Part shown: one piece after another, positions 1 through 64,000 of the stretch
Numbering within the stretch: position 1 is the first letter of the stretch
Layout of the letters: each line of letters opens with the position of its first letter
Assembly: GCA_018056955.1 (NCBI GenBank)
Contig: JAGPEQ010000003.1
Span: 14,068-78,067, forward strand
DNA length: 64,000 bases
Direction of reading: 5' to 3'
Source of the DNA: Bacteroidales bacterium
GTDB lineage: Bacteria > Bacteroidota > Bacteroidia > Bacteroidales > Tenuifilaceae
Notes under the pieces: model-generated
Database searches by the model: none
The model's input: the letters and a program-made list of their open reading frames with translations, nothing else
What the model was told of the DNA's origin: nothing
Translations under genes and position numbers: made by a program

Positions 1-856
1 GCATAAGGTTAATCTCAGTGTAATAGTTGGTTTGTTTAAGTTGTTCCTCAGGGCCATTGTATTTGCCAAAAACAAAAGTACGTGTCATCATGGCTCGTTT
101 GGCAGGTCCTGCAAACCATCCACGGTCGAGTTCAGGCTCAGGTTCGCATGCGCCTAAGAAGTGCCATTTACCATCGACCCATACCTCTACCCAGGCGTGA
201 TTGTCGTCGGTGTGAGCCCAGCGGGGTGTGTAGACCTGACGTGCTGGTATGCCTACTGAACGATAGGCTGCTACTGCAAATGTCGATTCCTCGCCACAAC
301 GGCCAATGGCTGAACGAACTGATGTTAGCGGCCCACATGTGCGCTCATCGGTCGATTGGTAGGTAACCTTCTCGTGGCACCAATAATTAACCTCAAGCGC
401 AGCCTGGTATGTATTGAGGCCCAGAAGGCGCTCCTTTAGTTCCTCGAAGAAAATCTCGCGGGCGTTATCGGTGTACTCGTTGTTAACCCTGTAAGGTAGG
501 ACAAAGTGAAGAAATATATCAGCTGGCACTTTCCTTGCCCACTTAAATTCTTTCCGCGCTTTTAGCGCTAGCTGAACGTTCTTCAGAACATACTCTGGTG
601 AGTGCATTGCTAAATCGCTTAGTGGCATGTATGCGTAAAGAAACTCAAACCCTTCGCGCTCTTTAGTGGTAAGTTCTGAGTTGATTATTTTGTAAATGGA
701 TGAATCGTAGGCAGCAATTAGCTTGACCCTTTCCTCGAATTGGGCATGAACCTCTTTGCGTTTATCGCTGCCTTTGATGAGGTGGCGGTTAAGAATGGTA
801 TCGCAGGAGCTAAGGATTATAAGCAGCAATGCGCTGATAGTTACAATCTTCTTCAT
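1..856 (-). CDS. Transglutaminase-like domain lipoprotein, C-terminus cut by the window edge
   Basis: The reading frame opens with ATG at 856 and is still open at base 1, giving about 285 residues. The N-terminus is a short hydrophobic segment ending LIILSSC, a lipoprotein signal with the modified cysteine near residue 16. Further in is a transglutaminase core: a GRCGEES segment supplies the nucleophilic Cys, and the run ARQVYTPRWAHTDDNHAWVE supplies the His, followed by the Gly-Lys-Trp-His segment typical of the family. Such proteins are papain-like thiol enzymes or peptide-bond-modifying proteins facing the periplasm or cell surface. The substrate cannot be told from the sequence. It is transcribed away from recA and separated from it by the hairpin at 957-1049. 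Confidence 0.8.
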   Translation of the reverse strand, partial: MKKIVTISALLLIILSSCDTILNRHLIKGSDKRKEVHAQFEERVKLIAAYDSSIYKIINSELTTKEREGFEFLYAYMPLSDLAMHSPEYVLKNVQLALKARKEFKWARKVPADIFLHFVLPYRVNNEYTDNAREIFFEELKERLLGLNTYQAALEVNYWCHEKVTYQSTDERTCGPLTSVRSAIGRCGEESTFAVAAYRSVGIPARQVYTPRWAHTDDNHAWVEVWVDGKWHFLGACEPEPELDRGWFAGPAKRAMMTRTFVFGKYNGPEEQLKQTNYYTEINLM

Positions 857-956
857 GTTGTAAGCTGTTTGTAATCAAAAAATAAATGTAAGTAATTTTT
901 CGATTCAAACCTAAAGGTGTTGGGTAAATTGTGATTTTATGGTAAAATAAAAGAAA

Positions 957-1049
957 ACTGCCTCAAAAAGATTTTTTTGTTCAGGCCATGTATTGAACGC
1001 AATGCTGAGATAGGTTCAAAACCGTTGCCCTTTATCTTTTTGAGGCAGT
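957..1049. terminator. Long-arm inverted repeat downstream of recA
   Basis: ACTGCCTCAAAAAGAT at 957-972 is repeated exactly in inverse orientation at 1034-1049, giving a 16-bp perfect stem with a 61-base loop. On the minus strand the second arm is followed by TTTTCTTTTATTTT, so it probably terminates recA. The loop contains further short inverted pieces (GTTCA/TGAAC). The loop is long for an intrinsic terminator. Confidence 0.55.
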
Positions 1050-1071
1050 ATTGTGTGGTTAATGTGTTGTT

Positions 1072-2094
1072 TTACTGCGCTTTGAGCGTTTCCCTGATTT
1101 TTGTTTCAATCTCGTTTGATAGTTCTGGATTATCGAGCAGGAGCTGGCGAACAGCATCGCGGCCTTGACCAAGTTTAGTTTCGCCATAGCTGAACCATGA
1201 ACCGCTTTTCTTGATGATATTCAGTTCAACGCCAAGGTCAATGATTTCACCTGTTTTGGATATTCCCTCACCAAAAATAATATCGAACTCGGCTTTGCGG
1301 AATGGGGGCGCAACCTTGTTCTTAACAATTTTAACCCTAACGCGGTTACCGGTCGATTCCTCTCCATCCTTAAGCTGGTTCAGCTTACGGATATCAACAC
1401 GAACCGAAGCGTAGAACTTGAGGGCATTCCCACCGGTGGTGGTTTCAGGGTTGCCAAACATTACGCCAATTTTGTCGCGTAGCTGGTTGATGAAAATACA
1501 GCAGGTGTTGGTTTTGCTGATGGTGGCAGTGAGCTTACGCAACGCTTGCGACATCAGTCGGGCTTGAAGGCCCATCTTGCTATCGCCCATATCGCCTTCA
1601 ATTTCAGCTTTAGGGGTAAGGGCAGCCACCGAGTCGATGACAATGATGTCAATTGAGCCTGAGCGGATAAGGTTATCGGCAATTTCAAGGGCTTGCTCAC
1701 CGTTATCGGGCTGGGCAAAAAGTAGATTCTCCACATCAACGCCAAGCTTCTCGGCATAGGTGCGGTCAAAAGCATGTTCCGCATCGATGATGGCGGCAAG
1801 GCCGCCTTGCTTTTGAGCTTCGGCAATGGCGTGGATGGCAAGAGTGGTCTTACCCGACGATTCGGGGCCGTAGATTTCAACCACTCGCCCACGGGGATAT
1901 CCACCAACCCCAAGGGCTACATCGAGCGCTATTGACCCTGATGAGATGACTGGCACTTCCGATACGGCTTTATCGCCAAGCCTCATTATTGAACCCTTAC
2001 CAAAATCCTTCTCAATTTTATCGATTGTCGATTGAAGGGCCTTTAGCTTTTCCTTGTTAATTTCCTTGCGTTCCTTGTTTTCAGTTGCTTCCAT
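1072..2094 (-). CDS. recA: Recombinase RecA
   Basis: This is the RecA strand-exchange ATPase that forms filaments on single-stranded DNA for homologous recombination and for triggering the SOS response. The 340 residues are a normal length. The Walker A loop GPESSGKTT lies near residue 75, the Walker B strand ([10 protein letters not shown]) near 150, and the family signatures [13 protein letters not shown] and NKVAPPF are present. The start codon at 2094 directly follows the TAA stop of bcp with no gap, so the two are almost certainly co-transcribed and translationally coupled. No intein or frameshift is seen. Confidence 0.98.
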
Positions 2095-2565
2095 TTACTT
2101 ATTTATTTCGGATAGTATTTGTTTTACGTGTTCCTTGGTATCAACCTTATTAAAAACATGTGTGATAGTGCCATTTTCATTTATCACATATGTTGTGCGG
2201 AGAATACCAAAGTATGCTTTACCGTACATCTTTTTCTCACCCCATGCTCCATACTTTTCGGCAATCGCATGGTCTACATCGGCTATTAAGCGGAAAGGCA
2301 GGTTGTATTTATGAATAAAATTTTGATGCGATTTCTCGGAATCGGGGCTAACGCCAACCACTTCCATGCCTAAGCTCTGTAAATCATCATAACCATCGCG
2401 TAAACTGCAAGCTTCAGCGGTACAACCGCTGGTGTTGTCCTTGGGGTAAAAGTAAAGGATCAACTTTTTCCCCTTAAAATCCGATAGTTTAATGGTTTTA
2501 CCATCCTGATCCTTCCCAATGAATTCAGGAGCCAAATCGCCTGGTTTTAAGATTGTTGTCGCCAT
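2095..2565 (-). CDS. bcp: Thioredoxin-dependent peroxiredoxin (Bcp/PrxQ type)
   Basis: A 156-residue cytosolic thiol peroxidase that reduces hydrogen peroxide and organic peroxides with electrons from thioredoxin. The N-terminal half has the PrxQ active site FYPKDNTSGCTAEACSLRD: the peroxidatic Cys of GCT and, five residues later, the resolving Cys of EAC, which is the atypical two-cysteine layout. There is no signal peptide. It is the first gene of a bcp-recA pair joined stop-to-start. The pairing puts peroxide defence and DNA repair on one transcript; this is an inference from spacing, and no regulator site was recognised upstream. Confidence 0.95.
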   Translation of the reverse strand: MATTILKPGDLAPEFIGKDQDGKTIKLSDFKGKKLILYFYPKDNTSGCTAEACSLRDGYDDLQSLGMEVVGVSPDSEKSHQNFIHKYNLPFRLIADVDHAIAEKYGAWGEKKMYGKAYFGILRTTYVINENGTITHVFNKVDTKEHVKQILSEINK

Positions 2566-2876
2566 AGTAATCTGTTTGTAAAGTTAATTTTTTGTTTGTT
2601 AAATGGAAATGCCTTAGGCATTTATTTATTAACAAGCTGCAAGGTGTTTGGTTTTAAAAAATGAAAGTTAGTTAACCTCAACAAAAAAAGTTCATATCCT
2701 TTTGTAAACTATGCGATAAATGCTCTTTTTAATCCTGAGCAAATACTTTATCTTTTTCAATGTCATTATAAAGATATTCAGTTACCGGCAAACGGGAAAA
2801 TCCGCTCATTGGGGTAAAAACTATTCAGTGCAGGCTTGAATTGATGGTTTTAAATATGGCTAGTTCTATAATAGCA
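2566..2876. other. Intergenic region between bcp and the CPBP gene
   Basis: 311 bases without a gene. It holds one small perfect hairpin, AAATGCC-TTA-GGCATTT at 2607-2623, about 40 bases upstream of the bcp start, and AT-rich DNA. No consensus promoter was recognised. Confidence 0.4.
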
Positions 2877-3512
2877 CTAAAAATCGGGTACATAAAAGAA
2901 GTAGCCTAATCCAATGGTGAATAGGAAATTGCCAACAATTGCATGTTCTAATGATACTACTAGTATTGAGCGATGTTTAAAGTAGCTGTATGCCCAAACA
3001 AAACCAATTATGGTAGCACCAGCAACAGCTATCCAGTTTCTAAAAATTATATGAAGTAATCCAAAAAGAATCCCATTTAATGTGATAACAATTTTATCAT
3101 TTTTGAAAAGGGGTGTGTATCGGTGGAAGAAAAACCCACGGTATATAACTTCCTGCGTAAAGGCTGACCAAATGGGGTAAAAAAACATGATTAGTAGCCA
3201 AAGCTCTGTCCTATGTAATGGTAAGTAAAAGAGTTGCTCACTAGGAAGGAAGATAAAACTAAGTAAACTTATTGCCAGTAGTGAAATGAGAATACGCAAG
3301 CTAAGCGTTCTCCAACTTCTGTATCCATTAAATCCAAACGATTTTTTACTAAACGATTTGGTGGTGAGTAAATAAAATAGTGCAATTAAAAACACTACTA
3401 AAAGCGGAATGCTTTTGGGTAATTTCAGGTTGTTGAAGTAGAAAGCTACAGGTAGCCCAACAAAAAGGGCAGCCAGTTCAATCCACCGAACAATTTTTGG
3501 AATCGGTGCCAT
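2877..3512 (-). CDS. CPBP family intramembrane glutamic protease-like protein
   Basis: A 211-residue polytopic membrane protein with about six hydrophobic segments. Its C-terminal half has the CPBP (CAAX-processing and bacteriocin-processing) layout: motif 1 as QEVIYRGFFFHRY, motif 2 as FGLLH, and motif 3 as HAIVGN. In most members motif 1 is EExxxR; here the first Glu is Gln, while the second Glu, the Arg and both His residues remain. It may have altered activity or be a scaffold. It lies 12 bases downstream of the SnoaL-histidine kinase gene on the same strand, so the two are likely one operon. Substrate unknown. Confidence 0.8.
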   Translation of the reverse strand: MAPIPKIVRWIELAALFVGLPVAFYFNNLKLPKSIPLLVVFLIALFYLLTTKSFSKKSFGFNGYRSWRTLSLRILISLLAISLLSFIFLPSEQLFYLPLHRTELWLLIMFFYPIWSAFTQEVIYRGFFFHRYTPLFKNDKIVITLNGILFGLLHIIFRNWIAVAGATIIGFVWAYSYFKHRSILVVSLEHAIVGNFLFTIGLGYFFYVPDF

Positions 3513-3524
3513 TGCTGGAAATGG

Positions 3525-4712
3525 TTATTTGGGTAATTCAACAATTACTGTTGTCCCTTTGTTTGGTTCGGAGATAAATTTAAGGTTGCCTTTTAGCTTG
3601 TTGGTTAACTCTTTGCAGGTAAACAGACCTATTCCAGTGCCTTTTTCGTTATCGGTTCCTCTGCTTGATTGATAATTCTTAAAAAGATTTTTAAGCTGTT
3701 CGGCTGTCATACCAATACCATTATCAACAATTTTGATGGAAAGGATGGTGGGCTCATTGCTAACCTGGATTTTTATTTCACCTTCCGGGTAAGTGAACTT
3801 TATAGCGTTTGAAACCAGATTACGAATGATGACAGCCAGCATATCGGGGTCGGTGTTTACCATAAGTTCACTGGGAACTTCTTCTGTTAGCGTGATTCGT
3901 TTTTTTTGCCAAATGGGGCGCAGAACGTTTACCTGCTTTTGTATCAGGGAGTCTATAGGGATTTCCCTGTATTTGGGCTCAATGGCATTGGAGTTTAGCT
4001 TTGCCCAGTTTAGAAGATTCTCGGTTAAATCATAAAGGTTGTGGGCAAGGTCGTTTAGCAGTTGAAGGCGAAGCTGAAAATACTCCTTGTTTTCAAAATC
4101 GTCCTCAAAGTTCATCAGCATAAGGTCAGTTATTCCCAGAAAGGCGTTGAATGGACTTTTAAGGTCGTGCGACACAATAGAGAAAAGTTTTGAAAGCGAT
4201 TGGTTCATTTCCTTTAGCTGCTGGTTCTGCTTTTCCAGCTCCTGTTGTTTGATAATAAGCTGATTCTTAAGTTCCCTGTTTTGCTTGAGTACAGCCGATA
4301 AGGGCACACTTTCGCCCTCCTGTTGCATTTCTGTGGGCTGCGACCAATGACCGTGAATAATTTTCCACTCACCCTTTTCTTTACGTAGAATGGCAGTTGT
4401 TCTATTGTTTGTGTATTCAAACTCGCCGGTTGGGAGCAGGAACTTCATGTCAACTAAACCCATTACATAGGCCGAATCGGCTGTAATGGGACATACCTTT
4501 AAAGTTTTAAACTGATAGGTAAAAGGTTCGGGCGCCTGGGCGAATTCCCGTCGGAATAGTTCAGTGGAGTGCTGATATGTTACGCTGAACTCATCTACAC
4601 CAGTTCCAATCATGTTAAAATCAGGAGAAAACGCATTAAGCGTATCTTCGAGCTTGCGTTGAACATAATCTTCAAAATACTTAAGGTACGCCTGCTTAAC
4701 TTCGTTCTCCAT
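3525..4712 (-). CDS. Histidine kinase with N-terminal SnoaL-like sensor domain
   Basis: About 395 residues. Residues 1-125 resemble a SnoaL/NTF2-like cone domain with a Trp-Lys-Ile-Ile-His-Gly-His-Trp end. A glutamine-rich coiled coil (about 135-175) links it to a kinase core: H box SHDLKSPF with the phospho-His near residue 182, N box NLVSNAIKF, G1 DNGIGM and G2 GTGIGL. No membrane segment is visible, so it senses a cytosolic signal; no receiver domain or partner regulator is adjacent. I chose the Met at 4712 (MENEV) rather than the frame's first possible start at 4733, because a promoter -7 box lies at 4731-4738 and would overlap an upstream start. It leads a likely two-gene operon with the CPBP protein. 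Confidence 0.85.
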   Translation of the reverse strand: MENEVKQAYLKYFEDYVQRKLEDTLNAFSPDFNMIGTGVDEFSVTYQHSTELFRREFAQAPEPFTYQFKTLKVCPITADSAYVMGLVDMKFLLPTGEFEYTNNRTTAILRKEKGEWKIIHGHWSQPTEMQQEGESVPLSAVLKQNRELKNQLIIKQQELEKQNQQLKEMNQSLSKLFSIVSHDLKSPFNAFLGITDLMLMNFEDDFENKEYFQLRLQLLNDLAHNLYDLTENLLNWAKLNSNAIEPKYREIPIDSLIQKQVNVLRPIWQKKRITLTEEVPSELMVNTDPDMLAVIIRNLVSNAIKFTYPEGEIKIQVSNEPTILSIKIVDNGIGMTAEQLKNLFKNYQSSRGTDNEKGTGIGLFTCKELTNKLKGNLKFISEPNKGTTVIVELPK

Positions 4713-4730
4713 TTTATTCAAATTGAATCT

Positions 4731-4763
4731 CAAATTTAAAAATCAAAAGTTGTATTATGCAAA
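4731..4763 (-). promoter_or_regulatory. Promoter of the SnoaL-kinase gene
   Basis: Read on the minus strand, TTTG (4763-4760), a 21-base spacer and TAAATTTG (4738-4731) match the Bacteroidota -33/-7 pattern. It is back-to-back with the carA promoter and supports the kinase start at 4712. Confidence 0.5.
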
Positions 4764-4788
4764 CTCTTTCTGTTCTTTTTTGTAAAGT

Positions 4789-4818
4789 TTTGATTTTTAG
4801 AAAAAAGTTGTAGTTTTG
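4789..4818 (+). promoter_or_regulatory. Promoter of carAB
   Basis: TTTG at 4789-4792 and TAGTTTTG at 4811-4818, spaced by 18 bases, fit the Bacteroidota housekeeping promoter. Transcription would begin near 4825, leaving a leader of about 200 bases before carA. Confidence 0.65.
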
Positions 4819-4874
4819 TATGAACATTCAGGACATGATTCCACTTAAAAAAATATTGCTGTCAGTAAAGCATA

Positions 4875-4944
4875 CAGGTTTCGAACAAACAATACTTTCA
4901 GCTAACTCCATTGATAACCTGCCAGTTTTGGCAGGTTTTTTTTT
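4875..4944 (+). promoter_or_regulatory. Candidate transcription attenuator in the carAB leader
   Basis: AACCTGCCA (4916-4924), loop GTTT and TGGCAGGTT (4929-4937), followed by seven more T, form a textbook intrinsic terminator inside the leader, 84 bases before carA. CAGGTT at 4875-4880 can instead pair with AACCTG at 4916-4921, which would break the terminator, so an antiterminator is available. The signal (pyrimidine or arginine status, translation rate) is not visible. Confidence 0.6.
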
Positions 4945-5027
4945 GCCCTACAGAAAAGGGTTGCAAACGTTCAGTTTAAAGTTGATTTATCGAACTTCAA
5001 ACTATAAATCTCTTAAATTATTCCAGA

Positions 5028-6101
5028 ATGAATCAACAACAAAAAGCAAAGCTTGTGCTGGAGGATGGCTCAGTTTATACTGGTTACTCGTTTGGGTATG
5101 CCGGTAACACATCGGGTGAGGTTGTTTTTAATACGGCAATGAATGGATATCCCGAGAGTTTAACTGATCCGTCGTACTTCGGACAAATTCTTGTGGCCAC
5201 TTTCCCCTTGGTTGGCAACTATGGGGTACCCGAACCTAATCCTTTGGGAGGAATTGAACAGAATTGGGAATCGGGCAGGATTCACATTAAGGGCTTAGTG
5301 GTGTGCGAGTACAGCCAAAATTATAGTCACTGGAATGCGAACAAAAGCCTAGGGCAATGGCTAAATGAAAACAAGATTCCGGCAATAAGTGGTATTGATA
5401 CCCGCAAGCTTACCAAACAATTGCGCGAAAAGGGTTGTATGTTGGGAAAAATTATTGTTGATGGCGATACGGATTGGTACGATCCCAATGCCGATAACCC
5501 GGTTGCACATGTATCGGTAGCAAAACCAATTACCTATGGGAATGGAAAGAAAACAATTGTTCTGGTTGATTGCGGAGTAAAAAACAACATCCTGCGTTGC
5601 CTTTTAAGACGCGATGTACAGGTTATTCGCGTGCCTTACAACTATAACTTTTTGAGCCAGAAATTCGATGGTGTTCTCATCTCCAATGGTCCGGGCGACC
5701 CCAAGGTGAACATTGAAACCATTGATAATATTCGTCGGCTAATTGAAATGGATAAACCGGTAATGGGAATTTGCCTGGGTAATCAGCTTTTGGCTTTGGC
5801 CTCAGGGGCAAATACCTATAAGCTACCCTATGGCCATAGGGGGCATAATCAGCCTGTGAGGCTAAAAGGAACTGACCGCTGCTTTGTTACCTCGCAAAAC
5901 CATGGTTTTGCAATTGAGCCATCGACCCTTTCCGATGAATGGGAGGTGATGTTTGAAAACCTGAACGATGGAACCTGCGAGGGTATAAGGCATAAAGCCA
6001 AGCCTTTTTTTGCAGTTCAGTTTCATCCGGAGGCTTCGGGAGGACCAAACGATACCGAGTTCCTGTTCGATGAGTTTATTAACCTAATTGACAACAAGTA
6101 A
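5028..6101 (+). CDS. carA: Carbamoyl-phosphate synthase, small (glutaminase) subunit
   Basis: 357 residues. It hydrolyses glutamine and channels ammonia to CarB for carbamoyl phosphate, the precursor of arginine and pyrimidines. The N-terminal CPSase small domain begins KLVLEDGSVYTGYSFG. The C-terminal class I amidotransferase domain has the nucleophile in GICLGNQLLALASG (about residue 247) and the catalytic His/Glu in QFHPEASGGP (about residue 332). carB starts 11 bases after its stop. The leader upstream carries the attenuator-like structure at 4875-4944. Confidence 0.98.
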   Translation: MNQQQKAKLVLEDGSVYTGYSFGYAGNTSGEVVFNTAMNGYPESLTDPSYFGQILVATFPLVGNYGVPEPNPLGGIEQNWESGRIHIKGLVVCEYSQNYSHWNANKSLGQWLNENKIPAISGIDTRKLTKQLREKGCMLGKIIVDGDTDWYDPNADNPVAHVSVAKPITYGNGKKTIVLVDCGVKNNILRCLLRRDVQVIRVPYNYNFLSQKFDGVLISNGPGDPKVNIETIDNIRRLIEMDKPVMGICLGNQLLALASGANTYKLPYGHRGHNQPVRLKGTDRCFVTSQNHGFAIEPSTLSDEWEVMFENLNDGTCEGIRHKAKPFFAVQFHPEASGGPNDTEFLFDEFINLIDNK

Positions 6102-6112
6102 AATAGATTTAT

Positions 6113-9100
6113 ATGCCACATTTACGCAAATACAGCAAAGTTTTAGTGCTTGGTTCGGGAGCGCTTAAGATTGGCGAGGCCGGCGAATTCGACTACAGCG
6201 GTTCACAGGCGCTAAAGGCACTAAAGGAGGAGGGAATAGCAACAGTTCTGGTAAATCCCAACATTGCCACGGTTCAAACCAGTCAGGATGTTGCCGATAC
6301 CATCTACTTTGAACCAGTAAAACCCGAAACGGTTCGACAAATCATTGAGAAGGAACAACCCGATGGAATATTCCTCTCGTTTGGTGGACAAACCGCACTA
6401 AACTGCGGGGTGGAACTTTACCAGAATGGCACACTCCGGGATTTCAATGTTGAAGTGCTTGGTACGCCAGTTAGCACTATTATCAGCACTGAGGATAGGG
6501 AACTCTTTGTTAAAGAGTTAAACCAAATCGGGGTGAGCACTCCACGAAGCATTGCCGTGAATACTGTGGCTGAAGCGGTTGATGCCGCTCATCAAATTGG
6601 CTACCCGGTTATTGTTCGTGCTGCCTTTACTCTGGGAGGGCAGGGTAGCGGATTCTGCTCAAACCCACAAGAGTTAAAGGCTTTGGCAACCAATGCGCTC
6701 ACTTATGCACCACAAATACTGGTTGAAGAATCGCTAAAGGGCTGGAAAGAGGTTGAGTACGAGGTGGTACGCGATAGGTTCGATAATTGCATAACAGTTT
6801 GCAATATGGAAAACTTCGATCCATTAGGCATTCATACTGGCGAAAGCATAGTAGTTGCGCCTTCGCAAACGCTATCAAACTCCGAGTACCATAAATTACG
6901 GGCGCTCTCAATAAAAATAGTTCGTCACCTGGGAATAGTAGGGGAGTGTAATGTTCAGTTTGCACTCGATCCTAGTAGTGAGAATTATAGAGTGATTGAG
7001 GTAAACGCTCGCTTATCGCGCTCATCGGCTTTGGCATCCAAAGCTACCGGTTACCCACTAGCATTTGTAGCTGCTAAGTTAGGTTTAGGTTATGGCCTGT
7101 TTGAGCTAAAAAACTCCGTTACCCACAAAACAACGGCATTCTTTGAGCCTGCCCTCGACTATGTTGTGGTAAAAATACCCCGATGGGATTTAGCTAAGTT
7201 CAAGGGGGCATCGCGCCAAATTGGGTCGGCTATGAAGAGCGTGGGTGAGGTTATGGCCATAGGCCGTTCATTTGAGGAAGCCATTCAAAAAGGCCTTAGG
7301 ATGATAGGGCAGGGAATGCATGGGCTTGTAGCAAATCAGCATTTTAACCCGTCGGACCTTAAACTGATGCTTGAGAATCCTACTGATCAAAGAATTTTTG
7401 CCATTGCCCAGGCATTTGAGCAAGGATGGACTGCGGAGGATATTAATGCAATCACAAGAATTGATAGTTGGTTTCTCGATAAGCTTCAGGGTATAGTTGA
7501 GCTTTCCAGGCATCTTGCAGGTTACTCAGCCATTGAGCAAGTACCATCGGAACTTGTTGTTCAAGCTAAACGGAATGGCTTTTCCGATTTCCAGTTGGCT
7601 CGTATCATTTACAATCCATCCAACAATAAAATTGAGCAGTACCAACAGCAGGTACGGAACTACAGGAAAAGCTGTGGGATTGTTCCTTGTGTAAAGCAGA
7701 TTGACACATTGGCAGCCGAATTCCCATCGGAAACCGCATACCTTTACATGACCTACCATGGGAATGAGGACGATACATCCGTAAAACCTAAGCCCAAAGT
7801 TCTTGTTTTGGGTTCAGGGGCATATCGTATTGGTAGTTCTGTTGAATTTGATTGGTGCACCGTTAGTGCAGTAAAGGAGCTCCGACGCTTGGGATTTGAG
7901 GCGATTGTAGTTAACTACAACCCCGAAACCGTAAGTACCGATTACGACGTATGCGATAAGCTTTACTTTGATGAGCTTTCCTTTGAGAGGGTGATGGATA
8001 TCGTTGAGGTTGAGCGTCCGTTAGGTGTAATAGTATCGGTTGGTGGACAAATACCCAATAATCTGGCAGGAAGGCTGAGTAAAGCAGGGGTGATGGTTCT
8101 GGGAACCTCACCCGTTTCAATTGATATGGCCGAAGATCGACAAAAATTCTCGGCTTTGCTCGATAAACTCGGTATCGATCAGCCAGAGTGGCAGGAGTTA
8201 ACCACCATGGAACAGGTGCAGGAGTTCGTAAATCGTGTTGGTTATCCCGTTTTAATTCGTCCTTCCTACGTCCTTTCGGGTTCGGCAATGAATGTGGTTT
8301 CAAACGCCGACGATTTGAACGAGTACTTAACTGTTGCAGCCGAAGTGTCCAAAGCCCATCCGGTAGTAATCTCTGAGTTTATCGAAGGGGCAAAGGAAAT
8401 TGAATACGATGCTGTGGCTAATAATGGTCGGATATTTGTTGATGCCATATCGGAACATATTGAGTTTGCTGGTGTTCACTCGGGCGATGCTACCCTGGTA
8501 TTTCCGCCCCAGCGCCTCTACCTGGAAACCATCCGCCGTATTAGGCGTGTTGCTGCAGCTCTTGCAGCCGAACTTAAAATTACAGGCCCCTTTAACATTC
8601 AGTTTCTGGCAAAGAACAACCAAATAAAGGTAATAGAGTGCAACCTCAGGGCAAGTAGAAGTTTTCCGTTTGTTTCAAAGGTGATGAATTTTGATATGAT
8701 AGCCGTTGCCGTTGATTTTATGATGGGTGTAGCACCTAAAACCAATCCACCATCGATGCTCGATATCGCCCATGTGGGTGTAAAAGCCTCACAGTTCTCA
8801 TTTGGAAGGATTACCTTTGCCGACCCAGTGCTGGGTGTTGAGATGGCCTCAACCGGAGAGGTTGGCTGCATTGGGCAAAGTGTTAATGTGGCCTTGCTTA
8901 AAGCGATGTTGTCGGTAGGGCATAGAATTCCACAGGGTTCAATCTTGGTTTCATCTGGGCCTTTAAGGTCAAAACTCTCCCTTATCGATCCCATTGCCCG
9001 TTTGGCCAGGCGTGGTTTTGTAATCTACGCAACAAGGGGAACTGCATCGTTCCTTAACGACCATGGCATACCTGCCATTGCCGTTTCCTGGCCCGATGAG

Positions 9101-9346
9101 CCAGAAAATGCTCCTAATAGCCTGAATCTTATTCAGAATCGACTGGTTGATTTGGTAATCAACATCCCTAAAAATCTCTCGCGCAGCGAGCTCGATAACG
9201 ATTATACCATTCGCCGTTCAGCTGTTGATTACAACATCCCGCTAATTACCAATGCTCGACTTGCAGCCGCTTTTATTGAGGCGTTTCTGAATACCGATAA
9301 TATCCAAATGGAGGTGAAAAGCTATAATGAACTAGTTGGAAGTTAG
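6113..9346 (+). CDS. carB: Carbamoyl-phosphate synthase, large subunit
   Basis: 1077 residues, the normal length. It makes carbamoyl phosphate from bicarbonate, ammonia from CarA and two ATP. Two homologous synthetase halves are visible, each opening with a VLVLGSGA[LY][KR]IG dinucleotide-like loop (residues about 10 and 565) and each containing an ATP-grasp domain (for example RAAFTLGGQGSG and RPSYVLSGSAMN). The last roughly 140 residues form the MGS-like allosteric domain (Val-Ile-Tyr-Ala-Thr-Arg-Gly-Thr-Ala), where UMP and ornithine act in E. coli. No frameshift is seen. Confidence 0.98.
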   Translation: MPHLRKYSKVLVLGSGALKIGEAGEFDYSGSQALKALKEEGIATVLVNPNIATVQTSQDVADTIYFEPVKPETVRQIIEKEQPDGIFLSFGGQTALNCGVELYQNGTLRDFNVEVLGTPVSTIISTEDRELFVKELNQIGVSTPRSIAVNTVAEAVDAAHQIGYPVIVRAAFTLGGQGSGFCSNPQELKALATNALTYAPQILVEESLKGWKEVEYEVVRDRFDNCITVCNMENFDPLGIHTGESIVVAPSQTLSNSEYHKLRALSIKIVRHLGIVGECNVQFALDPSSENYRVIEVNARLSRSSALASKATGYPLAFVAAKLGLGYGLFELKNSVTHKTTAFFEPALDYVVVKIPRWDLAKFKGASRQIGSAMKSVGEVMAIGRSFEEAIQKGLRMIGQGMHGLVANQHFNPSDLKLMLENPTDQRIFAIAQAFEQGWTAEDINAITRIDSWFLDKLQGIVELSRHLAGYSAIEQVPSELVVQAKRNGFSDFQLARIIYNPSNNKIEQYQQQVRNYRKSCGIVPCVKQIDTLAAEFPSETAYLYMTYHGNEDDTSVKPKPKVLVLGSGAYRIGSSVEFDWCTVSAVKELRRLGFEAIVVNYNPETVSTDYDVCDKLYFDELSFERVMDIVEVERPLGVIVSVGGQIPNNLAGRLSKAGVMVLGTSPVSIDMAEDRQKFSALLDKLGIDQPEWQELTTMEQVQEFVNRVGYPVLIRPSYVLSGSAMNVVSNADDLNEYLTVAAEVSKAHPVVISEFIEGAKEIEYDAVANNGRIFVDAISEHIEFAGVHSGDATLVFPPQRLYLETIRRIRRVAAALAAELKITGPFNIQFLAKNNQIKVIECNLRASRSFPFVSKVMNFDMIAVAVDFMMGVAPKTNPPSMLDIAHVGVKASQFSFGRITFADPVLGVEMASTGEVGCIGQSVNVALLKAMLSVGHRIPQGSILVSSGPLRSKLSLIDPIARLARRGFVIYATRGTASFLNDHGIPAIAVSWPDEPENAPNSLNLIQNRLVDLVINIPKNLSRSELDNDYTIRRSAVDYNIPLITNARLAAAFIEAFLNTDNIQMEVKSYNELVGS

Positions 9347-9374
9347 GATAGGTGCCTAATGAACTAATTTTGGT

Positions 9375-9382
9375 TAACTTTG
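9375..9382 (+). promoter_or_regulatory. -7 promoter element upstream of the ZIP transporter
   Basis: TAACTTTG matches TAnnTTTG, 30 bases before the coding start. No good -33 TTTG lies at the usual spacing, so the site is tentative. Confidence 0.4.
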
Positions 9383-9412
9383 TTTACTAAGGTTCATTTA
9401 ATACCGTGAGAT

Positions 9413-10225
9413 ATGGAGTATGAGATGTCAAATATACTTATAGCATTTGGTTTAACACTTTTTGCTGGTCTTTCAACCGGTATTGGAAGTGCTATTGCTT
9501 TTTTTTCAAAGCATACCAATACTAAGTTTCTGTCGCTTGCGCTAGGGTTTTCGGCTGGCGTAATGATTTATGTGTCGTTTATTGAAATTTTTTCCAAGGC
9601 GCGTGAGTCGCTGGTCGATGCAATTGGCTTGCATTTAGGTTCATGGATTACGGTTGCCTCCTTTTTTGGAGGCATGGCGGTTATTGCGCTGATTGATAAG
9701 TTTATACCCGAGCAGGAAAACCCCCACGAGGTTATGCTGGTTGAGGATGCTGAGAGTGGCCGAAAGCGTAAAGGGAAGCTGATGCGCATGGGACTCTTTA
9801 CAGCCTTAGCCATCGCCATCCATAACTTCCCCGAGGGCTTGGCCACGTTTACCGCGGCTTTATCGAACCCTAACCTGGGGATTGCCATTGCTGTAGCCAT
9901 TGCAATACACAATATTCCTGAAGGTATTGCTGTTTCGGTACCAATTTTCTATGCTACAGGCGATAAACGAAAGGCGTTTAGGCTATCGTTCCTCTCGGGC
10001 CTTGCTGAACCTATTGGTGCTATAGTTGGATATTTGCTGCTTATGCCGTTTATTAATGGTGTTACATTTGGTATTCTGTTTGCAGCAGTTGCAGGTATAA
10101 TGGTATTTATCTCTGTTGATGAGTTACTCCCTGCTGCCCGCGAGTATGGCGAGCACCACCTTTCCATTTACGGCCTTATTGGTGGCATGATTGTCATGTC
10201 AATCAGCCTGTTAATGTTTATTTAG
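9413..10225 (+). CDS. zupT: ZIP family divalent metal transporter (ZupT type)
   Basis: 270 residues with eight predicted membrane segments. ZIP proteins import zinc, iron or manganese across the inner membrane. The two signature motifs HNFPEG (membrane segment 4) and HNIPEG (segment 5) form the binuclear metal site of ZupT-like members. A charged loop with GRKRKGK sits before segment 4, and [11 protein letters not shown] matches the family. The start may be 9413 or the in-frame Met at 9425 (MSNILIAF); neither has a strong ribosome site. The gene is preceded by a -7 box and followed by the terminator at 10241. Confidence 0.9.
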
Positions 10226-10240
10226 TTGGAATGAAATAAT

Positions 10241-10270
10241 AAACGGCTGGTGTTTTAGCCAACCGTTTTT
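10241..10270. terminator. Intrinsic terminator between zupT and the FmdE gene
   Basis: AAACGGCTGG at 10241-10250 pairs with CCAACCGTTT at 10259-10268 with one mismatch, followed by T residues on the plus strand. It separates two convergent genes. Confidence 0.65.
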
Positions 10271-10285
10271 GCATTATAGGTAGTT

Positions 10286-10891
10286 TTAGTACTTGTTAGC
10301 ACAATCGATGCAAACCTTTTTATCTCCTTTAATGCGTCCGTACTCCATAACCGTCATTTCGCCACACTCCTCGCATACAAAGCTATTAAAACTGTGTGGG
10401 TGTTCTTTAAGGTCATACTGGAAGACCTCTGAAATATTGATTAACTTTTCATCAGGGGCGTTCATTACATTATTAACCAAAGGGTCAACCACCAAATCGG
10501 GAACTTTACTTGCGGGTATTCCCTTTTCGCGGTAATCCTTAAAGAATGATGTTTGCTTATTGGCAAGCATTGCTTCTGCTTTGGGTGTAACCCTTACAGC
10601 GCGGCCGGTAGCTTTGTCAATAACAGTAACGGCCCATTTCCCTTTATGGGTTTTCTTGATATTGCCTTTGCCAAAGGTTGCGCCCAGTATAACCTGTAAA
10701 CCATCGGCATAGCAGGTGGCACAATGGTCATCGCCAAGGTCAACAAGGGCTATTAGCTGGCCATCCTTAGCACGTTCCACACCCAGTGCATTCATTGCAG
10801 CAGCACCTACCCTAAGCCCCATAGGCATTGCAGGACATTTATGTCCATGGAATTTTTGACCAAATTCCAACCAATCTTTGGGATTAATCAT
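10286..10891 (-). CDS. FmdE family protein with C-terminal zinc ribbon
   Basis: 201 residues. The N-terminal domain (about 1-140) has the FmdE signatures HGHKCPAMPMGLRVG and DDHCATCYADGLQV followed by GATFGKGNI. The family was named from formylmethanofuran dehydrogenase operons but is common in anaerobes without that enzyme, and its biochemical role is not settled. The C-terminus adds a zinc ribbon with CEECG and CIDC pairs (about residues 173-197). It is the last gene of the TetR-TauE-CDF-FmdE set, 18 bases after the CDF gene, so a part in metal or sulfur handling is inferred from context only. Confidence 0.85.
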   Translation of the reverse strand: MINPKDWLEFGQKFHGHKCPAMPMGLRVGAAAMNALGVERAKDGQLIALVDLGDDHCATCYADGLQVILGATFGKGNIKKTHKGKWAVTVIDKATGRAVRVTPKAEAMLANKQTSFFKDYREKGIPASKVPDLVVDPLVNNVMNAPDEKLINISEVFQYDLKEHPHSFNSFVCEECGEMTVMEYGRIKGDKKVCIDCANKY

Positions 10892-10909
10892 AGTGTAAAA
10901 ATTTAATTG

Positions 10910-11800
10910 TTAATGAATTAGTTGTTTATTATCAGTAACCGAATACTCCGGTTGAATAGTTACATGATTTATGCCTTGCTTTGCAAGCAAAATTTTTACT
11001 TGCTCAAGAATCTTCTCGAAATCCGATATTGTGATATTGTTAGTTACATCCAAATGGGCCTCGAACATGATTTCGTGCTCATCAATTTGCCAGATGTGCA
11101 CATGGTGTAAGTTTTTTACCCCCTCAAGTGATTCAACCTGTTTAGTAATTTCATTGATGTTTATATTCTCAGGGGAAAATTGCATAAAAATTCTCAAGGA
11201 AGCTTTTATTATTTTCCACGATGTAAAAAGTAAGTATATGGCAATTAGTATGCTAAAGAGGGCATCAACCCGATACCATTGGAGGTATTTCATAGCCAGT
11301 CCACCAATCAGAACGGCTACAGAGGTAAGCATATCGCTGAAAAGATGAAGGTATGCCGACCGTATATTGATGCTATTGCGTGAATCAGCTTTTATGAAAA
11401 GAACGCTTAAGCCATTAACCAAAATACTTAATAACGATAGCCATATCACCCAACCGGAATCAATTGGAATGGGTTTATAAAGGCGTTTGACGCTCTCCAA
11501 AAGAATAGCAATAGCTAAACCTAGTAGTGTAACAGAGTTTATCAGGGCTGCCAGGATTTCGGAGCGTTTTAACCCGTAGGTACGAGTAAGAGTGGCTTTT
11601 TGTCCTGATAACCTATTTGCTGTGTAACTTATAATTAGCGATAGCACATCGCTGAAGTTATGGGCTGCATCGCTAAGAAGCGATATGCTTCCTGAAAATA
11701 TGCCGCCAAGGAATTCGGCAACTGTAATAAAAAGGTTTAGAAGTATTGTAATGCCTAAGTTTTTCCCGCTTACCTTATGGTGGTTATGATCATGGCTCAT
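10910..11800 (-). CDS. Cation diffusion facilitator metal exporter (CzcD/ZitB type)
   Basis: 296 residues, six membrane segments. CDF proteins exchange protons for Zn, Co, Cd or Fe in the inner membrane. The His-rich N-terminus (MSHDHNHHK), the segment LLSDAAHNFSDVLS in membrane helix 2 and HLFSDMLTS in helix 5 give the HxxxD metal site of zinc-type members. The cytosolic C-terminal ferredoxin-like domain contains HHVHIWQIDEHEIMFEAHLD. It lies 11 bases after the TauE/SafE gene and just before the FmdE gene in one operon controlled by the adjacent TetR protein. Confidence 0.92.
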   Translation of the reverse strand: MSHDHNHHKVSGKNLGITILLNLFITVAEFLGGIFSGSISLLSDAAHNFSDVLSLIISYTANRLSGQKATLTRTYGLKRSEILAALINSVTLLGLAIAILLESVKRLYKPIPIDSGWVIWLSLLSILVNGLSVLFIKADSRNSINIRSAYLHLFSDMLTSVAVLIGGLAMKYLQWYRVDALFSILIAIYLLFTSWKIIKASLRIFMQFSPENININEITKQVESLEGVKNLHHVHIWQIDEHEIMFEAHLDVTNNITISDFEKILEQVKILLAKQGINHVTIQPEYSVTDNKQLIH

Positions 11801-11811
11801 GGGTACAATTT

Positions 11812-12564
11812 TTAAGATAAAATTCCGTAAACCATCTTAGTTGCTATGAGTAGAAGAACAACAGCATATACAACTTTTACCTGTTTCGATTTAGCTTTTT
11901 GGGTCATGTATAAACCGCCCAGTTGTGACCCTATGATTACCGCAAGGACAACTACTATGGTGAGTGGCCAATTTATATGGCCCTGGGATACGTGCCCCAG
12001 GTAACCCGAAAAGGATGAGAATGTCACCACAAATGCGGTTGTGGCTGCAGCCTCCTTTGTTTTGTAGCCCATCATCATGAGAATTGGTGCAATGATAAAG
12101 CCGCCGCCTAAACCCAGCATGCCACCGATAAAACCGGCAAAGCCACCCACAAAGAAACCTATGATACTTCGTTTCTTTAACGACATCATGGTTTCGGGCT
12201 CCTCCTGTTTTGACGCCCAAAGCGTGCGGAGGGCAGCAGCAACAACCATTACAGCAAATAAGAATTTAAGCAATTGAACTGGAACATGTTCGCTGGTCAT
12301 TGCGCCTAGCGGGGAAGCTACTAATGCAGTAGCAGCCATTACGGCACCACCCTTCCAATCAACCATCTTTTTACGGGCAAACGGGATGAGTACCAATGCT
12401 GTGTTTAAACCATTCAAAAGCAAACCCAAAGGAATTGCAACCGTAACCATATCAAACCCAGCCCAGTTTAGTACTGGTACGTAAACCATTCCTCCGCCTA
12501 ATCCTAGCATGGAAAAAATGAACGATGCTATTGAAATTACTATAAATACAATTATGAAAAGCAT
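11812..12564 (-). CDS. TauE/SafE family sulfite or organosulfur exporter-like permease
   Basis: 250 residues, about eight membrane segments in two homologous halves marked by GLGGGMVYVPVLNW near residue 21 and GLGGGFIIAPILMMMGY near residue 150. TauE/SafE proteins move sulfite, sulfoacetate or related anions across the inner membrane; direction and substrate differ between members. It is the first structural gene behind the operator-like palindrome at 12578-12595, directly downstream of the TetR gene, with the CDF transporter 11 bases further on. Confidence 0.88.
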   Translation of the reverse strand: MLFIIVFIVISIASFIFSMLGLGGGMVYVPVLNWAGFDMVTVAIPLGLLLNGLNTALVLIPFARKKMVDWKGGAVMAATALVASPLGAMTSEHVPVQLLKFLFAVMVVAAALRTLWASKQEEPETMMSLKKRSIIGFFVGGFAGFIGGMLGLGGGFIIAPILMMMGYKTKEAAATTAFVVTFSSFSGYLGHVSQGHINWPLTIVVVLAVIIGSQLGGLYMTQKAKSKQVKVVYAVVLLLIATKMVYGILS

Positions 12565-12577
12565 ATTTTTAAAATTA

Positions 12578-12595
12578 AAGTGAGTATATACTTAC
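12578..12595. promoter_or_regulatory. Operator-like palindrome upstream of the TauE operon
   Basis: AAGTGAGTATATACTTAC has a perfect central palindrome AGTATATACT and matches the site at 13205-13222 upstream of the TetR gene at 14 of 18 positions. It is probably a binding site for the TetR protein encoded next to it. Confidence 0.6.
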
Positions 12596-12611
12596 ATGAT
12601 GTGTAAAAAAA

Positions 12612-13199
12612 TTACCTGGTGAGCATTTTGTTTATGAGAAACATCATCCTACTACAAAAGTTCGACGTGTCTAAAACACCCTTGTTGAGTATTAGTTCAA
12701 CGTTAAGTGAAACAGGTATGCCCATGTATAGCATGGCTACGTTTTCAACGGGTATGTTTTCGTCCCATATCCCTTCAGCAATACCGTCAAGAACAACCTT
12801 GCTTACCATTTTTTTTTGTGTATTAAATATCTGCATCAAGGCCTGTTTTAGCTCTTCATCGTTATTATGTGATGCTTCTGAAAAGAGTAGTAGGGTAATA
12901 CCCTTGTTATCGGTTAGGTACTTAACGGTAAAGCAAAGTAAGTGTTCCAAGCGTTTTTGTGGCAGTTCGTTAGAAGTGGCGATCTTTCGTAAGTGTTCAA
13001 TAAAATCTCTTTGTACGTCAGTTATAATGGAATGAATGATGCTTTGCTTTGTTGGGAAATGCCTAAAAATTGCACCTTCACTCATGCCAATACGCTGAGC
13101 CAGCATACGAGTGGATAGGTTTTTCAATCCATCGGTATAAATAATACCGAGAACTGCCTGCTTAATCTGTTCCTGCCGAACCTCAGTGGGTTGCCTCAT
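12612..13199 (-). CDS. TetR/AcrR family transcriptional regulator
   Basis: 195 residues. The N-terminal helix-turn-helix (about residues 8-55) reads KNLSTRMLAQRIGMSEGAIF followed by RHFPTK, the classic TetR DNA-binding segment. The rest is a helical ligand-binding domain with no close match recognised. TetR proteins are usually repressors released by a small ligand. The gene lies upstream of TauE-CDF-FmdE on the same strand with 47 bases between it and TauE. Both its own upstream region and that gap contain the same 18-base near-palindrome, so autoregulation and control of the exporters are likely. Confidence 0.92.
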   Translation of the reverse strand: MRQPTEVRQEQIKQAVLGIIYTDGLKNLSTRMLAQRIGMSEGAIFRHFPTKQSIIHSIITDVQRDFIEHLRKIATSNELPQKRLEHLLCFTVKYLTDNKGITLLLFSEASHNNDEELKQALMQIFNTQKKMVSKVVLDGIAEGIWDENIPVENVAMLYMGIPVSLNVELILNKGVLDTSNFCSRMMFLINKMLTR

Positions 13200-13204
13200 A
13201 TATC

Positions 13205-13222
13205 AAGTAAGTAAACACTTGC
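13205..13222. promoter_or_regulatory. Operator-like site upstream of the TetR gene
   Basis: AAGTAAGTAAACACTTGC, six bases upstream of the TetR start codon, shares 14 of 18 bases and the same half-site arrangement with the site at 12578-12595. It is probably an autoregulatory operator. Confidence 0.6.
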
Positions 13223-13291
13223 AAACATACAATTCCTTCCATAAATACCACAAGAATCGATGTTAAAATGAGTTAAAAAGAATGGAGGATT

Positions 13292-13681
13292 TTATTTTAC
13301 CCCTTTTTTCTTGAGCACTTCAATAAGTTCGTTTTCGGGGAAAAAACCTTCGTGCCTAAAGTATTCCTTACCATTCTCATCTAAAAAAATTTGGGTGGGT
13401 ATAAGGTTGATATTATACTTTTTGGCGTATTGCTTTCCATCGTCAGTCCAAACATCGTAAAAGATTACCTTTACCTGTTTGCCATACTTTTCTTCTACCG
13501 ATTTTAGTATAGGCTGCATTTGTTGGCAAGGGATGCATCTAACTGAACCCAACTCAATAAAGGTTACCTTGTATTTCCTTTCTGTTTTACTGGTTTGGCT
13601 TTTGGTTTGCGCAAACGTATTTGATGAAAGAGCCGCTATAAAAAATGCGGTAATGGTTAAATAAATTACTAGTCGTTTCAT
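13292..13681 (-). CDS. Exported thioredoxin-fold protein with CIPC active site
   Basis: About 129 residues from the Met at 13681 (MKRLV), chosen because the signal peptide begins there; an in-frame Met at 13708 would add nine residues. The signal peptide ends near ALSSNTFAQ. The mature part is a thioredoxin fold with SVRCIPCQQMQPILK, where CIPC replaces the usual CGPC, and a cis-Pro in LIPTQIFLDENG. It probably acts in periplasmic thiol redox chemistry. It stands just downstream of the YedE pair, so it may reduce or carry the sulfur or metalloid compound those transporters handle; this is inference. Confidence 0.88.
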   Translation of the reverse strand: MKRLVIYLTITAFFIAALSSNTFAQTKSQTSKTERKYKVTFIELGSVRCIPCQQMQPILKSVEEKYGKQVKVIFYDVWTDDGKQYAKKYNINLIPTQIFLDENGKEYFRHEGFFPENELIEVLKKKGVK

Positions 13682-13736
13682 TGAACTGTTTTTTTTAGTG
13701 TTAAGCATAAATTTTTTCTCTAAGAATAGGTGTATC

Positions 13737-13841
13737 CTAAGGGTTGTTTAATTCCTTAACAATGGCCTGTCGCACAATTTCCTCGTCGGGAACTTCCCTG
13801 GAGGCAACATATACACGGTGTAAACATTTTGGATTAATGGC
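13737..13841 (-). pseudogene. Possible gene remnant or non-ATG micro-ORF after the YedE gene
   Basis: Between the YedE stop and the thioredoxin gene an open frame of 34 codons without ATG ends in TAG at 13737. It encodes a protein-like tail (AINPKCLHRVYVASREVPDE and on to ELNNP). The composition looks coding, but there is no ordinary start, only an ATT near the beginning. It may be the 3' end of a decayed gene or a small protein with an ATT start. I do not recognise the family. Confidence 0.3.
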
Positions 13842-13848
13842 TTACCAC

Positions 13849-14385
13849 TTAAAAGTTTTTCTTAAAATCGTCAACCTTGTTGGCAAGGTAGATAATGGCA
13901 ACAAAAACCAATGCGGCTATAGGAACAATTATCCATTGGTTTATGCCCAGCACTGCCGATATATCGCCATTAATGTTTTTGGTCATCAGGTTTGACTTGA
14001 AAAACTTCACATTCACTGCAAAGAATAGAATCCCCAGAAGCATTCCAAGCAGTGCTACCCATGCGTCTTTTTTGGCTTCGCCAATACGGGCAAACAGCGT
14101 TCCTGGACAGTAACCAAGAAGACCCATCCCTGTTCCAAAAATTAATCCGCCAACCACTTTGCCCCAATCTAGCGCTTTAGGATGTAGTTCAATAACACCC
14201 AAGTTTCCAAGCATGTAAAAACCAATCATCGAAAAGGTTACTGCTGTTAGCATGAACTTTAGGATTTTGAAATCCTTTAGCAGAAGCATCCCTGTTACCC
14301 TTGGGTACTTTGTAACCCCGGTACGTTGTAGCGCATAGCCGAATATTAGGCCTATTGCCAATCCAATTAAAATTTGTAGTAACAT
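13849..14385 (-). CDS. YeeE/YedE family membrane protein (shorter half)
   Basis: 178 residues, about five membrane segments. The family signature GTGMGLLGYCPGTLFARIGE carries the conserved Cys of this sulfur-transporter family. YeeE (TsuA) imports thiosulfate; other members move sulfur or selenium species together with TusA-like carriers. The gene follows its larger partner by two bases, so the pair probably forms a two-part transporter in the inner membrane. The end of the preceding protein and this start are translationally coupled. No TusA gene is adjacent. Confidence 0.85.
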   Translation of the reverse strand: MLLQILIGLAIGLIFGYALQRTGVTKYPRVTGMLLLKDFKILKFMLTAVTFSMIGFYMLGNLGVIELHPKALDWGKVVGGLIFGTGMGLLGYCPGTLFARIGEAKKDAWVALLGMLLGILFFAVNVKFFKSNLMTKNINGDISAVLGINQWIIVPIAALVFVAIIYLANKVDDFKKNF

Positions 14386-14387
14386 GA

Positions 14388-14936
14388 TTAACGTCCTCCA
14401 GCTTTAGGGTAAAGTAACTTTGCAACAATAATTCCGGCAATAAAGAAACAGGCTCCAGCCACCATACTACCAAGCGATAGGTGAGCCCAGCCCTGCAGGA
14501 TATTACCTGTTGTGCAACCAACAGCCAGCATGGTCCCTAATCCTAAGCAGAAACCTCCAAGCAACACTACCCCAAAACGTTTCCATACGTTTGTGCCATG
14601 GTATTTCTCCCAAACAGCAGGAATTACCTCTGGGGAGTAGTTTTTACTAAGCTTTGCACCAATGTATGCGCCCAGAATTATCCCAAACAGCATTATAAAC
14701 TCAACAAAAGCTGCTGGACTGGTCCAATTTTTCTGAATTACAGGATTATCGGCAAGCGATACAAAAACATACTTAAAACTTGCAGCAATGTAGGCTACAC
14801 CAGCAGTAATGCCAAAGGGGTAATCCTTGTAGCTTAACTTTTCGAATAGCACATATGTGGCAATGGATAGTAGTGAGACCACTATCCCACCAGTAAGCCA
14901 GTGCCATTCGCCATTTTGGGTTAGTTTGATTTTCAT
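14388..14936 (-). CDS. YeeE/YedE family membrane protein (larger half)
   Basis: About 182 residues from the Met at 14936 (MKIKLTQNGEW); an in-frame Met at 14963 is less likely. Four to five membrane segments. The conserved Cys motif is GTMLAVGCTTGNILQGWAHL, the same type as in thiosulfate importers. It is paired with the next gene, two bases away. With the exported thioredoxin and the alginate-type porin around it, the pair looks like an uptake route for a small sulfur or metalloid compound; substrate not shown by the sequence. Confidence 0.85.
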   Translation of the reverse strand: MKIKLTQNGEWHWLTGGIVVSLLSIATYVLFEKLSYKDYPFGITAGVAYIAASFKYVFVSLADNPVIQKNWTSPAAFVEFIMLFGIILGAYIGAKLSKNYSPEVIPAVWEKYHGTNVWKRFGVVLLGGFCLGLGTMLAVGCTTGNILQGWAHLSLGSMVAGACFFIAGIIVAKLLYPKAGGR

Positions 14937-14990
14937 AGTTTGGTTTTTTAGGTTATCAATCACTTTAGGTTACTAAATTTATAATTTCAT

Positions 14991-16385
14991 TTAATGCTTT
15001 GCATGTATTTCTTTATCGAGTTTAATAAAGGCTTGTATGGCAAACCAATTAGAGTTTTGAGCAGTTGTTCCATTGATGGGTTGAAGGTCGCCAGCCCAAA
15101 AATATCCGAAAACCCCAACGAACTGAAATTGTTTGCCAGCATTGTAACTGGCAAAAAAGTTAAACTCATTGCCAAGGTGATGTTTGCCGGCTTGAAGTTT
15201 CATTGTGCCAAGCAGCGTTTTATTGTCAGGTGATGGGAGGTAGAAAAAGTGGTAGTTCATTTCAATTTTAAATTTCTTTGAAGGGGTAAGATACAATACA
15301 ACCTCGCGGTCGTCGAGATTAGACCAAGATGTGATGTTCATTCGTCCGTAGTAGCTATCCTTTGCCCCAAAAGCAGGGTCGAAAGTCCGAACCCTCGTAT
15401 CGTCATTATTTCCACCACTTGCATAAGTTTCCCTCAAGCACAGAGTAGGCTTTGCTGGTAGGCCATGAAACTGATACCCCAACAAACCAATTATGCCAAA
15501 AGCGTTAATGGTCTTTCCGTTTTCGTGTCCAAACTCCTGAGTTAGGGTAAAATCGTATTTAAAGCGATTTACTTCATCGCTAAAAACCCTTGTACCAATC
15601 CAGTGTTTAGAAAAACTTTGTTTCCGGATGTAATCGGCTGAACCTTGCGTTTTAATTGCGTAGAATGGCTCAACCACTGCAAGTTTACCAAATTGGATAT
15701 GCGCATAGGCTCCGCCACCCCAATGTTCGGTTTCGGTAAATGGTATAGCCACCTTTTCGGGGTCGTGAGTTTTGGTGCCTCCGCCAAACACATCCAACGA
15801 ATTATTCTTGTTTCTATAGGATAGTCTAACTGCATCCCAAGTCCAACGACCAGTATTTCCCCATTCCCCAGGGCCAAAAATCCGTTTATCGCCAAACGAA
15901 ATCTTTTGTCGGCCAATTTTCAGGCTTACCCCCTTAAAAATCTCTTTTACCGAGAAATACAAATCATAAATCTCAAAAAACTCCTCGTTGGGGTTCATGG
16001 TGTAGTAGGGTTCTTGCGTATTCTTCTGCTTTACTCTGAACAGCTCTGGATACTCCGAGTCCCTTAACGACCAGCCAAATGCCCTTGAGTCCTGAATATG
16101 AGCCGCAAAATCGATTTTGCTTGTGGGTTTGAACGTGAAGCCTGCAACAATTCGTTGAAACAGTATTTTATCGTTTAGTGAGCCTACTCCATTGGGATCG
16201 CCGTAATTTTTGGCATTCATACCGTCCCACACCTCAAAACGCTCGCGTAGGGTAATATTGAATTCTAAAAGGGTTGAATCTCCTCCTGTGTTGGCATTTG
16301 AAAAAGTTGGTAGCACAAGCTGGCAAGCTAAACAAGTTAGCGAAAAAATTATTCTTACTTTATTCTTAAAATATAGGCGAAGCAT
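14991..16385 (-). CDS. Alginate-export-family outer membrane beta-barrel porin
   Basis: 464 residues with an N-terminal signal peptide. The body matches the alginate_exp family: KIGRQKISFGDKRIFGPGEW, WTWDAVRLSYRNKN and FNFFASYNAGKQFQFVGVFG near the C-terminus, the usual last strands of the barrel. In Bacteroidota such barrels are general or anion porins rather than alginate exporters. It lies 54 bases upstream of the YedE pair on the same strand. Together with a second porin at 16929-18002 it suggests that the neighbouring inner-membrane permeases need dedicated outer-membrane entry or exit. Confidence 0.85.
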   Translation of the reverse strand: MLRLYFKNKVRIIFSLTCLACQLVLPTFSNANTGGDSTLLEFNITLRERFEVWDGMNAKNYGDPNGVGSLNDKILFQRIVAGFTFKPTSKIDFAAHIQDSRAFGWSLRDSEYPELFRVKQKNTQEPYYTMNPNEEFFEIYDLYFSVKEIFKGVSLKIGRQKISFGDKRIFGPGEWGNTGRWTWDAVRLSYRNKNNSLDVFGGGTKTHDPEKVAIPFTETEHWGGGAYAHIQFGKLAVVEPFYAIKTQGSADYIRKQSFSKHWIGTRVFSDEVNRFKYDFTLTQEFGHENGKTINAFGIIGLLGYQFHGLPAKPTLCLRETYASGGNNDDTRVRTFDPAFGAKDSYYGRMNITSWSNLDDREVVLYLTPSKKFKIEMNYHFFYLPSPDNKTLLGTMKLQAGKHHLGNEFNFFASYNAGKQFQFVGVFGYFWAGDLQPINGTTAQNSNWFAIQAFIKLDKEIHAKH

Positions 16386-16541
16386 TTTCTTGTGCGTTTG
16401 AATAATTAATGTTGTTAATTCCAGTGGGTTATCAATAATGAGTTGTTGATTTGATTTGTTGTGTTCTACTGGTAATGGTGTTGAAAACCAATATTATTCC
16501 CTGATTAATAGTTGGCATCTAGAGCTATTCATAACCTTGCA
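16386..16541. other. Gap between the DGC gene and the alginate-type porin
   Basis: 156 AT-rich bases, probably holding the promoter for the porin-YedE unit. No consensus -7 box, terminator or palindrome was clear enough to call. Confidence 0.3.
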
Positions 16542-16916
16542 TCAGTATATAACTTCAACCTTTTCGTACACTTTATTTACAACCTCTTCGGTTACAGGGG
16601 TTTGACCTTTTTTGTAACCCAAATCGGTTACCCTAAAGTATTTGTAATCGGTGAAACCATGTCTATCCAATATACGTTTACCGCAATCGGTGGGGCAGCC
16701 ATCGAGCATAAGAATATTTCTTGATTTGAAGGCCTCGATAGACTGCTCTATTCCCGCTCCAACCACTGCAAGGCAATTCATCTTACGTACACCGTTATCT
16801 CTGAGTTTGCGGGCAACCAAATCGGTTATTTGTCCTAAATCGCAAGCGCCCGAACAGGCTAAAACCATGTACTCGTCAACGCCACAAAGGCATCCTGATT
16901 TTTTGTTATCTTCCAT
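16542..16916 (-). CDS. DGC-domain putative zinc-binding protein
   Basis: 124 residues, cytosolic, cysteine-rich. It carries the DGC signature LDGCPTDCGKRIL near residue 72 that names the family, plus CLCG at residue 9 and a CSGACD segment near residue 21. Eight cysteines in a short protein suggest metal or metalloid binding. The family is annotated as putative zinc binding and has no settled function. It sits 12 bases after a phosphate-type porin and in the same strand run as permeases of the ArsP type, which supports a role in handling a thiophilic element; inference. Confidence 0.85.
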   Translation of the reverse strand: MEDNKKSGCLCGVDEYMVLACSGACDLGQITDLVARKLRDNGVRKMNCLAVVGAGIEQSIEAFKSRNILMLDGCPTDCGKRILDRHGFTDYKYFRVTDLGYKKGQTPVTEEVVNKVYEKVEVIY

Positions 16917-16928
16917 AAATAGAAAAAA

Positions 16929-18002
16929 TTAAAGTTTATACTCAAAACTTAACACTATATGATTCTGAAAATCAACACTACTATCTAGGGGTTTCCAACC
17001 CTGATAGTTTAGTGAAATGTTTACCCCCTTCACCGGGTTGTAGTGAATACCCGCAATGTAAGCATTTCCAATTCCGCTGTAATACCAACTTTGTGCATCG
17101 CCGCTTATGGTGTTGGCCTGTAGCTGGTCGAAACGGCCAAATAGCTCCACATTCTTTGCAACGGAAACGCCACCGTAAACCGATAATCCGTAAAGGTTAT
17201 GTTTATTGATGTTTAAATGATTCTTGCGGTAGTTATACTCTGCACCAATCCTGAATTTATCATCGAATTTATACCCAGCAAAAATAGAGAATAGCTGTTG
17301 CTCTGATGGTTTTAGCGGGTTATCCGATTTCGTATAATCGGTGTAAAAGCGTGTTTGCAGCCCTTTTATCGGGTTAAAATCAATGCCTCCGGCTATCTTA
17401 ACATCGCCGTATTCATCCTGGTCGAACCGAAAGCCTTCACCGTTGGTTATTGCAATATCAAAACCGAGCATCTCGTTAAGGGTAAAATATCCGATTATCC
17501 CTAAATCGCTACTGGGTATTCCGTAATACTTATCCTGAAAGGTAGGTGCAACGTAGCGGTAACCCCAAAACTTCTCCTGAGTAATGTAATGGTTCTGCAA
17601 AACGCCGCCAGCCTGTATTCTAACGAAGCTATTGGGTTTCCACTCAATGGATGCGAACTTAAGGGTCATTGTGTAGTAGCTGCCCTCCTTCGATTTATCG
17701 GTAACATCAAGGCTATTGCCCGATGTATCCCGCACTTCAATCTGTCCAACCGTGGTGGGGCGACCTGCATCAATAATAATTTTACCCGAGATTTGCTTGC
17801 TGAACTGGTACTCGTAGCCAAAGTGTGCACGGCCAAACCAAAATCCGTAGGTCTTTTTTGCATTGTTGGTGGCGTTGTAATCGAAATTGCCAAAAACCTG
17901 AATTATTGGTTTGCCATTTGGTTTAAATGTGGAATCGGATGTTTGAGCAGTTACAATGCATTTTGAAAAAAATACAAGTGCTGCAAGGAGTGCTGGTTTC
18001 AT
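16929..18002 (-). CDS. OprO/OprP-like outer membrane porin
   Basis: 357 residues with a signal peptide ending near IVTAQ. The mature sequence is a run of beta strands resembling the phosphate-selective porin (OprO/P) family: YGFWFGRAHFGYEYQF, RIQAGGVLQNHYI, GIHYNPVKGVNISLNYQGW and a C-terminal LSFEYKL. Such porins pass oxyanions. The gene follows the split permease by 14 bases and precedes the DGC gene by 12, so these four genes form one transcription unit. Passage of arsenate-, selenate- or phosphate-like anions is possible but not shown. Confidence 0.8.
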   Translation of the reverse strand: MKPALLAALVFFSKCIVTAQTSDSTFKPNGKPIIQVFGNFDYNATNNAKKTYGFWFGRAHFGYEYQFSKQISGKIIIDAGRPTTVGQIEVRDTSGNSLDVTDKSKEGSYYTMTLKFASIEWKPNSFVRIQAGGVLQNHYITQEKFWGYRYVAPTFQDKYYGIPSSDLGIIGYFTLNEMLGFDIAITNGEGFRFDQDEYGDVKIAGGIDFNPIKGLQTRFYTDYTKSDNPLKPSEQQLFSIFAGYKFDDKFRIGAEYNYRKNHLNINKHNLYGLSVYGGVSVAKNVELFGRFDQLQANTISGDAQSWYYSGIGNAYIAGIHYNPVKGVNISLNYQGWKPLDSSVDFQNHIVLSFEYKL

Positions 18003-18016
18003 AACTAAATTTATTG

Positions 18017-18532
18017 TTATGGTTGTTTAACTTCAAACTTTTTCCCTTTTAAGTACTTTTCCATGGCAAAGCCAATGAGTATGAATATTGGCAGGGTTAT
18101 TAGAGTCCTCAGGAGCGAGAATTTGAGTCCCAAAAATCCTATCTCGAAGGTTATCATCGGAATTTTAATGGTGGAGTATGCCCCAAGGTAAATAAATATG
18201 TTTCGTATATTACAGCCCTTAATCCAGAGTAGATAGGCAAAGGGAAAGGCTCCGTAAAGTGGGCCAGCCTGAAGCGATGCCAAAAGAATAACCAGGAGTG
18301 TTCCCTTCCAGCCCGAGTCCTCACCAATATGTTTTTCTATTTTTTCTCTGGGCACCCAAACATCAAAAAGTCCTATAAGAATGAACATCAATGGAAGGAA
18401 GAGTATCATCTCCTTAAAAAACATCCAGAAATTTAAGGCAATTTGTTCCCCAGCTCTATTGTCATACAAATATGAAAATCCTATAAATAATAGGGAAAGA
18501 ATAGGAAGGAAGTATTTTATTATATTTTTCAT
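18017..18532 (-). CDS. Half-size ArsP/YraQ-type permease, second half
   Basis: About 171 residues from the Met at 18532 (MKNIIKYFLP). This start overlaps the stop of the previous gene as ATGA; an upstream Met at 18610 would lie wholly inside that gene. Four to five membrane segments. A conserved block IEKHIGEDSGWKGTLLVILL, then GPLYGAFPFAYLLW and a motif with Glu before FLGLKFSLLR, corresponds to the block in the first half-gene and to one repeat of the ArsP_1 (DUF318) fold. The two small proteins should form a heterodimer in place of one full-length permease. Confidence 0.8.
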   Translation of the reverse strand: MKNIIKYFLPILSLLFIGFSYLYDNRAGEQIALNFWMFFKEMILFLPLMFILIGLFDVWVPREKIEKHIGEDSGWKGTLLVILLASLQAGPLYGAFPFAYLLWIKGCNIRNIFIYLGAYSTIKIPMITFEIGFLGLKFSLLRTLITLPIFILIGFAMEKYLKGKKFEVKQP

Positions 18533-18999
18533 AAAAGAAATATCATTGTAATACCAATTGCTATAGCTGCTACAAAACTTAAAACATTCCGTAGGATACT
18601 TACCTTCCATCCAAAAAACTTGGCTTCCACTGGTAGGGTTAATATCCCTACCATTGTAAGAGTGGTGATGAATATTGCGACCGTGGAGTATTCAACTCCG
18701 TTAACAATAAGGATCTTGCAAAGTGGGAATGCAATAAATCCTGGGATAAGCGATACCGAGCCAATGACTGCCGCAATAAGGTAGCCTTTAATGCCTGAAT
18801 CCTTCCCTATTAGGCTTACCAGAGTATCGTTTGGAATGATAAAGAACATAATACTAACCAGTGCTAGCATTGTAACCAGGGTTGGTAACAATTTAAGAAA
18901 CATCTTTACTCCCCGAGTAACTCCTTTAAAGGTTTTTTGAGTATCGAAAAGCAACGATACCACTAGGAGTACAGAAACTACTATGGTTAACCCAATCAT
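18529..18999 (-). CDS. Half-size ArsP/YraQ-type permease, first half
   Basis: 156 residues, four to five membrane segments. It carries the repeat block LVSLIGKDSGIKGYLIAAVI, then PGFIAFPLCKIL and EAKFFGWKVSILRNVLSF. The same spacing and residues occur in the next gene, so the two are paralogous halves of an ArsP_1-like fold. The stop codon overlaps the next start by ATGA, the usual sign of subunits made in equal amounts. Full-length relatives export trivalent organoarsenicals or handle other metals; here the substrate is unknown. Confidence 0.8.
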   Translation of the reverse strand: MIGLTIVVSVLLVVSLLFDTQKTFKGVTRGVKMFLKLLPTLVTMLALVSIMFFIIPNDTLVSLIGKDSGIKGYLIAAVIGSVSLIPGFIAFPLCKILIVNGVEYSTVAIFITTLTMVGILTLPVEAKFFGWKVSILRNVLSFVAAIAIGITMIFLL

Positions 19000-19192
19000 T
19001 ATATTGTGTTTGAGGGTTATAAATTGAAATCAAAAAAACTCAATTCTGATTTTGCATTTCCCCATGAAGATTCGGGTTATATGTGAAATTGATTGGCTTT
19101 AGAACATCAATTGCAACCATACCAGATGCTATCCGCATCCGGTGATGGTGCAATACATACTTTACGTATGAAGTTATCAAAATCTTTCATGG
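19000..19192. other. Gap between the split permease and the ArsP permease
   Basis: 193 bases. The right part holds the micro-ORF at 19107-19190. The left part is AT-rich and probably contains the promoter of the split-permease unit; no consensus box was recognised. Confidence 0.3.
19107..19190 (-). CDS. Possible 27-residue small protein after the ArsP permease
   Basis: An ATG two bases after the permease stop opens a 27-codon frame (begins MKDFDNFIRKVCIAPSP, ends WYGCN) closed by TGA. It has two Cys, several charged residues and no membrane segment. Its position, coupled to the permease, makes translation plausible, but the length is too short to judge from coding statistics. It may be a remnant. 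Family not recognised. Confidence 0.3.
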   Translation of the reverse strand: MKDFDNFIRKVCIAPSPDADSIWYGCN

Positions 19193-20536
19193 CTAAAAGA
19201 AATAGCCATATATAAGGCCCGAAATGGTTGCCATAATCACAACAAGCGAAACATAAGCCACTGCTTTTCTTGTGCCAAGCACGCCCCTAATTACAAGCAT
19301 GTTGGGTAGCGATAGCGATGGCCCTGCAAGGAGTAGAGCCAGAGCAGGCCCTTTACCCATACCGGAAGCAAGTAGCCCTTGAAGTATGGGAACCTCGGTT
19401 AGGGTGGCAAAGTACATAAATGCCCCTACAATGGATGCAAAAAAGTTGGCAAATATTGAGTTGCCACCTACCAGGTAGGCAATCCACTCGTTGGGTATAA
19501 CCCCTGCTATGGTTTGCCCATCGTGTGTCGATCCAAGTAGAAATCCGGCAGTAACCACCCCTACTGCCAGCAGTGGCATGATTTGCTTTGCAAATCCCCA
19601 CGAGGCTATTGTCCATTCCTTATTCTCGTCATCATTTTTATCCTTTAGGGTGATAAAGGCTAAAGCAATAATCCCTACCAGCATGGGTACAAGCGGGAGT
19701 ACTTTGGGATCGGCGATGTACATATTAGCCAGTATTACTGACAACAATGTGGCACCAATAGCTCCAGCTACCCATTGCCATTTTATTTTAAGGATGTAGA
19801 TTAAAGAGTAAGCGAGCAATAGGCCGAAAAACCCGGTAATGTACCACTTATAGGTGTATAGGTAATACCATGCACTCGATGTATCGTCGGCAGTAGGTTT
19901 TCCCCAGTTGGCAAAAACAAGTATTAGTACCAGCGTGAAGAAGTGGAACGAAGTTTGCCACATGGGGCGTTTTTCGGGAGGTAGAACTATGTTCATTTGT
20001 CCCTCGCGTTTAGCTTGTTCCTCCTTCCGGTAGATTAGTGACATGGCTATGCCAATAATTACACTGAATGCTATAGCCCCAACAGTTCGGGCAATACCCA
20101 TTTCAATGCCCAAAATGCGGGCTGTGAGAATAATGGCTAGTATGTTGATTGCAGGGCCGGAGTACAGAAAGGCAATGGCTGGCCCTAGACCCGCTCCGCG
20201 TTTGTGTATACTGGAGAAAAGGGGTAGGATTGTGCAGCTGCAAACAGCCAGTATGGTACCCGATACTGCTGCAACAGTGTAGGCAAGCCATTTCTTGGCA
20301 TTAGCCCCAAAGTACCTTAATACTGAGCCTTGGCTCACAAAAACCGAAATAACCCCTGCAATAAAGAAAGCTGGTAGCAGGCATAGCACAACGTGTTCAC
20401 GGGCATACCAACGCGTTAAATCTAGTGTGGCATCAATGGCTGTTCTGAAGGTTGCATTATCAATCGGCATGAAAAAGGCAAATGCAAAGAAGAATATTAT
20501 CCAAAACAGTACTTGTAATTCCTTTTTGTTTTCCAT
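19193..20536 (-). CDS. ArsP/DUF318 family permease
   Basis: 447 residues, about eleven membrane segments. The N-terminal half has the family signature ILAVCSCTILPLFSSIHKRG with the paired CSC cysteines, followed by GLGPAIAFLYSGPAINILAI; the C-terminal half repeats it as GKGPALALLLAGPSLSLPN. A large central loop contains charged residues (KDKNDDENKEW). Characterised relatives include ArsP, which exports trivalent organoarsenicals; others are linked to Cu, Zn or other ions. It lies 21 bases downstream of the ArsG gene at the end of an ArsR-led operon. Confidence 0.88.
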   Translation of the reverse strand: MENKKELQVLFWIIFFFAFAFFMPIDNATFRTAIDATLDLTRWYAREHVVLCLLPAFFIAGVISVFVSQGSVLRYFGANAKKWLAYTVAAVSGTILAVCSCTILPLFSSIHKRGAGLGPAIAFLYSGPAINILAIILTARILGIEMGIARTVGAIAFSVIIGIAMSLIYRKEEQAKREGQMNIVLPPEKRPMWQTSFHFFTLVLILVFANWGKPTADDTSSAWYYLYTYKWYITGFFGLLLAYSLIYILKIKWQWVAGAIGATLLSVILANMYIADPKVLPLVPMLVGIIALAFITLKDKNDDENKEWTIASWGFAKQIMPLLAVGVVTAGFLLGSTHDGQTIAGVIPNEWIAYLVGGNSIFANFFASIVGAFMYFATLTEVPILQGLLASGMGKGPALALLLAGPSLSLPNMLVIRGVLGTRKAVAYVSLVVIMATISGLIYGYFF

Positions 20537-20557
20537 TTCAAGGTTCGTTTAAAATTG

Positions 20558-21259
20558 CTATAAAAGAAAAATGCTTAGGTAGTAAATTCCAACGCCTATA
20601 AAGACAACGGCTACCACACGCCTAAACCATAGCTCAAAGGTTTTTACCTTATTGTATAGGTTCCCAATGCCATGTACTGTAAATGCAATAAAGTATGCAA
20701 ATATGATAACTGGTAAACCTGTGCCAAGCGCATATATAACCGGTAAGTATAACCCTTTAGCGTTTGATATTGTTATAGGTATTAGCATTCCAAAGTAGAG
20801 CACTCCGCTATAGGGGCAAAAGGCTAAAGCAAAAGCCATTCCCATAATTAGTACACTAAGAAAGTTCCCGATTTTGGCTTTTTCTCCAAAGTTTTCAGTA
20901 AGTTTTCCTGCCCCGCCCAGCTTAATCTTTATGATATCGAGCATGAACAGACCAATAATAATAAGTGCGGGTCCAATTATACGTTCACCGTACTTATTTA
21001 AAAAGCCGGCTATTTTAAACTGGCTCGCACCAAAAAAGAATAACAACCCAATGGCTGTATAGGTAATGGCTCTGCCTAAGGTGTAAACCAGGCCGCTGTA
21101 GAATACCCTGTGTTGGTTCTCAATATCCTTACTGATATATGCTATAGCGGTGATATTGGTTGCCAGGGGGCAAGGACTTATGGCCGTTGCCAACCCTAGC
21201 AGGAAAGCGGTTAGTATTGGAATGTTTGAGCTGTAAATGAAATCCAGAATAAAATCCAT
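20558..21259 (-). CDS. arsG: ArsG family (DsbD-like) aromatic arsenical efflux-type permease
   Basis: 233 residues, six to seven membrane segments, related to the DsbD/CcdA fold. Conserved Cys/Pro motifs are ATAISPCPLATNITAI near residue 25 and LAFCPYSGVLYFGML near residue 140, as in the ArsG family described for efflux of aromatic aminoarsenicals in Bacteroides. It starts two bases after the stop of the ArsF gene and is followed by the ArsP permease. The pairing with ArsF is the family's known context. Arsenic as the real substrate is inferred from homology, not shown here. Confidence 0.8.
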   Translation of the reverse strand: MDFILDFIYSSNIPILTAFLLGLATAISPCPLATNITAIAYISKDIENQHRVFYSGLVYTLGRAITYTAIGLLFFFGASQFKIAGFLNKYGERIIGPALIIIGLFMLDIIKIKLGGAGKLTENFGEKAKIGNFLSVLIMGMAFALAFCPYSGVLYFGMLIPITISNAKGLYLPVIYALGTGLPVIIFAYFIAFTVHGIGNLYNKVKTFELWFRRVVAVVFIGVGIYYLSIFLL

Positions 21260-21261
21260 GG

Positions 21262-21693
21262 CTAACCCTTGATGAGTTTTTTAACCTCGTTGGATAGTTC
21301 CTCCCTGAATTTATCGGGGTTGCGACGTGCTGTTCCAAATGCCATATTAGTAAGGTTGATCACCTTATCGCCCTTTACAAGCAGCAGCGATGAACCATAT
21401 ACTCCATACTTTTCGCAAATCTGCTTGTTTCGTCCTTCGTCGGCATTAATAACCTGTAGCTCTACCTTTCCTTCTTCTGCCTCTTTTTTAAGGTTTATTT
21501 CAAAGGTGGCTTTGGTTTCGTTTTCAATGGCTATGCAAGTTGGACAGCGATGTTCGCCATGGAAGTAGTAAACGGTAACAGGGTTTCCGCTACCATCAGT
21601 GCTAGCAATGCTGTTTTTTTCGCCAGAGTTTCCCATGCAGCTTACAATGGTTAAACTTGCCACTGCAAGCAAAAAGTATTTTAGCGCTTTCAT
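21262..21693 (-). CDS. arsF: ArsF family exported lipoprotein with RCPTC thiol motif
   Basis: 143 residues. The N-terminus is a lipoprotein signal ending LTIVSC, so the protein is anchored on the outer face of a membrane. The domain is thioredoxin-like with YYFHGEHRCPTCIAIENETK containing a CPTC pair, and a C-terminal SSLLLVKGDKVINLTNMAF. The family is annotated as the ArsF subunit of a nitrophenyl compound nitroreductase in aromatic arsenical resistance. It is translationally close to both neighbours (2 bases each side). A role as an electron donor to the DsbD-like ArsG protein is a reasonable inference. Confidence 0.8.
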   Translation of the reverse strand: MKALKYFLLAVASLTIVSCMGNSGEKNSIASTDGSGNPVTVYYFHGEHRCPTCIAIENETKATFEINLKKEAEEGKVELQVINADEGRNKQICEKYGVYGSSLLLVKGDKVINLTNMAFGTARRNPDKFREELSNEVKKLIKG

Positions 21694-21695
21694 AC

Positions 21696-21938
21696 TTACT
21701 GCTGGCTTTTGGTTATAATTTCCTTTAGTTCCTTTGCATCGGGAACTCGGCCCGATAGAACAACCTTCTCGTTAATAACAAGCGCTGGGGTACGCATAAC
21801 TCCGTAGTTCATTATATCCACAATGTCCTCAACCTTTGTGATGGTTGCCTGAACTCCAAGTTCATTAATTGCATTCTGGGTAGCCTGTTCAAGTGCCTTG
21901 CACTTGGGGCATCCTGTTCCTAAAACCTTAATTTCCAT
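21696..21938 (-). CDS. Small thioredoxin (TM0996/MTH895 redoxin type)
   Basis: 80 residues from the Met at 21938 (MEIKVLGTGCPKC). An upstream Met at 21986 would overlap the regulator gene. The active site is GCPKCKALE, CPKC near residue 10, followed by TPALVINEKVVLSG with the cis-Pro. These small cytosolic redoxins accompany ArsR and permease genes in many anaerobes. It probably reduces a metalloid or passes electrons to the membrane redox protein in this operon. It lies 28 bases after the ArsR-type gene. Confidence 0.88.
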   Translation of the reverse strand: MEIKVLGTGCPKCKALEQATQNAINELGVQATITKVEDIVDIMNYGVMRTPALVINEKVVLSGRVPDAKELKEIITKSQQ

Positions 21939-21966
21939 TGTTTGAAGTTTTAATGGTTTAACATTA

Positions 21967-22317
21967 CTATTTTGATTTTCCAGCATTTGTGCTACATGAA
22001 TTTGTATTTACCGCCTCCCAGATATTACTATTAAAAAAACGGTCGAATATTTCACGGGCTTCATTCCATGCCTCGGGGCGGATACAGTACTTGATTTTGG
22101 GCGGATTGAACTCCCCTTGTATCAGGCCTGCCTCGCGCAGCTCAGTTAAGTGCTGCGATAGCGTACTGCGGGCTATTGGTAGGTCGTTAACAATGTCGCC
22201 GCTGTAACAGCAGCTTTGCTGCGAGAGTATCTGGAGTATCTGCACCCGTACTGGATGGCTAAGCGCTTTGGCGTAACGCGCCAGTTTTACTTGTTCCTCG
22301 GTATAATTACTTTTCAT
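21967..22317 (-). CDS. ArsR/SmtB family winged-helix repressor
   Basis: 116 residues from the Met at 22317 (MKSNYTEEQ), chosen because the -7 box at 22339-22346 would overlap the other in-frame start at 22341. The winged helix contains SQQSCCYSGDIVNDLPIARS and STLSQHLTELREAGLI, the recognition helix of the family. The CC pair just before the DNA-binding helices, together with the C-terminal C-S-T cysteine, may form the metalloid sensor site. It heads the operon of redoxin, ArsF, ArsG and permease. The palindrome at 22361-22376 is its likely operator. Confidence 0.9.
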   Translation of the reverse strand: MKSNYTEEQVKLARYAKALSHPVRVQILQILSQQSCCYSGDIVNDLPIARSTLSQHLTELREAGLIQGEFNPPKIKYCIRPEAWNEAREIFDRFFNSNIWEAVNTNSCSTNAGKSK

Positions 22318-22338
22318 CTTTCTCCAAAAAATTCTTGG

Positions 22339-22376
22339 CAAGTATACAAATATTTTGTATTTCGTAAAAATACGAA
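22339..22376 (-). promoter_or_regulatory. Promoter and ArsR-type operator of the ars-like operon
   Basis: TTCGTA-AAAA-TACGAA at 22361-22376 is a perfect 6-bp inverted repeat 44 bases upstream of the repressor start. Minus-strand TATACTTG (22346-22339) is one base from the -7 consensus, so the palindrome covers the -33 region, where a repressor would block RNA polymerase. Confidence 0.6.
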
Positions 22377-22698
22377 ACGATTTTTTTTGAACTTTTTATG
22401 GGTCTTGTTTATAAATCAATCCCTTTTGGTGAAACTACCCGTTGGCTTTCATGTTAGGATGCCAGAAAACTTTGGCCATTTTAGGGAAAAGTCACAGTTT
22501 GTTAACTCGGAAAATTCAGTTAAGGTTTTTAAAATGTAATAGATTAAGGGATGTTTGTTGAGAAGATTGATAAGTGACAAGTTTTGCACTTGCAATATCG
22601 GGCAGTGTGCTAGAAACTGGTATTGATAAAATTCATCAAAAGATATATTTTGGATTTGCAATAGGCGAGCAAATGGGGTAAGGCCAAGGTTTTAGGGG
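22377..22698. other. Intergenic region upstream of the ars-like operon
   Basis: About 320 bases between two gene groups. A T-run lies at 22381-22388. I see no gene, no clear hairpin and no repeat in the rest. Confidence 0.35.
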
Positions 22699-23529
22699 TT
22701 AGTAGCTTATTTTTCGTGTGATTTTGTACTCTAGCTTTTTATCCCTAACCTTATTATTCTTTGTTACCCTGCATTGGTAGGTGAGTTTTTCAGTCCAATT
22801 CCCGTAGCTGTCGTATGTATACTCGTAAAAGTAACCTTGCTCCATTATACTGTTGGGGAGTGCTTCCAGCACAATATCGCCGTGTGAGTTAAACTCGCGC
22901 TTTATGGCTGAAGGTGGCTCAGGCAGTTTAGGGTCGAGTGGGTAGGTGGTTGCTCCTATAAACTGTTCGTTTGATTTGTAGCTAAGTACCCTTATAGTAT
23001 TGTTTTGGGGGAGATAAACAATCCGTTCCTTTCCGGTTAGCACGTTTTTTTCGTTAAAAACCAGTACTTCGGTAATTTTAAGGTCTTTGTCGGGGATTAC
23101 TTGTGCCCGTTGTTTAAGTTGATTCTCAAAAAACAATGATATCTCTTCAAGTACTCCAGAGGTGTCGTTATAGGTTAGCAGGATTTGCTCATTAATCCAT
23201 CCCTTAAAATTCATGAACTGCCTGTTTACCTTTTTGGTGAGTTCGCCTTTTGCATTGTACTCCCATTGGCTTTCACCCATAATTCCACCTGCTTTGTTGT
23301 AACGTTTTTCGCTAACAATCTTTCCGTATGAGTTGTACTGTTTTACTATTTTAAAGTAACTCGGAGTTCCGCTTTTGGGAATAAGCAACTCATGTACTTC
23401 CTCCACCTTGCTAAACGATGGGCCTTTCGATTCGGGTGCAAGGGAACTAAAGTATACGTCAATTACCGGCTGCGAAGCCAATGTGAGCGGGAAAAGTAAG
23501 AATGTGATTACAATAAGTTTTAGTTGCAT
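22699..23529 (-). CDS. Exported protein of unknown function with YD-like repeats
   Basis: 276 residues with a signal peptide (ends near LTLASQ). The body holds short repeated units of the form Tyr-Asn-x-x-Gly-x-[Ile/Glu], for example QYNSYGKIVSEKRYN, EYNAKGELTKK and YTYDSYGNWTEKL, similar to YD or RHS-type beta repeats but too few for an RHS shell. It probably resides in the periplasm or at the surface. It stands alone between the ars-like operon and the sigma factor gene. I do not recognise a named family. Confidence 0.7.
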   Translation of the reverse strand: MQLKLIVITFLLFPLTLASQPVIDVYFSSLAPESKGPSFSKVEEVHELLIPKSGTPSYFKIVKQYNSYGKIVSEKRYNKAGGIMGESQWEYNAKGELTKKVNRQFMNFKGWINEQILLTYNDTSGVLEEISLFFENQLKQRAQVIPDKDLKITEVLVFNEKNVLTGKERIVYLPQNNTIRVLSYKSNEQFIGATTYPLDPKLPEPPSAIKREFNSHGDIVLEALPNSIMEQGYFYEYTYDSYGNWTEKLTYQCRVTKNNKVRDKKLEYKITRKISY

Positions 23530-23621
23530 TGCACCTTATGGTTTACTGCAAATATAGCAATTCCATTATTTCCACTTTAAGATATTTTTGGGTTCGTGTA
23601 AGTAAACTCATTTATAAAATG

Positions 23622-23649
23622 AAAGAGCGCTACTTGTGTAGCGCTCTTT
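23622..23649. terminator. Bidirectional intrinsic terminator
   Basis: AAAGAGCGCTAC, loop TTGT and GTAGCGCTCTTT give a perfect 12-bp stem with T-rich sequence on each side. It lies just past the stop of the sigma factor gene. Confidence 0.8.
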
Positions 23650-23671
23650 TCGGGACGGATACCGAATTATC

Positions 23672-24169
23672 CTACTCGAAGTCCTTTAAAACATTCATCA
23701 GTTTTTGCCTGGAGAAGAAGATTCGGCTTTTAACGGTACCAATTTTAAGGTTTAGCTTTTCGGCTATCTCCTTGTACTTGTAGCCCGATGTGTGCATCTG
23801 GAAGGGGATGCGGAACTCATCGTCGAGCTCATTAATCTTTTTACTAATCTCGCTGTGCGAGTACATGGCATCGGGGCCAAAGCTGTCGGGTTTGCTGTTG
23901 ATTAGGAACTGGTTGGTGCTGCCATCAAAGGTGGTGCTCTGCTTTACCGATTTGCGGTAGTTGTTAATGAAGGTGTTCTTCATAATAGTAAATGTCCACG
24001 CCTTGATATTTGTGTTATCCTCAAACTTATCCTTGTAGGTTAAAGCTTTAAGGTAAGTTTCCTGTAACAAATCGCGAGCATCCTCGCGGTTTGCTGTGAG
24101 ACTGTATGCAAATCGCTCCAGATTTGGCTCCAGCTCTATAAGTGCTTGGTTGAATTCTTGCTGTGACAT
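23672..24169 (-). CDS. ECF-type RNA polymerase sigma factor
   Basis: 165 residues. Region 2 (about residues 20-75) includes the segment ARDLLQETYLKAL and the DNA-melting KAWTFTIMKNTFIN; region 4 near the C-terminus is EIAEKLNLKIGTVKSRIFFS. No anti-sigma gene is adjacent, which is unusual for an ECF factor. The next gene upstream on the same strand is the B12-binding MerR-type regulator, an arrangement seen with light- or carotenoid-linked regulators in some Bacteroidota, but no carotenoid gene is in the window. It is followed by the terminator at 23622. Confidence 0.92.
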   Translation of the reverse strand: MSQQEFNQALIELEPNLERFAYSLTANREDARDLLQETYLKALTYKDKFEDNTNIKAWTFTIMKNTFINNYRKSVKQSTTFDGSTNQFLINSKPDSFGPDAMYSHSEISKKINELDDEFRIPFQMHTSGYKYKEIAEKLNLKIGTVKSRIFFSRQKLMNVLKDFE

Positions 24170-24214
24170 ATGATTTGGTTTTTATTTAGACTAGTTAAAA
24201 TTAATTTGTTGAAA

Positions 24215-24275
24215 CAAATTTAGAATTAATCTAAACAGTGTGCAAGATGATCAAGATGATATTTATCAATTGATA
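24215..24275 (-). promoter_or_regulatory. -7 box and palindrome upstream of the sigma factor gene
   Basis: Minus-strand TAAATTTG at 24222-24215 matches the -7 consensus, 45 bases from the sigma start. A perfect 12-base palindrome TATCAATTGATA at 24264-24275 lies about 40 bases further upstream and could bind a dimeric regulator such as the adjacent MerR-type protein. Confidence 0.4.
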
Positions 24276-24366
24276 CAAAACTTTTTATGGGTTCTAAATA
24301 AGTTTATGGCAACTTGATTGTTTTGGTTGGCGTTGAATGAATTTGTCTAAATAGCATGTAAAGAAA

Positions 24367-24389
24367 AAATCCCGCCGGGGGCGGGATTT
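24367..24389 (-). terminator. Intrinsic terminator of the MerR-type gene
   Basis: AAATCCCGCC (24367-24376) and GGCGGGATTT (24380-24389) form a 10-bp stem with a three-base loop; on the minus strand a run of T follows. Confidence 0.8.
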
Positions 24390-24417
24390 ATAACGTTAAT
24401 TAGCTTATTTGGGGTGG

Positions 24418-25308
24418 TTACTTAATTATTGTTGGGTCGAGTCGGGCAATTATCTTCATCAGGTCCTGAGCCGATGAAACATAGGTAAGGTAAGATGGAC
24501 CGCTTTTTTCCGTAAAAGCATGTCCTGTTGCAATAATCTCCACATCGGGTAAGGCCTTCTTCATGGGTTCAAAGGCCTCGTCCATATCGGCACTAACAAA
24601 CGATGAAAGCGATGTAAATACCATTTTGCAGCCTAAGTCCTTGGAGCACCTAATAACATCGTCGATTGGTGTCGATTGGCCAAGGTAAATGGTCTTATAG
24701 CCTGCATTTTTGGCTATATAGGCAAAATATAGTAGTCCAATCTCATGGAATTCACCTTCGGGTAGGAAGAAGATGATTGGTGTTGATTTCCCAATTTCGG
24801 GTTGTTTGCAGGTGCGGTAAAGGTGGCTAAGTAAATTCCGAATTACATTACTGGCAAAGTGTTCGTGTGTTGTAGTTATTGCTCCGGTTTGCCATAGGTC
24901 GCCAAGCCTTTGGAGATAGGGCAGAACCAGATTCTCAAATGTGTACTCAATTCCATGCTTCTCGGACCATTCGCTGATGTGTTTTAGCAATTCGGTTTCA
25001 TTGTACTGGATGGTGGCTGTAATCATGGGTTCAAGGTTGATATTGCCCATGCGGTGGTCCGATACAAACTTGGAGGCTAGGTCCGAAAGCTCTTCAAGCG
25101 ACATGCTTGCCAGCTTGCTAATCCTAAAGCCGCGCTTAAGCAGTAACGATAGGTTAATGATAAACCTTAAATCGTTATCGTCGTAGCGGCGGATATTGGT
25201 GTCGGTTCGTTGGGGTGAAAAAATATTGTAGCGCTTTTCCCACATCCTTATGGTAGATGCTCTTATTCCTGAGAGCAACTCCATTTGCCTAATAGTGTAT
25301 TGAGCCAT
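24418..25308 (-). CDS. MerR-type regulator with cobalamin-binding domain (CarH/LitR-like)
   Basis: 296 residues. Residues 1-70 are a MerR winged helix (YTIRQMELLSGIRASTIRMW and RRYDDNDLRFI). A helical bundle follows with W139 and E149-H150 (LWQTGAITTTHEHF), then a Rossmann-like B12 domain with E186-F-H188-E-I-G191, which fits the (D/E)xHxxG motif that coordinates cobalt. In CarH the same residues bind adenosylcobalamin and make the tetramer light-sensitive. Light sensing here is therefore possible but unproved. It lies upstream of the ECF sigma gene on the same strand and has its own terminator. Confidence 0.85.
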   Translation of the reverse strand: MAQYTIRQMELLSGIRASTIRMWEKRYNIFSPQRTDTNIRRYDDNDLRFIINLSLLLKRGFRISKLASMSLEELSDLASKFVSDHRMGNINLEPMITATIQYNETELLKHISEWSEKHGIEYTFENLVLPYLQRLGDLWQTGAITTTHEHFASNVIRNLLSHLYRTCKQPEIGKSTPIIFFLPEGEFHEIGLLYFAYIAKNAGYKTIYLGQSTPIDDVIRCSKDLGCKMVFTSLSSFVSADMDEAFEPMKKALPDVEIIATGHAFTEKSGPSYLTYVSSAQDLMKIIARLDPTIIK

Positions 25309-25373
25309 TTTGCTAACTGCTAAAAGTGTTTATCAGTTTAACGCTAAAATGGTTAAAAGGTTTAACAAAATTA

Positions 25374-26015
25374 TCAGAATTTTTTTCTAACAATCATCAT
25401 TCCATCACGAATTGGCAGCAATACATTTTCAAGGGTGGTGTTTTCCTGAACCATTTTGTTGAACTGTCGGATTGCTTTTGTTTGCTCGTCGGTGCATGTT
25501 GGGTCAGCTACCTTGCCATTCCATAAAACATTATCGGCTATCAGGAATCCACCAGCGTTTAATTTTTCTGTACATAAGTTCAAGTACTGTGGATACTCCT
25601 TTTTCTCACCATCAATGTATATCAAATCGTATGTGTGGGGGAGGCCGGGGATTACTGTAAGGGCGTTGCCAATGATAAGGTTAACCTTGCTGGAGACCCC
25701 TGCTTTAGCAGTATAATGTTCAATGGTTTCCTGCAGCTCATCGTTTACCTCAATGGTGTCGATATATTTGCCTGCTGGAAGCGCTTTTGCCATGCAAATG
25801 GTTGAGTAACCTGTAAATGTACCAATCTCAAGTATACGATTTGGGCGTACCATCTGGCAAATCATCTCAATGAATTTACCCTGAACGGGGCCGCTTATCA
25901 TGCGTGGGTTATAGGTGGTAAGGTATGTATGGCGGGTTAGCTCGTGGAGCACCTCATCCACCGGGGTGGTGTGGCTTTCGAGGTATTTGTCAATCTCATG
26001 GTTTGTGGTATACAT
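25374..26015 (-). CDS. SAM-dependent O-methyltransferase (family 3)
   Basis: 213 residues, cytosolic. The Rossmann fold shows motif I as ILEIGTFTGYSTICMAKAL and the later DLIYIDGEKKEYPQYL, with the metal-binding Asp/Asn pair in IADNVLWNGKV. Relatives methylate catechol-like hydroxyls using Mg, and many members in bacteria have no known substrate. It follows the M16 peptidase gene by two bases, so the two are co-transcribed, though a functional link is not obvious. Confidence 0.9.
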   Translation of the reverse strand: MYTTNHEIDKYLESHTTPVDEVLHELTRHTYLTTYNPRMISGPVQGKFIEMICQMVRPNRILEIGTFTGYSTICMAKALPAGKYIDTIEVNDELQETIEHYTAKAGVSSKVNLIIGNALTVIPGLPHTYDLIYIDGEKKEYPQYLNLCTEKLNAGGFLIADNVLWNGKVADPTCTDEQTKAIRQFNKMVQENTTLENVLLPIRDGMMIVRKKF

Positions 26016-26017
26016 GG

Positions 26018-27238
26018 CTACTTGTATATTAGCATCGATAGCCTATTGGGGCTAAGTATTTCATTGGCAATCTCCATAACCTCCAACGAAGTTATCTCCT
26101 CAATCCTTTTAAATACGTTCTGAATGTTATCGGGGCGTTCGTAAACCAAAATGCTTTTGGCCGTGGAAATCATGAGGTTTTCCCCGCTTTCAGCACCAAT
26201 GGCCAGTTGGCCTATAAGCTGTTTTTTAGCTTTGGAGAGCTGCAGTATACCCATCCGTTTATTTCGTAGGCCATCCAGTTCCTGAAGAATAAGGTCAATT
26301 GCCTTATCGGTATCAGCCTTATCGGTGCCAAAGTAAATGGTAAATATACCGGTATCGCTGTATGGCGTGTACGACGATTCCACATTGTAGGCTAAGCCAT
26401 GCCGCTCACGGAGCGCCAGGTTGAGCCTTGAGTTCATTCCCGGGCCTCCAAGGATGTTGTTTACCAGGTGCATGGCAATACGGTTTGGGTTATGCAGGTC
26501 GTACGCAGTAGTGCCAACAATGCAGTGCGATTGGTAGGTTGATTTCTTAACGGTTTTTCTTTGTGGTAAGTATTCGGTAATAGGAAGCCTTTTGTAGTTA
26601 CGGGTGTTTGGGTGTATGCCACCAAAATACTTTTCGGCAAGCTTTACTATTCGATTAAAAGGGATGTTTCCAATTGAGCAGAAAACCATTTCATCGGTGT
26701 TATAGGTTCGTCCCATAAAATCGACAATGTGTTTTCTGGTAAACTTCCCAAGCTGCTTTTTTGTACCTAAAATATTTCGCCCAAAGGGGTGGTTGGGGAA
26801 AATTAACTCCTCAAAATCATCAAAAATTAATTCGGAAGGCGAATCGTGGTATGAGTTTATCTCATCAACAATTACTTCCTTTTCCCGCTTGAGTTCTTTC
26901 TCAGGGAAAGTGCTATGGAACATGATGTCGGCCAGTAGCTCTACTGCGCGGGCGAAATCTTGCTTGAGGAACGTGGCATGAATTACTGTTTCCTCCTTGG
27001 ATGTGTAAGCATTCAGGTCGCCACCCACATCCTCCATGCGGCTCATGATGTGAAATGCCTTGCGTTTTTTTGTTCCCTTAAAAATTACATGCTCAATAAA
27101 ATGGGCTAGGCCATGCTCATGATCGAACTCGTCGCGTGTGCCGGTATTTACCATTATGCAGCAGTATGCCACTGGCGAATCGGTTCGTTTGTGGGCAAGT
27201 CGTATCCCGTTTTGTAGTGTATAGAGTTCAAATTCCAT
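26018..27238 (-). CDS. M16 family zinc metallopeptidase
   Basis: 406 residues from the Met at 27238 (MEFELYTLQNGIRLAHK), the usual start of the family; an upstream in-frame Met at 27325 would add an implausible extension. The inverted zinc motif is H46-F-I-E49-H50, with the third ligand in EVIVDEINSYHDSP. The C-terminal non-catalytic M16 domain is present (GGPGMNSRLNLALRERHGLA). This is the processing-peptidase-like type that cuts small peptides in the cytosol; no signal peptide is seen. It is the first gene of a pair with the O-methyltransferase. Confidence 0.93.
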   Translation of the reverse strand: MEFELYTLQNGIRLAHKRTDSPVAYCCIMVNTGTRDEFDHEHGLAHFIEHVIFKGTKKRKAFHIMSRMEDVGGDLNAYTSKEETVIHATFLKQDFARAVELLADIMFHSTFPEKELKREKEVIVDEINSYHDSPSELIFDDFEELIFPNHPFGRNILGTKKQLGKFTRKHIVDFMGRTYNTDEMVFCSIGNIPFNRIVKLAEKYFGGIHPNTRNYKRLPITEYLPQRKTVKKSTYQSHCIVGTTAYDLHNPNRIAMHLVNNILGGPGMNSRLNLALRERHGLAYNVESSYTPYSDTGIFTIYFGTDKADTDKAIDLILQELDGLRNKRMGILQLSKAKKQLIGQLAIGAESGENLMISTAKSILVYERPDNIQNVFKRIEEITSLEVMEIANEILSPNRLSMLIYK

Positions 27239-27325
27239 TCCCGCAAAATAATCTGCAAACCTATTACATTTATATGGTTTTACAAAAACCCTTAAGATTG
27301 AGTTTAATCGCTCACTTTTCCACAA

Positions 27326-27699
27326 TTCTTCAAACTTACCCTAACTCCTTCTAACTCCATCGAATTCTGTTTATTTCGAAAATTCCTAATCATCCCGAGT
27401 TATTCCCCCTCTTTGGCGCGCGCCTGCGGACGCGTGCAAGCGAGGGAGTTGGGCGGAGTCCAAGCCAAAGGCAGCACTTCAGCCGGACAAAAGAATTTGT
27501 GTACGTGACTGAACAAGGGATTTTTTACTAAATTTACTGAAGGCTACCGGGCGGAGCGGCGTATGCCGCACGCGTTTAAAAACGAGCGGGAGCGAGGGTA
27601 ATAAAGTGTAGGAAGTAATTGTCACGTACTACAAGTCCGCGCCAGCAGTGGGGGTGAAATGTTAATGTTACCCCACGGATTGCAAATCCGCGCGAGCGG
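27326..27699. other. Intergenic region upstream of tRNA-Ser filled with GC-rich repeats
   Basis: 374 bases between the M16 gene and tRNA-Ser. The left part (about 27340-27410) is pyrimidine-rich with pieces like CTAACTCC. The rest carries GC-rich repeat modules described separately. No promoter of the TAnnTTTG type was found for the tRNA. Confidence 0.5.
27548..27690. repeat. Palindromic repeat modules left of the AT-rich patch
   Basis: Three parts: module A (about 27558-27599, beginning GCGTATGCCGCACGCG), module B (about 27606-27650, with TCACG and CCGCGCCAGCAGTG) and a palindrome CGGATTGCAAATCCG at 27676-27690, ten bases before tRNA-Ser. Modules A and B recur in opposite order at 29432-29520. 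A degenerate third copy of A lies near 27414-27452. They resemble REP-type palindromes dispersed in Bacteroidota. Confidence 0.65.
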
Positions 27700-27786
27700 G
27701 GAGAGTTGGGTGAGTGGTTTAAACCAGTAGTTTGCTAAATTACAGTACGTGAAAACGTATCGAGAGTTCGAATCTCTCACTCTCCG
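27700..27786 (+). tRNA. tRNA-Ser (anticodon GCU)
   Basis: 87 bases that fold as a class II tRNA: acceptor GGAGAGT/ACTCTCC, D arm with GTGGTTTAAACC, anticodon loop TTGCTAA (GCT) on a stem GTAGT/ATTAC, a long variable arm TACG..CGTA, and a T arm GAGAG-TTCGAAT-CTCTC. The discriminator is G, as expected for serine, and CCA is not encoded. It reads AGC and AGU codons. The AT-rich genes start about 90 bases downstream. Confidence 0.93.
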
Positions 27787-27878
27787 CATGTCAATATTTA
27801 AATTAATTGTAAAAAAAAATTGTGTTTTTTGTAACAAAAATTTCAACAATTCGTAATATATATAAAAAAATATTGCAT

Positions 27879-28199
27879 ATGACAAGAGAAGAATTTGAGA
27901 AAAAATTTAAAATAATACAAATATTTGTTGCAAAAGCAGGATTTACATTAGAAGCAATTAGTAGGCGTTATTATGGTACTCTTGATGAAAAAAAGAATCC
28001 TGATGGTACTATTACGTATTATGCAAAAGTACATGTGAAAGATAAAGATAATGATAGTATAATATATTCAATGAGTAACGATAGAACTGAACTGCAATAC
28101 AAAATGGACAGTTTAGTCGTATTGAATGTATACAAAGACTTGCATAAAAAAGACGGTGTCCATTTTATTAGATATGGTATGAAATACTATCTCAATTAA
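27879..28199 (+). CDS. AT-rich gene of unknown function, first of a pair
   Basis: 106 residues from the Met at 27879 (MTREEFEKKFKIIQ); a Met 19 codons upstream would read through AT-rich leader. The protein is highly charged and rich in Lys, Asp and Tyr, with no membrane segment or known motif. Base composition is clearly more AT-rich than neighbouring genes, a sign of transfer. Its TAA stop overlaps the next ATG (TAATG). The pairing of two small unknown proteins is typical of immunity or anti-defence cassettes, but I cannot show this. Confidence 0.6.
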   Translation: MTREEFEKKFKIIQIFVAKAGFTLEAISRRYYGTLDEKKNPDGTITYYAKVHVKDKDNDSIIYSMSNDRTELQYKMDSLVVLNVYKDLHKKDGVHFIRYGMKYYLN

Positions 28200-28477
28200 T
28201 GCATAAATTCGAATTATTAAAAAGAACATACCCGATATCACAGTACGATAGATATTGTGATGGGTATTTTTTTATTTTAAATAATACTACAGAAGAAGAA
28301 CGGAATGAATTGGAAATAAATATTAATGAATTACAGAAAATAATAAAAGCGGGTGAAAAATATATATATCAAGTAGCAAAAGATAATGGTGAATTTAAAA
28401 CCATGTGTCTTTGTTTTAAAAACTATGAAATTATTAGAAAAAAATTGTTTAAATTTGAAGATTATTTTTTTTACTAA
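28199..28477 (+). CDS. AT-rich gene of unknown function, second of a pair
   Basis: 92 residues, start overlapping the preceding stop by one base. Sequence features are an acidic helix (EEERNELEININELQK) and an aromatic, basic C-terminus (KLFKFEDYFFY). No signal peptide, membrane segment or family was recognised. Very AT-rich like its partner. The strict overlap suggests the two products work together. Confidence 0.6.
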   Translation: MHKFELLKRTYPISQYDRYCDGYFFILNNTTEEERNELEININELQKIIKAGEKYIYQVAKDNGEFKTMCLCFKNYEIIRKKLFKFEDYFFY

Positions 28478-28554
28478 ATTTCTTGTATCTGTTTGAATAT
28501 TTTTCTATTTTTATAAAAATTGGAATTTTTATAAGAAAGAAAACTCCGCTTGCT

Positions 28555-28588
28555 CGGATTTGTAATCCGTGCGGTGATTATTTTAAAG
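28555..28588. repeat. Palindromic repeat inside the AT-rich patch
   Basis: CGGATTTGTAATCCG at 28555-28569 followed by TGCGGTGATTATTTTAAAG. The same core and flank occur near 29342-29396, and the palindrome is a variant of the one at 27676-27690. Confidence 0.6.
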
Positions 28589-28656
28589 ATAAAGCAGAAA
28601 AATATTATGAAGTAAATAATGACTCAAAACTTATAATTATTTCAGATGAACAGTAA
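28570..28656 (+). pseudogene. Possible 3' gene remnant next to the repeat
   Basis: Directly after the palindrome an open frame with protein-like content (DYFKDKAEKYYEVNND, ending IISDEQ) runs to a TAA at 28654-28656, overlapping the next gene's start. No start codon with a coding-like upstream part is visible, since the frame enters the palindrome. It may be the tail of a gene truncated by the repeat. Confidence 0.25.
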
Positions 28657-29275
28657 AATTCGTATTTTATTTATTTCAGTATATTTTATTGTTTTAATTT
28701 ATCTCGTATTAGTATGCAGTGGCTATTACTACCCTGGATGGAATCCTTGCTTTTTATTCAGTATAGGTACTTTAATGGTAATTTTTATCATATCGATAGT
28801 TGGATTTTTATTTTCTCTTATTTTAAAAATCAAGAAAAATCGTTTTGTATTTGTGGGGCTTATTCCGTTCTTATTGTTTATTCCTTGCGATATCCTTAAT
28901 GAACTAAATGGTATAGAATACATTAAGCGAAATGCATGCCAAGTCCGTAAAGTATATGTTCATAATACTTTTAGGGGTTCGTCAGGTGCTGGTTTATATC
29001 TTAAGACTAAAAAAAGTGATAAAAAATCATTTTATATGAGGGTAACAAAACGAACAACCCTTGAAAAGAAATCTTTTAGTGTCAAAAAATTTAAACAGGG
29101 CGATAGTCTTCTAATAATTTACCCGGTAGGGTGTAGTAAACTTTCAATAATATACAAGCCATACCCAACAAAGGAGGAGTTTAATAAGTGTAATGATTAT
29201 GGTTACTATGTAAATGGTCTACTTTATAGCAAACAGGAGTACGAGAAGTTGTTTGGGAATAATGGCACAAAATAG
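28646..29275 (+). CDS. AT-rich membrane protein of unknown function
   Basis: 209 residues. Three hydrophobic segments in the first 90 residues (around 6-26, 35-62 and 67-85) are followed by a soluble domain with basic and aromatic residues (SSGAGLYLKTKKSD, PYPTKEEFNKC). The soluble part probably lies outside the cytosol. No known family. Composition is AT-rich like the pair upstream, and repeats stand on both sides, so the gene may be acquired. Confidence 0.6.
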   Translation: MNSKIRILFISVYFIVLIYLVLVCSGYYYPGWNPCFLFSIGTLMVIFIISIVGFLFSLILKIKKNRFVFVGLIPFLLFIPCDILNELNGIEYIKRNACQVRKVYVHNTFRGSSGAGLYLKTKKSDKKSFYMRVTKRTTLEKKSFSVKKFKQGDSLLIIYPVGCSKLSIIYKPYPTKEEFNKCNDYGYYVNGLLYSKQEYEKLFGNNGTK

Positions 29276-29279
29276 CCCC

Positions 29280-29520
29280 GCTACCGCACGATTCCTCGGC
29301 CGCTCGCGCGGATTTACCTTCGGTGAGCTCCCTTCGGTCGGTTGTAATCCGTGCGGTTGTAGTTCGGCAAAGCCAATTCGTGCGGTTATTTTAAAGGTGT
29401 TTTCAATGAGGCACAGCTTGAATAAGTAAAAGTGTAGTATGTATTTATCACGGGCTATAAGACCGCACCAGCAATGAGTTGCGTATGCCGTACGCGTCTG
29501 CAGACGCGAGTGAGCAAGGG
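29280..29520. repeat. Repeat modules right of the AT-rich patch
   Basis: A GC-rich stretch with TTGTAATCCGTGCGG at 29342-29356 and CGTGCGGTTATTTTAAAG at 29379-29396, then module B (29432-29477) and module A (29480-29520, with the perfect palindrome GCGTCTGCAGACGC). These match the modules at 27558-27650. The rest of 29276-29539 contains no gene. Confidence 0.65.
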
Positions 29521-29539
29521 GAGCAGTGCGTTGAAATAG

Positions 29540-30664
29540 CTATGACCATCGCCCATTAATTTTTGCTCCACACCAGCCGCATTTCCCATTGTTAATGTTA
29601 ACAAGTGCTACATTGTATCCCTTGCGTTCCACAACCACCTTACCGCATGATGGGCAAATGGTATCGCCCGATCCGGGCAGAGCTGTATTGCCTATGTAAA
29701 CATATTTCAACCCACACGATTGGGCAATCTCTCTTGCCTTAATTAGCGTTGATTTTGGTGTTTGTGGGAGTTGGGTAAGTTTGTATAACGGGAAGAACCG
29801 GCTAAAATGCAACGGCACTTCGGAAAATCCATTACTTGCCAGCCACTGGCACATCTTACGTATCATGGCATAATCATCGGTCCATGTGGGTATAACCAGG
29901 TTGGTTATTTCAACCCAAACGTTCATCTCGAGTAGTATGCGTAAGGTGTTAAGAATAGGCTCCAGGGTTCCTGCATTAAGCTTCAGGTAGATTTCATTAC
30001 TAAACGATTTCAGGTCGATGTTGGCAGCGTCAATCCTTTTTGCGAGTTCGCGTAGCGGTTCCTCGTTTATGTAACCGTTCGATACTAGTACATTGCCTAT
30101 GCCCTTTTTCTGAGCAATTCCAGCGGTTTCATACATGTATTCGTAAAAAGTAATTGGCTCTGAGTAGGTGTATGCTATGCTTTTGCATCCATTGCGTTTG
30201 GCCTGTTCAACCACCTGTTCGGGGAATAGCTCTGCATTTCGGGTATCCTTGGGACTGCTTTGCGAGATCTCCCAGTTCTGACAGTTTAGGCAACCAAAGT
30301 TACAACCAGCCGTTGCAATGGAAAACGATTTGCTTCCCGGGTAGTAATGGTAAAGAGGTTTCTTCTCAATGGGATCGATATGCACGGCGCACGGATTACC
30401 GTAGGCAATGGTGTATAGCTTTCCGTTGTAGTTAACCCGGTTGCGGCACTGGCTGGTTTCTCCGGGACGAATATTGCACTCATTGGGGCAAAGGTTGCAA
30501 CGCATACCGCGCGGAGTGGGTGTGTAAAACATTGCCTCGCGGCTCCACTTCCAGGGTTTATCGTCCAACCCAAATGCCGATAGGCTTAAGTATCGCAGGG
30601 CCATAAAACCTCCGGTTGCTAAAAGACTCCGCTTCAGGAATTCGCGGCGCGATATCTTTTCCAT
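29540..30664 (-). CDS. AmmeMemoRadiSam system radical SAM enzyme with Tat signal
   Basis: 374 residues. The N-terminus has a twin-arginine export motif, SRREFLKR at residues 5-12, then a hydrophobic stretch. The radical SAM cluster motif is C121-NFG-C125-LN-C128 (CxxxCxxC), in the PflA-like branch. Extra cysteines lie at 56, 59, 63 and 73, and a C-terminal zinc ribbon has CPSC and CGWC. The Memo and AMMECR1 partners are fused in the gene at 33105-34634, which identifies the AmmeMemoRadiSam set; its reaction is, to my knowledge, not established. The third gene of the operon, 12 bases after the membrane protein. Confidence 0.9.
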   Translation of the reverse strand: MEKISRREFLKRSLLATGGFMALRYLSLSAFGLDDKPWKWSREAMFYTPTPRGMRCNLCPNECNIRPGETSQCRNRVNYNGKLYTIAYGNPCAVHIDPIEKKPLYHYYPGSKSFSIATAGCNFGCLNCQNWEISQSSPKDTRNAELFPEQVVEQAKRNGCKSIAYTYSEPITFYEYMYETAGIAQKKGIGNVLVSNGYINEEPLRELAKRIDAANIDLKSFSNEIYLKLNAGTLEPILNTLRILLEMNVWVEITNLVIPTWTDDYAMIRKMCQWLASNGFSEVPLHFSRFFPLYKLTQLPQTPKSTLIKAREIAQSCGLKYVYIGNTALPGSGDTICPSCGKVVVERKGYNVALVNINNGKCGWCGAKINGRWS

Positions 30665-30676
30665 GGTGTGAGTTTT

Positions 30677-33094
30677 TTAAACTTTAAGAAATAGGTAAAT
30701 GCCAATGAAAACCAATAATACCGCAATGCTTGACAGAAATCCAATTGATGGTATTAGCAAAAGTGTAACAATTACAATGCCAGCAGCCGATCCCATAAGG
30801 TCGGCAGCATAGGTTTTGGCAGGTTGGTTGGGGTTAGAGTTTGAATTCTCGGTAATACTAATATACAGGTAGCCAACACTAAACGAAGCAGTGAGTATTC
30901 CTGCACTTACAATGGCTATTAATAGCCAAATTTCCACATGCATCATAGTTATAAAAAGGGCAAAAAGAATAATAAATGAACCGATTAATGAAATTTTTAT
31001 GTGTTTAGGTTTTATACTGATTACCTTCCCGTATGCCATTGAGCCTAGCGCTAGTCCTCCCATGAAAAGGGCAATCATTGCGCCAAGCGTGCCGTAAAGT
31101 AAGCCTGCTGCAATTTGTAGAGTTAATAGGTAAAGGGTTTGGATAGCCGATCCGGCAAATCCTACAGCGTACATCGCGCGCAGGTGGTAGTTAGTAACAA
31201 AGAAAGGGATAAGTAAAAGGACGGCTCCAACGACCATAAGTAGCCAAATCTTATCGCCAAACATCGATAGGTACCCTAGCGTGTTTTGCAATACCGGCCA
31301 AGGATGATTATCGGTGTTTATTTTCAGGGTTGATTGGGTTTGCTCATGAAAGAAATGGTTACGCTGAGCAATGTGCTCATCGTTGATGTAATCGGGGCGT
31401 ACGTATAGGTTGGCTTCGCCAATATTTTGCTCGCTTAGTAATTGAGCCATATCAATACGTATAGTGCTATCCGATGCAAGCAGGTAATCGCGCTCGCCGC
31501 TTATTACCTCTACATTTCGGAAAACGCTCTTAAACGTAGCTGCTATCGACGTGTAGGCCTTTTGCCTTGGTGCCGATGGGTAGTTCCCAATACCTGAAAG
31601 GCTAACACTTAAAACCCCATCTGCTGTTAAGTGTTTCTTTAAAAGTTCAAGGAATTCAATGGTAAAGAAACGGTTTTGTTCAAGCGATGTTGGCTCGGGC
31701 GTTGTGATAATTGCAATGTCGTACTTTTCCGATGATTTTCTCAGAAAACCACGAATGTCACTATTGATAATTTTAGTATTGTCCGGGAAATCAACCTTAC
31801 AATAGTTTCCACTCATCCTTAAAAGATGGGGATTAGGTTCTACATAATCTACTTTTTTTACTTGCTTATACTTTTTCAGCTCATCAATCAGACCCGCATA
31901 ACCTCCCGATACCAGTAAAACCTTACTGGGCATGTAGCGTTGCGATATGGTGTAATGCACTACTTCCTCGCAGTAAATGGTATTTTGCGTGCCAAAAAGC
32001 ATTGTTCCATTTTCGAAAAAATTGAACTGATCCTCCGAACCGGTCACGGTTATACTTCCATAGGGCGAATCGGTTACCGATAGTACCTTCTGCCCCGGAA
32101 AAAGCATCGACTCCGCTTTAATGTCAAAATTTAATGTTTTTACTGATATGCCAATTGTTAAAAGCGACATTGGAATAGCAAGTCTGGCAATATTTTTAAG
32201 GGGGTAGGCTATGATTAAACTAGCTAAAAAACCAACCGCAATTGCTGCAAGGTATGTATTAAAAATCCAGATAATTACAAGCGATAGCAAAAGTCCCCCT
32301 GCCAAACTTCCTAATGCTTCGTAAGCATAAATGGATGGGTATTCCGATTTTATTTGTTTGGTGAGCAAGGCATAAACCATGCCCGATGGGAAAGCAGTGG
32401 GAGTCATCATTACTACAATCATCACTATAACATGGTAAGGTGGAATAAGCACTCCCGACGGGAAAAAGGTTTGCCTGATTTCGCCCGATAAGAAAATAAA
32501 AATTATGGCTGAAAGAAACATAAACCCTAGTGCCATTCGGGTTAACTTTTGGGGGTTTATCCCGTTAGCCGTTCGGCTTCCGGCAATGGCACCCGCAGCC
32601 GACAGTAGCATCCATATACCTATTATCCATGTTATTAGGAACTCGTTCCCCTGGAATACCTTAGTGAACTGCCTAATCAGCAGTACCTGAAGCGATACCG
32701 AGAGTAGTCCAAGCGCAAAAGCTGACTTTACAAGTTGCTGCTTTGTATTAACCGTTGTCGTTTTGGTTTGCCTACCCCTAAACAAAAGGTATTTACTGAA
32801 GTATCCCCTGTGCCAAAGGGTATGAATGAATGCCACCACGCTCATGGCAATCCCAAGCTGAACGTGCCACTGTAGCATGACCTTAACAAAACTCCACCCC
32901 AGCTTATAGTTTATATTGATTATTAGTAGAATTCCAAGAATGGCACAGCCAAGGAATACAAATAGCAGAGCAAAGTTCCAGAACTTCCGATGGGTTGAAA
33001 AAGATATAATGCCTGCTTGCACCATTAGGCTGCCAAGTAGATAATATATGGTGATGGCTAACGAAATGGGAATCAGGAGGTAGGGTGAACTCAT
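30677..33094 (-). CDS. Polytopic membrane protein with spermidine-synthase-like domain
   Basis: 805 residues from the ATG at 33094, ten bases after the previous stop. Domains in order: an N-terminal membrane bundle with His at about 35, 77, 91 and 95; a second membrane bundle; a soluble SAM-binding-type domain around 340-600 with VLLVSGGYAGLIDEL and VEPNPHLL; and a C-terminal membrane bundle. In true spermidine synthases the catalytic loop contains an Asp (DSSDP type), but here it reads ITTPEPTS, so putrescine aminopropylation is doubtful. Membrane-embedded SpeE homologues are widespread with unclear roles. Its place between the Memo-AMMECR1 and radical SAM genes suggests a partner role. Confidence 0.85.
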   Translation of the reverse strand: MSSPYLLIPISLAITIYYLLGSLMVQAGIISFSTHRKFWNFALLFVFLGCAILGILLIININYKLGWSFVKVMLQWHVQLGIAMSVVAFIHTLWHRGYFSKYLLFRGRQTKTTTVNTKQQLVKSAFALGLLSVSLQVLLIRQFTKVFQGNEFLITWIIGIWMLLSAAGAIAGSRTANGINPQKLTRMALGFMFLSAIIFIFLSGEIRQTFFPSGVLIPPYHVIVMIVVMMTPTAFPSGMVYALLTKQIKSEYPSIYAYEALGSLAGGLLLSLVIIWIFNTYLAAIAVGFLASLIIAYPLKNIARLAIPMSLLTIGISVKTLNFDIKAESMLFPGQKVLSVTDSPYGSITVTGSEDQFNFFENGTMLFGTQNTIYCEEVVHYTISQRYMPSKVLLVSGGYAGLIDELKKYKQVKKVDYVEPNPHLLRMSGNYCKVDFPDNTKIINSDIRGFLRKSSEKYDIAIITTPEPTSLEQNRFFTIEFLELLKKHLTADGVLSVSLSGIGNYPSAPRQKAYTSIAATFKSVFRNVEVISGERDYLLASDSTIRIDMAQLLSEQNIGEANLYVRPDYINDEHIAQRNHFFHEQTQSTLKINTDNHPWPVLQNTLGYLSMFGDKIWLLMVVGAVLLLIPFFVTNYHLRAMYAVGFAGSAIQTLYLLTLQIAAGLLYGTLGAMIALFMGGLALGSMAYGKVISIKPKHIKISLIGSFIILFALFITMMHVEIWLLIAIVSAGILTASFSVGYLYISITENSNSNPNQPAKTYAADLMGSAAGIVIVTLLLIPSIGFLSSIAVLLVFIGIYLFLKV

Positions 33095-33104
33095 GGACAG
33101 CAAT

Positions 33105-34634
33105 CTACTTTAAGCCCAGTTCCTTCTCATCGAAAACAATGGCCTCGTAGGTAAATATTTCGGCATCGCGCCAGCCATCCCACCCAATACCAGCCTTGTC
33201 GCGTGCGCAGTGGCCAAGGAATTCTTCAAGCGACCATCGGGTTTCCTTTGCCACCTGTGGCAAAAACGTTCCGGAGCGACCTCCTTTTTTGATATATATT
33301 CCGTGTTTACCCAGTTCTATCTCCTTAATGTCGCTTATTCGTTTCATTGGGGTAAGAACCGAAATCTCAATATCAATATCGTTCAACTCGTCGGCTGTTA
33401 CCGATTCAAAACGGTAATCCTCAGTTGCTGCCGATATGGCCATGGCCATTACTACACGGTAGAGTGGGGTTGTGGTGGAAAAATTTCCAATGCATCCACG
33501 TAACTTACCGTGGTTGTGCAGGGTTACAAAAGCACCGGCATTGGTTTTTAGAGTTGATGATAGTTTGGACTCATCGGGTGGTGTGGGGGTTTTCCCGGAA
33601 AGGTATTCGGTGATGGTTTTCCGTGCAAGTTTGAGTAGCTCGCGTTTATCGTTGTCGGTTAGGTTGAAGTCTACAGTTTTGGCTTGCTGTTGAATGGCAG
33701 CAATAGCCCAGTAGCCTACAACCCTATCCTTGCCGCCGTAAGGCGAATCGCCGGAGTTTCTATACATAATTGTTTTGTAGGTGATGCCAGGTTTCCCCTC
33801 AGTGATTTTCAAAAGCGTAAGCCCCGATGTCCATCCACACATGGCTGTTGCCAGGTCGTCGATACCAGCATTCTCGTTTCGGATTTTGGCTTTCATGAAC
33901 TCTACAGGCGAGTTAGAGACAATGGCATGGGCCATATCGTCGTCGGTGTGGCGGGCATCCTCGTATGAGGGGTAGTGTGAGAAGTCGGAACTGATTATGA
34001 AAAGATTATCGGGGTTAAGGTATGGTTCTAATGCTTCGGCCAAAAGGGTAACAGTGGCTTGCGATTCGCCACCAATAATTATGGGGATAATGGAAAAATC
34101 GTTTTTTAGCCAGTATTGCAGAAATGGCAATTGAACCTCAAGGCTATGCTCCTTGACATGTGGTTTTACATCATCCGTAAACACCTTATGGTTTTGAACC
34201 AGTTCGTTTGCCAAAGGGTCAATAGGAACCCTGCCTAGTGGCGTAATAAATGCACCCTTGGTGTAAACGGCTGCTCCTGTAAAAAACATGGTGTGGCTCG
34301 ATCCTATCAGGAAGATATGCTTGAACTTTTTATCCCTGTCAATTTGCCTATACCCGCTTGCAGCCACCTGACCGGAAAAAACGTAACCGGCATGAGGTAC
34401 AATTAGGGCTAGGGGCTGAGCATCCAAAACCTTTTGTGCACTATCGAAGTAAGATTTCACCTCCTTTTCCAGCTGAGCCTTTGTGCCGGGATAAAATTGT
34501 CCTGCTACAGCTGGTTGTCTATCGAAATCGTTAGGGTTATTCATATTCTGTCCGTTACACGATGTTTCGGTTACTATTAAAACTGTTAGCGTAAAAGCAC
34601 AAAGCTTTTTACTACGGTTAAGCAGATTATACAT
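33105..34634 (-). CDS. Memo-AMMECR1 fusion protein (AmmeMemoRadiSam proteins B and A)
   Basis: 509 residues from the Met at 34634 (MYNLLNRSKKL); an in-frame Met at 34661 would also be possible. A hydrophobic N-terminus ending near VTETSCNGQ suggests export, perhaps as a lipoprotein, though the -3 residue is not typical. Residues about 35-310 are a Memo domain with PHAGYVFSG, a GSSHTMF segment, EHSLEVQLPFLQ and DLATAMCGW, which hold the His and Cys metal ligands of the family. Residues about 325-505 are an AMMECR1 domain with LRGCIGNFS. Two proteins that are usually separate are fused here. First gene of the operon. Confidence 0.9.
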   Translation of the reverse strand: MYNLLNRSKKLCAFTLTVLIVTETSCNGQNMNNPNDFDRQPAVAGQFYPGTKAQLEKEVKSYFDSAQKVLDAQPLALIVPHAGYVFSGQVAASGYRQIDRDKKFKHIFLIGSSHTMFFTGAAVYTKGAFITPLGRVPIDPLANELVQNHKVFTDDVKPHVKEHSLEVQLPFLQYWLKNDFSIIPIIIGGESQATVTLLAEALEPYLNPDNLFIISSDFSHYPSYEDARHTDDDMAHAIVSNSPVEFMKAKIRNENAGIDDLATAMCGWTSGLTLLKITEGKPGITYKTIMYRNSGDSPYGGKDRVVGYWAIAAIQQQAKTVDFNLTDNDKRELLKLARKTITEYLSGKTPTPPDESKLSSTLKTNAGAFVTLHNHGKLRGCIGNFSTTTPLYRVVMAMAISAATEDYRFESVTADELNDIDIEISVLTPMKRISDIKEIELGKHGIYIKKGGRSGTFLPQVAKETRWSLEEFLGHCARDKAGIGWDGWRDAEIFTYEAIVFDEKELGLK

Positions 34635-34661
34635 TATGCTAACGGTTTGGTATTTCCCCAA

Positions 34662-34843
34662 ATTTACCTTTAGGATAGGGAAAAGTCAAGGGGAAATGAA
34701 AGAAATGTTTAAGCTAGAATGGAATAGCGTTTTCAGCTGAAGCGGTTCCTCTTGGAGTATGTTCAGAAGTTTTGAAGAGGATAAAATGACTGGCAGAAAA
34801 TTTGAAAATAATTTACATGCAATTTTAAATCTATTAAAATAAA
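34662..34843. other. Gap between the Memo gene and tRNA-His
   Basis: About 180 AT-rich bases with the presumed promoter of the AmmeMemoRadiSam operon. No consensus box, repeat or gene was recognised. Confidence 0.3.
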
Positions 34844-34866
34844 AAACCCGGCTTTTGGCCGGGTTT
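34844..34866 (-). terminator. Intrinsic terminator of tRNA-His
   Basis: AAACCCGGC (34844-34852) and GCCGGGTTT (34858-34866) make a 9-bp stem with a five-base loop. On the minus strand the second arm is followed by TTTATTTT. It starts two bases after the tRNA 3' end. Confidence 0.85.
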
Positions 34867-34867
34867 G

Positions 34868-34942
34868 GGTGGAAGATGGGACTTGAACCCACGACCCCCA
34901 GATCCACAATCTGGTGCTCTAACCAGCTGAGCTACATCCACC
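34868..34942 (-). tRNA. tRNA-His (anticodon GUG)
   Basis: 75 bases including the extra G at position -1 that marks tRNA-His, paired to C73. The anticodon loop is TTGTGGA (GTG) on stem CCAGA/TCTGG; the T loop is TTCAAGT. The acceptor is GTGGATG with CTTCCAC, so the pair 6-67 is a T-T mismatch. CCA is not encoded. Promoter and terminator both flank it closely, so it is a single-gene unit. Confidence 0.93.
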
Positions 34943-34958
34943 ATGTCAATTGCGGCTG

Positions 34959-34989
34959 CAAAGGTATAAACATTTTTTCTAAATGCAAA
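34959..34989 (-). promoter_or_regulatory. Promoter of tRNA-His
   Basis: On the minus strand TTTG (34989-34986), a 19-base spacer and TACCTTTG (34966-34959) match the Bacteroidota consensus exactly, 17 bases before the tRNA. Confidence 0.75.
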
Positions 34990-35063
34990 AATGTTCAAAA
35001 GTAATTTGATTAAACGCTGTATTGACATCAATTTTAATACCTTCGCATTAGTAAGTTATAATT

Positions 35064-36365
35064 ATGTTAGGCCTTGTATCAAATTCTACACGCGCATTGC
35101 AAGTTTTTCAGGTAATGCGTTTTGTAGCCATGCTCACCATTGGGATAGTCATGGCAAGGCTTGGCTTTGGAAAAACTGCAATAGGAAACTATGAGGCGGT
35201 ACTCTTTATTAGCGGGCTACTTACTACATTTTGGGTTACAGGGCTAATTCAAGCATTGCTTCCTCTTTATACCCGTAGTAACGACATTTCAAAAGATGAC
35301 CGTTTGTTTAATGCCTTTATGGTCATTTTTGGGCTTACTGTTTTGGCTTGCCTGTTTGCTACAGTTTTTACCGCAACTATTACTGGTTTTGCAGCCATTA
35401 ATCATAGCCTTTTCCCCTTGATGCTACTTTACATGCTTCTGAGCACCCCTTCAACAATGGCCGAATACATTTACTTTCTGCACGGAAATTATAAGGCCAT
35501 GCTATCGTATGGCGTCATTACCTATGGCATTCAGATAATCCTTGTGGTTTTGCCTGTATTGTTTGGTTTAGATGTGGCATTTGCTGTATTGGGTTTGATA
35601 GTGGTATCGGCAGTTCGTTTTATATGGTTAATATCGCTTTTAGTCCGTAATTCAAAATTCAGAGTTAATGTCGATTTTTTAAAGGATTACCTAAGCGATG
35701 GCATCCCGCTTTCCTTGAAATTCCTTATTAGCAGCTCAGGCTTATATATCGATCAATTAATTATTGGATACTATTACGATTCATCAACCTTTGCGGTTTA
35801 CCGTTTTGGAGCGCGCGAAATCCCATTGGCTACAATTCTTGCAGCATCGTTAAGCAACTCCATGCTGGCCGATTTTGCCGACAGGCAAAGGCTGGGAAAT
35901 ACTCTCTTGAATCTTAAACTGGAAAGTTCAATGTTGATGCACATTCTTTTCCCTACCTCAATTGCTGCAATCCTTCTATCCCGATGGCTATTCCCCCTTG
36001 TTTTTGGTGCTGAGTTCCAGGAAAGTGCTAATGTTTTTATGATATACTGCTTAATTGTATTAAGCAGGGTTATATTCCCGCAAACGGTTACCCAGGGATT
36101 TCGTAAAAACGTGGCTGTACTATCCATTTCAATTGCTGAAATGATCATGAATATCATTCTGAGCCTTTTACTGGTTAAGTATTTTGGAATAAATGGAGTA
36201 GCAGCAGCTACGGTAATTGTTTATGCCGTTGAAAAAGTGTTGCTTATGGCATACAACTCCTACCAGTTAAAAATTTCTTTAGTTTCATATGTGCCAGTAA
36301 AAATATTTTTGGCCTATTCCCTGTTAACGCTTTCCGTTTTTGCGTTTTCTTGGTTTTTCCTGTAA
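35064..36365 (+). CDS. Wzx-like oligosaccharide flippase (MOP superfamily)
   Basis: 433 residues with about twelve membrane segments and few charged loops, the pattern of the polysaccharide transport/Wzx branch. The N-terminus ALQVFQVMRFVAMLTIGIVM and the later GIPLSLKFLISSSGLYIDQL, where a membrane-embedded segment repeats after about 210 residues, fit the two-lobed fold. It probably flips a lipid-linked oligosaccharide across the inner membrane. It stands alone, with no glycosyltransferase genes adjacent, so it is not part of an evident surface polysaccharide locus. Confidence 0.85.
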   Translation: MLGLVSNSTRALQVFQVMRFVAMLTIGIVMARLGFGKTAIGNYEAVLFISGLLTTFWVTGLIQALLPLYTRSNDISKDDRLFNAFMVIFGLTVLACLFATVFTATITGFAAINHSLFPLMLLYMLLSTPSTMAEYIYFLHGNYKAMLSYGVITYGIQIILVVLPVLFGLDVAFAVLGLIVVSAVRFIWLISLLVRNSKFRVNVDFLKDYLSDGIPLSLKFLISSSGLYIDQLIIGYYYDSSTFAVYRFGAREIPLATILAASLSNSMLADFADRQRLGNTLLNLKLESSMLMHILFPTSIAAILLSRWLFPLVFGAEFQESANVFMIYCLIVLSRVIFPQTVTQGFRKNVAVLSISIAEMIMNIILSLLLVKYFGINGVAAATVIVYAVEKVLLMAYNSYQLKISLVSYVPVKIFLAYSLLTLSVFAFSWFFL

Positions 36366-36545
36366 AGCTGGCAGAAGGGTAAAAACAATTAAGTGGGAGT
36401 AACCAATCAAGCACCTTGTTAAGGTTGCGTTCTTAAATATTGAACTGGGATTCAATGTTGTTTAGTTAAGGTTATTTGTAATGTTGCGCGCAAGCGAAAA
36501 ATAACGCAATCGTGCTGAGTCCCGATTTATAGGAATAGACTTTGT
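36366..36545. other. Intergenic sequence left of the 315-bp repeat
   Basis: 180 bases without a gene. The part from about 36483 (GCGCGCAAGCGAAAAATAACG) resembles the start of the sequence near 37520, a degenerate member of a GAGCGCAAGCG-type dispersed repeat. No promoter recognised. Confidence 0.4.
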
Positions 36546-36631
36546 CGAAGCATCTCTTTGTCCCTTCATCCCCTTTATTAATCAATGAGATTCCTTAACC
36601 AGCAAGGAATGGCGTAAGCAGCGGCATAAAA

Positions 36632-36764
36632 GCCTGACCCGGCAATGGGTCGGGGGTGGAACGTGGGGATGGGTTTTGTAAGCGATACCACATGAGTCAC
36701 GCCGCAGGCGTGGCGAATAGTATCGCGTGGCAGTTCCACCCGCGGGGTACCCATCGGGTCGGGC
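36632..36764. other. Nested long hairpin inside repeat copy 1
   Basis: The outer arms from GCCTGACCCGG to the matching GGGTCGGGC are imperfect; then GTGGAAC (36656-36662)/GTTCCAC (36733-36739), GCGATAC (36682-36688)/GTATCGC (36720-36726) and CACGCC-GCA-GGCGTG (36698-36712) nest inside. All pairs are exact and centred on the same axis. Either strand can fold. Same structure at 37168-37300 in copy 2. Confidence 0.7.
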
Positions 36765-36786
36765 TTTTCAGCCTTGATTTTCTTTG

Positions 36787-36816
36787 GTTCTTTCTTGTAT
36801 CAAGACAAGAAAGAAC
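36787..36816. terminator. Perfect hairpin in repeat copy 1
   Basis: GTTCTTTCTTGT, loop ATCAAG and ACAAGAAAGAAC form a 12-bp stem; the same hairpin is at 37323-37352 in copy 2. There is no clean T-run, so terminator activity is uncertain; it may be an RNA element of the repeat. Confidence 0.4.
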
Positions 36817-36953
36817 GTTTAAATAACTCTTTGTAATGCTTTTCCGTTGCGATGCAACGCCTCACCCTTGCTTTTTGGCATATGCATTACGTGCATCGCT
36901 TTACATGTTGGAATAATCATGGTGTTACAAATATTACACCCCTACGGGGCTGG

Positions 36954-37081
36954 TGACGGCGTTGGTTGTTCTTGTATCGTTATTCGTGAATGCTATTCTG
37001 TGTAATACTGTGTTACACTGTGTAACTCTGTGATACCTGTTGTTGCTCGTTTCATGATTTGGTTGTCATGCTGAGCCCATC
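36954..37081. other. Spacer between the two repeat copies
   Basis: 128 bases with a run of short near-repeats based on CTGTGTAAT/CTGTGTTAC (about 37000-37040) and, at the right end, GTCATGCTGAGCCC, a common dispersed Bacteroidota motif that leads into copy 2. No gene. Confidence 0.4.
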
Positions 37082-37489
37082 CGAAGCATCTCTTTGTCCC
37101 TTCATCCCCTTTATTAATCAATGAGATTCCTTAACCAGCAAGGAATGGCGTAAGCAGCGGCATAAAAGCCTGACCCGGCAATGGGTCGGGGGTGGAACGT
37201 GGGGATGGGTTTTGTAAGCGATACCACATGAGTCACGCCGCAGGCGTGGCGAATAGTATCGCGTGGCAGTTCCACCCGCGGGGTACCCATCGGGTCGGGC
37301 TTTTCAGCCTTGATTTTCTTTGGTTCTTTCTTGTATCAAGACAAGAAAGAACGTTTAAATAACTCTTTGTAATGCTTTTCCGTTGCGATGCAACGCTTCC
37401 CCCTTGCTCTTTGGAAAATGTATTGCGTGCATCGCAACACATGAGGGAGTAGCCATGGAGTTACAAATATTACGCCCCTACGGGGCTGG
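37082..37489. repeat. Direct repeat copy 2
   Basis: Identical to copy 1 over the first 315 bases (37082-37396), then imperfect to 37489. It carries the same nested hairpin (37168-37300) and the same 12-bp hairpin (37323-37352). Short open frames across it follow the palindrome sequence and are not coding-like. Confidence 0.9.
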
Positions 37490-37947
37490 AAGCGTTGTTC
37501 GTTGTTCGTGGAACTATTGCCATGTTGAGCGCAAGCGAAACGTCTCAATGGGTCGATTGTAGATCCTTCGCTCCCCGCTAGGGCGGGACAGGCCGCTCAG
37601 GAAGACAGGCATGAATATTTTTGTTAACTAAACGACATTGATTTTCTATTAAAAACCTTTATCTTATAAGAGGAATATAAAGTATGCTCCTTTCTATTCT
37701 ATTACAACAGTCTAACCGCTACGCGGTAATTGAATAAGTACGAGTTTTTGGTTCCTAAAAACTTTTGTCGGACTCCTGATGTATTTATTTATCTGCTCAA
37801 TTCTTCTTTTAACTTTTCACTTTTCACGTTTAACGAACTTAAACTTCCTCTAACTTCATCATATTCGTCTAATCCGACTCATTCCGATTCATTCCGACCC
37901 ATTCCTCAAAATTCATGGCACTTAGGCTGAACTATTTCCCCCAAAGC
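37490..37947. other. Intergenic sequence right of the repeats
   Basis: About 460 bases without a gene. Near 37520-37600 is a GC-rich stretch with GAGCGCAAGCGAAACGTCTC and CGCTAGGGCGGGACAGGC. From about 37795 to 37910 it is pyrimidine-rich, with four imperfect 10-base units of the type ATTCCGACTC at 37871-37910. Confidence 0.5.
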
Positions 37948-37978
37948 TTTGAATCTGCACTTTTTCAGTGTAATTTTG
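37948..37978 (+). promoter_or_regulatory. Promoter of the DNA-alkylation-repeat gene
   Basis: TTTG at 37948-37951, a 19-base spacer and TAATTTTG at 37971-37978. It places transcription start near 37985, so the correct coding start is the Met at 37997 and not the upstream in-frame Met at 37949. Confidence 0.75.
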
Positions 37979-37996
37979 AGCAAAATTGGAAAACTT

Positions 37997-38656
37997 ATGG
38001 CAACGTTGGAAAAGGTCTTGGAGATAAAATCGCAGATAATACACAGGGCTAGTGGCGAAGTGGCAGAGAACATGCGTATGGCCGGTATTATTTACAAAGT
38101 AAACTATGGCGTTCCTATTCCTGAACTCAAGGAGTTGGCAAAGCCCTATAAGGGCGACCATGACCTGGCGTTAGAACTTTATGCCGAAGATATCAGGGAG
38201 TGTAAAATACTGGCAAGCCTGATTGCCGACCCTGAAAGATTGACAGGTGAGCAGATTGATGAGTGGGCTGCGGAGTTTACCAACCCCGAAATTGTGGAAC
38301 AGGTTTGCGGTAACTTGTTCTGGAAATCGGAATTTGCGCTTTCGCGTAGCATTGAATGGTGCCTAAGCAACGATGAGCTTTTGCGTAAAGCAGGTTTGCT
38401 AATTATTGCACGTAAGGCATCCGATACAGCCATTAAAGAGAGTTTGCTTGAACCTTATATTGGCATCATTGAGAATATGGCCGAGGAGATGACCGATTTA
38501 ACCCAGTCGGCAGTTCAGTTCGCCTTACGCGAAATTGCTAAACGCAGTCCTGAACTGGCTGCAAGGGTTTCGGAAACAGCCAGTAGGATGACCGAGTCCG
38601 AGAACGAGCTGGCTGCATGGGTTGGTAATGAGCTACTTTTTGAATTAACCGAATAA
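37997..38656 (+). CDS. DNA alkylation repeat (AlkD-like) protein
   Basis: 219 residues, all-helical HEAT-like repeats, as in AlkC/AlkD-type DNA glycosylases that remove alkylated bases without base flipping. The stretch NLFWKSEFALSRSIEWCLS and the following Ala-Arg-Lys helices match the family; the Trp and Asp/Glu residues of the repair site cannot be assigned with certainty by eye, so it could be a non-catalytic relative. It stands alone behind a good promoter; the downstream gene has its own promoter inside this gene's end. Confidence 0.8.
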   Translation: MATLEKVLEIKSQIIHRASGEVAENMRMAGIIYKVNYGVPIPELKELAKPYKGDHDLALELYAEDIRECKILASLIADPERLTGEQIDEWAAEFTNPEIVEQVCGNLFWKSEFALSRSIEWCLSNDELLRKAGLLIIARKASDTAIKESLLEPYIGIIENMAEEMTDLTQSAVQFALREIAKRSPELAARVSETASRMTESENELAAWVGNELLFELTE

Positions 38657-38669
38657 TCTGCTACTTTTG
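38639..38669 (+). promoter_or_regulatory. Promoter of the Bax inhibitor-1 gene
   Basis: TTTG at 38639-38642, a 19-base spacer and TACTTTTG at 38662-38669, an exact consensus match. The -33 box lies inside the end of the preceding gene. Confidence 0.75.
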
Positions 38670-38720
38670 CACGGCATAATTTTTGAATAATGCGTATTGA
38701 ATTTTAAACAAGGTATTTGT

Positions 38721-39476
38721 ATGAACTTAACTAAATCGTCAAATCCTGCCCTATCGGACAGGATATTTTCAAAAGCTGGTTATGCTTCGGGTGCTGAGGT
38801 TATGACACTTCAGGGAACTTTGAATAAGGCATTGCTGATGCTTGCGCTGGTAATTCTGGGAGCAGCTTATACCTGGCGTATCTTTTTCGAGAGTGTCAAC
38901 CCTGCATCGGTTGTTCCGTGGATGTTTGTTGGAGGAATAGGCGGTTTTATTACATCGTTGGTGGTGATATTTGCGCCCAAAACTTCACCTTACACTGCTC
39001 CGGTTTATGCCTTGCTTGAGGGGATTTTCCTTGGTGGAATATCGGCCTACTTTGCATCATCGTATGGTGCTGGTATAATAATGCAGGCAATTGGGTTAAC
39101 CCTAGCCGTTTTCTTCCTGATGCTATTGGCTTACCGTAGCGGAACAATCAGAGCTACAGGAAAATTTAAGGTGATGGTTTTAGCAGCCACTGGCGCTATT
39201 GCATTAACCTACTTTATTTCCTTTGTACTCAGTTTCTTTGGCATAAGCTTGGGTTTTATTCATGGTAGCGGAACCTTTGGAATCATCTTTAGCCTAATAG
39301 TAGTTGGTGTTGCAGCGCTTAATATCATTATCGATCTCGATTTTATTGATAGGGCTTCAGCATCGGGTGCACCCAAGTTCATGGAGTGGTATGGAGCATT
39401 TGGCTTGATGGTTACCCTTATCTGGCTTTACATTGAGATTCTTAAACTGCTTGCCAAACTGAACAGGCGAAATTAA
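38721..39476 (+). CDS. Bax inhibitor-1/YccA family membrane protein
   Basis: 251 residues from the Met at 38721 (MNLTKSSNP); a Met at 38697 in the same frame is possible. A soluble N-terminus is followed by seven membrane segments. Bacterial BI-1 proteins such as YetJ are pH-sensitive calcium leak channels, and YccA interacts with the FtsH protease. The two Asp residues of the channel latch probably correspond to those in IDLDFIDRASASG near the C-terminus. It has its own promoter and is followed by rpmE2 with a separate promoter. Confidence 0.88.
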   Translation: MNLTKSSNPALSDRIFSKAGYASGAEVMTLQGTLNKALLMLALVILGAAYTWRIFFESVNPASVVPWMFVGGIGGFITSLVVIFAPKTSPYTAPVYALLEGIFLGGISAYFASSYGAGIIMQAIGLTLAVFFLMLLAYRSGTIRATGKFKVMVLAATGAIALTYFISFVLSFFGISLGFIHGSGTFGIIFSLIVVGVAALNIIIDLDFIDRASASGAPKFMEWYGAFGLMVTLIWLYIEILKLLAKLNRRN

Positions 39477-39512
39477 AACTTATCCGGATAAATCATTTTT
39501 TAGCTGCAATAG

Positions 39513-39543
39513 TTTGATATTTAAATATAAGTTGATAACTTTG
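39513..39543 (+). promoter_or_regulatory. Promoter of rpmE2
   Basis: TTTG at 39513-39516, a 19-base spacer and TAACTTTG at 39536-39543, an exact consensus match 45 bases before the start codon. Confidence 0.8.
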
Positions 39544-39587
39544 CAGCCCATTAAACCGAAGTTGGAAGTAAACAAATTTATAATACA

Positions 39588-39848
39588 ATGAAAAAGGGAA
39601 TACATCCGGAAAATTACCGTCTGGTGGCATTCAAGGACATGTCCAATGAGCATGTATTTATCACCAAGTCGGCTGTTAACACCAAGGACACCATTACTAT
39701 CGATGGAGTTGAGTATCCTTTGGTAAAGGTTGAAATTTCGAACACTTCACACCCATTCTACACCGGTAAGGTTAAGCTGGTTGACACCGCCGGTCGTGTG
39801 GATAAGTTCATGAACCGCTACAAAAAGCACATGGATAACAAAAAGTAA
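39588..39848 (+). CDS. rpmE2: Ribosomal protein L31, type B (zinc-free)
   Basis: 86 residues, a protein of the large ribosomal subunit. The start MKKGIHPENYRLVAFKDMSN and the central SNTSHPFYTGKVKLVDTAGR with KFMNRYKKH at the end are typical. No cysteines are present, so this is the type that does not bind zinc. In species with two L31 genes the type B form is used under zinc limitation; only this one is seen here. It has its own promoter and terminator, a single-gene unit. Confidence 0.97.
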   Translation: MKKGIHPENYRLVAFKDMSNEHVFITKSAVNTKDTITIDGVEYPLVKVEISNTSHPFYTGKVKLVDTAGRVDKFMNRYKKHMDNKK

Positions 39849-39868
39849 TGTTGCTCAAATAATTCAGG

Positions 39869-39898
39869 AAAAGCTCTTAGGTATAAGAGCTTTTTTTG
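39869..39898 (+). terminator. Intrinsic terminator of rpmE2
   Basis: AAAAGCTCTTA (39869-39879), loop GGTA and TAAGAGCTTTT (39884-39894), followed by TTTT. 11-bp stem. Confidence 0.85.
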
Positions 39899-39922
39899 TT
39901 TTAAAAGGGTTACTTTTTTTGG

Positions 39923-39930
39923 TAACTTTG
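39923..39930 (+). promoter_or_regulatory. -7 promoter element of the GlmU-like gene
   Basis: TAACTTTG 20 bases before the start codon. A -33 TTTG is present at 39895-39898 but 24 bases away, which is longer than usual, so only the -7 box is called. Confidence 0.5.
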
Positions 39931-39950
39931 TTCAAAATAAATCGATTTAT

Positions 39951-41141
39951 ATGATTAACACCATAGTTCTTTTTGATGACCAAAGGCGCGACGATTTACT
40001 GCCTTTAACCTTTACCCGTCCGGTGGCTGAAATCCGCATGGGTATTCTTACCATATCCCAAAAGTGGTCAATGTTAACCGGGGCATCGGTTCACTATTTA
40101 ACGCAGGATTACCTTCAGACCAAATATCCCAATGCCCCCAAAGGGGAACCTGTTTTGTTGGTAAATGGAGGTATTTGCCCCGATAGCAATTTGGTTGATA
40201 AAATAAGAGCGCTCAAACCTAACCAGGCAATTGTTAAGGGCGACACGCTTATAGCGGCAATGCTTAATAGCACAGTGGACACTTTACCCGCAGCGGGCTT
40301 GTTTGAGAAGACGTTTGAGTATCCGGATGATATTCTCGAGGTCAAGTATCCCTGGGATATTTTCCGAAACAATGGCGAAGCCATTGTTCGCGATTATAGC
40401 CTTATCACTAAGGGGCGGAAGTCGCAACCAATTTCAGCTACCAATACTGTTTTAAACCCTGATAATGTTTTTATTGAGGAGGGTGCTCGCGTGGAGTGCG
40501 CAATTCTTAATGCCGAAACTGGTCCGATATACATAGGGAAGGATGCCGAAGTAATGGAGGGTTCCATAGTGCGTGGCCCGTTTGCCCTTGGTGAGCATTC
40601 AGCGCTGAAAATGGGTGCAAAAATATATGGCCCTACCACTGTAGGTCCATACTGCAAGGTTGGCGGCGAGGTTAATAACAGCGTGTTTTTTGCTTTTTCA
40701 AACAAGGCTCACGATGGTTTTATCGGTAATTCGGTAATAGGCGAATGGTGTAATCTGGGTGCCGATACCAATAACTCAAACCTCAAAAACAATTACGCTT
40801 CTGTAAAGCTTTGGAGCTACCGAAAAAAGGGATTTGTTGATACCGGATTGCAGTTCTGTGGGCTAATAATGGGCGACCATTCAAAATGTGGCATAAATAC
40901 TATGTTTAATACCGGCACAGTGGTTGGTGTAAGTGCCAACATTTTTGGCGATGGTTTCCCCCGAAATTTTATCCCTTGCTTTTCGTGGGGAGGGGCAGCC
41001 GGCTTTACAACCTATCAACCCCAAAAAGCTTTTGAAACCGCCCGGATTATGATGTCGCGTCGCGATTTGCCATTTACCGATATCGACAAGGAAATCCTAC
41101 TTAAGGTTTTTGAGCTAACCCGAGAATACAGGATGTATTAA
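39951..41141 (+). CDS. GlmU family sugar nucleotidyltransferase/acetyltransferase-like protein
   Basis: 396 residues. The N-terminal part is a nucleotidyltransferase-like domain unlike classical GlmU; it starts NTIVLFDDQRRDDLLPLTFT. The C-terminal half (about 170-390) is a left-handed beta helix with hexapeptide repeats (EGSIVRGPFALGEHSALKMG, GHSKCGINTMFNTG). This form is described in Bacteroidota as an alternative route to UDP-GlcNAc, needed for peptidoglycan and lipid A; whether it replaces GlmU here cannot be judged. The stop is followed directly by eight 7-base tandem units. Confidence 0.88.
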   Translation: MINTIVLFDDQRRDDLLPLTFTRPVAEIRMGILTISQKWSMLTGASVHYLTQDYLQTKYPNAPKGEPVLLVNGGICPDSNLVDKIRALKPNQAIVKGDTLIAAMLNSTVDTLPAAGLFEKTFEYPDDILEVKYPWDIFRNNGEAIVRDYSLITKGRKSQPISATNTVLNPDNVFIEEGARVECAILNAETGPIYIGKDAEVMEGSIVRGPFALGEHSALKMGAKIYGPTTVGPYCKVGGEVNNSVFFAFSNKAHDGFIGNSVIGEWCNLGADTNNSNLKNNYASVKLWSYRKKGFVDTGLQFCGLIMGDHSKCGINTMFNTGTVVGVSANIFGDGFPRNFIPCFSWGGAAGFTTYQPQKAFETARIMMSRRDLPFTDIDKEILLKVFELTREYRMY

Positions 41142-41197
41142 GGATAAAGGGTAAAGGATAAAGGGTAAAGGTTAAAGGATAAAGGATAAAGGGTAGA
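41142..41197. repeat. Heptanucleotide tandem repeat (8 units)
   Basis: Units of the form GGRTAAA (GGATAAA, GGGTAAA, GGTTAAA) follow each other exactly from the base after the stop codon to 41197, 56 bases. It is a low-complexity tract of slippage type, in the region before lon. Confidence 0.85.
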
Positions 41198-41354
41198 TAT
41201 TCAGGGTTTAATGGCCTGTTCCGCTCTGAGGGGTTCAAGGTTTTAATACCAACAACCATCAACTACTTTTTGGCATAGCAATTGACCATATAGTAAGCTG
41301 GGTTAGTTTTACCCTTTAATGTGTCATATTGTCAGAAAATTGAGAGGAGATAAA

Positions 41355-43811
41355 ATGAAGAAAAAGTTTGGACTATCAATACTAAATCAGCAAATGGACG
41401 ATACTAACGATTCAGAAGTAAACTTTATACCCATTTTGGCAGAGGGCGAAGTGCCCGAGGTCAAAAAGGCAGATATCCCCGATGTGCTACCCATAATGGC
41501 ATTGCGTAACACTGTTCTCTTTCCCGGTGTATTGATGCCAATTACCGTTGGGCGGGAGAAATCGCTAAACCTAATTGCAAGTCTACCACCAAAGAAGAAA
41601 ATAATTGGGGTGCTCTCGCAAGTCGATGCCCGTATTGAGGATCCCTCATCAGGCGATCTTTTTAAGGTTGGCACCATTGCTCAGGTTATTAAGGTGCTTG
41701 AGCTACCCGATGGCAACTCGTCAGTTATACTTCAGGGATTATCGCGATTCCGTGTCGACCAATTTGTAAGTGAGGAGCCATACTTTATGGCTCGCGTTCT
41801 GGAACTGGCTGAGCTTTTACCAAACGAGGACGATACAGAGTTCATAGCTTTAACCGAATCAATAAGGGATCTCACCATTCGAATAATACATCTTTCGCCA
41901 AATATACCCAAGGAGGCTTCGTTTGCCATAAAGAATATTGATAACCCCAAAATGCTTGTGAACTTTATATCGGCAAATAGCGATATTAAGACTGATGAAA
42001 AACAAGCATTGCTTGAAGAGCACGACCTTAAGAGACGGGCTGAGCAGCTGCTGCGAATATTAACCCGTGAGCTGCAAATGCTTGAGTTGAAACACGATAT
42101 TCAGAACAAGGTTAAGCACGATCTTGACCAGCAGCAGCGTGAGTATTTCCTTCAGCAGCAGATGAAAACCATTCAGGATGAGCTGGGAGGAAACCCCATT
42201 GAGCAGGAGATAAATGAGCTCAAGGAGCGCGCTAAGGCCAAAAAGTGGAGTAAGGAAGTTGCTGAACATTTTGATAAGGAGGTCAACAAACTCAACCGTA
42301 TGAACCCCATGGCCGGGGAGTATTCGGTTCAGCTGAACTACGTTCAGCTACTGCTCGACTTGCCGTGGAATGAGTACACCAATGACAATTTCAACCTTGA
42401 TCATGCCAAAAATATCCTCGATGAAGACCACTTTGGCCTAGAGCAGGTAAAGGAGCGTATCCTGGAGCATTTGGCTGTGCTCAAACTTAAAGGCGACCTA
42501 AAGGCGCCAATCCTATGCTTATACGGACCTCCGGGAGTGGGTAAAACCTCGCTTGGCAAGTCGGTTGCCAGAGCATTGGGTCGAAAGTATGCTCGTATCT
42601 CGTTAGGAGGTATGCACGATGAGGCTGAGATTCGTGGTCACCGCAAAACGTACATTGGCGCCATGCCCGGCCGCATAATTCAAAGCCTGAAAAAGGTAAA
42701 ATCGTCAAATCCTGTCATCATCCTCGATGAGATTGATAAGGTGGGCAAAGATTTCCATGGCGATCCCGCCTCGGCTTTGCTGGAAGTGCTCGACCCCGAG
42801 CAGAATAGCACATTCCACGATAACTTTGTGGAGGTGGAATATGATCTTTCAAAGGTGCTGTTTATTACCACTGCCAATACCGTGGCTACCATAAATCCTG
42901 CGCTGCGCGACCGTATGGAAATGATTGAGGTTAGCGGGTACAGCTTGGAGGAAAAGGTCGAGATTGCTAAGCGCCATTTGCTGCCCAACCAACTCAAGGA
43001 GCATGGCTTGAATAGTGATGCCTTGGAGTTGAGCGATAAAGTATTGGCCAAGGTAATCCAGGAATACACCCGGGAGAGCGGCGTTCGAAACCTGAACCAG
43101 AAAATTGCAAAGTTGGTTCGCTATGCTGCCCGTATGATTGCCTCGGAGCAAAAGTATAATCCCAAGCTAACCAATAAGGATATTGAAAAGATTCTTGGAG
43201 TTCCGCGCTATACAAAGGAACTTTACCAAGGTAACGATATTGCTGGTGTTGTTACCGGTCTGGCTTGGACTGAAGTTGGTGGCGAAATACTTTTTGTGGA
43301 AACCAGTCTTAGCCGCGGCAAAGGTAATCTCACCCTTACGGGTAATCTGGGCGAGGTAATGAAAGAGTCGGCCATTCTGGCCCTTGAATATATAAAATCG
43401 CACGCCGATTATCTTGGAATTAAACACGAGGTTTTTGAGAAATGGAATGTACACATCCATGTACCCGAAGGGGCAATCCCAAAGGATGGGCCTTCGGCTG
43501 GTATTACGATGGTGACCTCACTAGCATCGGCATTTACCCAGCGTAAAGTTAGGGCAAACGTAGCAATGACTGGGGAGATAACACTTAGAGGCAAGGTACT
43601 GCCAGTAGGTGGTATCAAGGAGAAAATACTTGCAGCTAAACGTGCCAACATTACCGATATCATTCTTTCGGCCGATAATCGCAAGGATGTTTCCGAGATT
43701 GATGCTACATATGTTAAAGGGTTGAAATTCCATTACGTTAGCAACATCCACGAGGTGCTTGATTTAGCTTTGCTAAACGAGAAGGTCGATAAACCTATGA
43801 ATATTGATTAG
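41355..43811 (+). CDS. lon: ATP-dependent protease Lon
   Basis: 818 residues. The start is the Met at 41355 (MKKKFGLS), since a clear GAGGAG ribosome site at 41344-41349 precedes it by five bases; the frame's first Met at 41319 lacks one. Lon degrades misfolded and regulatory proteins in the cytosol. Domains: N-terminal LON substrate domain from about residue 40, AAA+ ATPase with GPPGVGKTSLGKS (Walker A) and VIILDEIDKVGKD (Walker B) in the middle, and a C-terminal protease with catalytic Ser in KDGPSAGITM and Lys in VGGIKEKILAAKRA. Length is normal and no frameshift is seen. Confidence 0.98.
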   Translation: MKKKFGLSILNQQMDDTNDSEVNFIPILAEGEVPEVKKADIPDVLPIMALRNTVLFPGVLMPITVGREKSLNLIASLPPKKKIIGVLSQVDARIEDPSSGDLFKVGTIAQVIKVLELPDGNSSVILQGLSRFRVDQFVSEEPYFMARVLELAELLPNEDDTEFIALTESIRDLTIRIIHLSPNIPKEASFAIKNIDNPKMLVNFISANSDIKTDEKQALLEEHDLKRRAEQLLRILTRELQMLELKHDIQNKVKHDLDQQQREYFLQQQMKTIQDELGGNPIEQEINELKERAKAKKWSKEVAEHFDKEVNKLNRMNPMAGEYSVQLNYVQLLLDLPWNEYTNDNFNLDHAKNILDEDHFGLEQVKERILEHLAVLKLKGDLKAPILCLYGPPGVGKTSLGKSVARALGRKYARISLGGMHDEAEIRGHRKTYIGAMPGRIIQSLKKVKSSNPVIILDEIDKVGKDFHGDPASALLEVLDPEQNSTFHDNFVEVEYDLSKVLFITTANTVATINPALRDRMEMIEVSGYSLEEKVEIAKRHLLPNQLKEHGLNSDALELSDKVLAKVIQEYTRESGVRNLNQKIAKLVRYAARMIASEQKYNPKLTNKDIEKILGVPRYTKELYQGNDIAGVVTGLAWTEVGGEILFVETSLSRGKGNLTLTGNLGEVMKESAILALEYIKSHADYLGIKHEVFEKWNVHIHVPEGAIPKDGPSAGITMVTSLASAFTQRKVRANVAMTGEITLRGKVLPVGGIKEKILAAKRANITDIILSADNRKDVSEIDATYVKGLKFHYVSNIHEVLDLALLNEKVDKPMNID

Positions 43812-43830
43812 CCGTGAATATAATGCATGA

Positions 43831-43858
43831 AAAGACCCTGAATTAAGGGTCTTTTTTT
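43831..43858 (+). terminator. Intrinsic terminator of lon
   Basis: AAAGACCCT (43831-43839), loop GAATTA and AGGGTCTTT (43846-43854), then four more T. Confidence 0.85.
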
Positions 43859-43930
43859 GTTTATTAACTATTAAGTCGTCAATTTTACCTATAATTGTAT
43901 GAAAATTGCTGGAGCTAAATAAACTTAGCC

Positions 43931-44401
43931 ATGGAAAAAGTTGCCCTGTTTCCGGGTTCGTTCGATCCTATTACAGTCGGTCACGAATCAATTGTTTACC
44001 GATCATTATCCCTTTTCGATAAGGTGATAGTTGCTATTGGCTATAACGCCAATAAAAAGGCTTTTTTCAGCATTGAGAAAAGGATTGCCATGATCCAAAA
44101 GGTGTTTGCTCAAGAACCACGTGTTCAGGTGATTAGCTACGAGGGCCTTACCGTAGATCTTTGCAATAGGCTTGGCGTTCGGTACATCCTACGGGGACTA
44201 CGTACTTCAGCCGACTTTGAGTTTGAACGTGCCATTGCGCAGGTAAATAAGCTAATGCACCCTAATATTGAAACGGTATTCATGCTTACTGCACCCCAGC
44301 ACACACCCGTTAACTCAACCATTATCCGCGATATTCTTTTGCATAATGGCGACCCATCGCAGTTTATCCCATCAGCCATTAACATCAAGGATTATCTTTA
44401 A
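43931..44401 (+). CDS. coaD: Phosphopantetheine adenylyltransferase
   Basis: 156 residues. It joins ATP and 4'-phosphopantetheine to dephospho-CoA, the next-to-last step of coenzyme A synthesis, in the cytosol. The nucleotidyltransferase signature is FPGSFDPITVGHESI near residue 8 (TxGH motif), with YILRGLRTSADFEFE in the middle and STIIRDIL towards the C-terminus in place of the family ISST segment. Followed four bases later by the thioredoxin-like gene on the same strand, so probably the first gene of a pair. Confidence 0.97.
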   Translation: MEKVALFPGSFDPITVGHESIVYRSLSLFDKVIVAIGYNANKKAFFSIEKRIAMIQKVFAQEPRVQVISYEGLTVDLCNRLGVRYILRGLRTSADFEFERAIAQVNKLMHPNIETVFMLTAPQHTPVNSTIIRDILLHNGDPSQFIPSAINIKDYL

Positions 44402-44405
44402 ACTT

Positions 44406-45821
44406 ATGGCTAAATTTAAGTTTCTTTTATTATTCTTACTGCTGTTTATTGGCGTTGAGTGTAAAATCGGCGCCCAGGAGGCCATGATTTTTGGCAATGC
44501 TGCTGAATACAAGGGCTCCGATATAATATTTTATACCTATTCCGATTACATAACTGAAACCGAATACGAGGTTGGTAGGTGTAAGGTTGAGCGCGATGGC
44601 AAGTTTAACGCAAAGCTTAAAGTGCTTGAAACCAGCTTTGTTTTTGCCCACCTTGGAGTTTATAGGATTTATTTCTTTGCCGAGCCTGGTAAACGGTATG
44701 AGCTAGTGCTTCCCCCTCGCGAGGATAAAACCGAGGCACAACGACTCAATCCTTTTTTCCGTGAAACCGATTTGCAGGTGGGCATAAAAAATGTTGATAG
44801 GAACGATATCAACTTCCTGATAAATGCATTCGACTTGCGCTTCAACCAAGATTTTGATCAGATTGTGCAGGATGCATACCGTGGCCGTCAGCATAATATC
44901 GATTCGTTAATAACCAGAATTGAGGAAAAGTTTGCCGGAACCGGCAACCAGTTTTTCGATGCTTACCGTGAGTACAGGTACGGTTTGCTCAGGCAAATCA
45001 CCTTCATAAAAAAATCTACTGCCACATCAAAAGAGCTGTTCCTGAATAGGCCTATATTGTACCGTAACCCGGCATACATGGAATTGTTCAATCTGGTTTA
45101 CGACAAGTACTTTTTGTTCTTTTCAAGAACATCGCAGGGGAATGCCATTTTTGATGATATTTCGCGCTACAAGAGTTTGGGCAGGCTTAAGCGTACCCTT
45201 GCCACCGACGATGTGCTTAGTAACGATACCCTGATGGAGATGGTAATTCTTAAATCGTTGCACGATGAGTTTTTCAGCGATAATTTCTCCCGATCGGCTC
45301 TGCTTACCATTCTTGACTCCATTTACAGAACCACCACCATACCGGAACATGTGATAGTTGCGGAGAATATCAGGAACAGGATTACCAAGCTTTTACCGGG
45401 TTTTGTTCCTGCACCTTTTTCGCTCAACGATGTTAATGGTCGTGAGGTTTCGCTTGATAGATTCAAGGGCAAGTATGTTTACCTGAACTTTTGCACCACC
45501 ACAAGCTACACTTGTTTAAAGGAGTTTGTTCAGCTTGAAAAAATAAGCAAGCAGTACAAGAAGCATCTGGAGGTTGTCACCATTTCAGCCGACGATAATA
45601 TTGATGATTTAAAAAGCTTTTTGGAAAACAGTAAGTACGATTGGACATTCCTACACTTTGGGAATAAACCGGAAATACTCAAGGATTACGATATACGTGT
45701 ATATCCAACGTATTTTTTGATTGGGCCTGACCGGAAAATGATTCTTTCACCAGCGCCTTCGCCCGAGGAGGGCTTTGAACGCCGATTCTTTCAATTGCTC
45801 CGAAGCAAAGGGGAAATTTAG
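44406..45821 (+). CDS. Exported thioredoxin-like (TlpA/ResA type) protein with degenerate active site
   Basis: 471 residues from the Met at 44406 (MAKFKFLLLF), four bases after coaD; the frame is open further upstream only as an artefact. A signal peptide is followed by a mostly helical region of about 300 residues and a C-terminal AhpC/TSA-like domain (about 345-470) with FVPAPFSLNDVNGREVSLDR. At the usual WCxxC site it reads NFCTTTSYTCLKEF: the second Cys aligns, but the first position is Ser, and another Cys lies six residues earlier. Normal dithiol redox activity is therefore unlikely. Its stop overlaps the convergent NUDIX gene by four bases. Confidence 0.8.
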   Translation: MAKFKFLLLFLLLFIGVECKIGAQEAMIFGNAAEYKGSDIIFYTYSDYITETEYEVGRCKVERDGKFNAKLKVLETSFVFAHLGVYRIYFFAEPGKRYELVLPPREDKTEAQRLNPFFRETDLQVGIKNVDRNDINFLINAFDLRFNQDFDQIVQDAYRGRQHNIDSLITRIEEKFAGTGNQFFDAYREYRYGLLRQITFIKKSTATSKELFLNRPILYRNPAYMELFNLVYDKYFLFFSRTSQGNAIFDDISRYKSLGRLKRTLATDDVLSNDTLMEMVILKSLHDEFFSDNFSRSALLTILDSIYRTTTIPEHVIVAENIRNRITKLLPGFVPAPFSLNDVNGREVSLDRFKGKYVYLNFCTTTSYTCLKEFVQLEKISKQYKKHLEVVTISADDNIDDLKSFLENSKYDWTFLHFGNKPEILKDYDIRVYPTYFLIGPDRKMILSPAPSPEEGFERRFFQLLRSKGEI

Positions 45822-46438
45822 TCCAACTCCTTGAGAACAGAGAGCAGGCTTGAGTAGCTATCGGCAAGGTATACAAAGATATCGGAACGCTTAACCCACT
45901 TTACCTGTTCTATTCCCTCTTCGGTTTGGGGTTTTAGGGTATCGCATTTAGGGGTATACATATTAAACCAATGCGTGGATTTTAGCATTTGCTTGCCATT
46001 TAAAGTATAGGTGTGGTAGGTTGTTGTAATTTGCTTTCCAAGAGTAATGCCTTTTACCCCGGTTTCCTCACTAACTTCGCGTAAAGCGGCATCGTGAATA
46101 GGTTCGTTTGGCTCTACCTTGCCTTTGGGCAAATCCCAGCGGCCCAAACGCTTAATGAGTAAAATCTCATTCTTGTCATTGCATACAACTCCACCGGCTG
46201 CCTCAATGTGGTTAAAGCTGTTAGTGAAATGTTTCATTGTTGTTTTGGGGTCGGAGGTGCAGGCAAAAAGTGTGGACACCTCGGTATGGCTTTGGAAAAA
46301 ATCGATTAACTTTGAAATGTCTTCGGGCTTAGTGTCGCCCCAACAGAAAAATGTAGAGTCGGCTATGAGCACTTCTTGGGGGTCCGAAGTGATAATAAAT
46401 TTGCGATTGTAAAAGAAAATGGTATAATTCAAAGTCAT
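45818..46438 (-). CDS. NUDIX hydrolase family protein
   Basis: 206 residues from the Met at 46438 (MTLNYTIFFYNRKF), a form common in Bacteroidota; an in-frame Met at 46459 would lie inside pyrE's leader. The Nudix box reads GKVEPNEPIHDAALREVSEE followed by TGV, close to the G-x5-E-x7-REUxEExGU consensus. These enzymes remove nucleotide-like or diphosphate compounds; substrate unknown. The start codon overlaps the pyrE start on the other strand by two bases (CATG), and the stop overlaps the convergent thioredoxin-like gene. Confidence 0.88.
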   Translation of the reverse strand: MTLNYTIFFYNRKFIITSDPQEVLIADSTFFCWGDTKPEDISKLIDFFQSHTEVSTLFACTSDPKTTMKHFTNSFNHIEAAGGVVCNDKNEILLIKRLGRWDLPKGKVEPNEPIHDAALREVSEETGVKGITLGKQITTTYHTYTLNGKQMLKSTHWFNMYTPKCDTLKPQTEEGIEQVKWVKRSDIFVYLADSYSSLLSVLKELD

Positions 46439-47066
46439 GGATAGCAAAGTTATAGCCAATAAATTACTGCAAATAAACGCAATAAAGCTTAATCCTGCAA
46501 ATCCGTTTACTTGGGCATCGGGATGGAAATCGCCTATTTACTGCGATAACCGAAAAACATTATCGTTTCCAGAGGTTCGCAATGCCATTTGCGATGGCTT
46601 TGTTAAGGCAATAAAGGAGAGGTATCCTCAGGTTGAGGTTATTGCTGGGGTTGCCACCGGAGCCATTGCGCATGGAATGCTTGTAGCCGACAGGCTAAAT
46701 CTACCTTTTATTTACGTCCGTTCAGCGCCCAAATCGCATGGTTTGGCAAATCAAATCGAAGGCGATTATAAACCCGGCCAAAGGGTAGTTGTAATTGAAG
46801 ACTTAATATCAACCGGAATGAGCAGCCTTGCGGCTGTTGATGCTCTTCGCGATGCCCATTGTGAGGTTCTTGGCTTGCTGGCCATTTTTTCGTATCAGTT
46901 CGATCAGGCAGTAAGTAGCTTTGCTAAAGCTGGTGTTGAGTTTGCAACACTATCGAACTACTCAGTGTTAATTGAGGCAGTATTAGAACAGGGTAGCATT
47001 ACCCCAACAGAACTTGAGCTGCTTAAAAGTTGGCGACAAAACCCTGAGGAGTGGGGCAGGCGTTGA
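46437..47066 (+). CDS. pyrE: Orotate phosphoribosyltransferase
   Basis: 209 residues. It makes orotidine 5'-phosphate from orotate and PRPP in pyrimidine synthesis. The start region ANPFTWASGWKSPIYCDNRK and the PRPP-binding loop VVVIEDLISTGMSS (about residue 118) are clear. The start at 46437 fits the family N-terminus, yet it overlaps the divergent NUDIX start codon, so its promoter must lie inside the NUDIX gene. No pyrimidine regulator site was recognised. Confidence 0.97.
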   Translation: MDSKVIANKLLQINAIKLNPANPFTWASGWKSPIYCDNRKTLSFPEVRNAICDGFVKAIKERYPQVEVIAGVATGAIAHGMLVADRLNLPFIYVRSAPKSHGLANQIEGDYKPGQRVVVIEDLISTGMSSLAAVDALRDAHCEVLGLLAIFSYQFDQAVSSFAKAGVEFATLSNYSVLIEAVLEQGSITPTELELLKSWRQNPEEWGRR

Positions 47067-47084
47067 GCCAGTTGGCGATATCGC

Positions 47085-47792
47085 CTAATTAAATAGATTT
47101 ATTGCCCATTCACCGGCTTCGTTTATTGTAAATTCAAAGGTTACATCGTACCAAACGGTTCTGAGTGCATTGGGTGTTTGATATGTTATTTTACAGTTTA
47201 CTGGGAAAAGGATGTTTTCAAAGCCGGATTTCTCGCCTAATTTAAATGGGGAGCCTGTATCGCAAACAATTTGAAGGTTGGTCACAAGGTTGTTTGTAGT
47301 TCCGTTCTGGGTAAATGCAATTAGAATACGGTTTTCCGAACCGGTTTTAGTTATGGTATAACGCTGCACATTCCTTGCATTTATAATTTGGTACTTAGGA
47401 GGTAAGATTTTATGGTGTAGTACTCCTTTTTGCCAAAAGCCTGTATATACTGAGTCTTTCCCGTTGATTTTGCCCTTAAAGATACCCTTTCCGTCCATTT
47501 GGCCATTATAAAAGTTACCCTCGTACTTATCGCCATTTGCCCAGGTGTATATACCAAAACCATGAGGTAGTCCATTCTTGAACTTTCCCTCGTAGCTATC
47601 AGTACCCCATGCCTTGCCTTTTCCGTGAGCCAAACCATTTTTACACTTTCCTGTGTAAGCTGCCGATATTTCAGGGAGAAGCACTTTGCAATCCTGATTT
47701 TGAGCATAAAGAGCCCCTTGATTACTGTAGGTGATAACAACAAGTAGTGTTACACTTTTTAGGATGGAAAAAATATTCTGTTTCATAGCCAT
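47085..47792 (-). CDS. Exported MORN-repeat protein
   Basis: 235 residues with an N-terminal signal peptide (ends near GALYAQ). Residues about 45-125 are four to five MORN repeats of the type YEGKFKNGLPHGFGIYTWANGDKYEGNFYNG; the C-terminal half is a beta-rich domain of unknown type. MORN repeats form elongated sheets that contact lipids or proteins. It converges on pyrE, 18 bases from it. No functional context. Confidence 0.85.
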   Translation of the reverse strand: MAMKQNIFSILKSVTLLVVITYSNQGALYAQNQDCKVLLPEISAAYTGKCKNGLAHGKGKAWGTDSYEGKFKNGLPHGFGIYTWANGDKYEGNFYNGQMDGKGIFKGKINGKDSVYTGFWQKGVLHHKILPPKYQIINARNVQRYTITKTGSENRILIAFTQNGTTNNLVTNLQIVCDTGSPFKLGEKSGFENILFPVNCKITYQTPNALRTVWYDVTFEFTINEAGEWAINLFN

Positions 47793-47825
47793 TTAGGGTG
47801 TTTTTGATTTTTTTTTAGTTGATGT

Positions 47826-47857
47826 TTTGCACGAATAAAAAATTGAATATATATTTG
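47826..47857 (+). promoter_or_regulatory. Promoter of tRNA-Phe
   Basis: TTTG at 47826-47829, a 20-base spacer and TATATTTG at 47850-47857. The tRNA begins 17 bases later. Confidence 0.75.
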
Positions 47858-47874
47858 CACCGCAATTGAGCGCT

Positions 47875-47947
47875 GGTGCCATAGCTCAGTTGGTAGAGCA
47901 AAGGACTGAAAATCCTTGTGTCCGTGGTTCGATTCCACGTGGCACCA
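47875..47947 (+). tRNA. tRNA-Phe (anticodon GAA)
   Basis: 73 bases. Acceptor GGTGCCA/TGGCACC, D arm GCTC/GAGC, anticodon loop CTGAAAA (GAA), T loop TTCGATT, discriminator A. CCA is not encoded. It has its own promoter and terminator. Confidence 0.95.
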
Positions 47948-47948
47948 C

Positions 47949-47974
47949 AGCCCCCGGTAAATGGGGGCTTTTTT
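47949..47974. terminator. Terminator shared by tRNA-Phe and the convergent lipoprotein gene
   Basis: AGCCCCC (47949-47955) and GGGGGCT (47963-47969) with loop GGTAAAT, then TTTTT on the plus strand. It starts two bases after the tRNA. Confidence 0.85.
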
Positions 47975-48476
47975 ATTTCACACTATCGGGACTTTCGGGC
48001 CTAAAGAATAGTTCCTTATCCATTATCAAATCCCATGCATCGGAGTTTAGAACTGTTATTACACGGTTTTGCGGGTCAATAAAGAAAAGTTTTTCATCCT
48101 TTTTCACCTCACCATCAATTCCCTTTGTGGTGAATTGGTGTGTTATGGTATAACCCAAAAAGTCGGTGCTATTTTCATTTAGTAGCCTTTTTAGGCTATC
48201 GAGAGTATTCTGGTTTGGGTTATCCTTTGATTTCTCAGTATTTAGAGCAATCTCTATGCTATGGGTTCGGCTGTTGAACCGGTAGCGTGGGGTTAGCTCG
48301 CCAAACTCCAATGGCACATAGTTGGGGTACTCGTCTTTTCGGTTTTCCATCCAACTCTTTATGGATTGCTTAACAATTTCATCGGTAGTGGCAGCCTGCT
48401 TTTTAGTTTCCTGCTTGCAGGAAACAATTACTGCTAATCCCATAAGCAGTGCAAATATCATTTTCAATTTTTCCAT
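47973..48476 (-). CDS. Lipoprotein of unknown function
   Basis: 167 residues. The N-terminus MEKLKMIFALLMGLAVIVSC is a lipoprotein signal; the mature part starts with a short Lys/Thr-rich linker. A mixed alpha/beta domain follows (WMENRKDEYPNYVPLEFGEL, GYTITHQFTTKGIDGEV). No known family recognised. A stand-alone gene opposite tRNA-Phe. Confidence 0.75.
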   Translation of the reverse strand: MEKLKMIFALLMGLAVIVSCKQETKKQAATTDEIVKQSIKSWMENRKDEYPNYVPLEFGELTPRYRFNSRTHSIEIALNTEKSKDNPNQNTLDSLKRLLNENSTDFLGYTITHQFTTKGIDGEVKKDEKLFFIDPQNRVITVLNSDAWDLIMDKELFFRPESPDSVK

Positions 48477-48590
48477 GGGTAGTATAGTTGTTATAATTTT
48501 TACTGAATTAAAAAAAAACTTACTGAAAAAGAGTAAAAGCTGTCAGTAAATTTACAATAATTTTAAAGGAAACGGAATGGATCAAAATAA

Positions 48591-48613
48591 AAAAAGGGGC
48601 TCAGCCCCTTTTT
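48591..48613 (-). terminator. Intrinsic terminator of the M20 peptidase gene
   Basis: AAAAAGGGGC (48591-48600), loop TCA and GCCCCTTTTT (48604-48613), a perfect 10-bp stem with T on the minus strand. Confidence 0.85.
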
Positions 48614-48620
48614 CAATTTT

Positions 48621-49985
48621 TTACTTTTCGCTAAAATATTTGTAGAATCGGGGTATAACTTCAATTCCTTTGAAAAATTGTTCAAGTGGATAGTTCTCGT
48701 TTGGTGAGTGGATGGCATCGGACTCAAGCCCAAAACCAAGAAGGATTGATTTGATTCCAAGCACTTGCTCAAAAGTGCTTATAATGGGAATGCTGCCCCC
48801 GCTGCGGAAAGGAACCGGTTTAATGCCGTAAACATCCTCAATAGCCCTACTGGCAGCCCTATAGGCTGGAGTGTTTGTGGGAGCTACATACCCCTGTCCG
48901 CCATGGTGTGGGGTAACCTTTACTTTTACTGATTTTGGAGCAATTGACTCAAAATGCTTTTTGAAAAGTTGAGCAATTTTCTCGTGGTTCTGGTTGGGTA
49001 CCAGTCGCATCGATATTTTAGCGTAAGCCTTGGAGGGAAGAACGGTTTTAGCTCCCTCGCCAATATATCCTCCCCAAATGCCATTTACATCAAGCGTGGG
49101 GCGAATTCCTGTGCGCTCCATGGTAGTATATCCGGCTTCGCCATGGATATCATCAATATCCAGAGCTTTCTTGTAATCATCAAGATTAAAAGGAGCACGA
49201 GCCATATCGGCGCGTTCTTCAGGGCTTACCTCCAACACATCGTCGTAAAAACCGGGAATGGTAACGCGATTATTCTCGTCGTGGAGCGAGGCTATCATTT
49301 TGGCAAGGATGTTTGCGGGGTTGGCAACGGCTCCGCCAAAGAGCCCCGAGTGAAGGTCGCGGTTTGGTCCGGTAACCTCAACCTCAACATACGCTAATCC
49401 CCTAAGCCCGGTTGTAATTGATGGGACGTCTTTCCCTATCATTGATGTATCGGAAACCAGAATAACATCGGCTTTTAGCATCTCCTTGTTATCCTGGCAC
49501 CACTTACCAAGGTTTGGTGAACCAATCTCTTCCTCACCCTCAATCATGAATTTAACGTTACAGGGCAGGGTGTTGGTTTTAACCATCAGCTCAAAGGCTT
49601 TAGCATGCATAAAGCCTTGTCCCTTATCGTCATCGGCACCACGGGCATATATTTTGCCATCACGAATTTCGGGTTCAAAGGGTTGCGATTTCCAAAGCTC
49701 TATTGGGTCAACCGGCATTACATCGTAATGGGCATAAACCAAAACGGTTGGGAGTTTTGGATCGATAATTTTTTCGCCGTACACCACCGGATTGCCCGGA
49801 GTTGGCATTACCTCAGCCCTGTCGGCTCCGGCTTTGAGTAGCGTTTCGCGCCAGTATTCTGCTCCCCTAACCATGTCGGGTTTGTGTTCCGAGATTGAGC
49901 TGATGGATGGAATTCGGAGTAGCCCGAAAAGCTCGTCGAGAAAACGTTGTTTGTTCTCCTCGATGTAGGCTTTGATTGTATCCAT
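48621..49985 (-). CDS. M20 family dipeptidase
   Basis: 454 residues, cytosolic zinc di-metallopeptidase. Metal ligands appear as HYDVMPVDP (His, Asp) near residue 88, the bridging Asp in GADDDKGQ, the catalytic Glu pair EGEEEIGSP near residue 155, and later HSPNENYPLEQF. The lid (dimerisation) domain is inserted in the middle, with DLHSGLFGG. Relatives cut dipeptides with broad specificity. It is followed by its own terminator and preceded by the DUF3109 gene (21 bases), likely in the same operon with gpmI. Confidence 0.95.
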   Translation of the reverse strand: MDTIKAYIEENKQRFLDELFGLLRIPSISSISEHKPDMVRGAEYWRETLLKAGADRAEVMPTPGNPVVYGEKIIDPKLPTVLVYAHYDVMPVDPIELWKSQPFEPEIRDGKIYARGADDDKGQGFMHAKAFELMVKTNTLPCNVKFMIEGEEEIGSPNLGKWCQDNKEMLKADVILVSDTSMIGKDVPSITTGLRGLAYVEVEVTGPNRDLHSGLFGGAVANPANILAKMIASLHDENNRVTIPGFYDDVLEVSPEERADMARAPFNLDDYKKALDIDDIHGEAGYTTMERTGIRPTLDVNGIWGGYIGEGAKTVLPSKAYAKISMRLVPNQNHEKIAQLFKKHFESIAPKSVKVKVTPHHGGQGYVAPTNTPAYRAASRAIEDVYGIKPVPFRSGGSIPIISTFEQVLGIKSILLGFGLESDAIHSPNENYPLEQFFKGIEVIPRFYKYFSEK

Positions 49986-50006
49986 AAGATTTGTTTTAGT
50001 ATTTAA

Positions 50007-50585
50007 CTATTCTGTTCGTAAAGATAACAATTTTGCAGCGTCCTCAAGCTGGCCATAAAACTCTTTGCCGTAAGCGCGGATTATAGCATCCTTAAGGAAC
50101 CTGTAAACAGGCAGGTCTATTTGCTCACCCAACTCACGTGCGGGAGCGCAAACATCCCACTGATGGTAGTTGATTGCAGTAAAGGTTGAGTATTCTTTAA
50201 CCCTAATTGGGTAAAGGTGGCACGATATAGGCTTACGGAAATCAACTATACCATTGTTCCATGCTTTTTCAATGGCACAGGTTGCTATACCATTTTCAAA
50301 TACAGTAAAAGCACATTCCTTGCCGTCAATGAGCGGGGTAACCAAATCGCCATCGCTATCGGTAAGGGCAACTCCTTGCTCCTGAACGGTAGCAATACCC
50401 TGGGGTGTCATGTAGGGTTTAACCTTATCGAGGATTTGCTCAAGGGTAAGAGCCTCGTTGGGTGTTAAGGGTGCTCCTGAGTCGCCGTGAACACAGCATT
50501 TCCCCAAACAACGCGGCAGGTTGCAGCAAAACCGTTGTTCCAGGATCTCGCTGCTTACCACCTTGTTGTCTATTTCTATCATCAT
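50007..50585 (-). CDS. DUF3109 family cysteine-rich protein
   Basis: 192 residues. The N-terminal part has CCNLPRCLGKCCVHGDSGAP, and later ECAFTVFENGIATCAIEKAW and KPISCHLYPIRVKEY, the cysteine pattern of DUF3109, which is related to YkgJ-type metal- or iron-sulfur-binding proteins. Function unknown; the family is widely conserved in Bacteroidota, usually beside core metabolic genes. Here it lies between gpmI (12 bases) and the M20 peptidase gene (21 bases). Confidence 0.88.
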   Translation of the reverse strand: MMIEIDNKVVSSEILEQRFCCNLPRCLGKCCVHGDSGAPLTPNEALTLEQILDKVKPYMTPQGIATVQEQGVALTDSDGDLVTPLIDGKECAFTVFENGIATCAIEKAWNNGIVDFRKPISCHLYPIRVKEYSTFTAINYHQWDVCAPARELGEQIDLPVYRFLKDAIIRAYGKEFYGQLEDAAKLLSLRTE

Positions 50586-50597
50586 TTACCTAACTTT

Positions 50598-52121
50598 TTA
50601 CTGGCAGAGAACCGTTCCGGTCATTTCCTGGGGTATTGGCAGGCCCATCATGGTAAGGATAGTTGGAGCTACGTCGGCCAGAATACCATTATCTACCTTT
50701 TTGAACCTGTCGGAAACCAGGATGATGGGAACAGGGTTAAGTGAGTGTGCTGTATTAGGTGAGCCATCGGGGTTTAAGGCATAATCGGCATTGCCATGGT
50801 CTGCAATGATTACCACCTCGTAACCGTTAGCGGTTGCGGCATCAACCACCTCACCAACACATGCATCAACTGTTTGAACTGCCTTTTGAATGGCGGTGTA
50901 AACACCGGTGTGCCCTACCATGTCGCCATTGGCAAAGTTAAGGCAGATAAAGTCGTGTGTTTTCTTGTGGAGTTCGGTAACAATGGCATCTTTTACCAGG
51001 GGCGCGCTCATCTCGGGTTGTAGGTCGTATGTGGCTACCTTGGGCGAGGGGATAAGAATGCGACTTTCGCCAGGGAACTCTTGCTCCCTACCACCCGAAA
51101 AGAAAAAGGTTACATGGGCATACTTTTCGGTTTCGGCAATACGCAGTTGCTTCAGGTTTTGATTGCTAACCACCTCGCCAAGGGTGTTCAGTAGGTTATC
51201 CTTTTCGTAAATAACATTAACATTCTTGAACGTGTCGTCGTAGCGGGTCATGGTAACGTAATGCAGTGGCATGGTTTGCATACCAAACTCGGGCATATCC
51301 TTTTGGGTAAGCACAATGGTTATTTCACGGAGTCGGTCGGTGCGGAAATTGAAGCAGATTACCACATCGCCTTCACGGATAAGGCCAACGGGCTTACCTT
51401 CAGCATCAACCCGCACTATGGGCTTGATGAACTCATCCGTTACACCCTCGGCGTAGGACTCTTCAATTGCCCTAACTATATCGGTGGTGGGTTTACCCTT
51501 ACCATGAACCATCAGGTCGTAACCCTCCTTTACGCGTTCCCAACGCTTATCACGGTCCATGGTGTAGTACCTACCAACCAACGATGCAATAACGCCATTA
51601 CTTGATTTTAGGTGATCTTCAAGGCTTTTCACAAAGCCAAGACCGCTTTGTGGATCGGTATCGCGACCATCGGTAAGGGCATGTATGTAAACCTTACTTA
51701 ATCCGTATTCCTTGGTAATGTCGCATAGCTTATACAGATGCTTGTCCAGCGAGTGAACGCCACCATCGGAAACCAATCCTATAAAGTGAACAGCCTTGTT
51801 ATTCTGCTTGGCATATTGTAGCGCATTAACCAGAACTGGCATTTGGGCCAATTTACCCTCCTTGATATCTTTATTGATGCGAACCAAATCCTGGTAAACA
51901 ATTCGTCCGGCGCCTATGTTGAGGTGTCCCACCTCGGAATTTCCCATTTGACCATCGGGCAATCCAACATTCTCCCCGCTGGTTAGTAGCTGAGCGTTAG
52001 GGTATTTACTGGTGAGCCTATCGATGTTAGGTGTTGGAGTGCTATAAATTACATCCGATTTGTCTTTGTTCCCAATTCCCCATCCATCGAGAATCATTAA
52101 AAGGACTTTACTTTTAATCAT
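50598..52121 (-). CDS. gpmI: 2,3-bisphosphoglycerate-independent phosphoglycerate mutase
   Basis: 507 residues. It interconverts 3- and 2-phosphoglycerate in glycolysis and needs two manganese ions. The alkaline-phosphatase-like metal site starts [12 protein letters not shown]; the phosphorylated Ser is in [15 protein letters not shown] near residue 63. The C-terminus gives the remaining ligands in [11 protein letters not shown] and [10 protein letters not shown]. Normal length. The first gene of a likely operon with DUF3109 and the M20 peptidase. Confidence 0.97.
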
Positions 52122-52213
52122 ACTATAGTGTGCTGTTAAAAGGTTAAAAACTTTCTGAAAATTCCTTATTCAAAAAACGTTTACAAGTTCAAGTTTGTTT
52201 ACTGAGTGGAGCA

Positions 52214-52221
52214 CAAATTTA
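52214..52221 (-). promoter_or_regulatory. -7 promoter element of gpmI
   Basis: Minus-strand TAAATTTG matches the -7 consensus, 93 bases upstream of the start codon. No -33 TTTG at the usual spacing. The rest of 52122-52398 shows nothing clear. Confidence 0.4.
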
Positions 52222-52398
52222 CTCTTTTTTGGCGATATTGACCCGTGGTGAAAGGTTAACAAGTGTTGTAATTCCGAAATCGATTTCTGAATTCAAGTAA
52301 CTAATAAACAAATGTTTATATATTGATACTTGTTTGCGATTTTTAATATTTAGATTTAATTTCATAACTTTCTGTGCTAATTCATTAATGAAGGATAG

Positions 52399-55284
52399 AT
52401 GAGAAAGCTGATATTCATCGCTTTTGCGATTTTTGCAACAAATGCTTTTTCTCAGATCAATACTGCAGGGTTACCCATCATAAAGCATTACCCCAAATCG
52501 GTATATGGCGCAGGAACCCAAAACTGGTCTATTTGCCAGGATAGTCGTGGATTTTTATATTTTGCCAACAACAACGGGTTGCTCCGTTACGATGGCAATA
52601 GCTGGGATTTATTCCCATTGCCTAATAACCAGCTAGTCCGATCTGTTTACTGTAGCGGCGATACAATTTTTGTGGGGGCCTTTGAGGAGATAGGCTACTT
52701 TGTATATAACCGTCAGGCCGATATGGTTTATCACTCATTAATCAGCCTAGTCCCTAAAACCGATGTAAATTTTGATGAGGCTTGGCGGATATTTAAGATC
52801 GGTCCAAAATACATTTTTCAAACTTTTAGCCACATTCTAGAATACAGCAAAGGGGAAATGCGCGTCTTTAGAGCCCCTGAACTGCTTCAGTTCTCGTTTG
52901 TGATGCGGGGCAACTACTACGTGCAGGGTAAGGAGGGAAATATTTACCGTTACCAGAATGGTAGCTTTGATAGATTTAACGATAACGGTATTTTCAACGG
53001 AAAGCAAATTTGGGCATGCTTCGAAATATCGGGCGGTAAAACCTTGCTTGCTACCATAAACCACGGCGTTTGGATTTTCGATGGAATTACCTTTACACCC
53101 TGGAAAGGGCAGGTTAACGATTTGCTTAAAGCGTACCAGGTGTTTTCGGCATCGAGGGTAAGTGGTGGTTACATAGCCTTTGGTACCATTCAGAACGGGT
53201 TAATCATTACCGACGATCAGGGAAATCTGGTTAAGTTTATTAATAAATCAACCGGGTTACAGAATAATACCATTTTAAGCACTTTTGTTGATAATGCCAA
53301 TAATCTTTGGTTGGGTTTAGATAACGGGATCGACTACATTGAGCTTAACTCACCCCTCAGCTTTATTGGTGAGGGGTTAGGGCTTGAAGGGGCTGTGTAT
53401 GCCACAAAAATTTTTGATGGGAAAATATTTGTAGGTACCAACCAGGGGCTTTACGTGGCCTCATGGCCTATTGGCGTTTTTGTAGATGGCACCAAGCCTT
53501 TCAGGATGGTTCCTTTAACCAAAGGACAGGTATGGTCGCTTTTTGAGAGCGATGGCAAGCTCTACTGTGGCCATAACTTTGGTACTTTTATTATTGATAA
53601 GGGGTTGAATGTTAGGCTGATTTCACCCGAGGAGGGCTCGTGGATGTTTTTACCCATTCGTAGCGTTCCTGACCTTATGATTGTTGGTAAGTATAAGGGC
53701 CTTCATCTGTACTCAAAAGCTAATGGTGAATGGAGGTACCTTAAAAAGATTGCAGGATTCAACGAGTCGTCAAGGTTGTTGGTTGAGGATGATAACGAGA
53801 GTATTTGGATGGCCCACGGCTATAAAGGTATTTTTAAGTTGATGCTTAACCAAAGCAAGGATAGCATTAGGTTTTCAACCCTTTACGATAATACAAGGGG
53901 GTTTCCGGGTAAGTTTGCCATAAATGTTGAAAAGATTGGAAATCAGGTTGTATTCCTTACCTCACAAGGTGTGTATAGGTATAACTCCCTTACCGATAAT
54001 ATGGAGCCATACCAGGAGCTGAATCAGATTATTGGTGATGCTACAGGCGTTCGGCGTATGGTTGAGGATGAAAAAGGAAATATATGGATATTAAAGTCAA
54101 ATGGTCTTCTAAAGTTAGTCCGCGAAGCAGATGGAGCTAAAAGGGTTTATCAAACCCCCGTTAGCCGATTTGGCGCGAACCTCGTAGCTTCGTTTGAAAA
54201 TATCTATGTTTACAATCATAGTAATATATTCATTGGTACTGAAAATGGGTTGGTGTATTACAACAGCCTTTATAATCCTGAACTGCAAAAAAACGAGTTG
54301 TATTGTGCTGTAAAAAGTATCAGCTCAACTGGTAAGCATGAAAGTGTGATTTTCAACGATTATGCTGTAACAGGCAATGGAGGGTTGTATATTCCATTCA
54401 ACCAAAATTCAATTCGGGTTACAGCGGCTGCCCCTGTTTACAATGCAGGCGAAATTACATTTAGCTTTTTGCTTAAGGGCTACGATAACGATTGGAGTCC
54501 GTGGCAGCGTGATAACGCTAAGGATTTTAGCCAAATTCCCTATGGTGAGTACAACCTAATGGTTCGTGTACGCGATGCAATGGGCAGAATATCTGAACCC
54601 ACTGTTGTGCATATTCAGGTTGGTCTGCCCTGGTACTTTACCTGGTATGCTTTTATTCTTTACTTGGTACTTTTGGTAGCTGCCTTTTATACGCTTCGCA
54701 TTCTTGTTCGGAGGAAGGTTCAACGTGCCACTGCAAGGGTAAAAGAGCAAAAGAATTTGGAGCTAAAAGTAAAGGAGGAGGAGCATAAGCGTCAAGTGCT
54801 TGAGGCGGAACGGGAGATCATAAGGCTTAAAACAGAGAATCTTCAGGTACAGATTGAACACAAAAATCGTGAACTAGCCGCAACTGCAATGCAAATTGCG
54901 CACAAGAACGACTTCCTTAACAGGCTAAGGTTGAGGCTTGAAGTGATTGCTAAATCAATTAACCCTGTTTCTCAGAAAGAAGTGCTCGACCTCATCCGAA
55001 ATATTGACAACGACTTGAAGATGGACAAGGAATGGCAGCGCTTTGAGCACCATTTCGATGAGGTTCATAGCGGGTTTATTAAGAAGCTTAAGGAGATGTA
55101 TCCGGAGCTAACACCCAGCGAACTTAGGTTGTGTGCTTACCTTCGCCTTAACATGACCACAAAGGATATTGCCCAGATACTTAATATTAGCGTTCGCGGG
55201 GTGGAAATAAGCCGATACAGGCTACGGAAAAAGCTCAAAATTGAAAGCGATACAAACCTGGTTGATTTTATGCTGAACCTGTAA
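52399..55284 (+). CDS. Propeller-type sensor with LuxR output (PUL regulator)
   Basis: 961 residues. A signal peptide (ends near TNAFSQ) is followed by a large periplasmic sensor of two-component-regulator propeller repeats (about 40-640) and a Y_Y_Y domain (about 665-745), then one membrane segment near residue 755. The cytosolic part has a coiled coil (about 775-840) and a LuxR-type helix-turn-helix at the end (TPSELRLCAYLRLNMTTKDI, ISVRGVEISRYRLRKKL). The usual kinase and receiver modules of hybrid two-component PUL sensors are missing, so the signal must pass straight to the DNA-binding domain. Convergent to the GH16 gene; the likely regulator of the locus to its right. Confidence 0.88.
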   Translation: MRKLIFIAFAIFATNAFSQINTAGLPIIKHYPKSVYGAGTQNWSICQDSRGFLYFANNNGLLRYDGNSWDLFPLPNNQLVRSVYCSGDTIFVGAFEEIGYFVYNRQADMVYHSLISLVPKTDVNFDEAWRIFKIGPKYIFQTFSHILEYSKGEMRVFRAPELLQFSFVMRGNYYVQGKEGNIYRYQNGSFDRFNDNGIFNGKQIWACFEISGGKTLLATINHGVWIFDGITFTPWKGQVNDLLKAYQVFSASRVSGGYIAFGTIQNGLIITDDQGNLVKFINKSTGLQNNTILSTFVDNANNLWLGLDNGIDYIELNSPLSFIGEGLGLEGAVYATKIFDGKIFVGTNQGLYVASWPIGVFVDGTKPFRMVPLTKGQVWSLFESDGKLYCGHNFGTFIIDKGLNVRLISPEEGSWMFLPIRSVPDLMIVGKYKGLHLYSKANGEWRYLKKIAGFNESSRLLVEDDNESIWMAHGYKGIFKLMLNQSKDSIRFSTLYDNTRGFPGKFAINVEKIGNQVVFLTSQGVYRYNSLTDNMEPYQELNQIIGDATGVRRMVEDEKGNIWILKSNGLLKLVREADGAKRVYQTPVSRFGANLVASFENIYVYNHSNIFIGTENGLVYYNSLYNPELQKNELYCAVKSISSTGKHESVIFNDYAVTGNGGLYIPFNQNSIRVTAAAPVYNAGEITFSFLLKGYDNDWSPWQRDNAKDFSQIPYGEYNLMVRVRDAMGRISEPTVVHIQVGLPWYFTWYAFILYLVLLVAAFYTLRILVRRKVQRATARVKEQKNLELKVKEEEHKRQVLEAEREIIRLKTENLQVQIEHKNRELAATAMQIAHKNDFLNRLRLRLEVIAKSINPVSQKEVLDLIRNIDNDLKMDKEWQRFEHHFDEVHSGFIKKLKEMYPELTPSELRLCAYLRLNMTTKDIAQILNISVRGVEISRYRLRKKLKIESDTNLVDFMLNL

Positions 55285-55286
55285 GG

Positions 55287-57107
55287 CTAAAGCTTAATAA
55301 AACTGCCAGTTTGTAGCAAGTTTGTATGTGTAATTATTCTTACGCTGTAAAACCCATTTGGAAGGTCTGAGATATTAATTTGACCATCACTATTTTCAAT
55401 GATTTCTTTTACAAGAACACCTGCAATGTTAATTACTTGAATTTTTACATTTCCCTTTAAAGCGCTTGAGTTGATTTTAATATAGGTTGATGCAGGATTT
55501 GGGTAAATGTCAAATCTGCTTATTTTATTCTCACTTGGTGAGAAGATGGTTAGCAGTGTATTGCTCAAAACAACATCTGAAATCCACAATGAATCAGATG
55601 CGGCTTTGCCGTAAACGCCATAATTTACATAAAATCGAACACCTGCAATTTGATGGTAGTTTACTTGCTTTCCATATTCAGGAGTGTTCGACCCCCAGTT
55701 GTTGTTAAAGTCGAATGAGTAGTAGTGGAATACACCATGGGGTTCAACGGGGTAAAAGCGGAAAACAGGCGATACATCGGTTAGCCGGCCATCGGTGTCG
55801 AAAAGGTCGGCGCGCATTACTACCGATTTGCTTTGGTTGTAGGTCATCATCTCCACATTGAGGACTGTAAGGTTGCTCATGTCCACAGGGTTTTGAAATG
55901 TATAGGTGAAATACGGAAAGTCTTCAGGTTTAGTGATATTGTACTTAACCTTCAAAAGCGTATCGACAGCTGAAAGCGTGATGGTGTTGGGGCTGGTATT
56001 TAAACCAGCCCAACCAATAAGTCCATTTTCTTTTACGTTTAACAGGCTAAACCTATCGCCGGTTGGAATGACCGCTGTTTTTACTGTCTTGGTGTATGTT
56101 CCACCAGCTTGCGGGTGTGTAATTTCTACAGATACATCACCCTGCACATCTCCCCAGTTTACAACAATTGAGTTAGTTCCCTGACCGCTAACAATGGTTG
56201 CACCTGCAGGGACACTCCAGCTGAACGTTGCATCGGCAACATTCTGAATGCTGAATGTAACGCCCGTTTGGTTTGGAGAAACGTATTCGGGACCCGAAAC
56301 CTTCAAGGCCGATACATCGATGTATTGGTAAACCCGAACATAATCAACATACATTTTTTGTGGCCAAATGTTGGGGTCAACTCCTTGAGCGCCACCCCAG
56401 TTGCCGCCTACGGCAATGTTTAGAATAAGATGGAAAACCTGATCGAATGGCCAGGTTTTGTAATCCTTGTGCTCATTATCGAAGGTGAAGTACTTATTAT
56501 TATCAACATAGATGTCGATTTTTTCGGGGGTCCATTCAAGAGCGTAAAGATGGAAAGCGGTTTCGGCATCGGGTACCGAGATTGTTGCGGTTTTTTGAGT
56601 GCCAAGAACATGGTTGTAGGCTTCGGTGTGAATGCTTCCGTGCACTACCCCGGGGTCGTAGCCAACATATTCCATGATATCAATTTCACCACTCTTAGGC
56701 CAACTGCCATAAACCCAGTTGGTGGGTAGCATCCAAATGGCAGGCCATGTCCCAGTACCCGAAGGCAGTTTGGCGTAAGTTTCAACCCTACCGTAAAGCC
56801 AATCGCCTTTATAGCGGGTAACTAATCGGGCCGAGGTGTACTCGCTGCCCTCGTACTGTTCCTTTCTGGCCTCGATAACTAGGTTCCCATTCTCAACGCG
56901 AGCATTTTCAGTTCGTGCATTAGTGTAGTACTGTAGCTCATTGTTTCCCCAACCTCCTCCACCTACATCGTAACCCCATTTATCAGTGGCAGGCAATCCT
57001 GTGTAGTTAAACTCATCGTTCCATACCAGGACCTTAACCTGAGCAAGGCTTGTAAAGGGAACTACTAGTAGTAGTGCTATGATGCTATTGATAAACTTTC
57101 TGCTCAT
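55287..57107 (-). CDS. GH16 beta-glucanase (laminarinase-like) with T9SS sorting domain
   Basis: 606 residues. A signal peptide (to LAQ) is followed by the GH16 domain (about 25-270) with catalytic GEIDIMEYVG (two Glu and Asp) and the aromatic subsites WGNNELQYYTNARTEN and SGTGTWPAIWMLPTNW. Then comes an Ig/PKD-like domain (about 275-350), a carbohydrate-binding-type beta domain (about 355-510) and a C-terminal type IX secretion sorting domain (last about 80 residues; FDIYPNPASTYIKI). GH16 enzymes of this type cut beta-1,3- or mixed-linked glucans outside the cell. The last gene of the locus, 116 bases after GH3 and behind a hairpin. Confidence 0.92.
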   Translation of the reverse strand: MSRKFINSIIALLLVVPFTSLAQVKVLVWNDEFNYTGLPATDKWGYDVGGGGWGNNELQYYTNARTENARVENGNLVIEARKEQYEGSEYTSARLVTRYKGDWLYGRVETYAKLPSGTGTWPAIWMLPTNWVYGSWPKSGEIDIMEYVGYDPGVVHGSIHTEAYNHVLGTQKTATISVPDAETAFHLYALEWTPEKIDIYVDNNKYFTFDNEHKDYKTWPFDQVFHLILNIAVGGNWGGAQGVDPNIWPQKMYVDYVRVYQYIDVSALKVSGPEYVSPNQTGVTFSIQNVADATFSWSVPAGATIVSGQGTNSIVVNWGDVQGDVSVEITHPQAGGTYTKTVKTAVIPTGDRFSLLNVKENGLIGWAGLNTSPNTITLSAVDTLLKVKYNITKPEDFPYFTYTFQNPVDMSNLTVLNVEMMTYNQSKSVVMRADLFDTDGRLTDVSPVFRFYPVEPHGVFHYYSFDFNNNWGSNTPEYGKQVNYHQIAGVRFYVNYGVYGKAASDSLWISDVVLSNTLLTIFSPSENKISRFDIYPNPASTYIKINSSALKGNVKIQVINIAGVLVKEIIENSDGQINISDLPNGFYSVRIITHTNLLQTGSFIKL

Positions 57108-57128
57108 TCTTTTTTTTTGTTTTTAAGA

Positions 57129-57214
57129 AAAAGGCTTTCGGGAATTGTCCATCTCACCTAACCATACTTATACGAAAGAAAACTTTTTTTGGACAATTAA
57201 TCCGAAAGCCTTTT
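57129..57214 (-). terminator. Long-arm hairpin between the GH3 and GH16 genes
   Basis: AAAAGGCTTTCGG (57129-57141) with CCGAAAGCCTTTT (57202-57214) and, inside, AATTGTCCA (57143-57151) with TGGACAATT (57190-57198). About 22 pairs with a 38-base loop, followed on the minus strand by T residues. It resembles the recA hairpin at 957-1049 in having long arms and a long loop. Confidence 0.6.
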
Positions 57215-57222
57215 ACCCAAAG

Positions 57223-59469
57223 TTACTTCAACCTAAAGCTCAATTCTTGCAAGTCGCGGCTGTTGCCACCTACAAACACCTTGAAATCGCCGGGTTCAGC
57301 TTTAAATTCCATGGTGCGTGTATAAAAAGCCAGGTCGCTTGCGGTAAGTTTAAACATTACCTTTACGGTTTCTCCTTTTTTGATGAACACCTTCTCAAAA
57401 CCCTTTAGCTCCTTAACTGGTCGGGTAACAGATCCCACCATGTCGCGAATGTAGAGCTGTACAACCTCTTCACCATCGTAATTTCCGGTATTGGTCACAT
57501 CTACCCAAACTTTAAGGGTATCGGTCATGCCAATTTCATTGGTGCTAACACCAAAATTACTGTAATCGAAAGAGGTGTAGCTAAGTCCGTAGCCAAATGG
57601 GTAAAGCGGTGTATTTGGACTGTCAATATACTTTGAGGTGTACCTTTCGGTTTCTACCCTTGGTCTGCCGGTGTTTTTATGGTAATAGAATAATGGAATT
57701 TGTCCAACATTACGGGGGAAGGTTATTGGCAGTTTGCCCGATGGGTTGTAGTCGCCAAAAAGTACATCGGCAACGGCAGGACCTCCCATTGTGCCCGGGA
57801 ACCATGCTTCCAGAATAGCAGGAACTGCATTATCCATCCACTCAATGGTTAACGGACGACCATTCATGAGAACAACCACCATGGGTTTTTTAAGTTCATT
57901 GATTGCCAAAACCAGATCCTTTTGAACTCCAGGTAAATCGAGGAAAGCCCTGCTGAGCGCCTCGCCCGACATCATGGCCGCCTCGCCTACTACCAAAACA
58001 ACAGCATCGGCTTTGCGAGCTGTGGCTATTGCTTCGGTAAGTCCAGCTTTTGAATCGCCTGTAATATCGCAACCCTTTGCGTGAATTACCTTTGTGTTGG
58101 GTAATTTTTGACGAATACCGGTCAAAACCGATACAGCATCCTTGCCTTCACCCCTTGCTGACCAGGTTCCAATGATATCCTCGGTATTATCGGCTAATGG
58201 GCCAATAACTGCAACGGTGTTAAGTTTTTTGCTAAGTGGCAACACCCCATCGTTTTTTAGCAGAACCATCGATTTACGTGCAACCTCACGTGCAATCTCC
58301 AGGTGGCGAGGGTTAAGTATTAACTCTTTTTCCCGGATTGTATCGCAGTAGCGGTAAGGGTCATCAAACAGGCCAAGCATGAATTTAATGCGAAGAATAC
58401 GCCTTACGGCATCATCAATCTGCTTTTCGGTAATTTTGCCATCGGCAAGTAACTTCTTAAGCTGATGTATGTAGATATGACCCTCCATATCCATGTCTAT
58501 TCCGGCATTCATGGCTAGGTCGGCTGCTTGGTAGTCGTCAGCGGCAATCCCATGAACCAGCATCTCGCGTATTGAACCCCAATCCGAAACAATAAATCCA
58601 TTAAACTGCCATTCGTCCTTTAGGATATCCTTAACCATTTCCTTGTTACCAGTAACGGGTACCCCGTTTAGCTCGTTGAACGACGACATAAATGTTCCAA
58701 CACCAGCATCAATGGCAGCCTTGAATGGGGGTAGGTAAACTTCGTGCAGTGTTCTGTTTGAAATATCTACCGTATTGTAATCGCGGCCTCCCATTGCTGC
58801 TCCATAGGCTACAAAATGTTTGGCGCAAGCAACAATAGTTGATGGGTCAGCCAACGATGAGCCCTGAAAACCTTTTACCCGTGCTTTCGCCACAAGCGAA
58901 CCGTAGAAAGGATCCTCTCCGGCTCCTTCCATTACACGCCCCCAGCGTGGGTCACGGGCAATATCTACCATTGGTGCAAAAGTCCAGTGCTGCCCTGCAG
59001 CAGCAGCCTCTATGGCTGCAATACGTGCCGATTTTTCGATGGCATCTAAATCCCAACAGGCTGCCTCGCCCAGCGGAATGGGGAATATTGTTTTATAGCC
59101 ATGTATTACATCGTAGCCAAAAATGAGCGGGATACCCAAACGGCTTTCCTCTACAGCAATTTTTTGCACCTTATAGGTGTAGGCTGCGCCATTAACGTTG
59201 AGCATGCTTCCCACTTCACCTTTCCGAATAGCATCCTGGTATTCAGTGGCAAAGGTGATAGGGCCAGTGGTCTCTCCATTACCGGTTAGCTGGTTTAGCT
59301 GGCCTATCTTCTCGTCAATGGTCATAAGCTTTAGAACCGAGTCAACTTTCCGTTCAATTGCTGGATCGATAGATAGTTTGCCCCCCGAATGGTCCATTGT
59401 GGCTTTATTGCCACTACACGACCATGCTGCCAACGTTACAACTGCAATTATTAATTTCAATCTCATCAT
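57223..59469 (-). CDS. bglX: Beta-glucosidase, glycoside hydrolase family 3 (BglX type)
   Basis: 748 residues, a lipoprotein by its N-terminus (VVTLAAWSC). The GH3 N-terminal TIM-like domain has the catalytic nucleophile Asp in FIVSDWGSI near residue 300 and the substrate His in CAKHFVAYG; the C-terminal alpha/beta sandwich supplies the acid/base region, and a fibronectin type III domain ends the protein (TGNYDGEEVVQLYIRD). It removes glucose from short beta-glucans released by the GH16 enzyme in the periplasm. Second from last in the locus. Confidence 0.95.
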   Translation of the reverse strand: MMRLKLIIAVVTLAAWSCSGNKATMDHSGGKLSIDPAIERKVDSVLKLMTIDEKIGQLNQLTGNGETTGPITFATEYQDAIRKGEVGSMLNVNGAAYTYKVQKIAVEESRLGIPLIFGYDVIHGYKTIFPIPLGEAACWDLDAIEKSARIAAIEAAAAGQHWTFAPMVDIARDPRWGRVMEGAGEDPFYGSLVAKARVKGFQGSSLADPSTIVACAKHFVAYGAAMGGRDYNTVDISNRTLHEVYLPPFKAAIDAGVGTFMSSFNELNGVPVTGNKEMVKDILKDEWQFNGFIVSDWGSIREMLVHGIAADDYQAADLAMNAGIDMDMEGHIYIHQLKKLLADGKITEKQIDDAVRRILRIKFMLGLFDDPYRYCDTIREKELILNPRHLEIAREVARKSMVLLKNDGVLPLSKKLNTVAVIGPLADNTEDIIGTWSARGEGKDAVSVLTGIRQKLPNTKVIHAKGCDITGDSKAGLTEAIATARKADAVVLVVGEAAMMSGEALSRAFLDLPGVQKDLVLAINELKKPMVVVLMNGRPLTIEWMDNAVPAILEAWFPGTMGGPAVADVLFGDYNPSGKLPITFPRNVGQIPLFYYHKNTGRPRVETERYTSKYIDSPNTPLYPFGYGLSYTSFDYSNFGVSTNEIGMTDTLKVWVDVTNTGNYDGEEVVQLYIRDMVGSVTRPVKELKGFEKVFIKKGETVKVMFKLTASDLAFYTRTMEFKAEPGDFKVFVGGNSRDLQELSFRLK

Positions 59470-59489
59470 TTTCCGTTTTTCGGGTTTAA

Positions 59490-59518
59490 ACAGGGTAACC
59501 CGTTAAGGGTTACCCTGT
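59490..59518 (-). terminator. Intercistronic hairpin upstream of the GH3 gene
   Basis: ACAGGGTAACCC (59490-59501), loop GTTAA and GGGTTACCCTGT (59507-59518) form a perfect 12-bp stem between the PKD lipoprotein and GH3 genes. The minus strand has only TTT after it, so it may lower downstream expression or protect the mRNA rather than end it. Confidence 0.6.
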
Positions 59519-59530
59519 GAACAGAATAGT

Positions 59531-61291
59531 TTACTTAAGCCCTTCGATGTGAGGCCCAGCTAAATCGTCGAGGTGAACGCTAAAGGTTCCTCCGTTGTTA
59601 CCGGGGTTGATCATTATGCGAACCACGTTGTAGAAGTCCTTGTTAAACCTTGAGTCAGTGGTTACATCGCCGGTGAAAATGTCACCTGTCCAATCCCAAC
59701 CTGCACCAACTCCGGCAAAGTTAAACTCGGCAATTTCCCATTTATTATCATTCTGGATGGTGTAGATCAAATCATGGGTTCCAGTTTGCCAAGCATTACC
59801 GCCTCGGTCAGTATTTTCGAGTTTCAAAAGTACCTGGTCGCCAGCCTTACCATAAACCAAAACCTTAAATACGGTTTGTTTGGTAAGGTCAAAGCGGTAG
59901 CCATCGGGTAGGCGAGTAAATGCGTTTGCCCACTGGGAATTGTATTTTGTGAATAGAGCGCAATGTGCACTACGGTTCGGGTAGAGGGTATTGTTGGGGT
60001 TGGTTACTATTTCAAGTGTGGCTCCCCCATCGGACTGATCAACCTGCATGGGAACAAGGGTGGTTTCGCCAAAGTCGTTGTACATTACCATAGCATCGAG
60101 CAGGTACTCCTGGTAGGTTGGGTGATTAGCGGCAACGGCAACCGTTGAGGTTTTAACAAAATCCTGCCCGTTAGCTGTTACTGTAACCTTGGTGTTGTAA
60201 TTTCCCTTACGCATGTAGGTGTGAGTTACCACCTCGGCTCCATTGGTGGTTTGGTAGCTGGAGCCATCGCCAAAGTCGTAAGTAATATTCGAAATGGTAA
60301 ATGATGAGGGTACTGTTAAATCCTCAAGAGCAAATGTGTACTCGTTGGGGTTAGCGGTTGCTGTAACATTTAGTGTATATGATATAGTAGGTCTTACATA
60401 CCCTTTAGGAATTATCTTATGGTAACGGGCAGCACCACCAACAGAACGTAAGTGGAAGAAGTTTTCGTTCCATTCAAGAACTTCGTATTTGCGGGGGTTG
60501 CCATCGTCGTAAGAGATATTGCCTGACTGACTCGAGATCTGTATATAGTATTTACCGTTCTCCTCGCTGATTGACCATGTAAGTTCACCACGGGCGGCAT
60601 CGTTGGTATTCATGTCGATGTCGTAGGCGTCGTTCCAGAACGATGATACATAATAACCAGCGGATAAGCCATCCTCATCGGCATTACCATCGTGGTTTAC
60701 ATGGGTTTTGCCATGAGTGTCAATGGTATAGGTAAATCCCACAAGCTTAAAGGTAAATTCATCGTCGTAGAGGTAGTGACCCGATTTAGCAAGGGGAGCA
60801 GCAGCCCACCATACTGGTGAATATGAATCGGCAGGGCCAACACCAAGATGTGCTTCGGAAAGGCTATCGATTACCCATGTTTTCCCATTAGGTGCATCAA
60901 CTCCACCTGTTAGGGCAGTAATGATAGGACTTTCAAGGTAAGACCAATCCGTTTCAGTTTGTTCAAACTCTTTTGTTTTTGAGGTACTACCACCCGAGGC
61001 ATATAGGGTTAGAGTGATATTGTAGGTTTTAGCAAGAGGGTAGTATGCAGTAACTGAATTCCCAACGGCTTTAATACCGTTACCCAAATCCCAGTTTGCA
61101 ATACCTTTTACTGTAGATGTGTTAGTAATTACAAAGTGAAATGCATCATCGCCAGGGGTAATGGTAAAATCTAGCTGCTCAGCTGTAGGGGCATTCCCAA
61201 TATTTGGTTTATCTAGTTCCATGGGCTCGCAACCAAACCAGGTAAGCCCAACAAGAACCAGAGCGGAAAATATGATGTGTCGTTTATTCAT
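59531..61291 (-). CDS. PKD-domain surface glycan-binding lipoprotein
   Basis: 586 residues from the Met at 61291 (MNKRHIIFSALV); a Met at 61321 in frame overlaps the SusD end. A lipoprotein signal (LTWFGC) is followed by a PKD domain (about 35-110, GIANWDLGNGIKAVG), a beta-rich middle, a second PKD-like domain (about 325-385, TYDFGDGSSYQTTNG) and a C-terminal carbohydrate-binding-like domain ending SVHLDDLAGPHIEGL. It is placed right after SusD, the usual site of SusE-like surface glycan-binding proteins, which hold the polysaccharide on the cell surface. It has no enzyme motif. Confidence 0.82.
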   Translation of the reverse strand: MNKRHIIFSALVLVGLTWFGCEPMELDKPNIGNAPTAEQLDFTITPGDDAFHFVITNTSTVKGIANWDLGNGIKAVGNSVTAYYPLAKTYNITLTLYASGGSTSKTKEFEQTETDWSYLESPIITALTGGVDAPNGKTWVIDSLSEAHLGVGPADSYSPVWWAAAPLAKSGHYLYDDEFTFKLVGFTYTIDTHGKTHVNHDGNADEDGLSAGYYVSSFWNDAYDIDMNTNDAARGELTWSISEENGKYYIQISSQSGNISYDDGNPRKYEVLEWNENFFHLRSVGGAARYHKIIPKGYVRPTISYTLNVTATANPNEYTFALEDLTVPSSFTISNITYDFGDGSSYQTTNGAEVVTHTYMRKGNYNTKVTVTANGQDFVKTSTVAVAANHPTYQEYLLDAMVMYNDFGETTLVPMQVDQSDGGATLEIVTNPNNTLYPNRSAHCALFTKYNSQWANAFTRLPDGYRFDLTKQTVFKVLVYGKAGDQVLLKLENTDRGGNAWQTGTHDLIYTIQNDNKWEIAEFNFAGVGAGWDWTGDIFTGDVTTDSRFNKDFYNVVRIMINPGNNGGTFSVHLDDLAGPHIEGLK

Positions 61292-61307
61292 AGCTCTTCT
61301 TAATTTA

Positions 61308-62897
61308 TTAGTAACCAGCATTTTGTTTTAGTTTATTCCCCGAAAGTGTAATTTCTGTCTGGGGTATTGGCAACAAGCCCTTAGTTGCCGAGCTGAATGT
61401 TTCATCCAGAGGACTTGCACCTGCTGCTGCGTTAATCTTTGTTTCAGCATAGGTTAAACCCCTACGGAGCAAATCCCAGTAACGGAGCCCTTCGCCAGCA
61501 AATTCAACCCTGCGTTCATGGTAAATGAGGTCAAGACCAGCCTGATCGTTTGTTAGAGTAGGTGCAACGTGTGCATCGCCAAAAGCCCGTTTACGAACAC
61601 GGCTATAGTAGTCCTGTGCTTTACCAAGATTGTTGTCGAGGTATGGCTCAGCACCCATAAGCAGTACATCGGCAAAGCGGATTACGGGACGGTTATAAGG
61701 CCAGTTCAAGGCATCGTTAGTGGCGGGCCTGTCAGCCTTACGAGGGTAGAACTTTTTGAATGCATACCCGGTATGCTGGTAGCAGTTTTCAGGCTTGTAA
61801 ACCAAACTTTCGGCTGCAGCATCAAGTATTGATACTGAGTAACGCGAATCACCTGGTTCGAACTCATCAGCAAGTGATTGGCTGGCAGGCTGAAAACTCC
61901 AACCGGACTCGTAAATGGGATCTTCAACACCGCGGAAACCAGTCATTACAACAGCCCAGTTGCCTTCGGTACCGTTACGCCATCCCCAGTCGCCCCAGTC
62001 AGCCTTTTGGGTGTGCTGAATCTCAAAAATCGATTCATTGTTATTCTCGTTATCTACACCCCAAAGGTTAGCATAGTTTGCTACTAGTCCATGTCCGCTA
62101 TTCTCAACAATATCATCAATAATGGTTTCAATGTCTGTTTCTGTAAAGGTTTTATCATCGGCTTTTAGGTCGGTTGTGATATTTAGAACACCTTTACCAT
62201 AACCTTTATGGAACAGGTAAACCCTTGCCAGCAATGCACCCGCAGCCCACTTTGATGCTCTGCCTTTTTCGGCAGCAGTAATAGTAGCAGGTAGGTTTTG
62301 GTAAGCATAATACAAATCGCTGGCAATTTGATTGTAAACATCAGCAGGATCGGCAGCAGATTGTTGATACTCCGATGGTGCAAGGGGCTTAAGGATTAGA
62401 GGAACATTTCCGTAGAACTGAACAAGTTCAAAATAGAAATAACCCCTTAGAAAACGAGCCTCAGCAGTAAGGCGGGTTTTTAAACCCTCGGTTTTGAAAT
62501 CAACACCGTCTACCTTTGAAAGGAACAGATTTGCTCTGTAAATGCCTGAAAATCTGTCTTTCCAAATGCCTAGAGGTTCCTCGTCAGTAACAAAATTTGA
62601 GAGTTTACCCATACGAACTAAGCCAGGACGGTCGCCTGGGCCTGATCCACCTGCAAAAGCATCGTCCGAAAGAATATTACTTACAAGATCCCATGGGTGG
62701 TAGCCACCACCTGTTTGCCATTGCAAAACATCGTAGATTGAAACAACTGCTTCAAAGGCGTCTTTCTCGGTTTTATAGAAGTTATCCTCAACCCTGTCAG
62801 TTAGAGGTTGTAACTCCAGAAAATCCTTTGTACAGGCAACAATTCCAAGTGCCATGAAAAGGATTATTGATATATTTTTAATTTTTCTCATACTCAT
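61308..62897 (-). CDS. susD: SusD/RagB family glycan-binding lipoprotein
   Basis: 529 residues. A lipoprotein signal (LGIVACTKDFLELQP) and the TPR-like helices of the family are clear (FLRGYFYFELVQFYGNVPLI, YHERRVEFAGEGLRYWDLLR). SusD lids the SusC barrel and passes the bound oligosaccharide to it. The start can be 62897 or the Met at 62891; both give the same signal peptide. It follows the SusC gene by 14 bases, and the PKD lipoprotein gene starts 16 bases after its stop. Confidence 0.95.
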   Translation of the reverse strand: MSMRKIKNISIILFMALGIVACTKDFLELQPLTDRVEDNFYKTEKDAFEAVVSIYDVLQWQTGGGYHPWDLVSNILSDDAFAGGSGPGDRPGLVRMGKLSNFVTDEEPLGIWKDRFSGIYRANLFLSKVDGVDFKTEGLKTRLTAEARFLRGYFYFELVQFYGNVPLILKPLAPSEYQQSAADPADVYNQIASDLYYAYQNLPATITAAEKGRASKWAAGALLARVYLFHKGYGKGVLNITTDLKADDKTFTETDIETIIDDIVENSGHGLVANYANLWGVDNENNNESIFEIQHTQKADWGDWGWRNGTEGNWAVVMTGFRGVEDPIYESGWSFQPASQSLADEFEPGDSRYSVSILDAAAESLVYKPENCYQHTGYAFKKFYPRKADRPATNDALNWPYNRPVIRFADVLLMGAEPYLDNNLGKAQDYYSRVRKRAFGDAHVAPTLTNDQAGLDLIYHERRVEFAGEGLRYWDLLRRGLTYAETKINAAAGASPLDETFSSATKGLLPIPQTEITLSGNKLKQNAGY

Positions 62898-62911
62898 TGT
62901 ACCGGTTTAGG

Positions 62912-64000
62912 TTAGAAACTCAGGTTTACTCCAAACATGAAAGTTCTTGGCTGTGGGTAGATATTTCGGTCGATTCCAACGTCAAGAGCCCACTTTGCGC
63001 CAATTTCGGGATCAAAACCTGAATACTTGGTGAATGTTAATAGGTTAACCGCAGTGGCATAAATACGCAACTTTGAGATTTTTACCTTTTGGCTGAACTT
63101 TTGAGGAAGTGTGTAGCCCAGGGTTATGTTCTTCAGGCGGAGGAACGAACCGTCCTCAATATAGAAATCGGAAACTCTGAAGTAGTTTTGGTTGGGGTCA
63201 TTAATGGTTACGCGTGGGTGTGAATTGCTTGTGCCTTCGCCGGTCCAGCGTTCAAGAACTGAGGCATCCCAGTTCGACATGGGCAGGTCGTAACGGCGTG
63301 TTCCTTTGAAAATCTCCTGTCCAAATGCACCATACCAGAACATATTAAAATCGAAATCCTTGTAGGTTAACCCTAAATTGATACCAAGCGTGAAGTCAGG
63401 GTAGGGGTTACCTATCATGGTACGGTCTTTATCGTCAATAGTACCATCATCGTTTTTATCAACCCAAATTAGGTCGCCAGGTTTAGCGTTGGGCTGAATT
63501 ACTGTACCATCCGATGACTTATAGTTTTGAATTTGTTGCTCGTTTTGGAATACTCCCGCAGTTTTATAACCCCAGAAATAGGCAATTGGGTATCCAGTTT
63601 CCATTACGCAAATATTATACATACCTACAGCAAGTCCTGCACCATAAATTTTACCCTCGCTGTTGTTAATGGAAAGCACTTCGTTTTTATTGTAAGCACC
63701 CGATAGGTTAGCATTAATTCCTAAATCATTGATTAGGGTTTTGTAACCCAGTTCAAACTCTATACCCTTGTTACTTACTGAACCACCATTTACTGTGGGT
63801 GCAGCGTTACCAATATATCCGGGTATTGGGGCTACAACCAACAGGTCTTTAGTTTTCTTGTTGTAAAGGTCGAGAGTAAAAGTTAGCTTATCGGAAAGGA
63901 AACGGGCATCAACACCCACGTTGGTTTGCTCTGAGGTCTCCCATTTTAGGTCAGGATTCGATATACCTACAGGATTTGAACCAAGGGTGATTACCTCATC
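62912..64000 (-). CDS. susC: SusC/RagA TonB-dependent transporter, C-terminal part only
   Basis: The C-terminal 362 residues of a SusC-type outer-membrane transporter; the frame is open at the right edge. The barrel ends with the typical LRIYATAVNLLTFTKYSGFD, DPEIG and a final FMFGVNLSF. Typical segments DFYIEDGSFLRLKNITLGYT and DGTIDDKDRTMIGNPYPDFT are present. The protein imports oligosaccharides using energy from TonB. It leads the locus with SusD. The start, plug domain and carboxypeptidase-like N-terminal domain are outside the window. Confidence 0.93.
   Translation of the reverse strand, partial: DEVITLGSNPVGISNPDLKWETSEQTNVGVDARFLSDKLTFTLDLYNKKTKDLLVVAPIPGYIGNAAPTVNGGSVSNKGIEFELGYKTLINDLGINANLSGAYNKNEVLSINNSEGKIYGAGLAVGMYNICVMETGYPIAYFWGYKTAGVFQNEQQIQNYKSSDGTVIQPNAKPGDLIWVDKNDDGTIDDKDRTMIGNPYPDFTLGINLGLTYKDFDFNMFWYGAFGQEIFKGTRRYDLPMSNWDASVLERWTGEGTSNSHPRVTINDPNQNYFRVSDFYIEDGSFLRLKNITLGYTLPQKFSQKVKISKLRIYATAVNLLTFTKYSGFDPEIGAKWALDVGIDRNIYPQPRTFMFGVNLSF

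Follow-up and report, generated by a model that had tools for sequence, protein, structure and literature searches.

A likely extracytoplasmic version of the AmmeMemoRadiSam system encoded in a Bacteroidales genome

The AmmeMemoRadiSam system encoded in the window, that is, the whole 64,000-nucleotide stretch of Bacteroidales DNA analysed here, is likely an extracytoplasmic version of this system, a location that is inferred from sequence and has no bench evidence. This location is well supported because signals are found on all parts of the system, the parts co-occur, TatC is present, signal-less paralogues exist and the predicted topology agrees. The sequence basis, comprising the gene set, the signals, the co-occurrence and the fold, is shown; radical chemistry outside the cytoplasm and the supply of SAM by a transporter are inferences, likewise without bench evidence. 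The AmmeMemoRadiSam family itself is known. Its exported form was not described in the open-access literature searched, although a prior mention is possible in Burroughs et al. 2019 (cited in PMC7159879), who treated the gene contexts of Memo, AMMECR1 and radical SAM proteins, the same gene sets as that of the window.

Gene organization and the Memo-AMMECR1 fusion

The three genes occupy positions 29540-34634 on the minus strand, where the sequence-only reading had placed them. The first encodes a Memo-AMMECR1 fusion of 509 aa (33105..34634), starting with ATG at 34634, with an alternative TTG start possible at 34661. It is followed by the gene for a SpeE-like membrane protein of 805 aa (30677..33094, ATG at 33094) and by that for a radical SAM enzyme of the TIGR04337 family of 374 aa (29540..30664, ATG at 30664). 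The gaps among them are only about 10-12 bases, and the three genes therefore likely form a single operon. The curated cut-offs were exceeded by the radical SAM enzyme (TIGR04337, 355.6 bits against 220), the Memo domain (TIGR04336, 235.1 bits against 26) and the AMMECR1 domain (TIGR04335, 175 bits against 99), and the Spermine_synth domain of the membrane protein scored 53.5 bits against a cut-off of 22.9. The operon, which encodes the Memo, AMMECR1 and radical SAM families together and above their cut-offs, thus belongs to the AmmeMemoRadiSam system. The earlier claim that such an operon is present and that its three products all look directed to or across the membrane held, with signals or helices found on every product.

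The hydrophobic N-terminus that had been noted on the Memo-AMMECR1 fusion was confirmed and could be refined to a lipoprotein-like signal (residues 1-26; 34557..34634, minus strand), which runs MYNLLNRSKKLCAFTLTVLIVTETSC and ends in Cys26, followed by NGQ. The residues at -3 to -1 before this cysteine are ETS, and the protein looks like a lipoprotein, a reading inferred from sequence alone. All 54 scored Memo proteins of the exported set carry a signal sequence; a cysteine directly follows the hydrophobic core in 38 of these 54, and many of the others resemble cleaved Sec signals.

Several other features of the window were observed. Two copies of a composite repeat (27554-27699 and 29300-29520), each built of 48 and 45 nt pieces that are 76-79% alike and an inverted 26 nt arm, lie on either side of a 1.6 kb stretch that adjoins the operon and contains a tRNA-Ser and small orphan ORFs. 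Positions 19193-22341 encode, in a row, an ArsR regulator, a redox-active thioredoxin-like protein, a small lipoprotein-like protein, a DsbD-type protein and an ArsP-type permease, likely a single metalloid or thiol stress operon. At 10286-10891, an FmdE domain is joined to a zinc finger of the DksA/TraR type; methanogenesis is not expected in this genome.

A conserved Tat-like signal on the radical SAM enzyme

The radical SAM enzyme begins with MEKISRREFLKR (also given as MEKISRREFLKRSLLATGGFMALRYLSLSAFG). Its Tat-type signal region (residues 1-32; 30569..30664, minus strand) consists of the motif S5 R6 R7 E8 F9 L10 K11 and a weak hydrophobic stretch, with a putative cleavage site, SAFG, that is predicted from sequence. 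The twin-arginine motif SRREFLKR, which the sequence-only reading had called clear, held for the window, as SRREFLK fits the published Tat consensus (S/T)RRxFLK (PMC1182353). Its conservation across homologues, which that reading had proposed as a check, held in part. Across 63 aligned relatives from Bacteroidota, Ignavibacteria and Desulfobacterota, the motif reads [ST][KR]R[ED]F[LI][KR] and is conserved position by position, with the Phe kept in 62 of the 63. A strict RR pair is found in only 12 of them, but KR (43/63) and RK (8/63) occur with the rest of the motif intact. Known Tat signals tolerate a single Lys in the twin pair, either KR or RK, and TtrB naturally has KR (PMC1182353). Three other Tat-like proteins on the same contigs have RR, and KR therefore seems to be a habit of the AmmeMemoRadiSam radical SAM family.

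Moreover, the hydrophobicity of the h-region is lower in the radical SAM signals than in the signals of their Memo partners (1.68 vs 2.58, p 3e-20); Tat signals are less hydrophobic than Sec signals (PMC1182353). The h-region is followed by [AVS]xA in 35 of the 63 relatives, indicating that the cleavage sites are not uniform. TatC is encoded in the window's genome (199.7 bits) and in 35 of the 38 genomes having a Tat-like radical SAM enzyme. In one relative (L133), a plain membrane helix or anchor replaces the Tat motif, and that genome lacks TatC, though its assembly is small.

The signal of the window's enzyme did not reach the TIGR01409 cut-off (13.0 bits against 16.7, for a model of only 29 positions), and PF10518 matched only 2 of the 63 relatives. 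These two Tat HMMs are too short and based on RR, and were dropped as a test in favour of the position-by-position count. What we claim for the N-terminus is a Tat-like signal, not membership of TIGR01409. Tat motif searches are also known to overpredict, as only one of 69 RR/KR candidates of B. subtilis was Tat-dependent in a study quoted by PMC1182353. The comparison of sequences shows that the motif on the radical SAM enzyme is a conserved variant and not a product of chance.

Association of the signal with the SpeE-like gene

The relatives comprised 80 from one scan of bacterial genomes and more from genomes of the same phylum; they were gathered with an exported-type query, and the rows are related rather than independent. 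Counted by genome, the SpeE-like protein is present alongside 80 of the 82 enzymes of the exported type and alongside none of the 30 non-exported ones. The carriers include the cultured Mangrovibacterium marinum DSM 28823 (L077), whose genome has the complete set of three. The fixed co-occurrence of the SpeE-like gene that the sequence-only reading had asked about was thus confirmed as nearly fixed. The association gives a Fisher value of 3e-25, which serves only as a guide given the relatedness of the rows and the exported-type query. Where the SpeE-like gene was not adjacent, it was found elsewhere in the genome in 10 of 12 cases, and none of six close relatives without the signal has it. 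Of 395 genomes drawn evenly from the phylum, 8 contain the SpeE-like subfamily, and all 8 have the exported enzyme. Mapped on a tree, the exported type requires 5 changes, compared with 30 in shuffles.

Independent pairs for the joint loss of the Tat motif and the SpeE-like gene numbered only 2 on well-supported branches, and the sign test was not significant; such co-loss is therefore only suggestive. Four exceptions were found: one enzyme has the signal without a SpeE-like gene (L072), one is accompanied by a divergent SpeE-like gene only (L088), and two have lost both the Tat motif and the SpeE-like gene while their Memo signal is kept (L118 and L120). Around the enzyme, only the SpeE-like and Memo-AMMECR1 families recur widely in 86 loci, and no fourth conserved gene that could give a clue to the substrate was found in these 86 loci.

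Ordinary AmmeMemoRadiSam sets (for example L010-L039, L054-L056, L202 and L203) carry no signals. In contrast, every part of the system described here has a signal, Memo and AMMECR1 usually form one protein, and the MFS/SpeE-like protein is added. Both forms can occur in one organism: the window's genome encodes a second TIGR04337 enzyme without a signal (L040), and two genomes of another genus have, besides the exported operon, complete signal-less sets in which Memo and AMMECR1 are separate (L202 and L203). Exported-type enzymes were also seen on contigs labelled Theionarchaea, Aenigmatarchaeota and Woesearchaeota (L105, L108 and L110), which are likely misbinned bacterial DNA.

A predicted MFS-type fold with a SpeE-like domain outside

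The SpeE-like protein had been read as polytopic, and this held. In its AlphaFold model (pLDDT 87.8, pTM 0.83), a soluble domain at residues 323-612 (31259..32128, minus strand) stands between two sets of helices. This domain resembles spermidine synthase (3anx, Z 28.4), and the membrane part matches the MFS proteins SV2A, FLVCR1 and PepT (Z 21-22); a Pfam MFS match is absent. The model thus predicts an MFS-type transporter fold with an inserted spermidine-synthase-like domain, and transport itself is inferred. The inserted domain is flanked by two additional helices lying between the two bundles of six. The POT family likewise has two such helices at this place. The membrane part aligns with PepT/POT and SV2A-type MFS proteins over 331-359 residues (Z 21.7-22.4), from which the window's protein differs in that its outer loop is occupied by the SpeE-like domain. 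The distribution of positive charges places the loops 165-186, 296-307 and 682-701 and the C-terminus inside, and the spermidine-synthase-like domain is therefore predicted to lie on the periplasmic side, a prediction resting on this charge bias and on fold analogy.

The residues that hold the nucleoside are kept in aligned members (E419 in 37/38 and D446 in 36/38), and on this basis the domain is inferred to bind an adenosyl compound. The catalytic Asp of aminopropyl transfer is Thr464 in the window's protein; it is absent in 34 of the 38 members and present in 4. With this Asp lost, the SpeE-like domain is unlikely to make spermidine, and the cut-off for polyamine aminopropyltransferases was far from met (90.7 of 472 bits). 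A function as polyamine synthase, which the SpeE-like label could imply, is made unlikely by the active site, correcting the initial reading on this point. Soluble spermidine synthases and fused MFS-spermidine synthase proteins share the SpeE fold and the nucleoside-binding residues with the window's protein, whereas its domain lacks the catalytic Asp, divides the membrane part into two halves and has a predicted location outside.

An extra N-terminal domain of three helices (residues 1-104; 32783..33094, minus strand) with invariant H77 and H91 is found in 11 of the 38 aligned members, namely the window's protein and ten relatives. Its carriers are part of the Bacteroidales and L115. The domain is weakly like b-heme families: matches to cytochrome b561 and to DUF4405 were obtained for 7 of the 11 members each, all below cut-off. 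The best match of the window's domain, with cytochrome b561, DUF4405 and ferric reductase compared, is 16.8 bits against a cut-off of 28.

Catalytic features of the radical SAM enzyme

The CxxxCxxC motif of the radical SAM enzyme (C121/C125/C128) is invariant in the alignment, and the enzyme also has an N-terminal cluster of four cysteines (C56/C59/C63/C73) and C-terminal CxxC pairs. Its AlphaFold model (pLDDT 92.4) has an activase fold with a SAM site. The nearest solved structure is that of pyruvate formate-lyase activating enzyme, both by sequence (3c8f, E 4e-16) and by fold (3cb8). Unlike glycyl-radical activases, the window's enzyme has the N-terminal four-Cys part, the C-terminal CxxC pairs and an export signal, and no conserved glycyl radical enzyme adjoins the exported type. 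A His in the stretch CAVHIDPIEKKP marks the exported type: 75 of 83 exported members have it, as do just two others, both nested inside the exported branch.

In one genus (L143-L147 and L166), the segment that separates the Tat signal from the enzyme proper contains a CxxCH in 5 of 6 species and a subsequent DH in all 6. This genus has cytochrome c assembly genes. The CxxCH could represent a c-type heme fused to the radical SAM enzyme, which is no more than a possibility, as CxxCH and His could also bind zinc. Heme is attached to CxxCH outside the cytoplasm, and a c-type heme here, if real, would therefore be independent support for export. C-terminal matches to CxxCH in the radical SAM enzymes were discounted as variants of the CxxC pair of the zinc ribbon.

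Proposed mechanism and alternative explanations

The comparison supports the earlier claim of an exported enzyme with a membrane-bound, SAM-domain partner, with Tat dependence, signal cleavage and turnover outside the cytoplasm remaining inferred. In the mechanism we propose, the radical SAM enzyme would acquire its iron-sulfur clusters and fold in the cytosol, and Tat would then move the folded enzyme over the inner membrane. Memo-AMMECR1 would be sent via Sec and held as a lipoprotein, and both proteins would meet the MFS/SpeE-like protein at the outer face of the inner membrane. This transporter may carry SAM, or another adenosyl compound that is a product or a substrate, through the membrane, its outer domain handing the compound over to the enzyme; alternatively, it may remove products. 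Electrons may arrive via membrane or heme carriers, here perhaps via the N-terminal three-helix, b-heme-like domain, and the exported enzyme would make a radical acting on a substrate handled by Memo-AMMECR1. The SAM supply, the electron path and the reaction are guesses, and only the extracytoplasmic location is regarded as likely. A bolder reading, which combines transporter-supplied SAM, electrons from fused b- or c-hemes and periplasmic radical chemistry on a substrate bound to Memo-AMMECR1, remains tentative and is less likely than not. No SAM pool in the periplasm is known to us. This, the scarcity of a strict RR pair (12/63 relatives), the overprediction of Tat motifs, the heme-like matches that stay below cut-off, the possible binding of zinc by CxxCH, the few independent events of co-loss and the exceptions noted above speak against the proposal.

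The alternative that survives best, though unlikely, is that the N-terminal helix stays uncleaved and anchors the enzyme at the inner face of the membrane, with only Memo-AMMECR1 outside. Cytosolic SAM and reductant would then pose no problem, and the non-uniform cleavage sites ([AVS]xA in 35/63) and the KR in place of RR in most relatives are in its favour. However, the basic N-terminus ahead of the helix favours an N-in, C-out orientation, and a plain anchor gives no reason for the invariant F and K/R of the Tat motif. Moreover, the predictions place both the Memo partner and the SpeE-like domain outside, and one genus has CxxCH in the part beside the helix.

It is very unlikely that the enzyme is exported without performing radical SAM chemistry, acting instead as a metal or nucleoside binder that serves to sense iron or redox state, with Memo as a metalloprotein. 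Links between Memo and metals have been made, and periplasmic SAM is not known, both of which would suit this explanation; against it, 84 of 85 exported members retain the cysteine motif of radical SAM enzymes and the modelled fold is that of an activase with a SAM site. That the Tat-like motif is a coincidence of one genome, an ordinary cytosolic set lying beside a membrane gene, gains some plausibility from the frequent false positives of Tat motif searches (PMC1182353) but is all but excluded, being already contradicted by the joint conservation of the motif, the SpeE-like gene and the Memo signal over several phyla and by the ordinary copy elsewhere in the same genome.

Implications

Radical SAM chemistry is generally taken to be cytosolic, since SAM and low-potential electrons are located there. 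A whole system outside, with a conserved transporter-like protein bearing an outer SAM-type domain, would make periplasmic SAM a testable idea, and organisms with both inside and outside copies permit a direct comparison of the two forms. Humans also have Memo and AMMECR1. If the system is extracytoplasmic, the substrate of Memo/AMMECR1 must be reachable from the periplasm, which would provide a handle on the unknown reaction of these two proteins.
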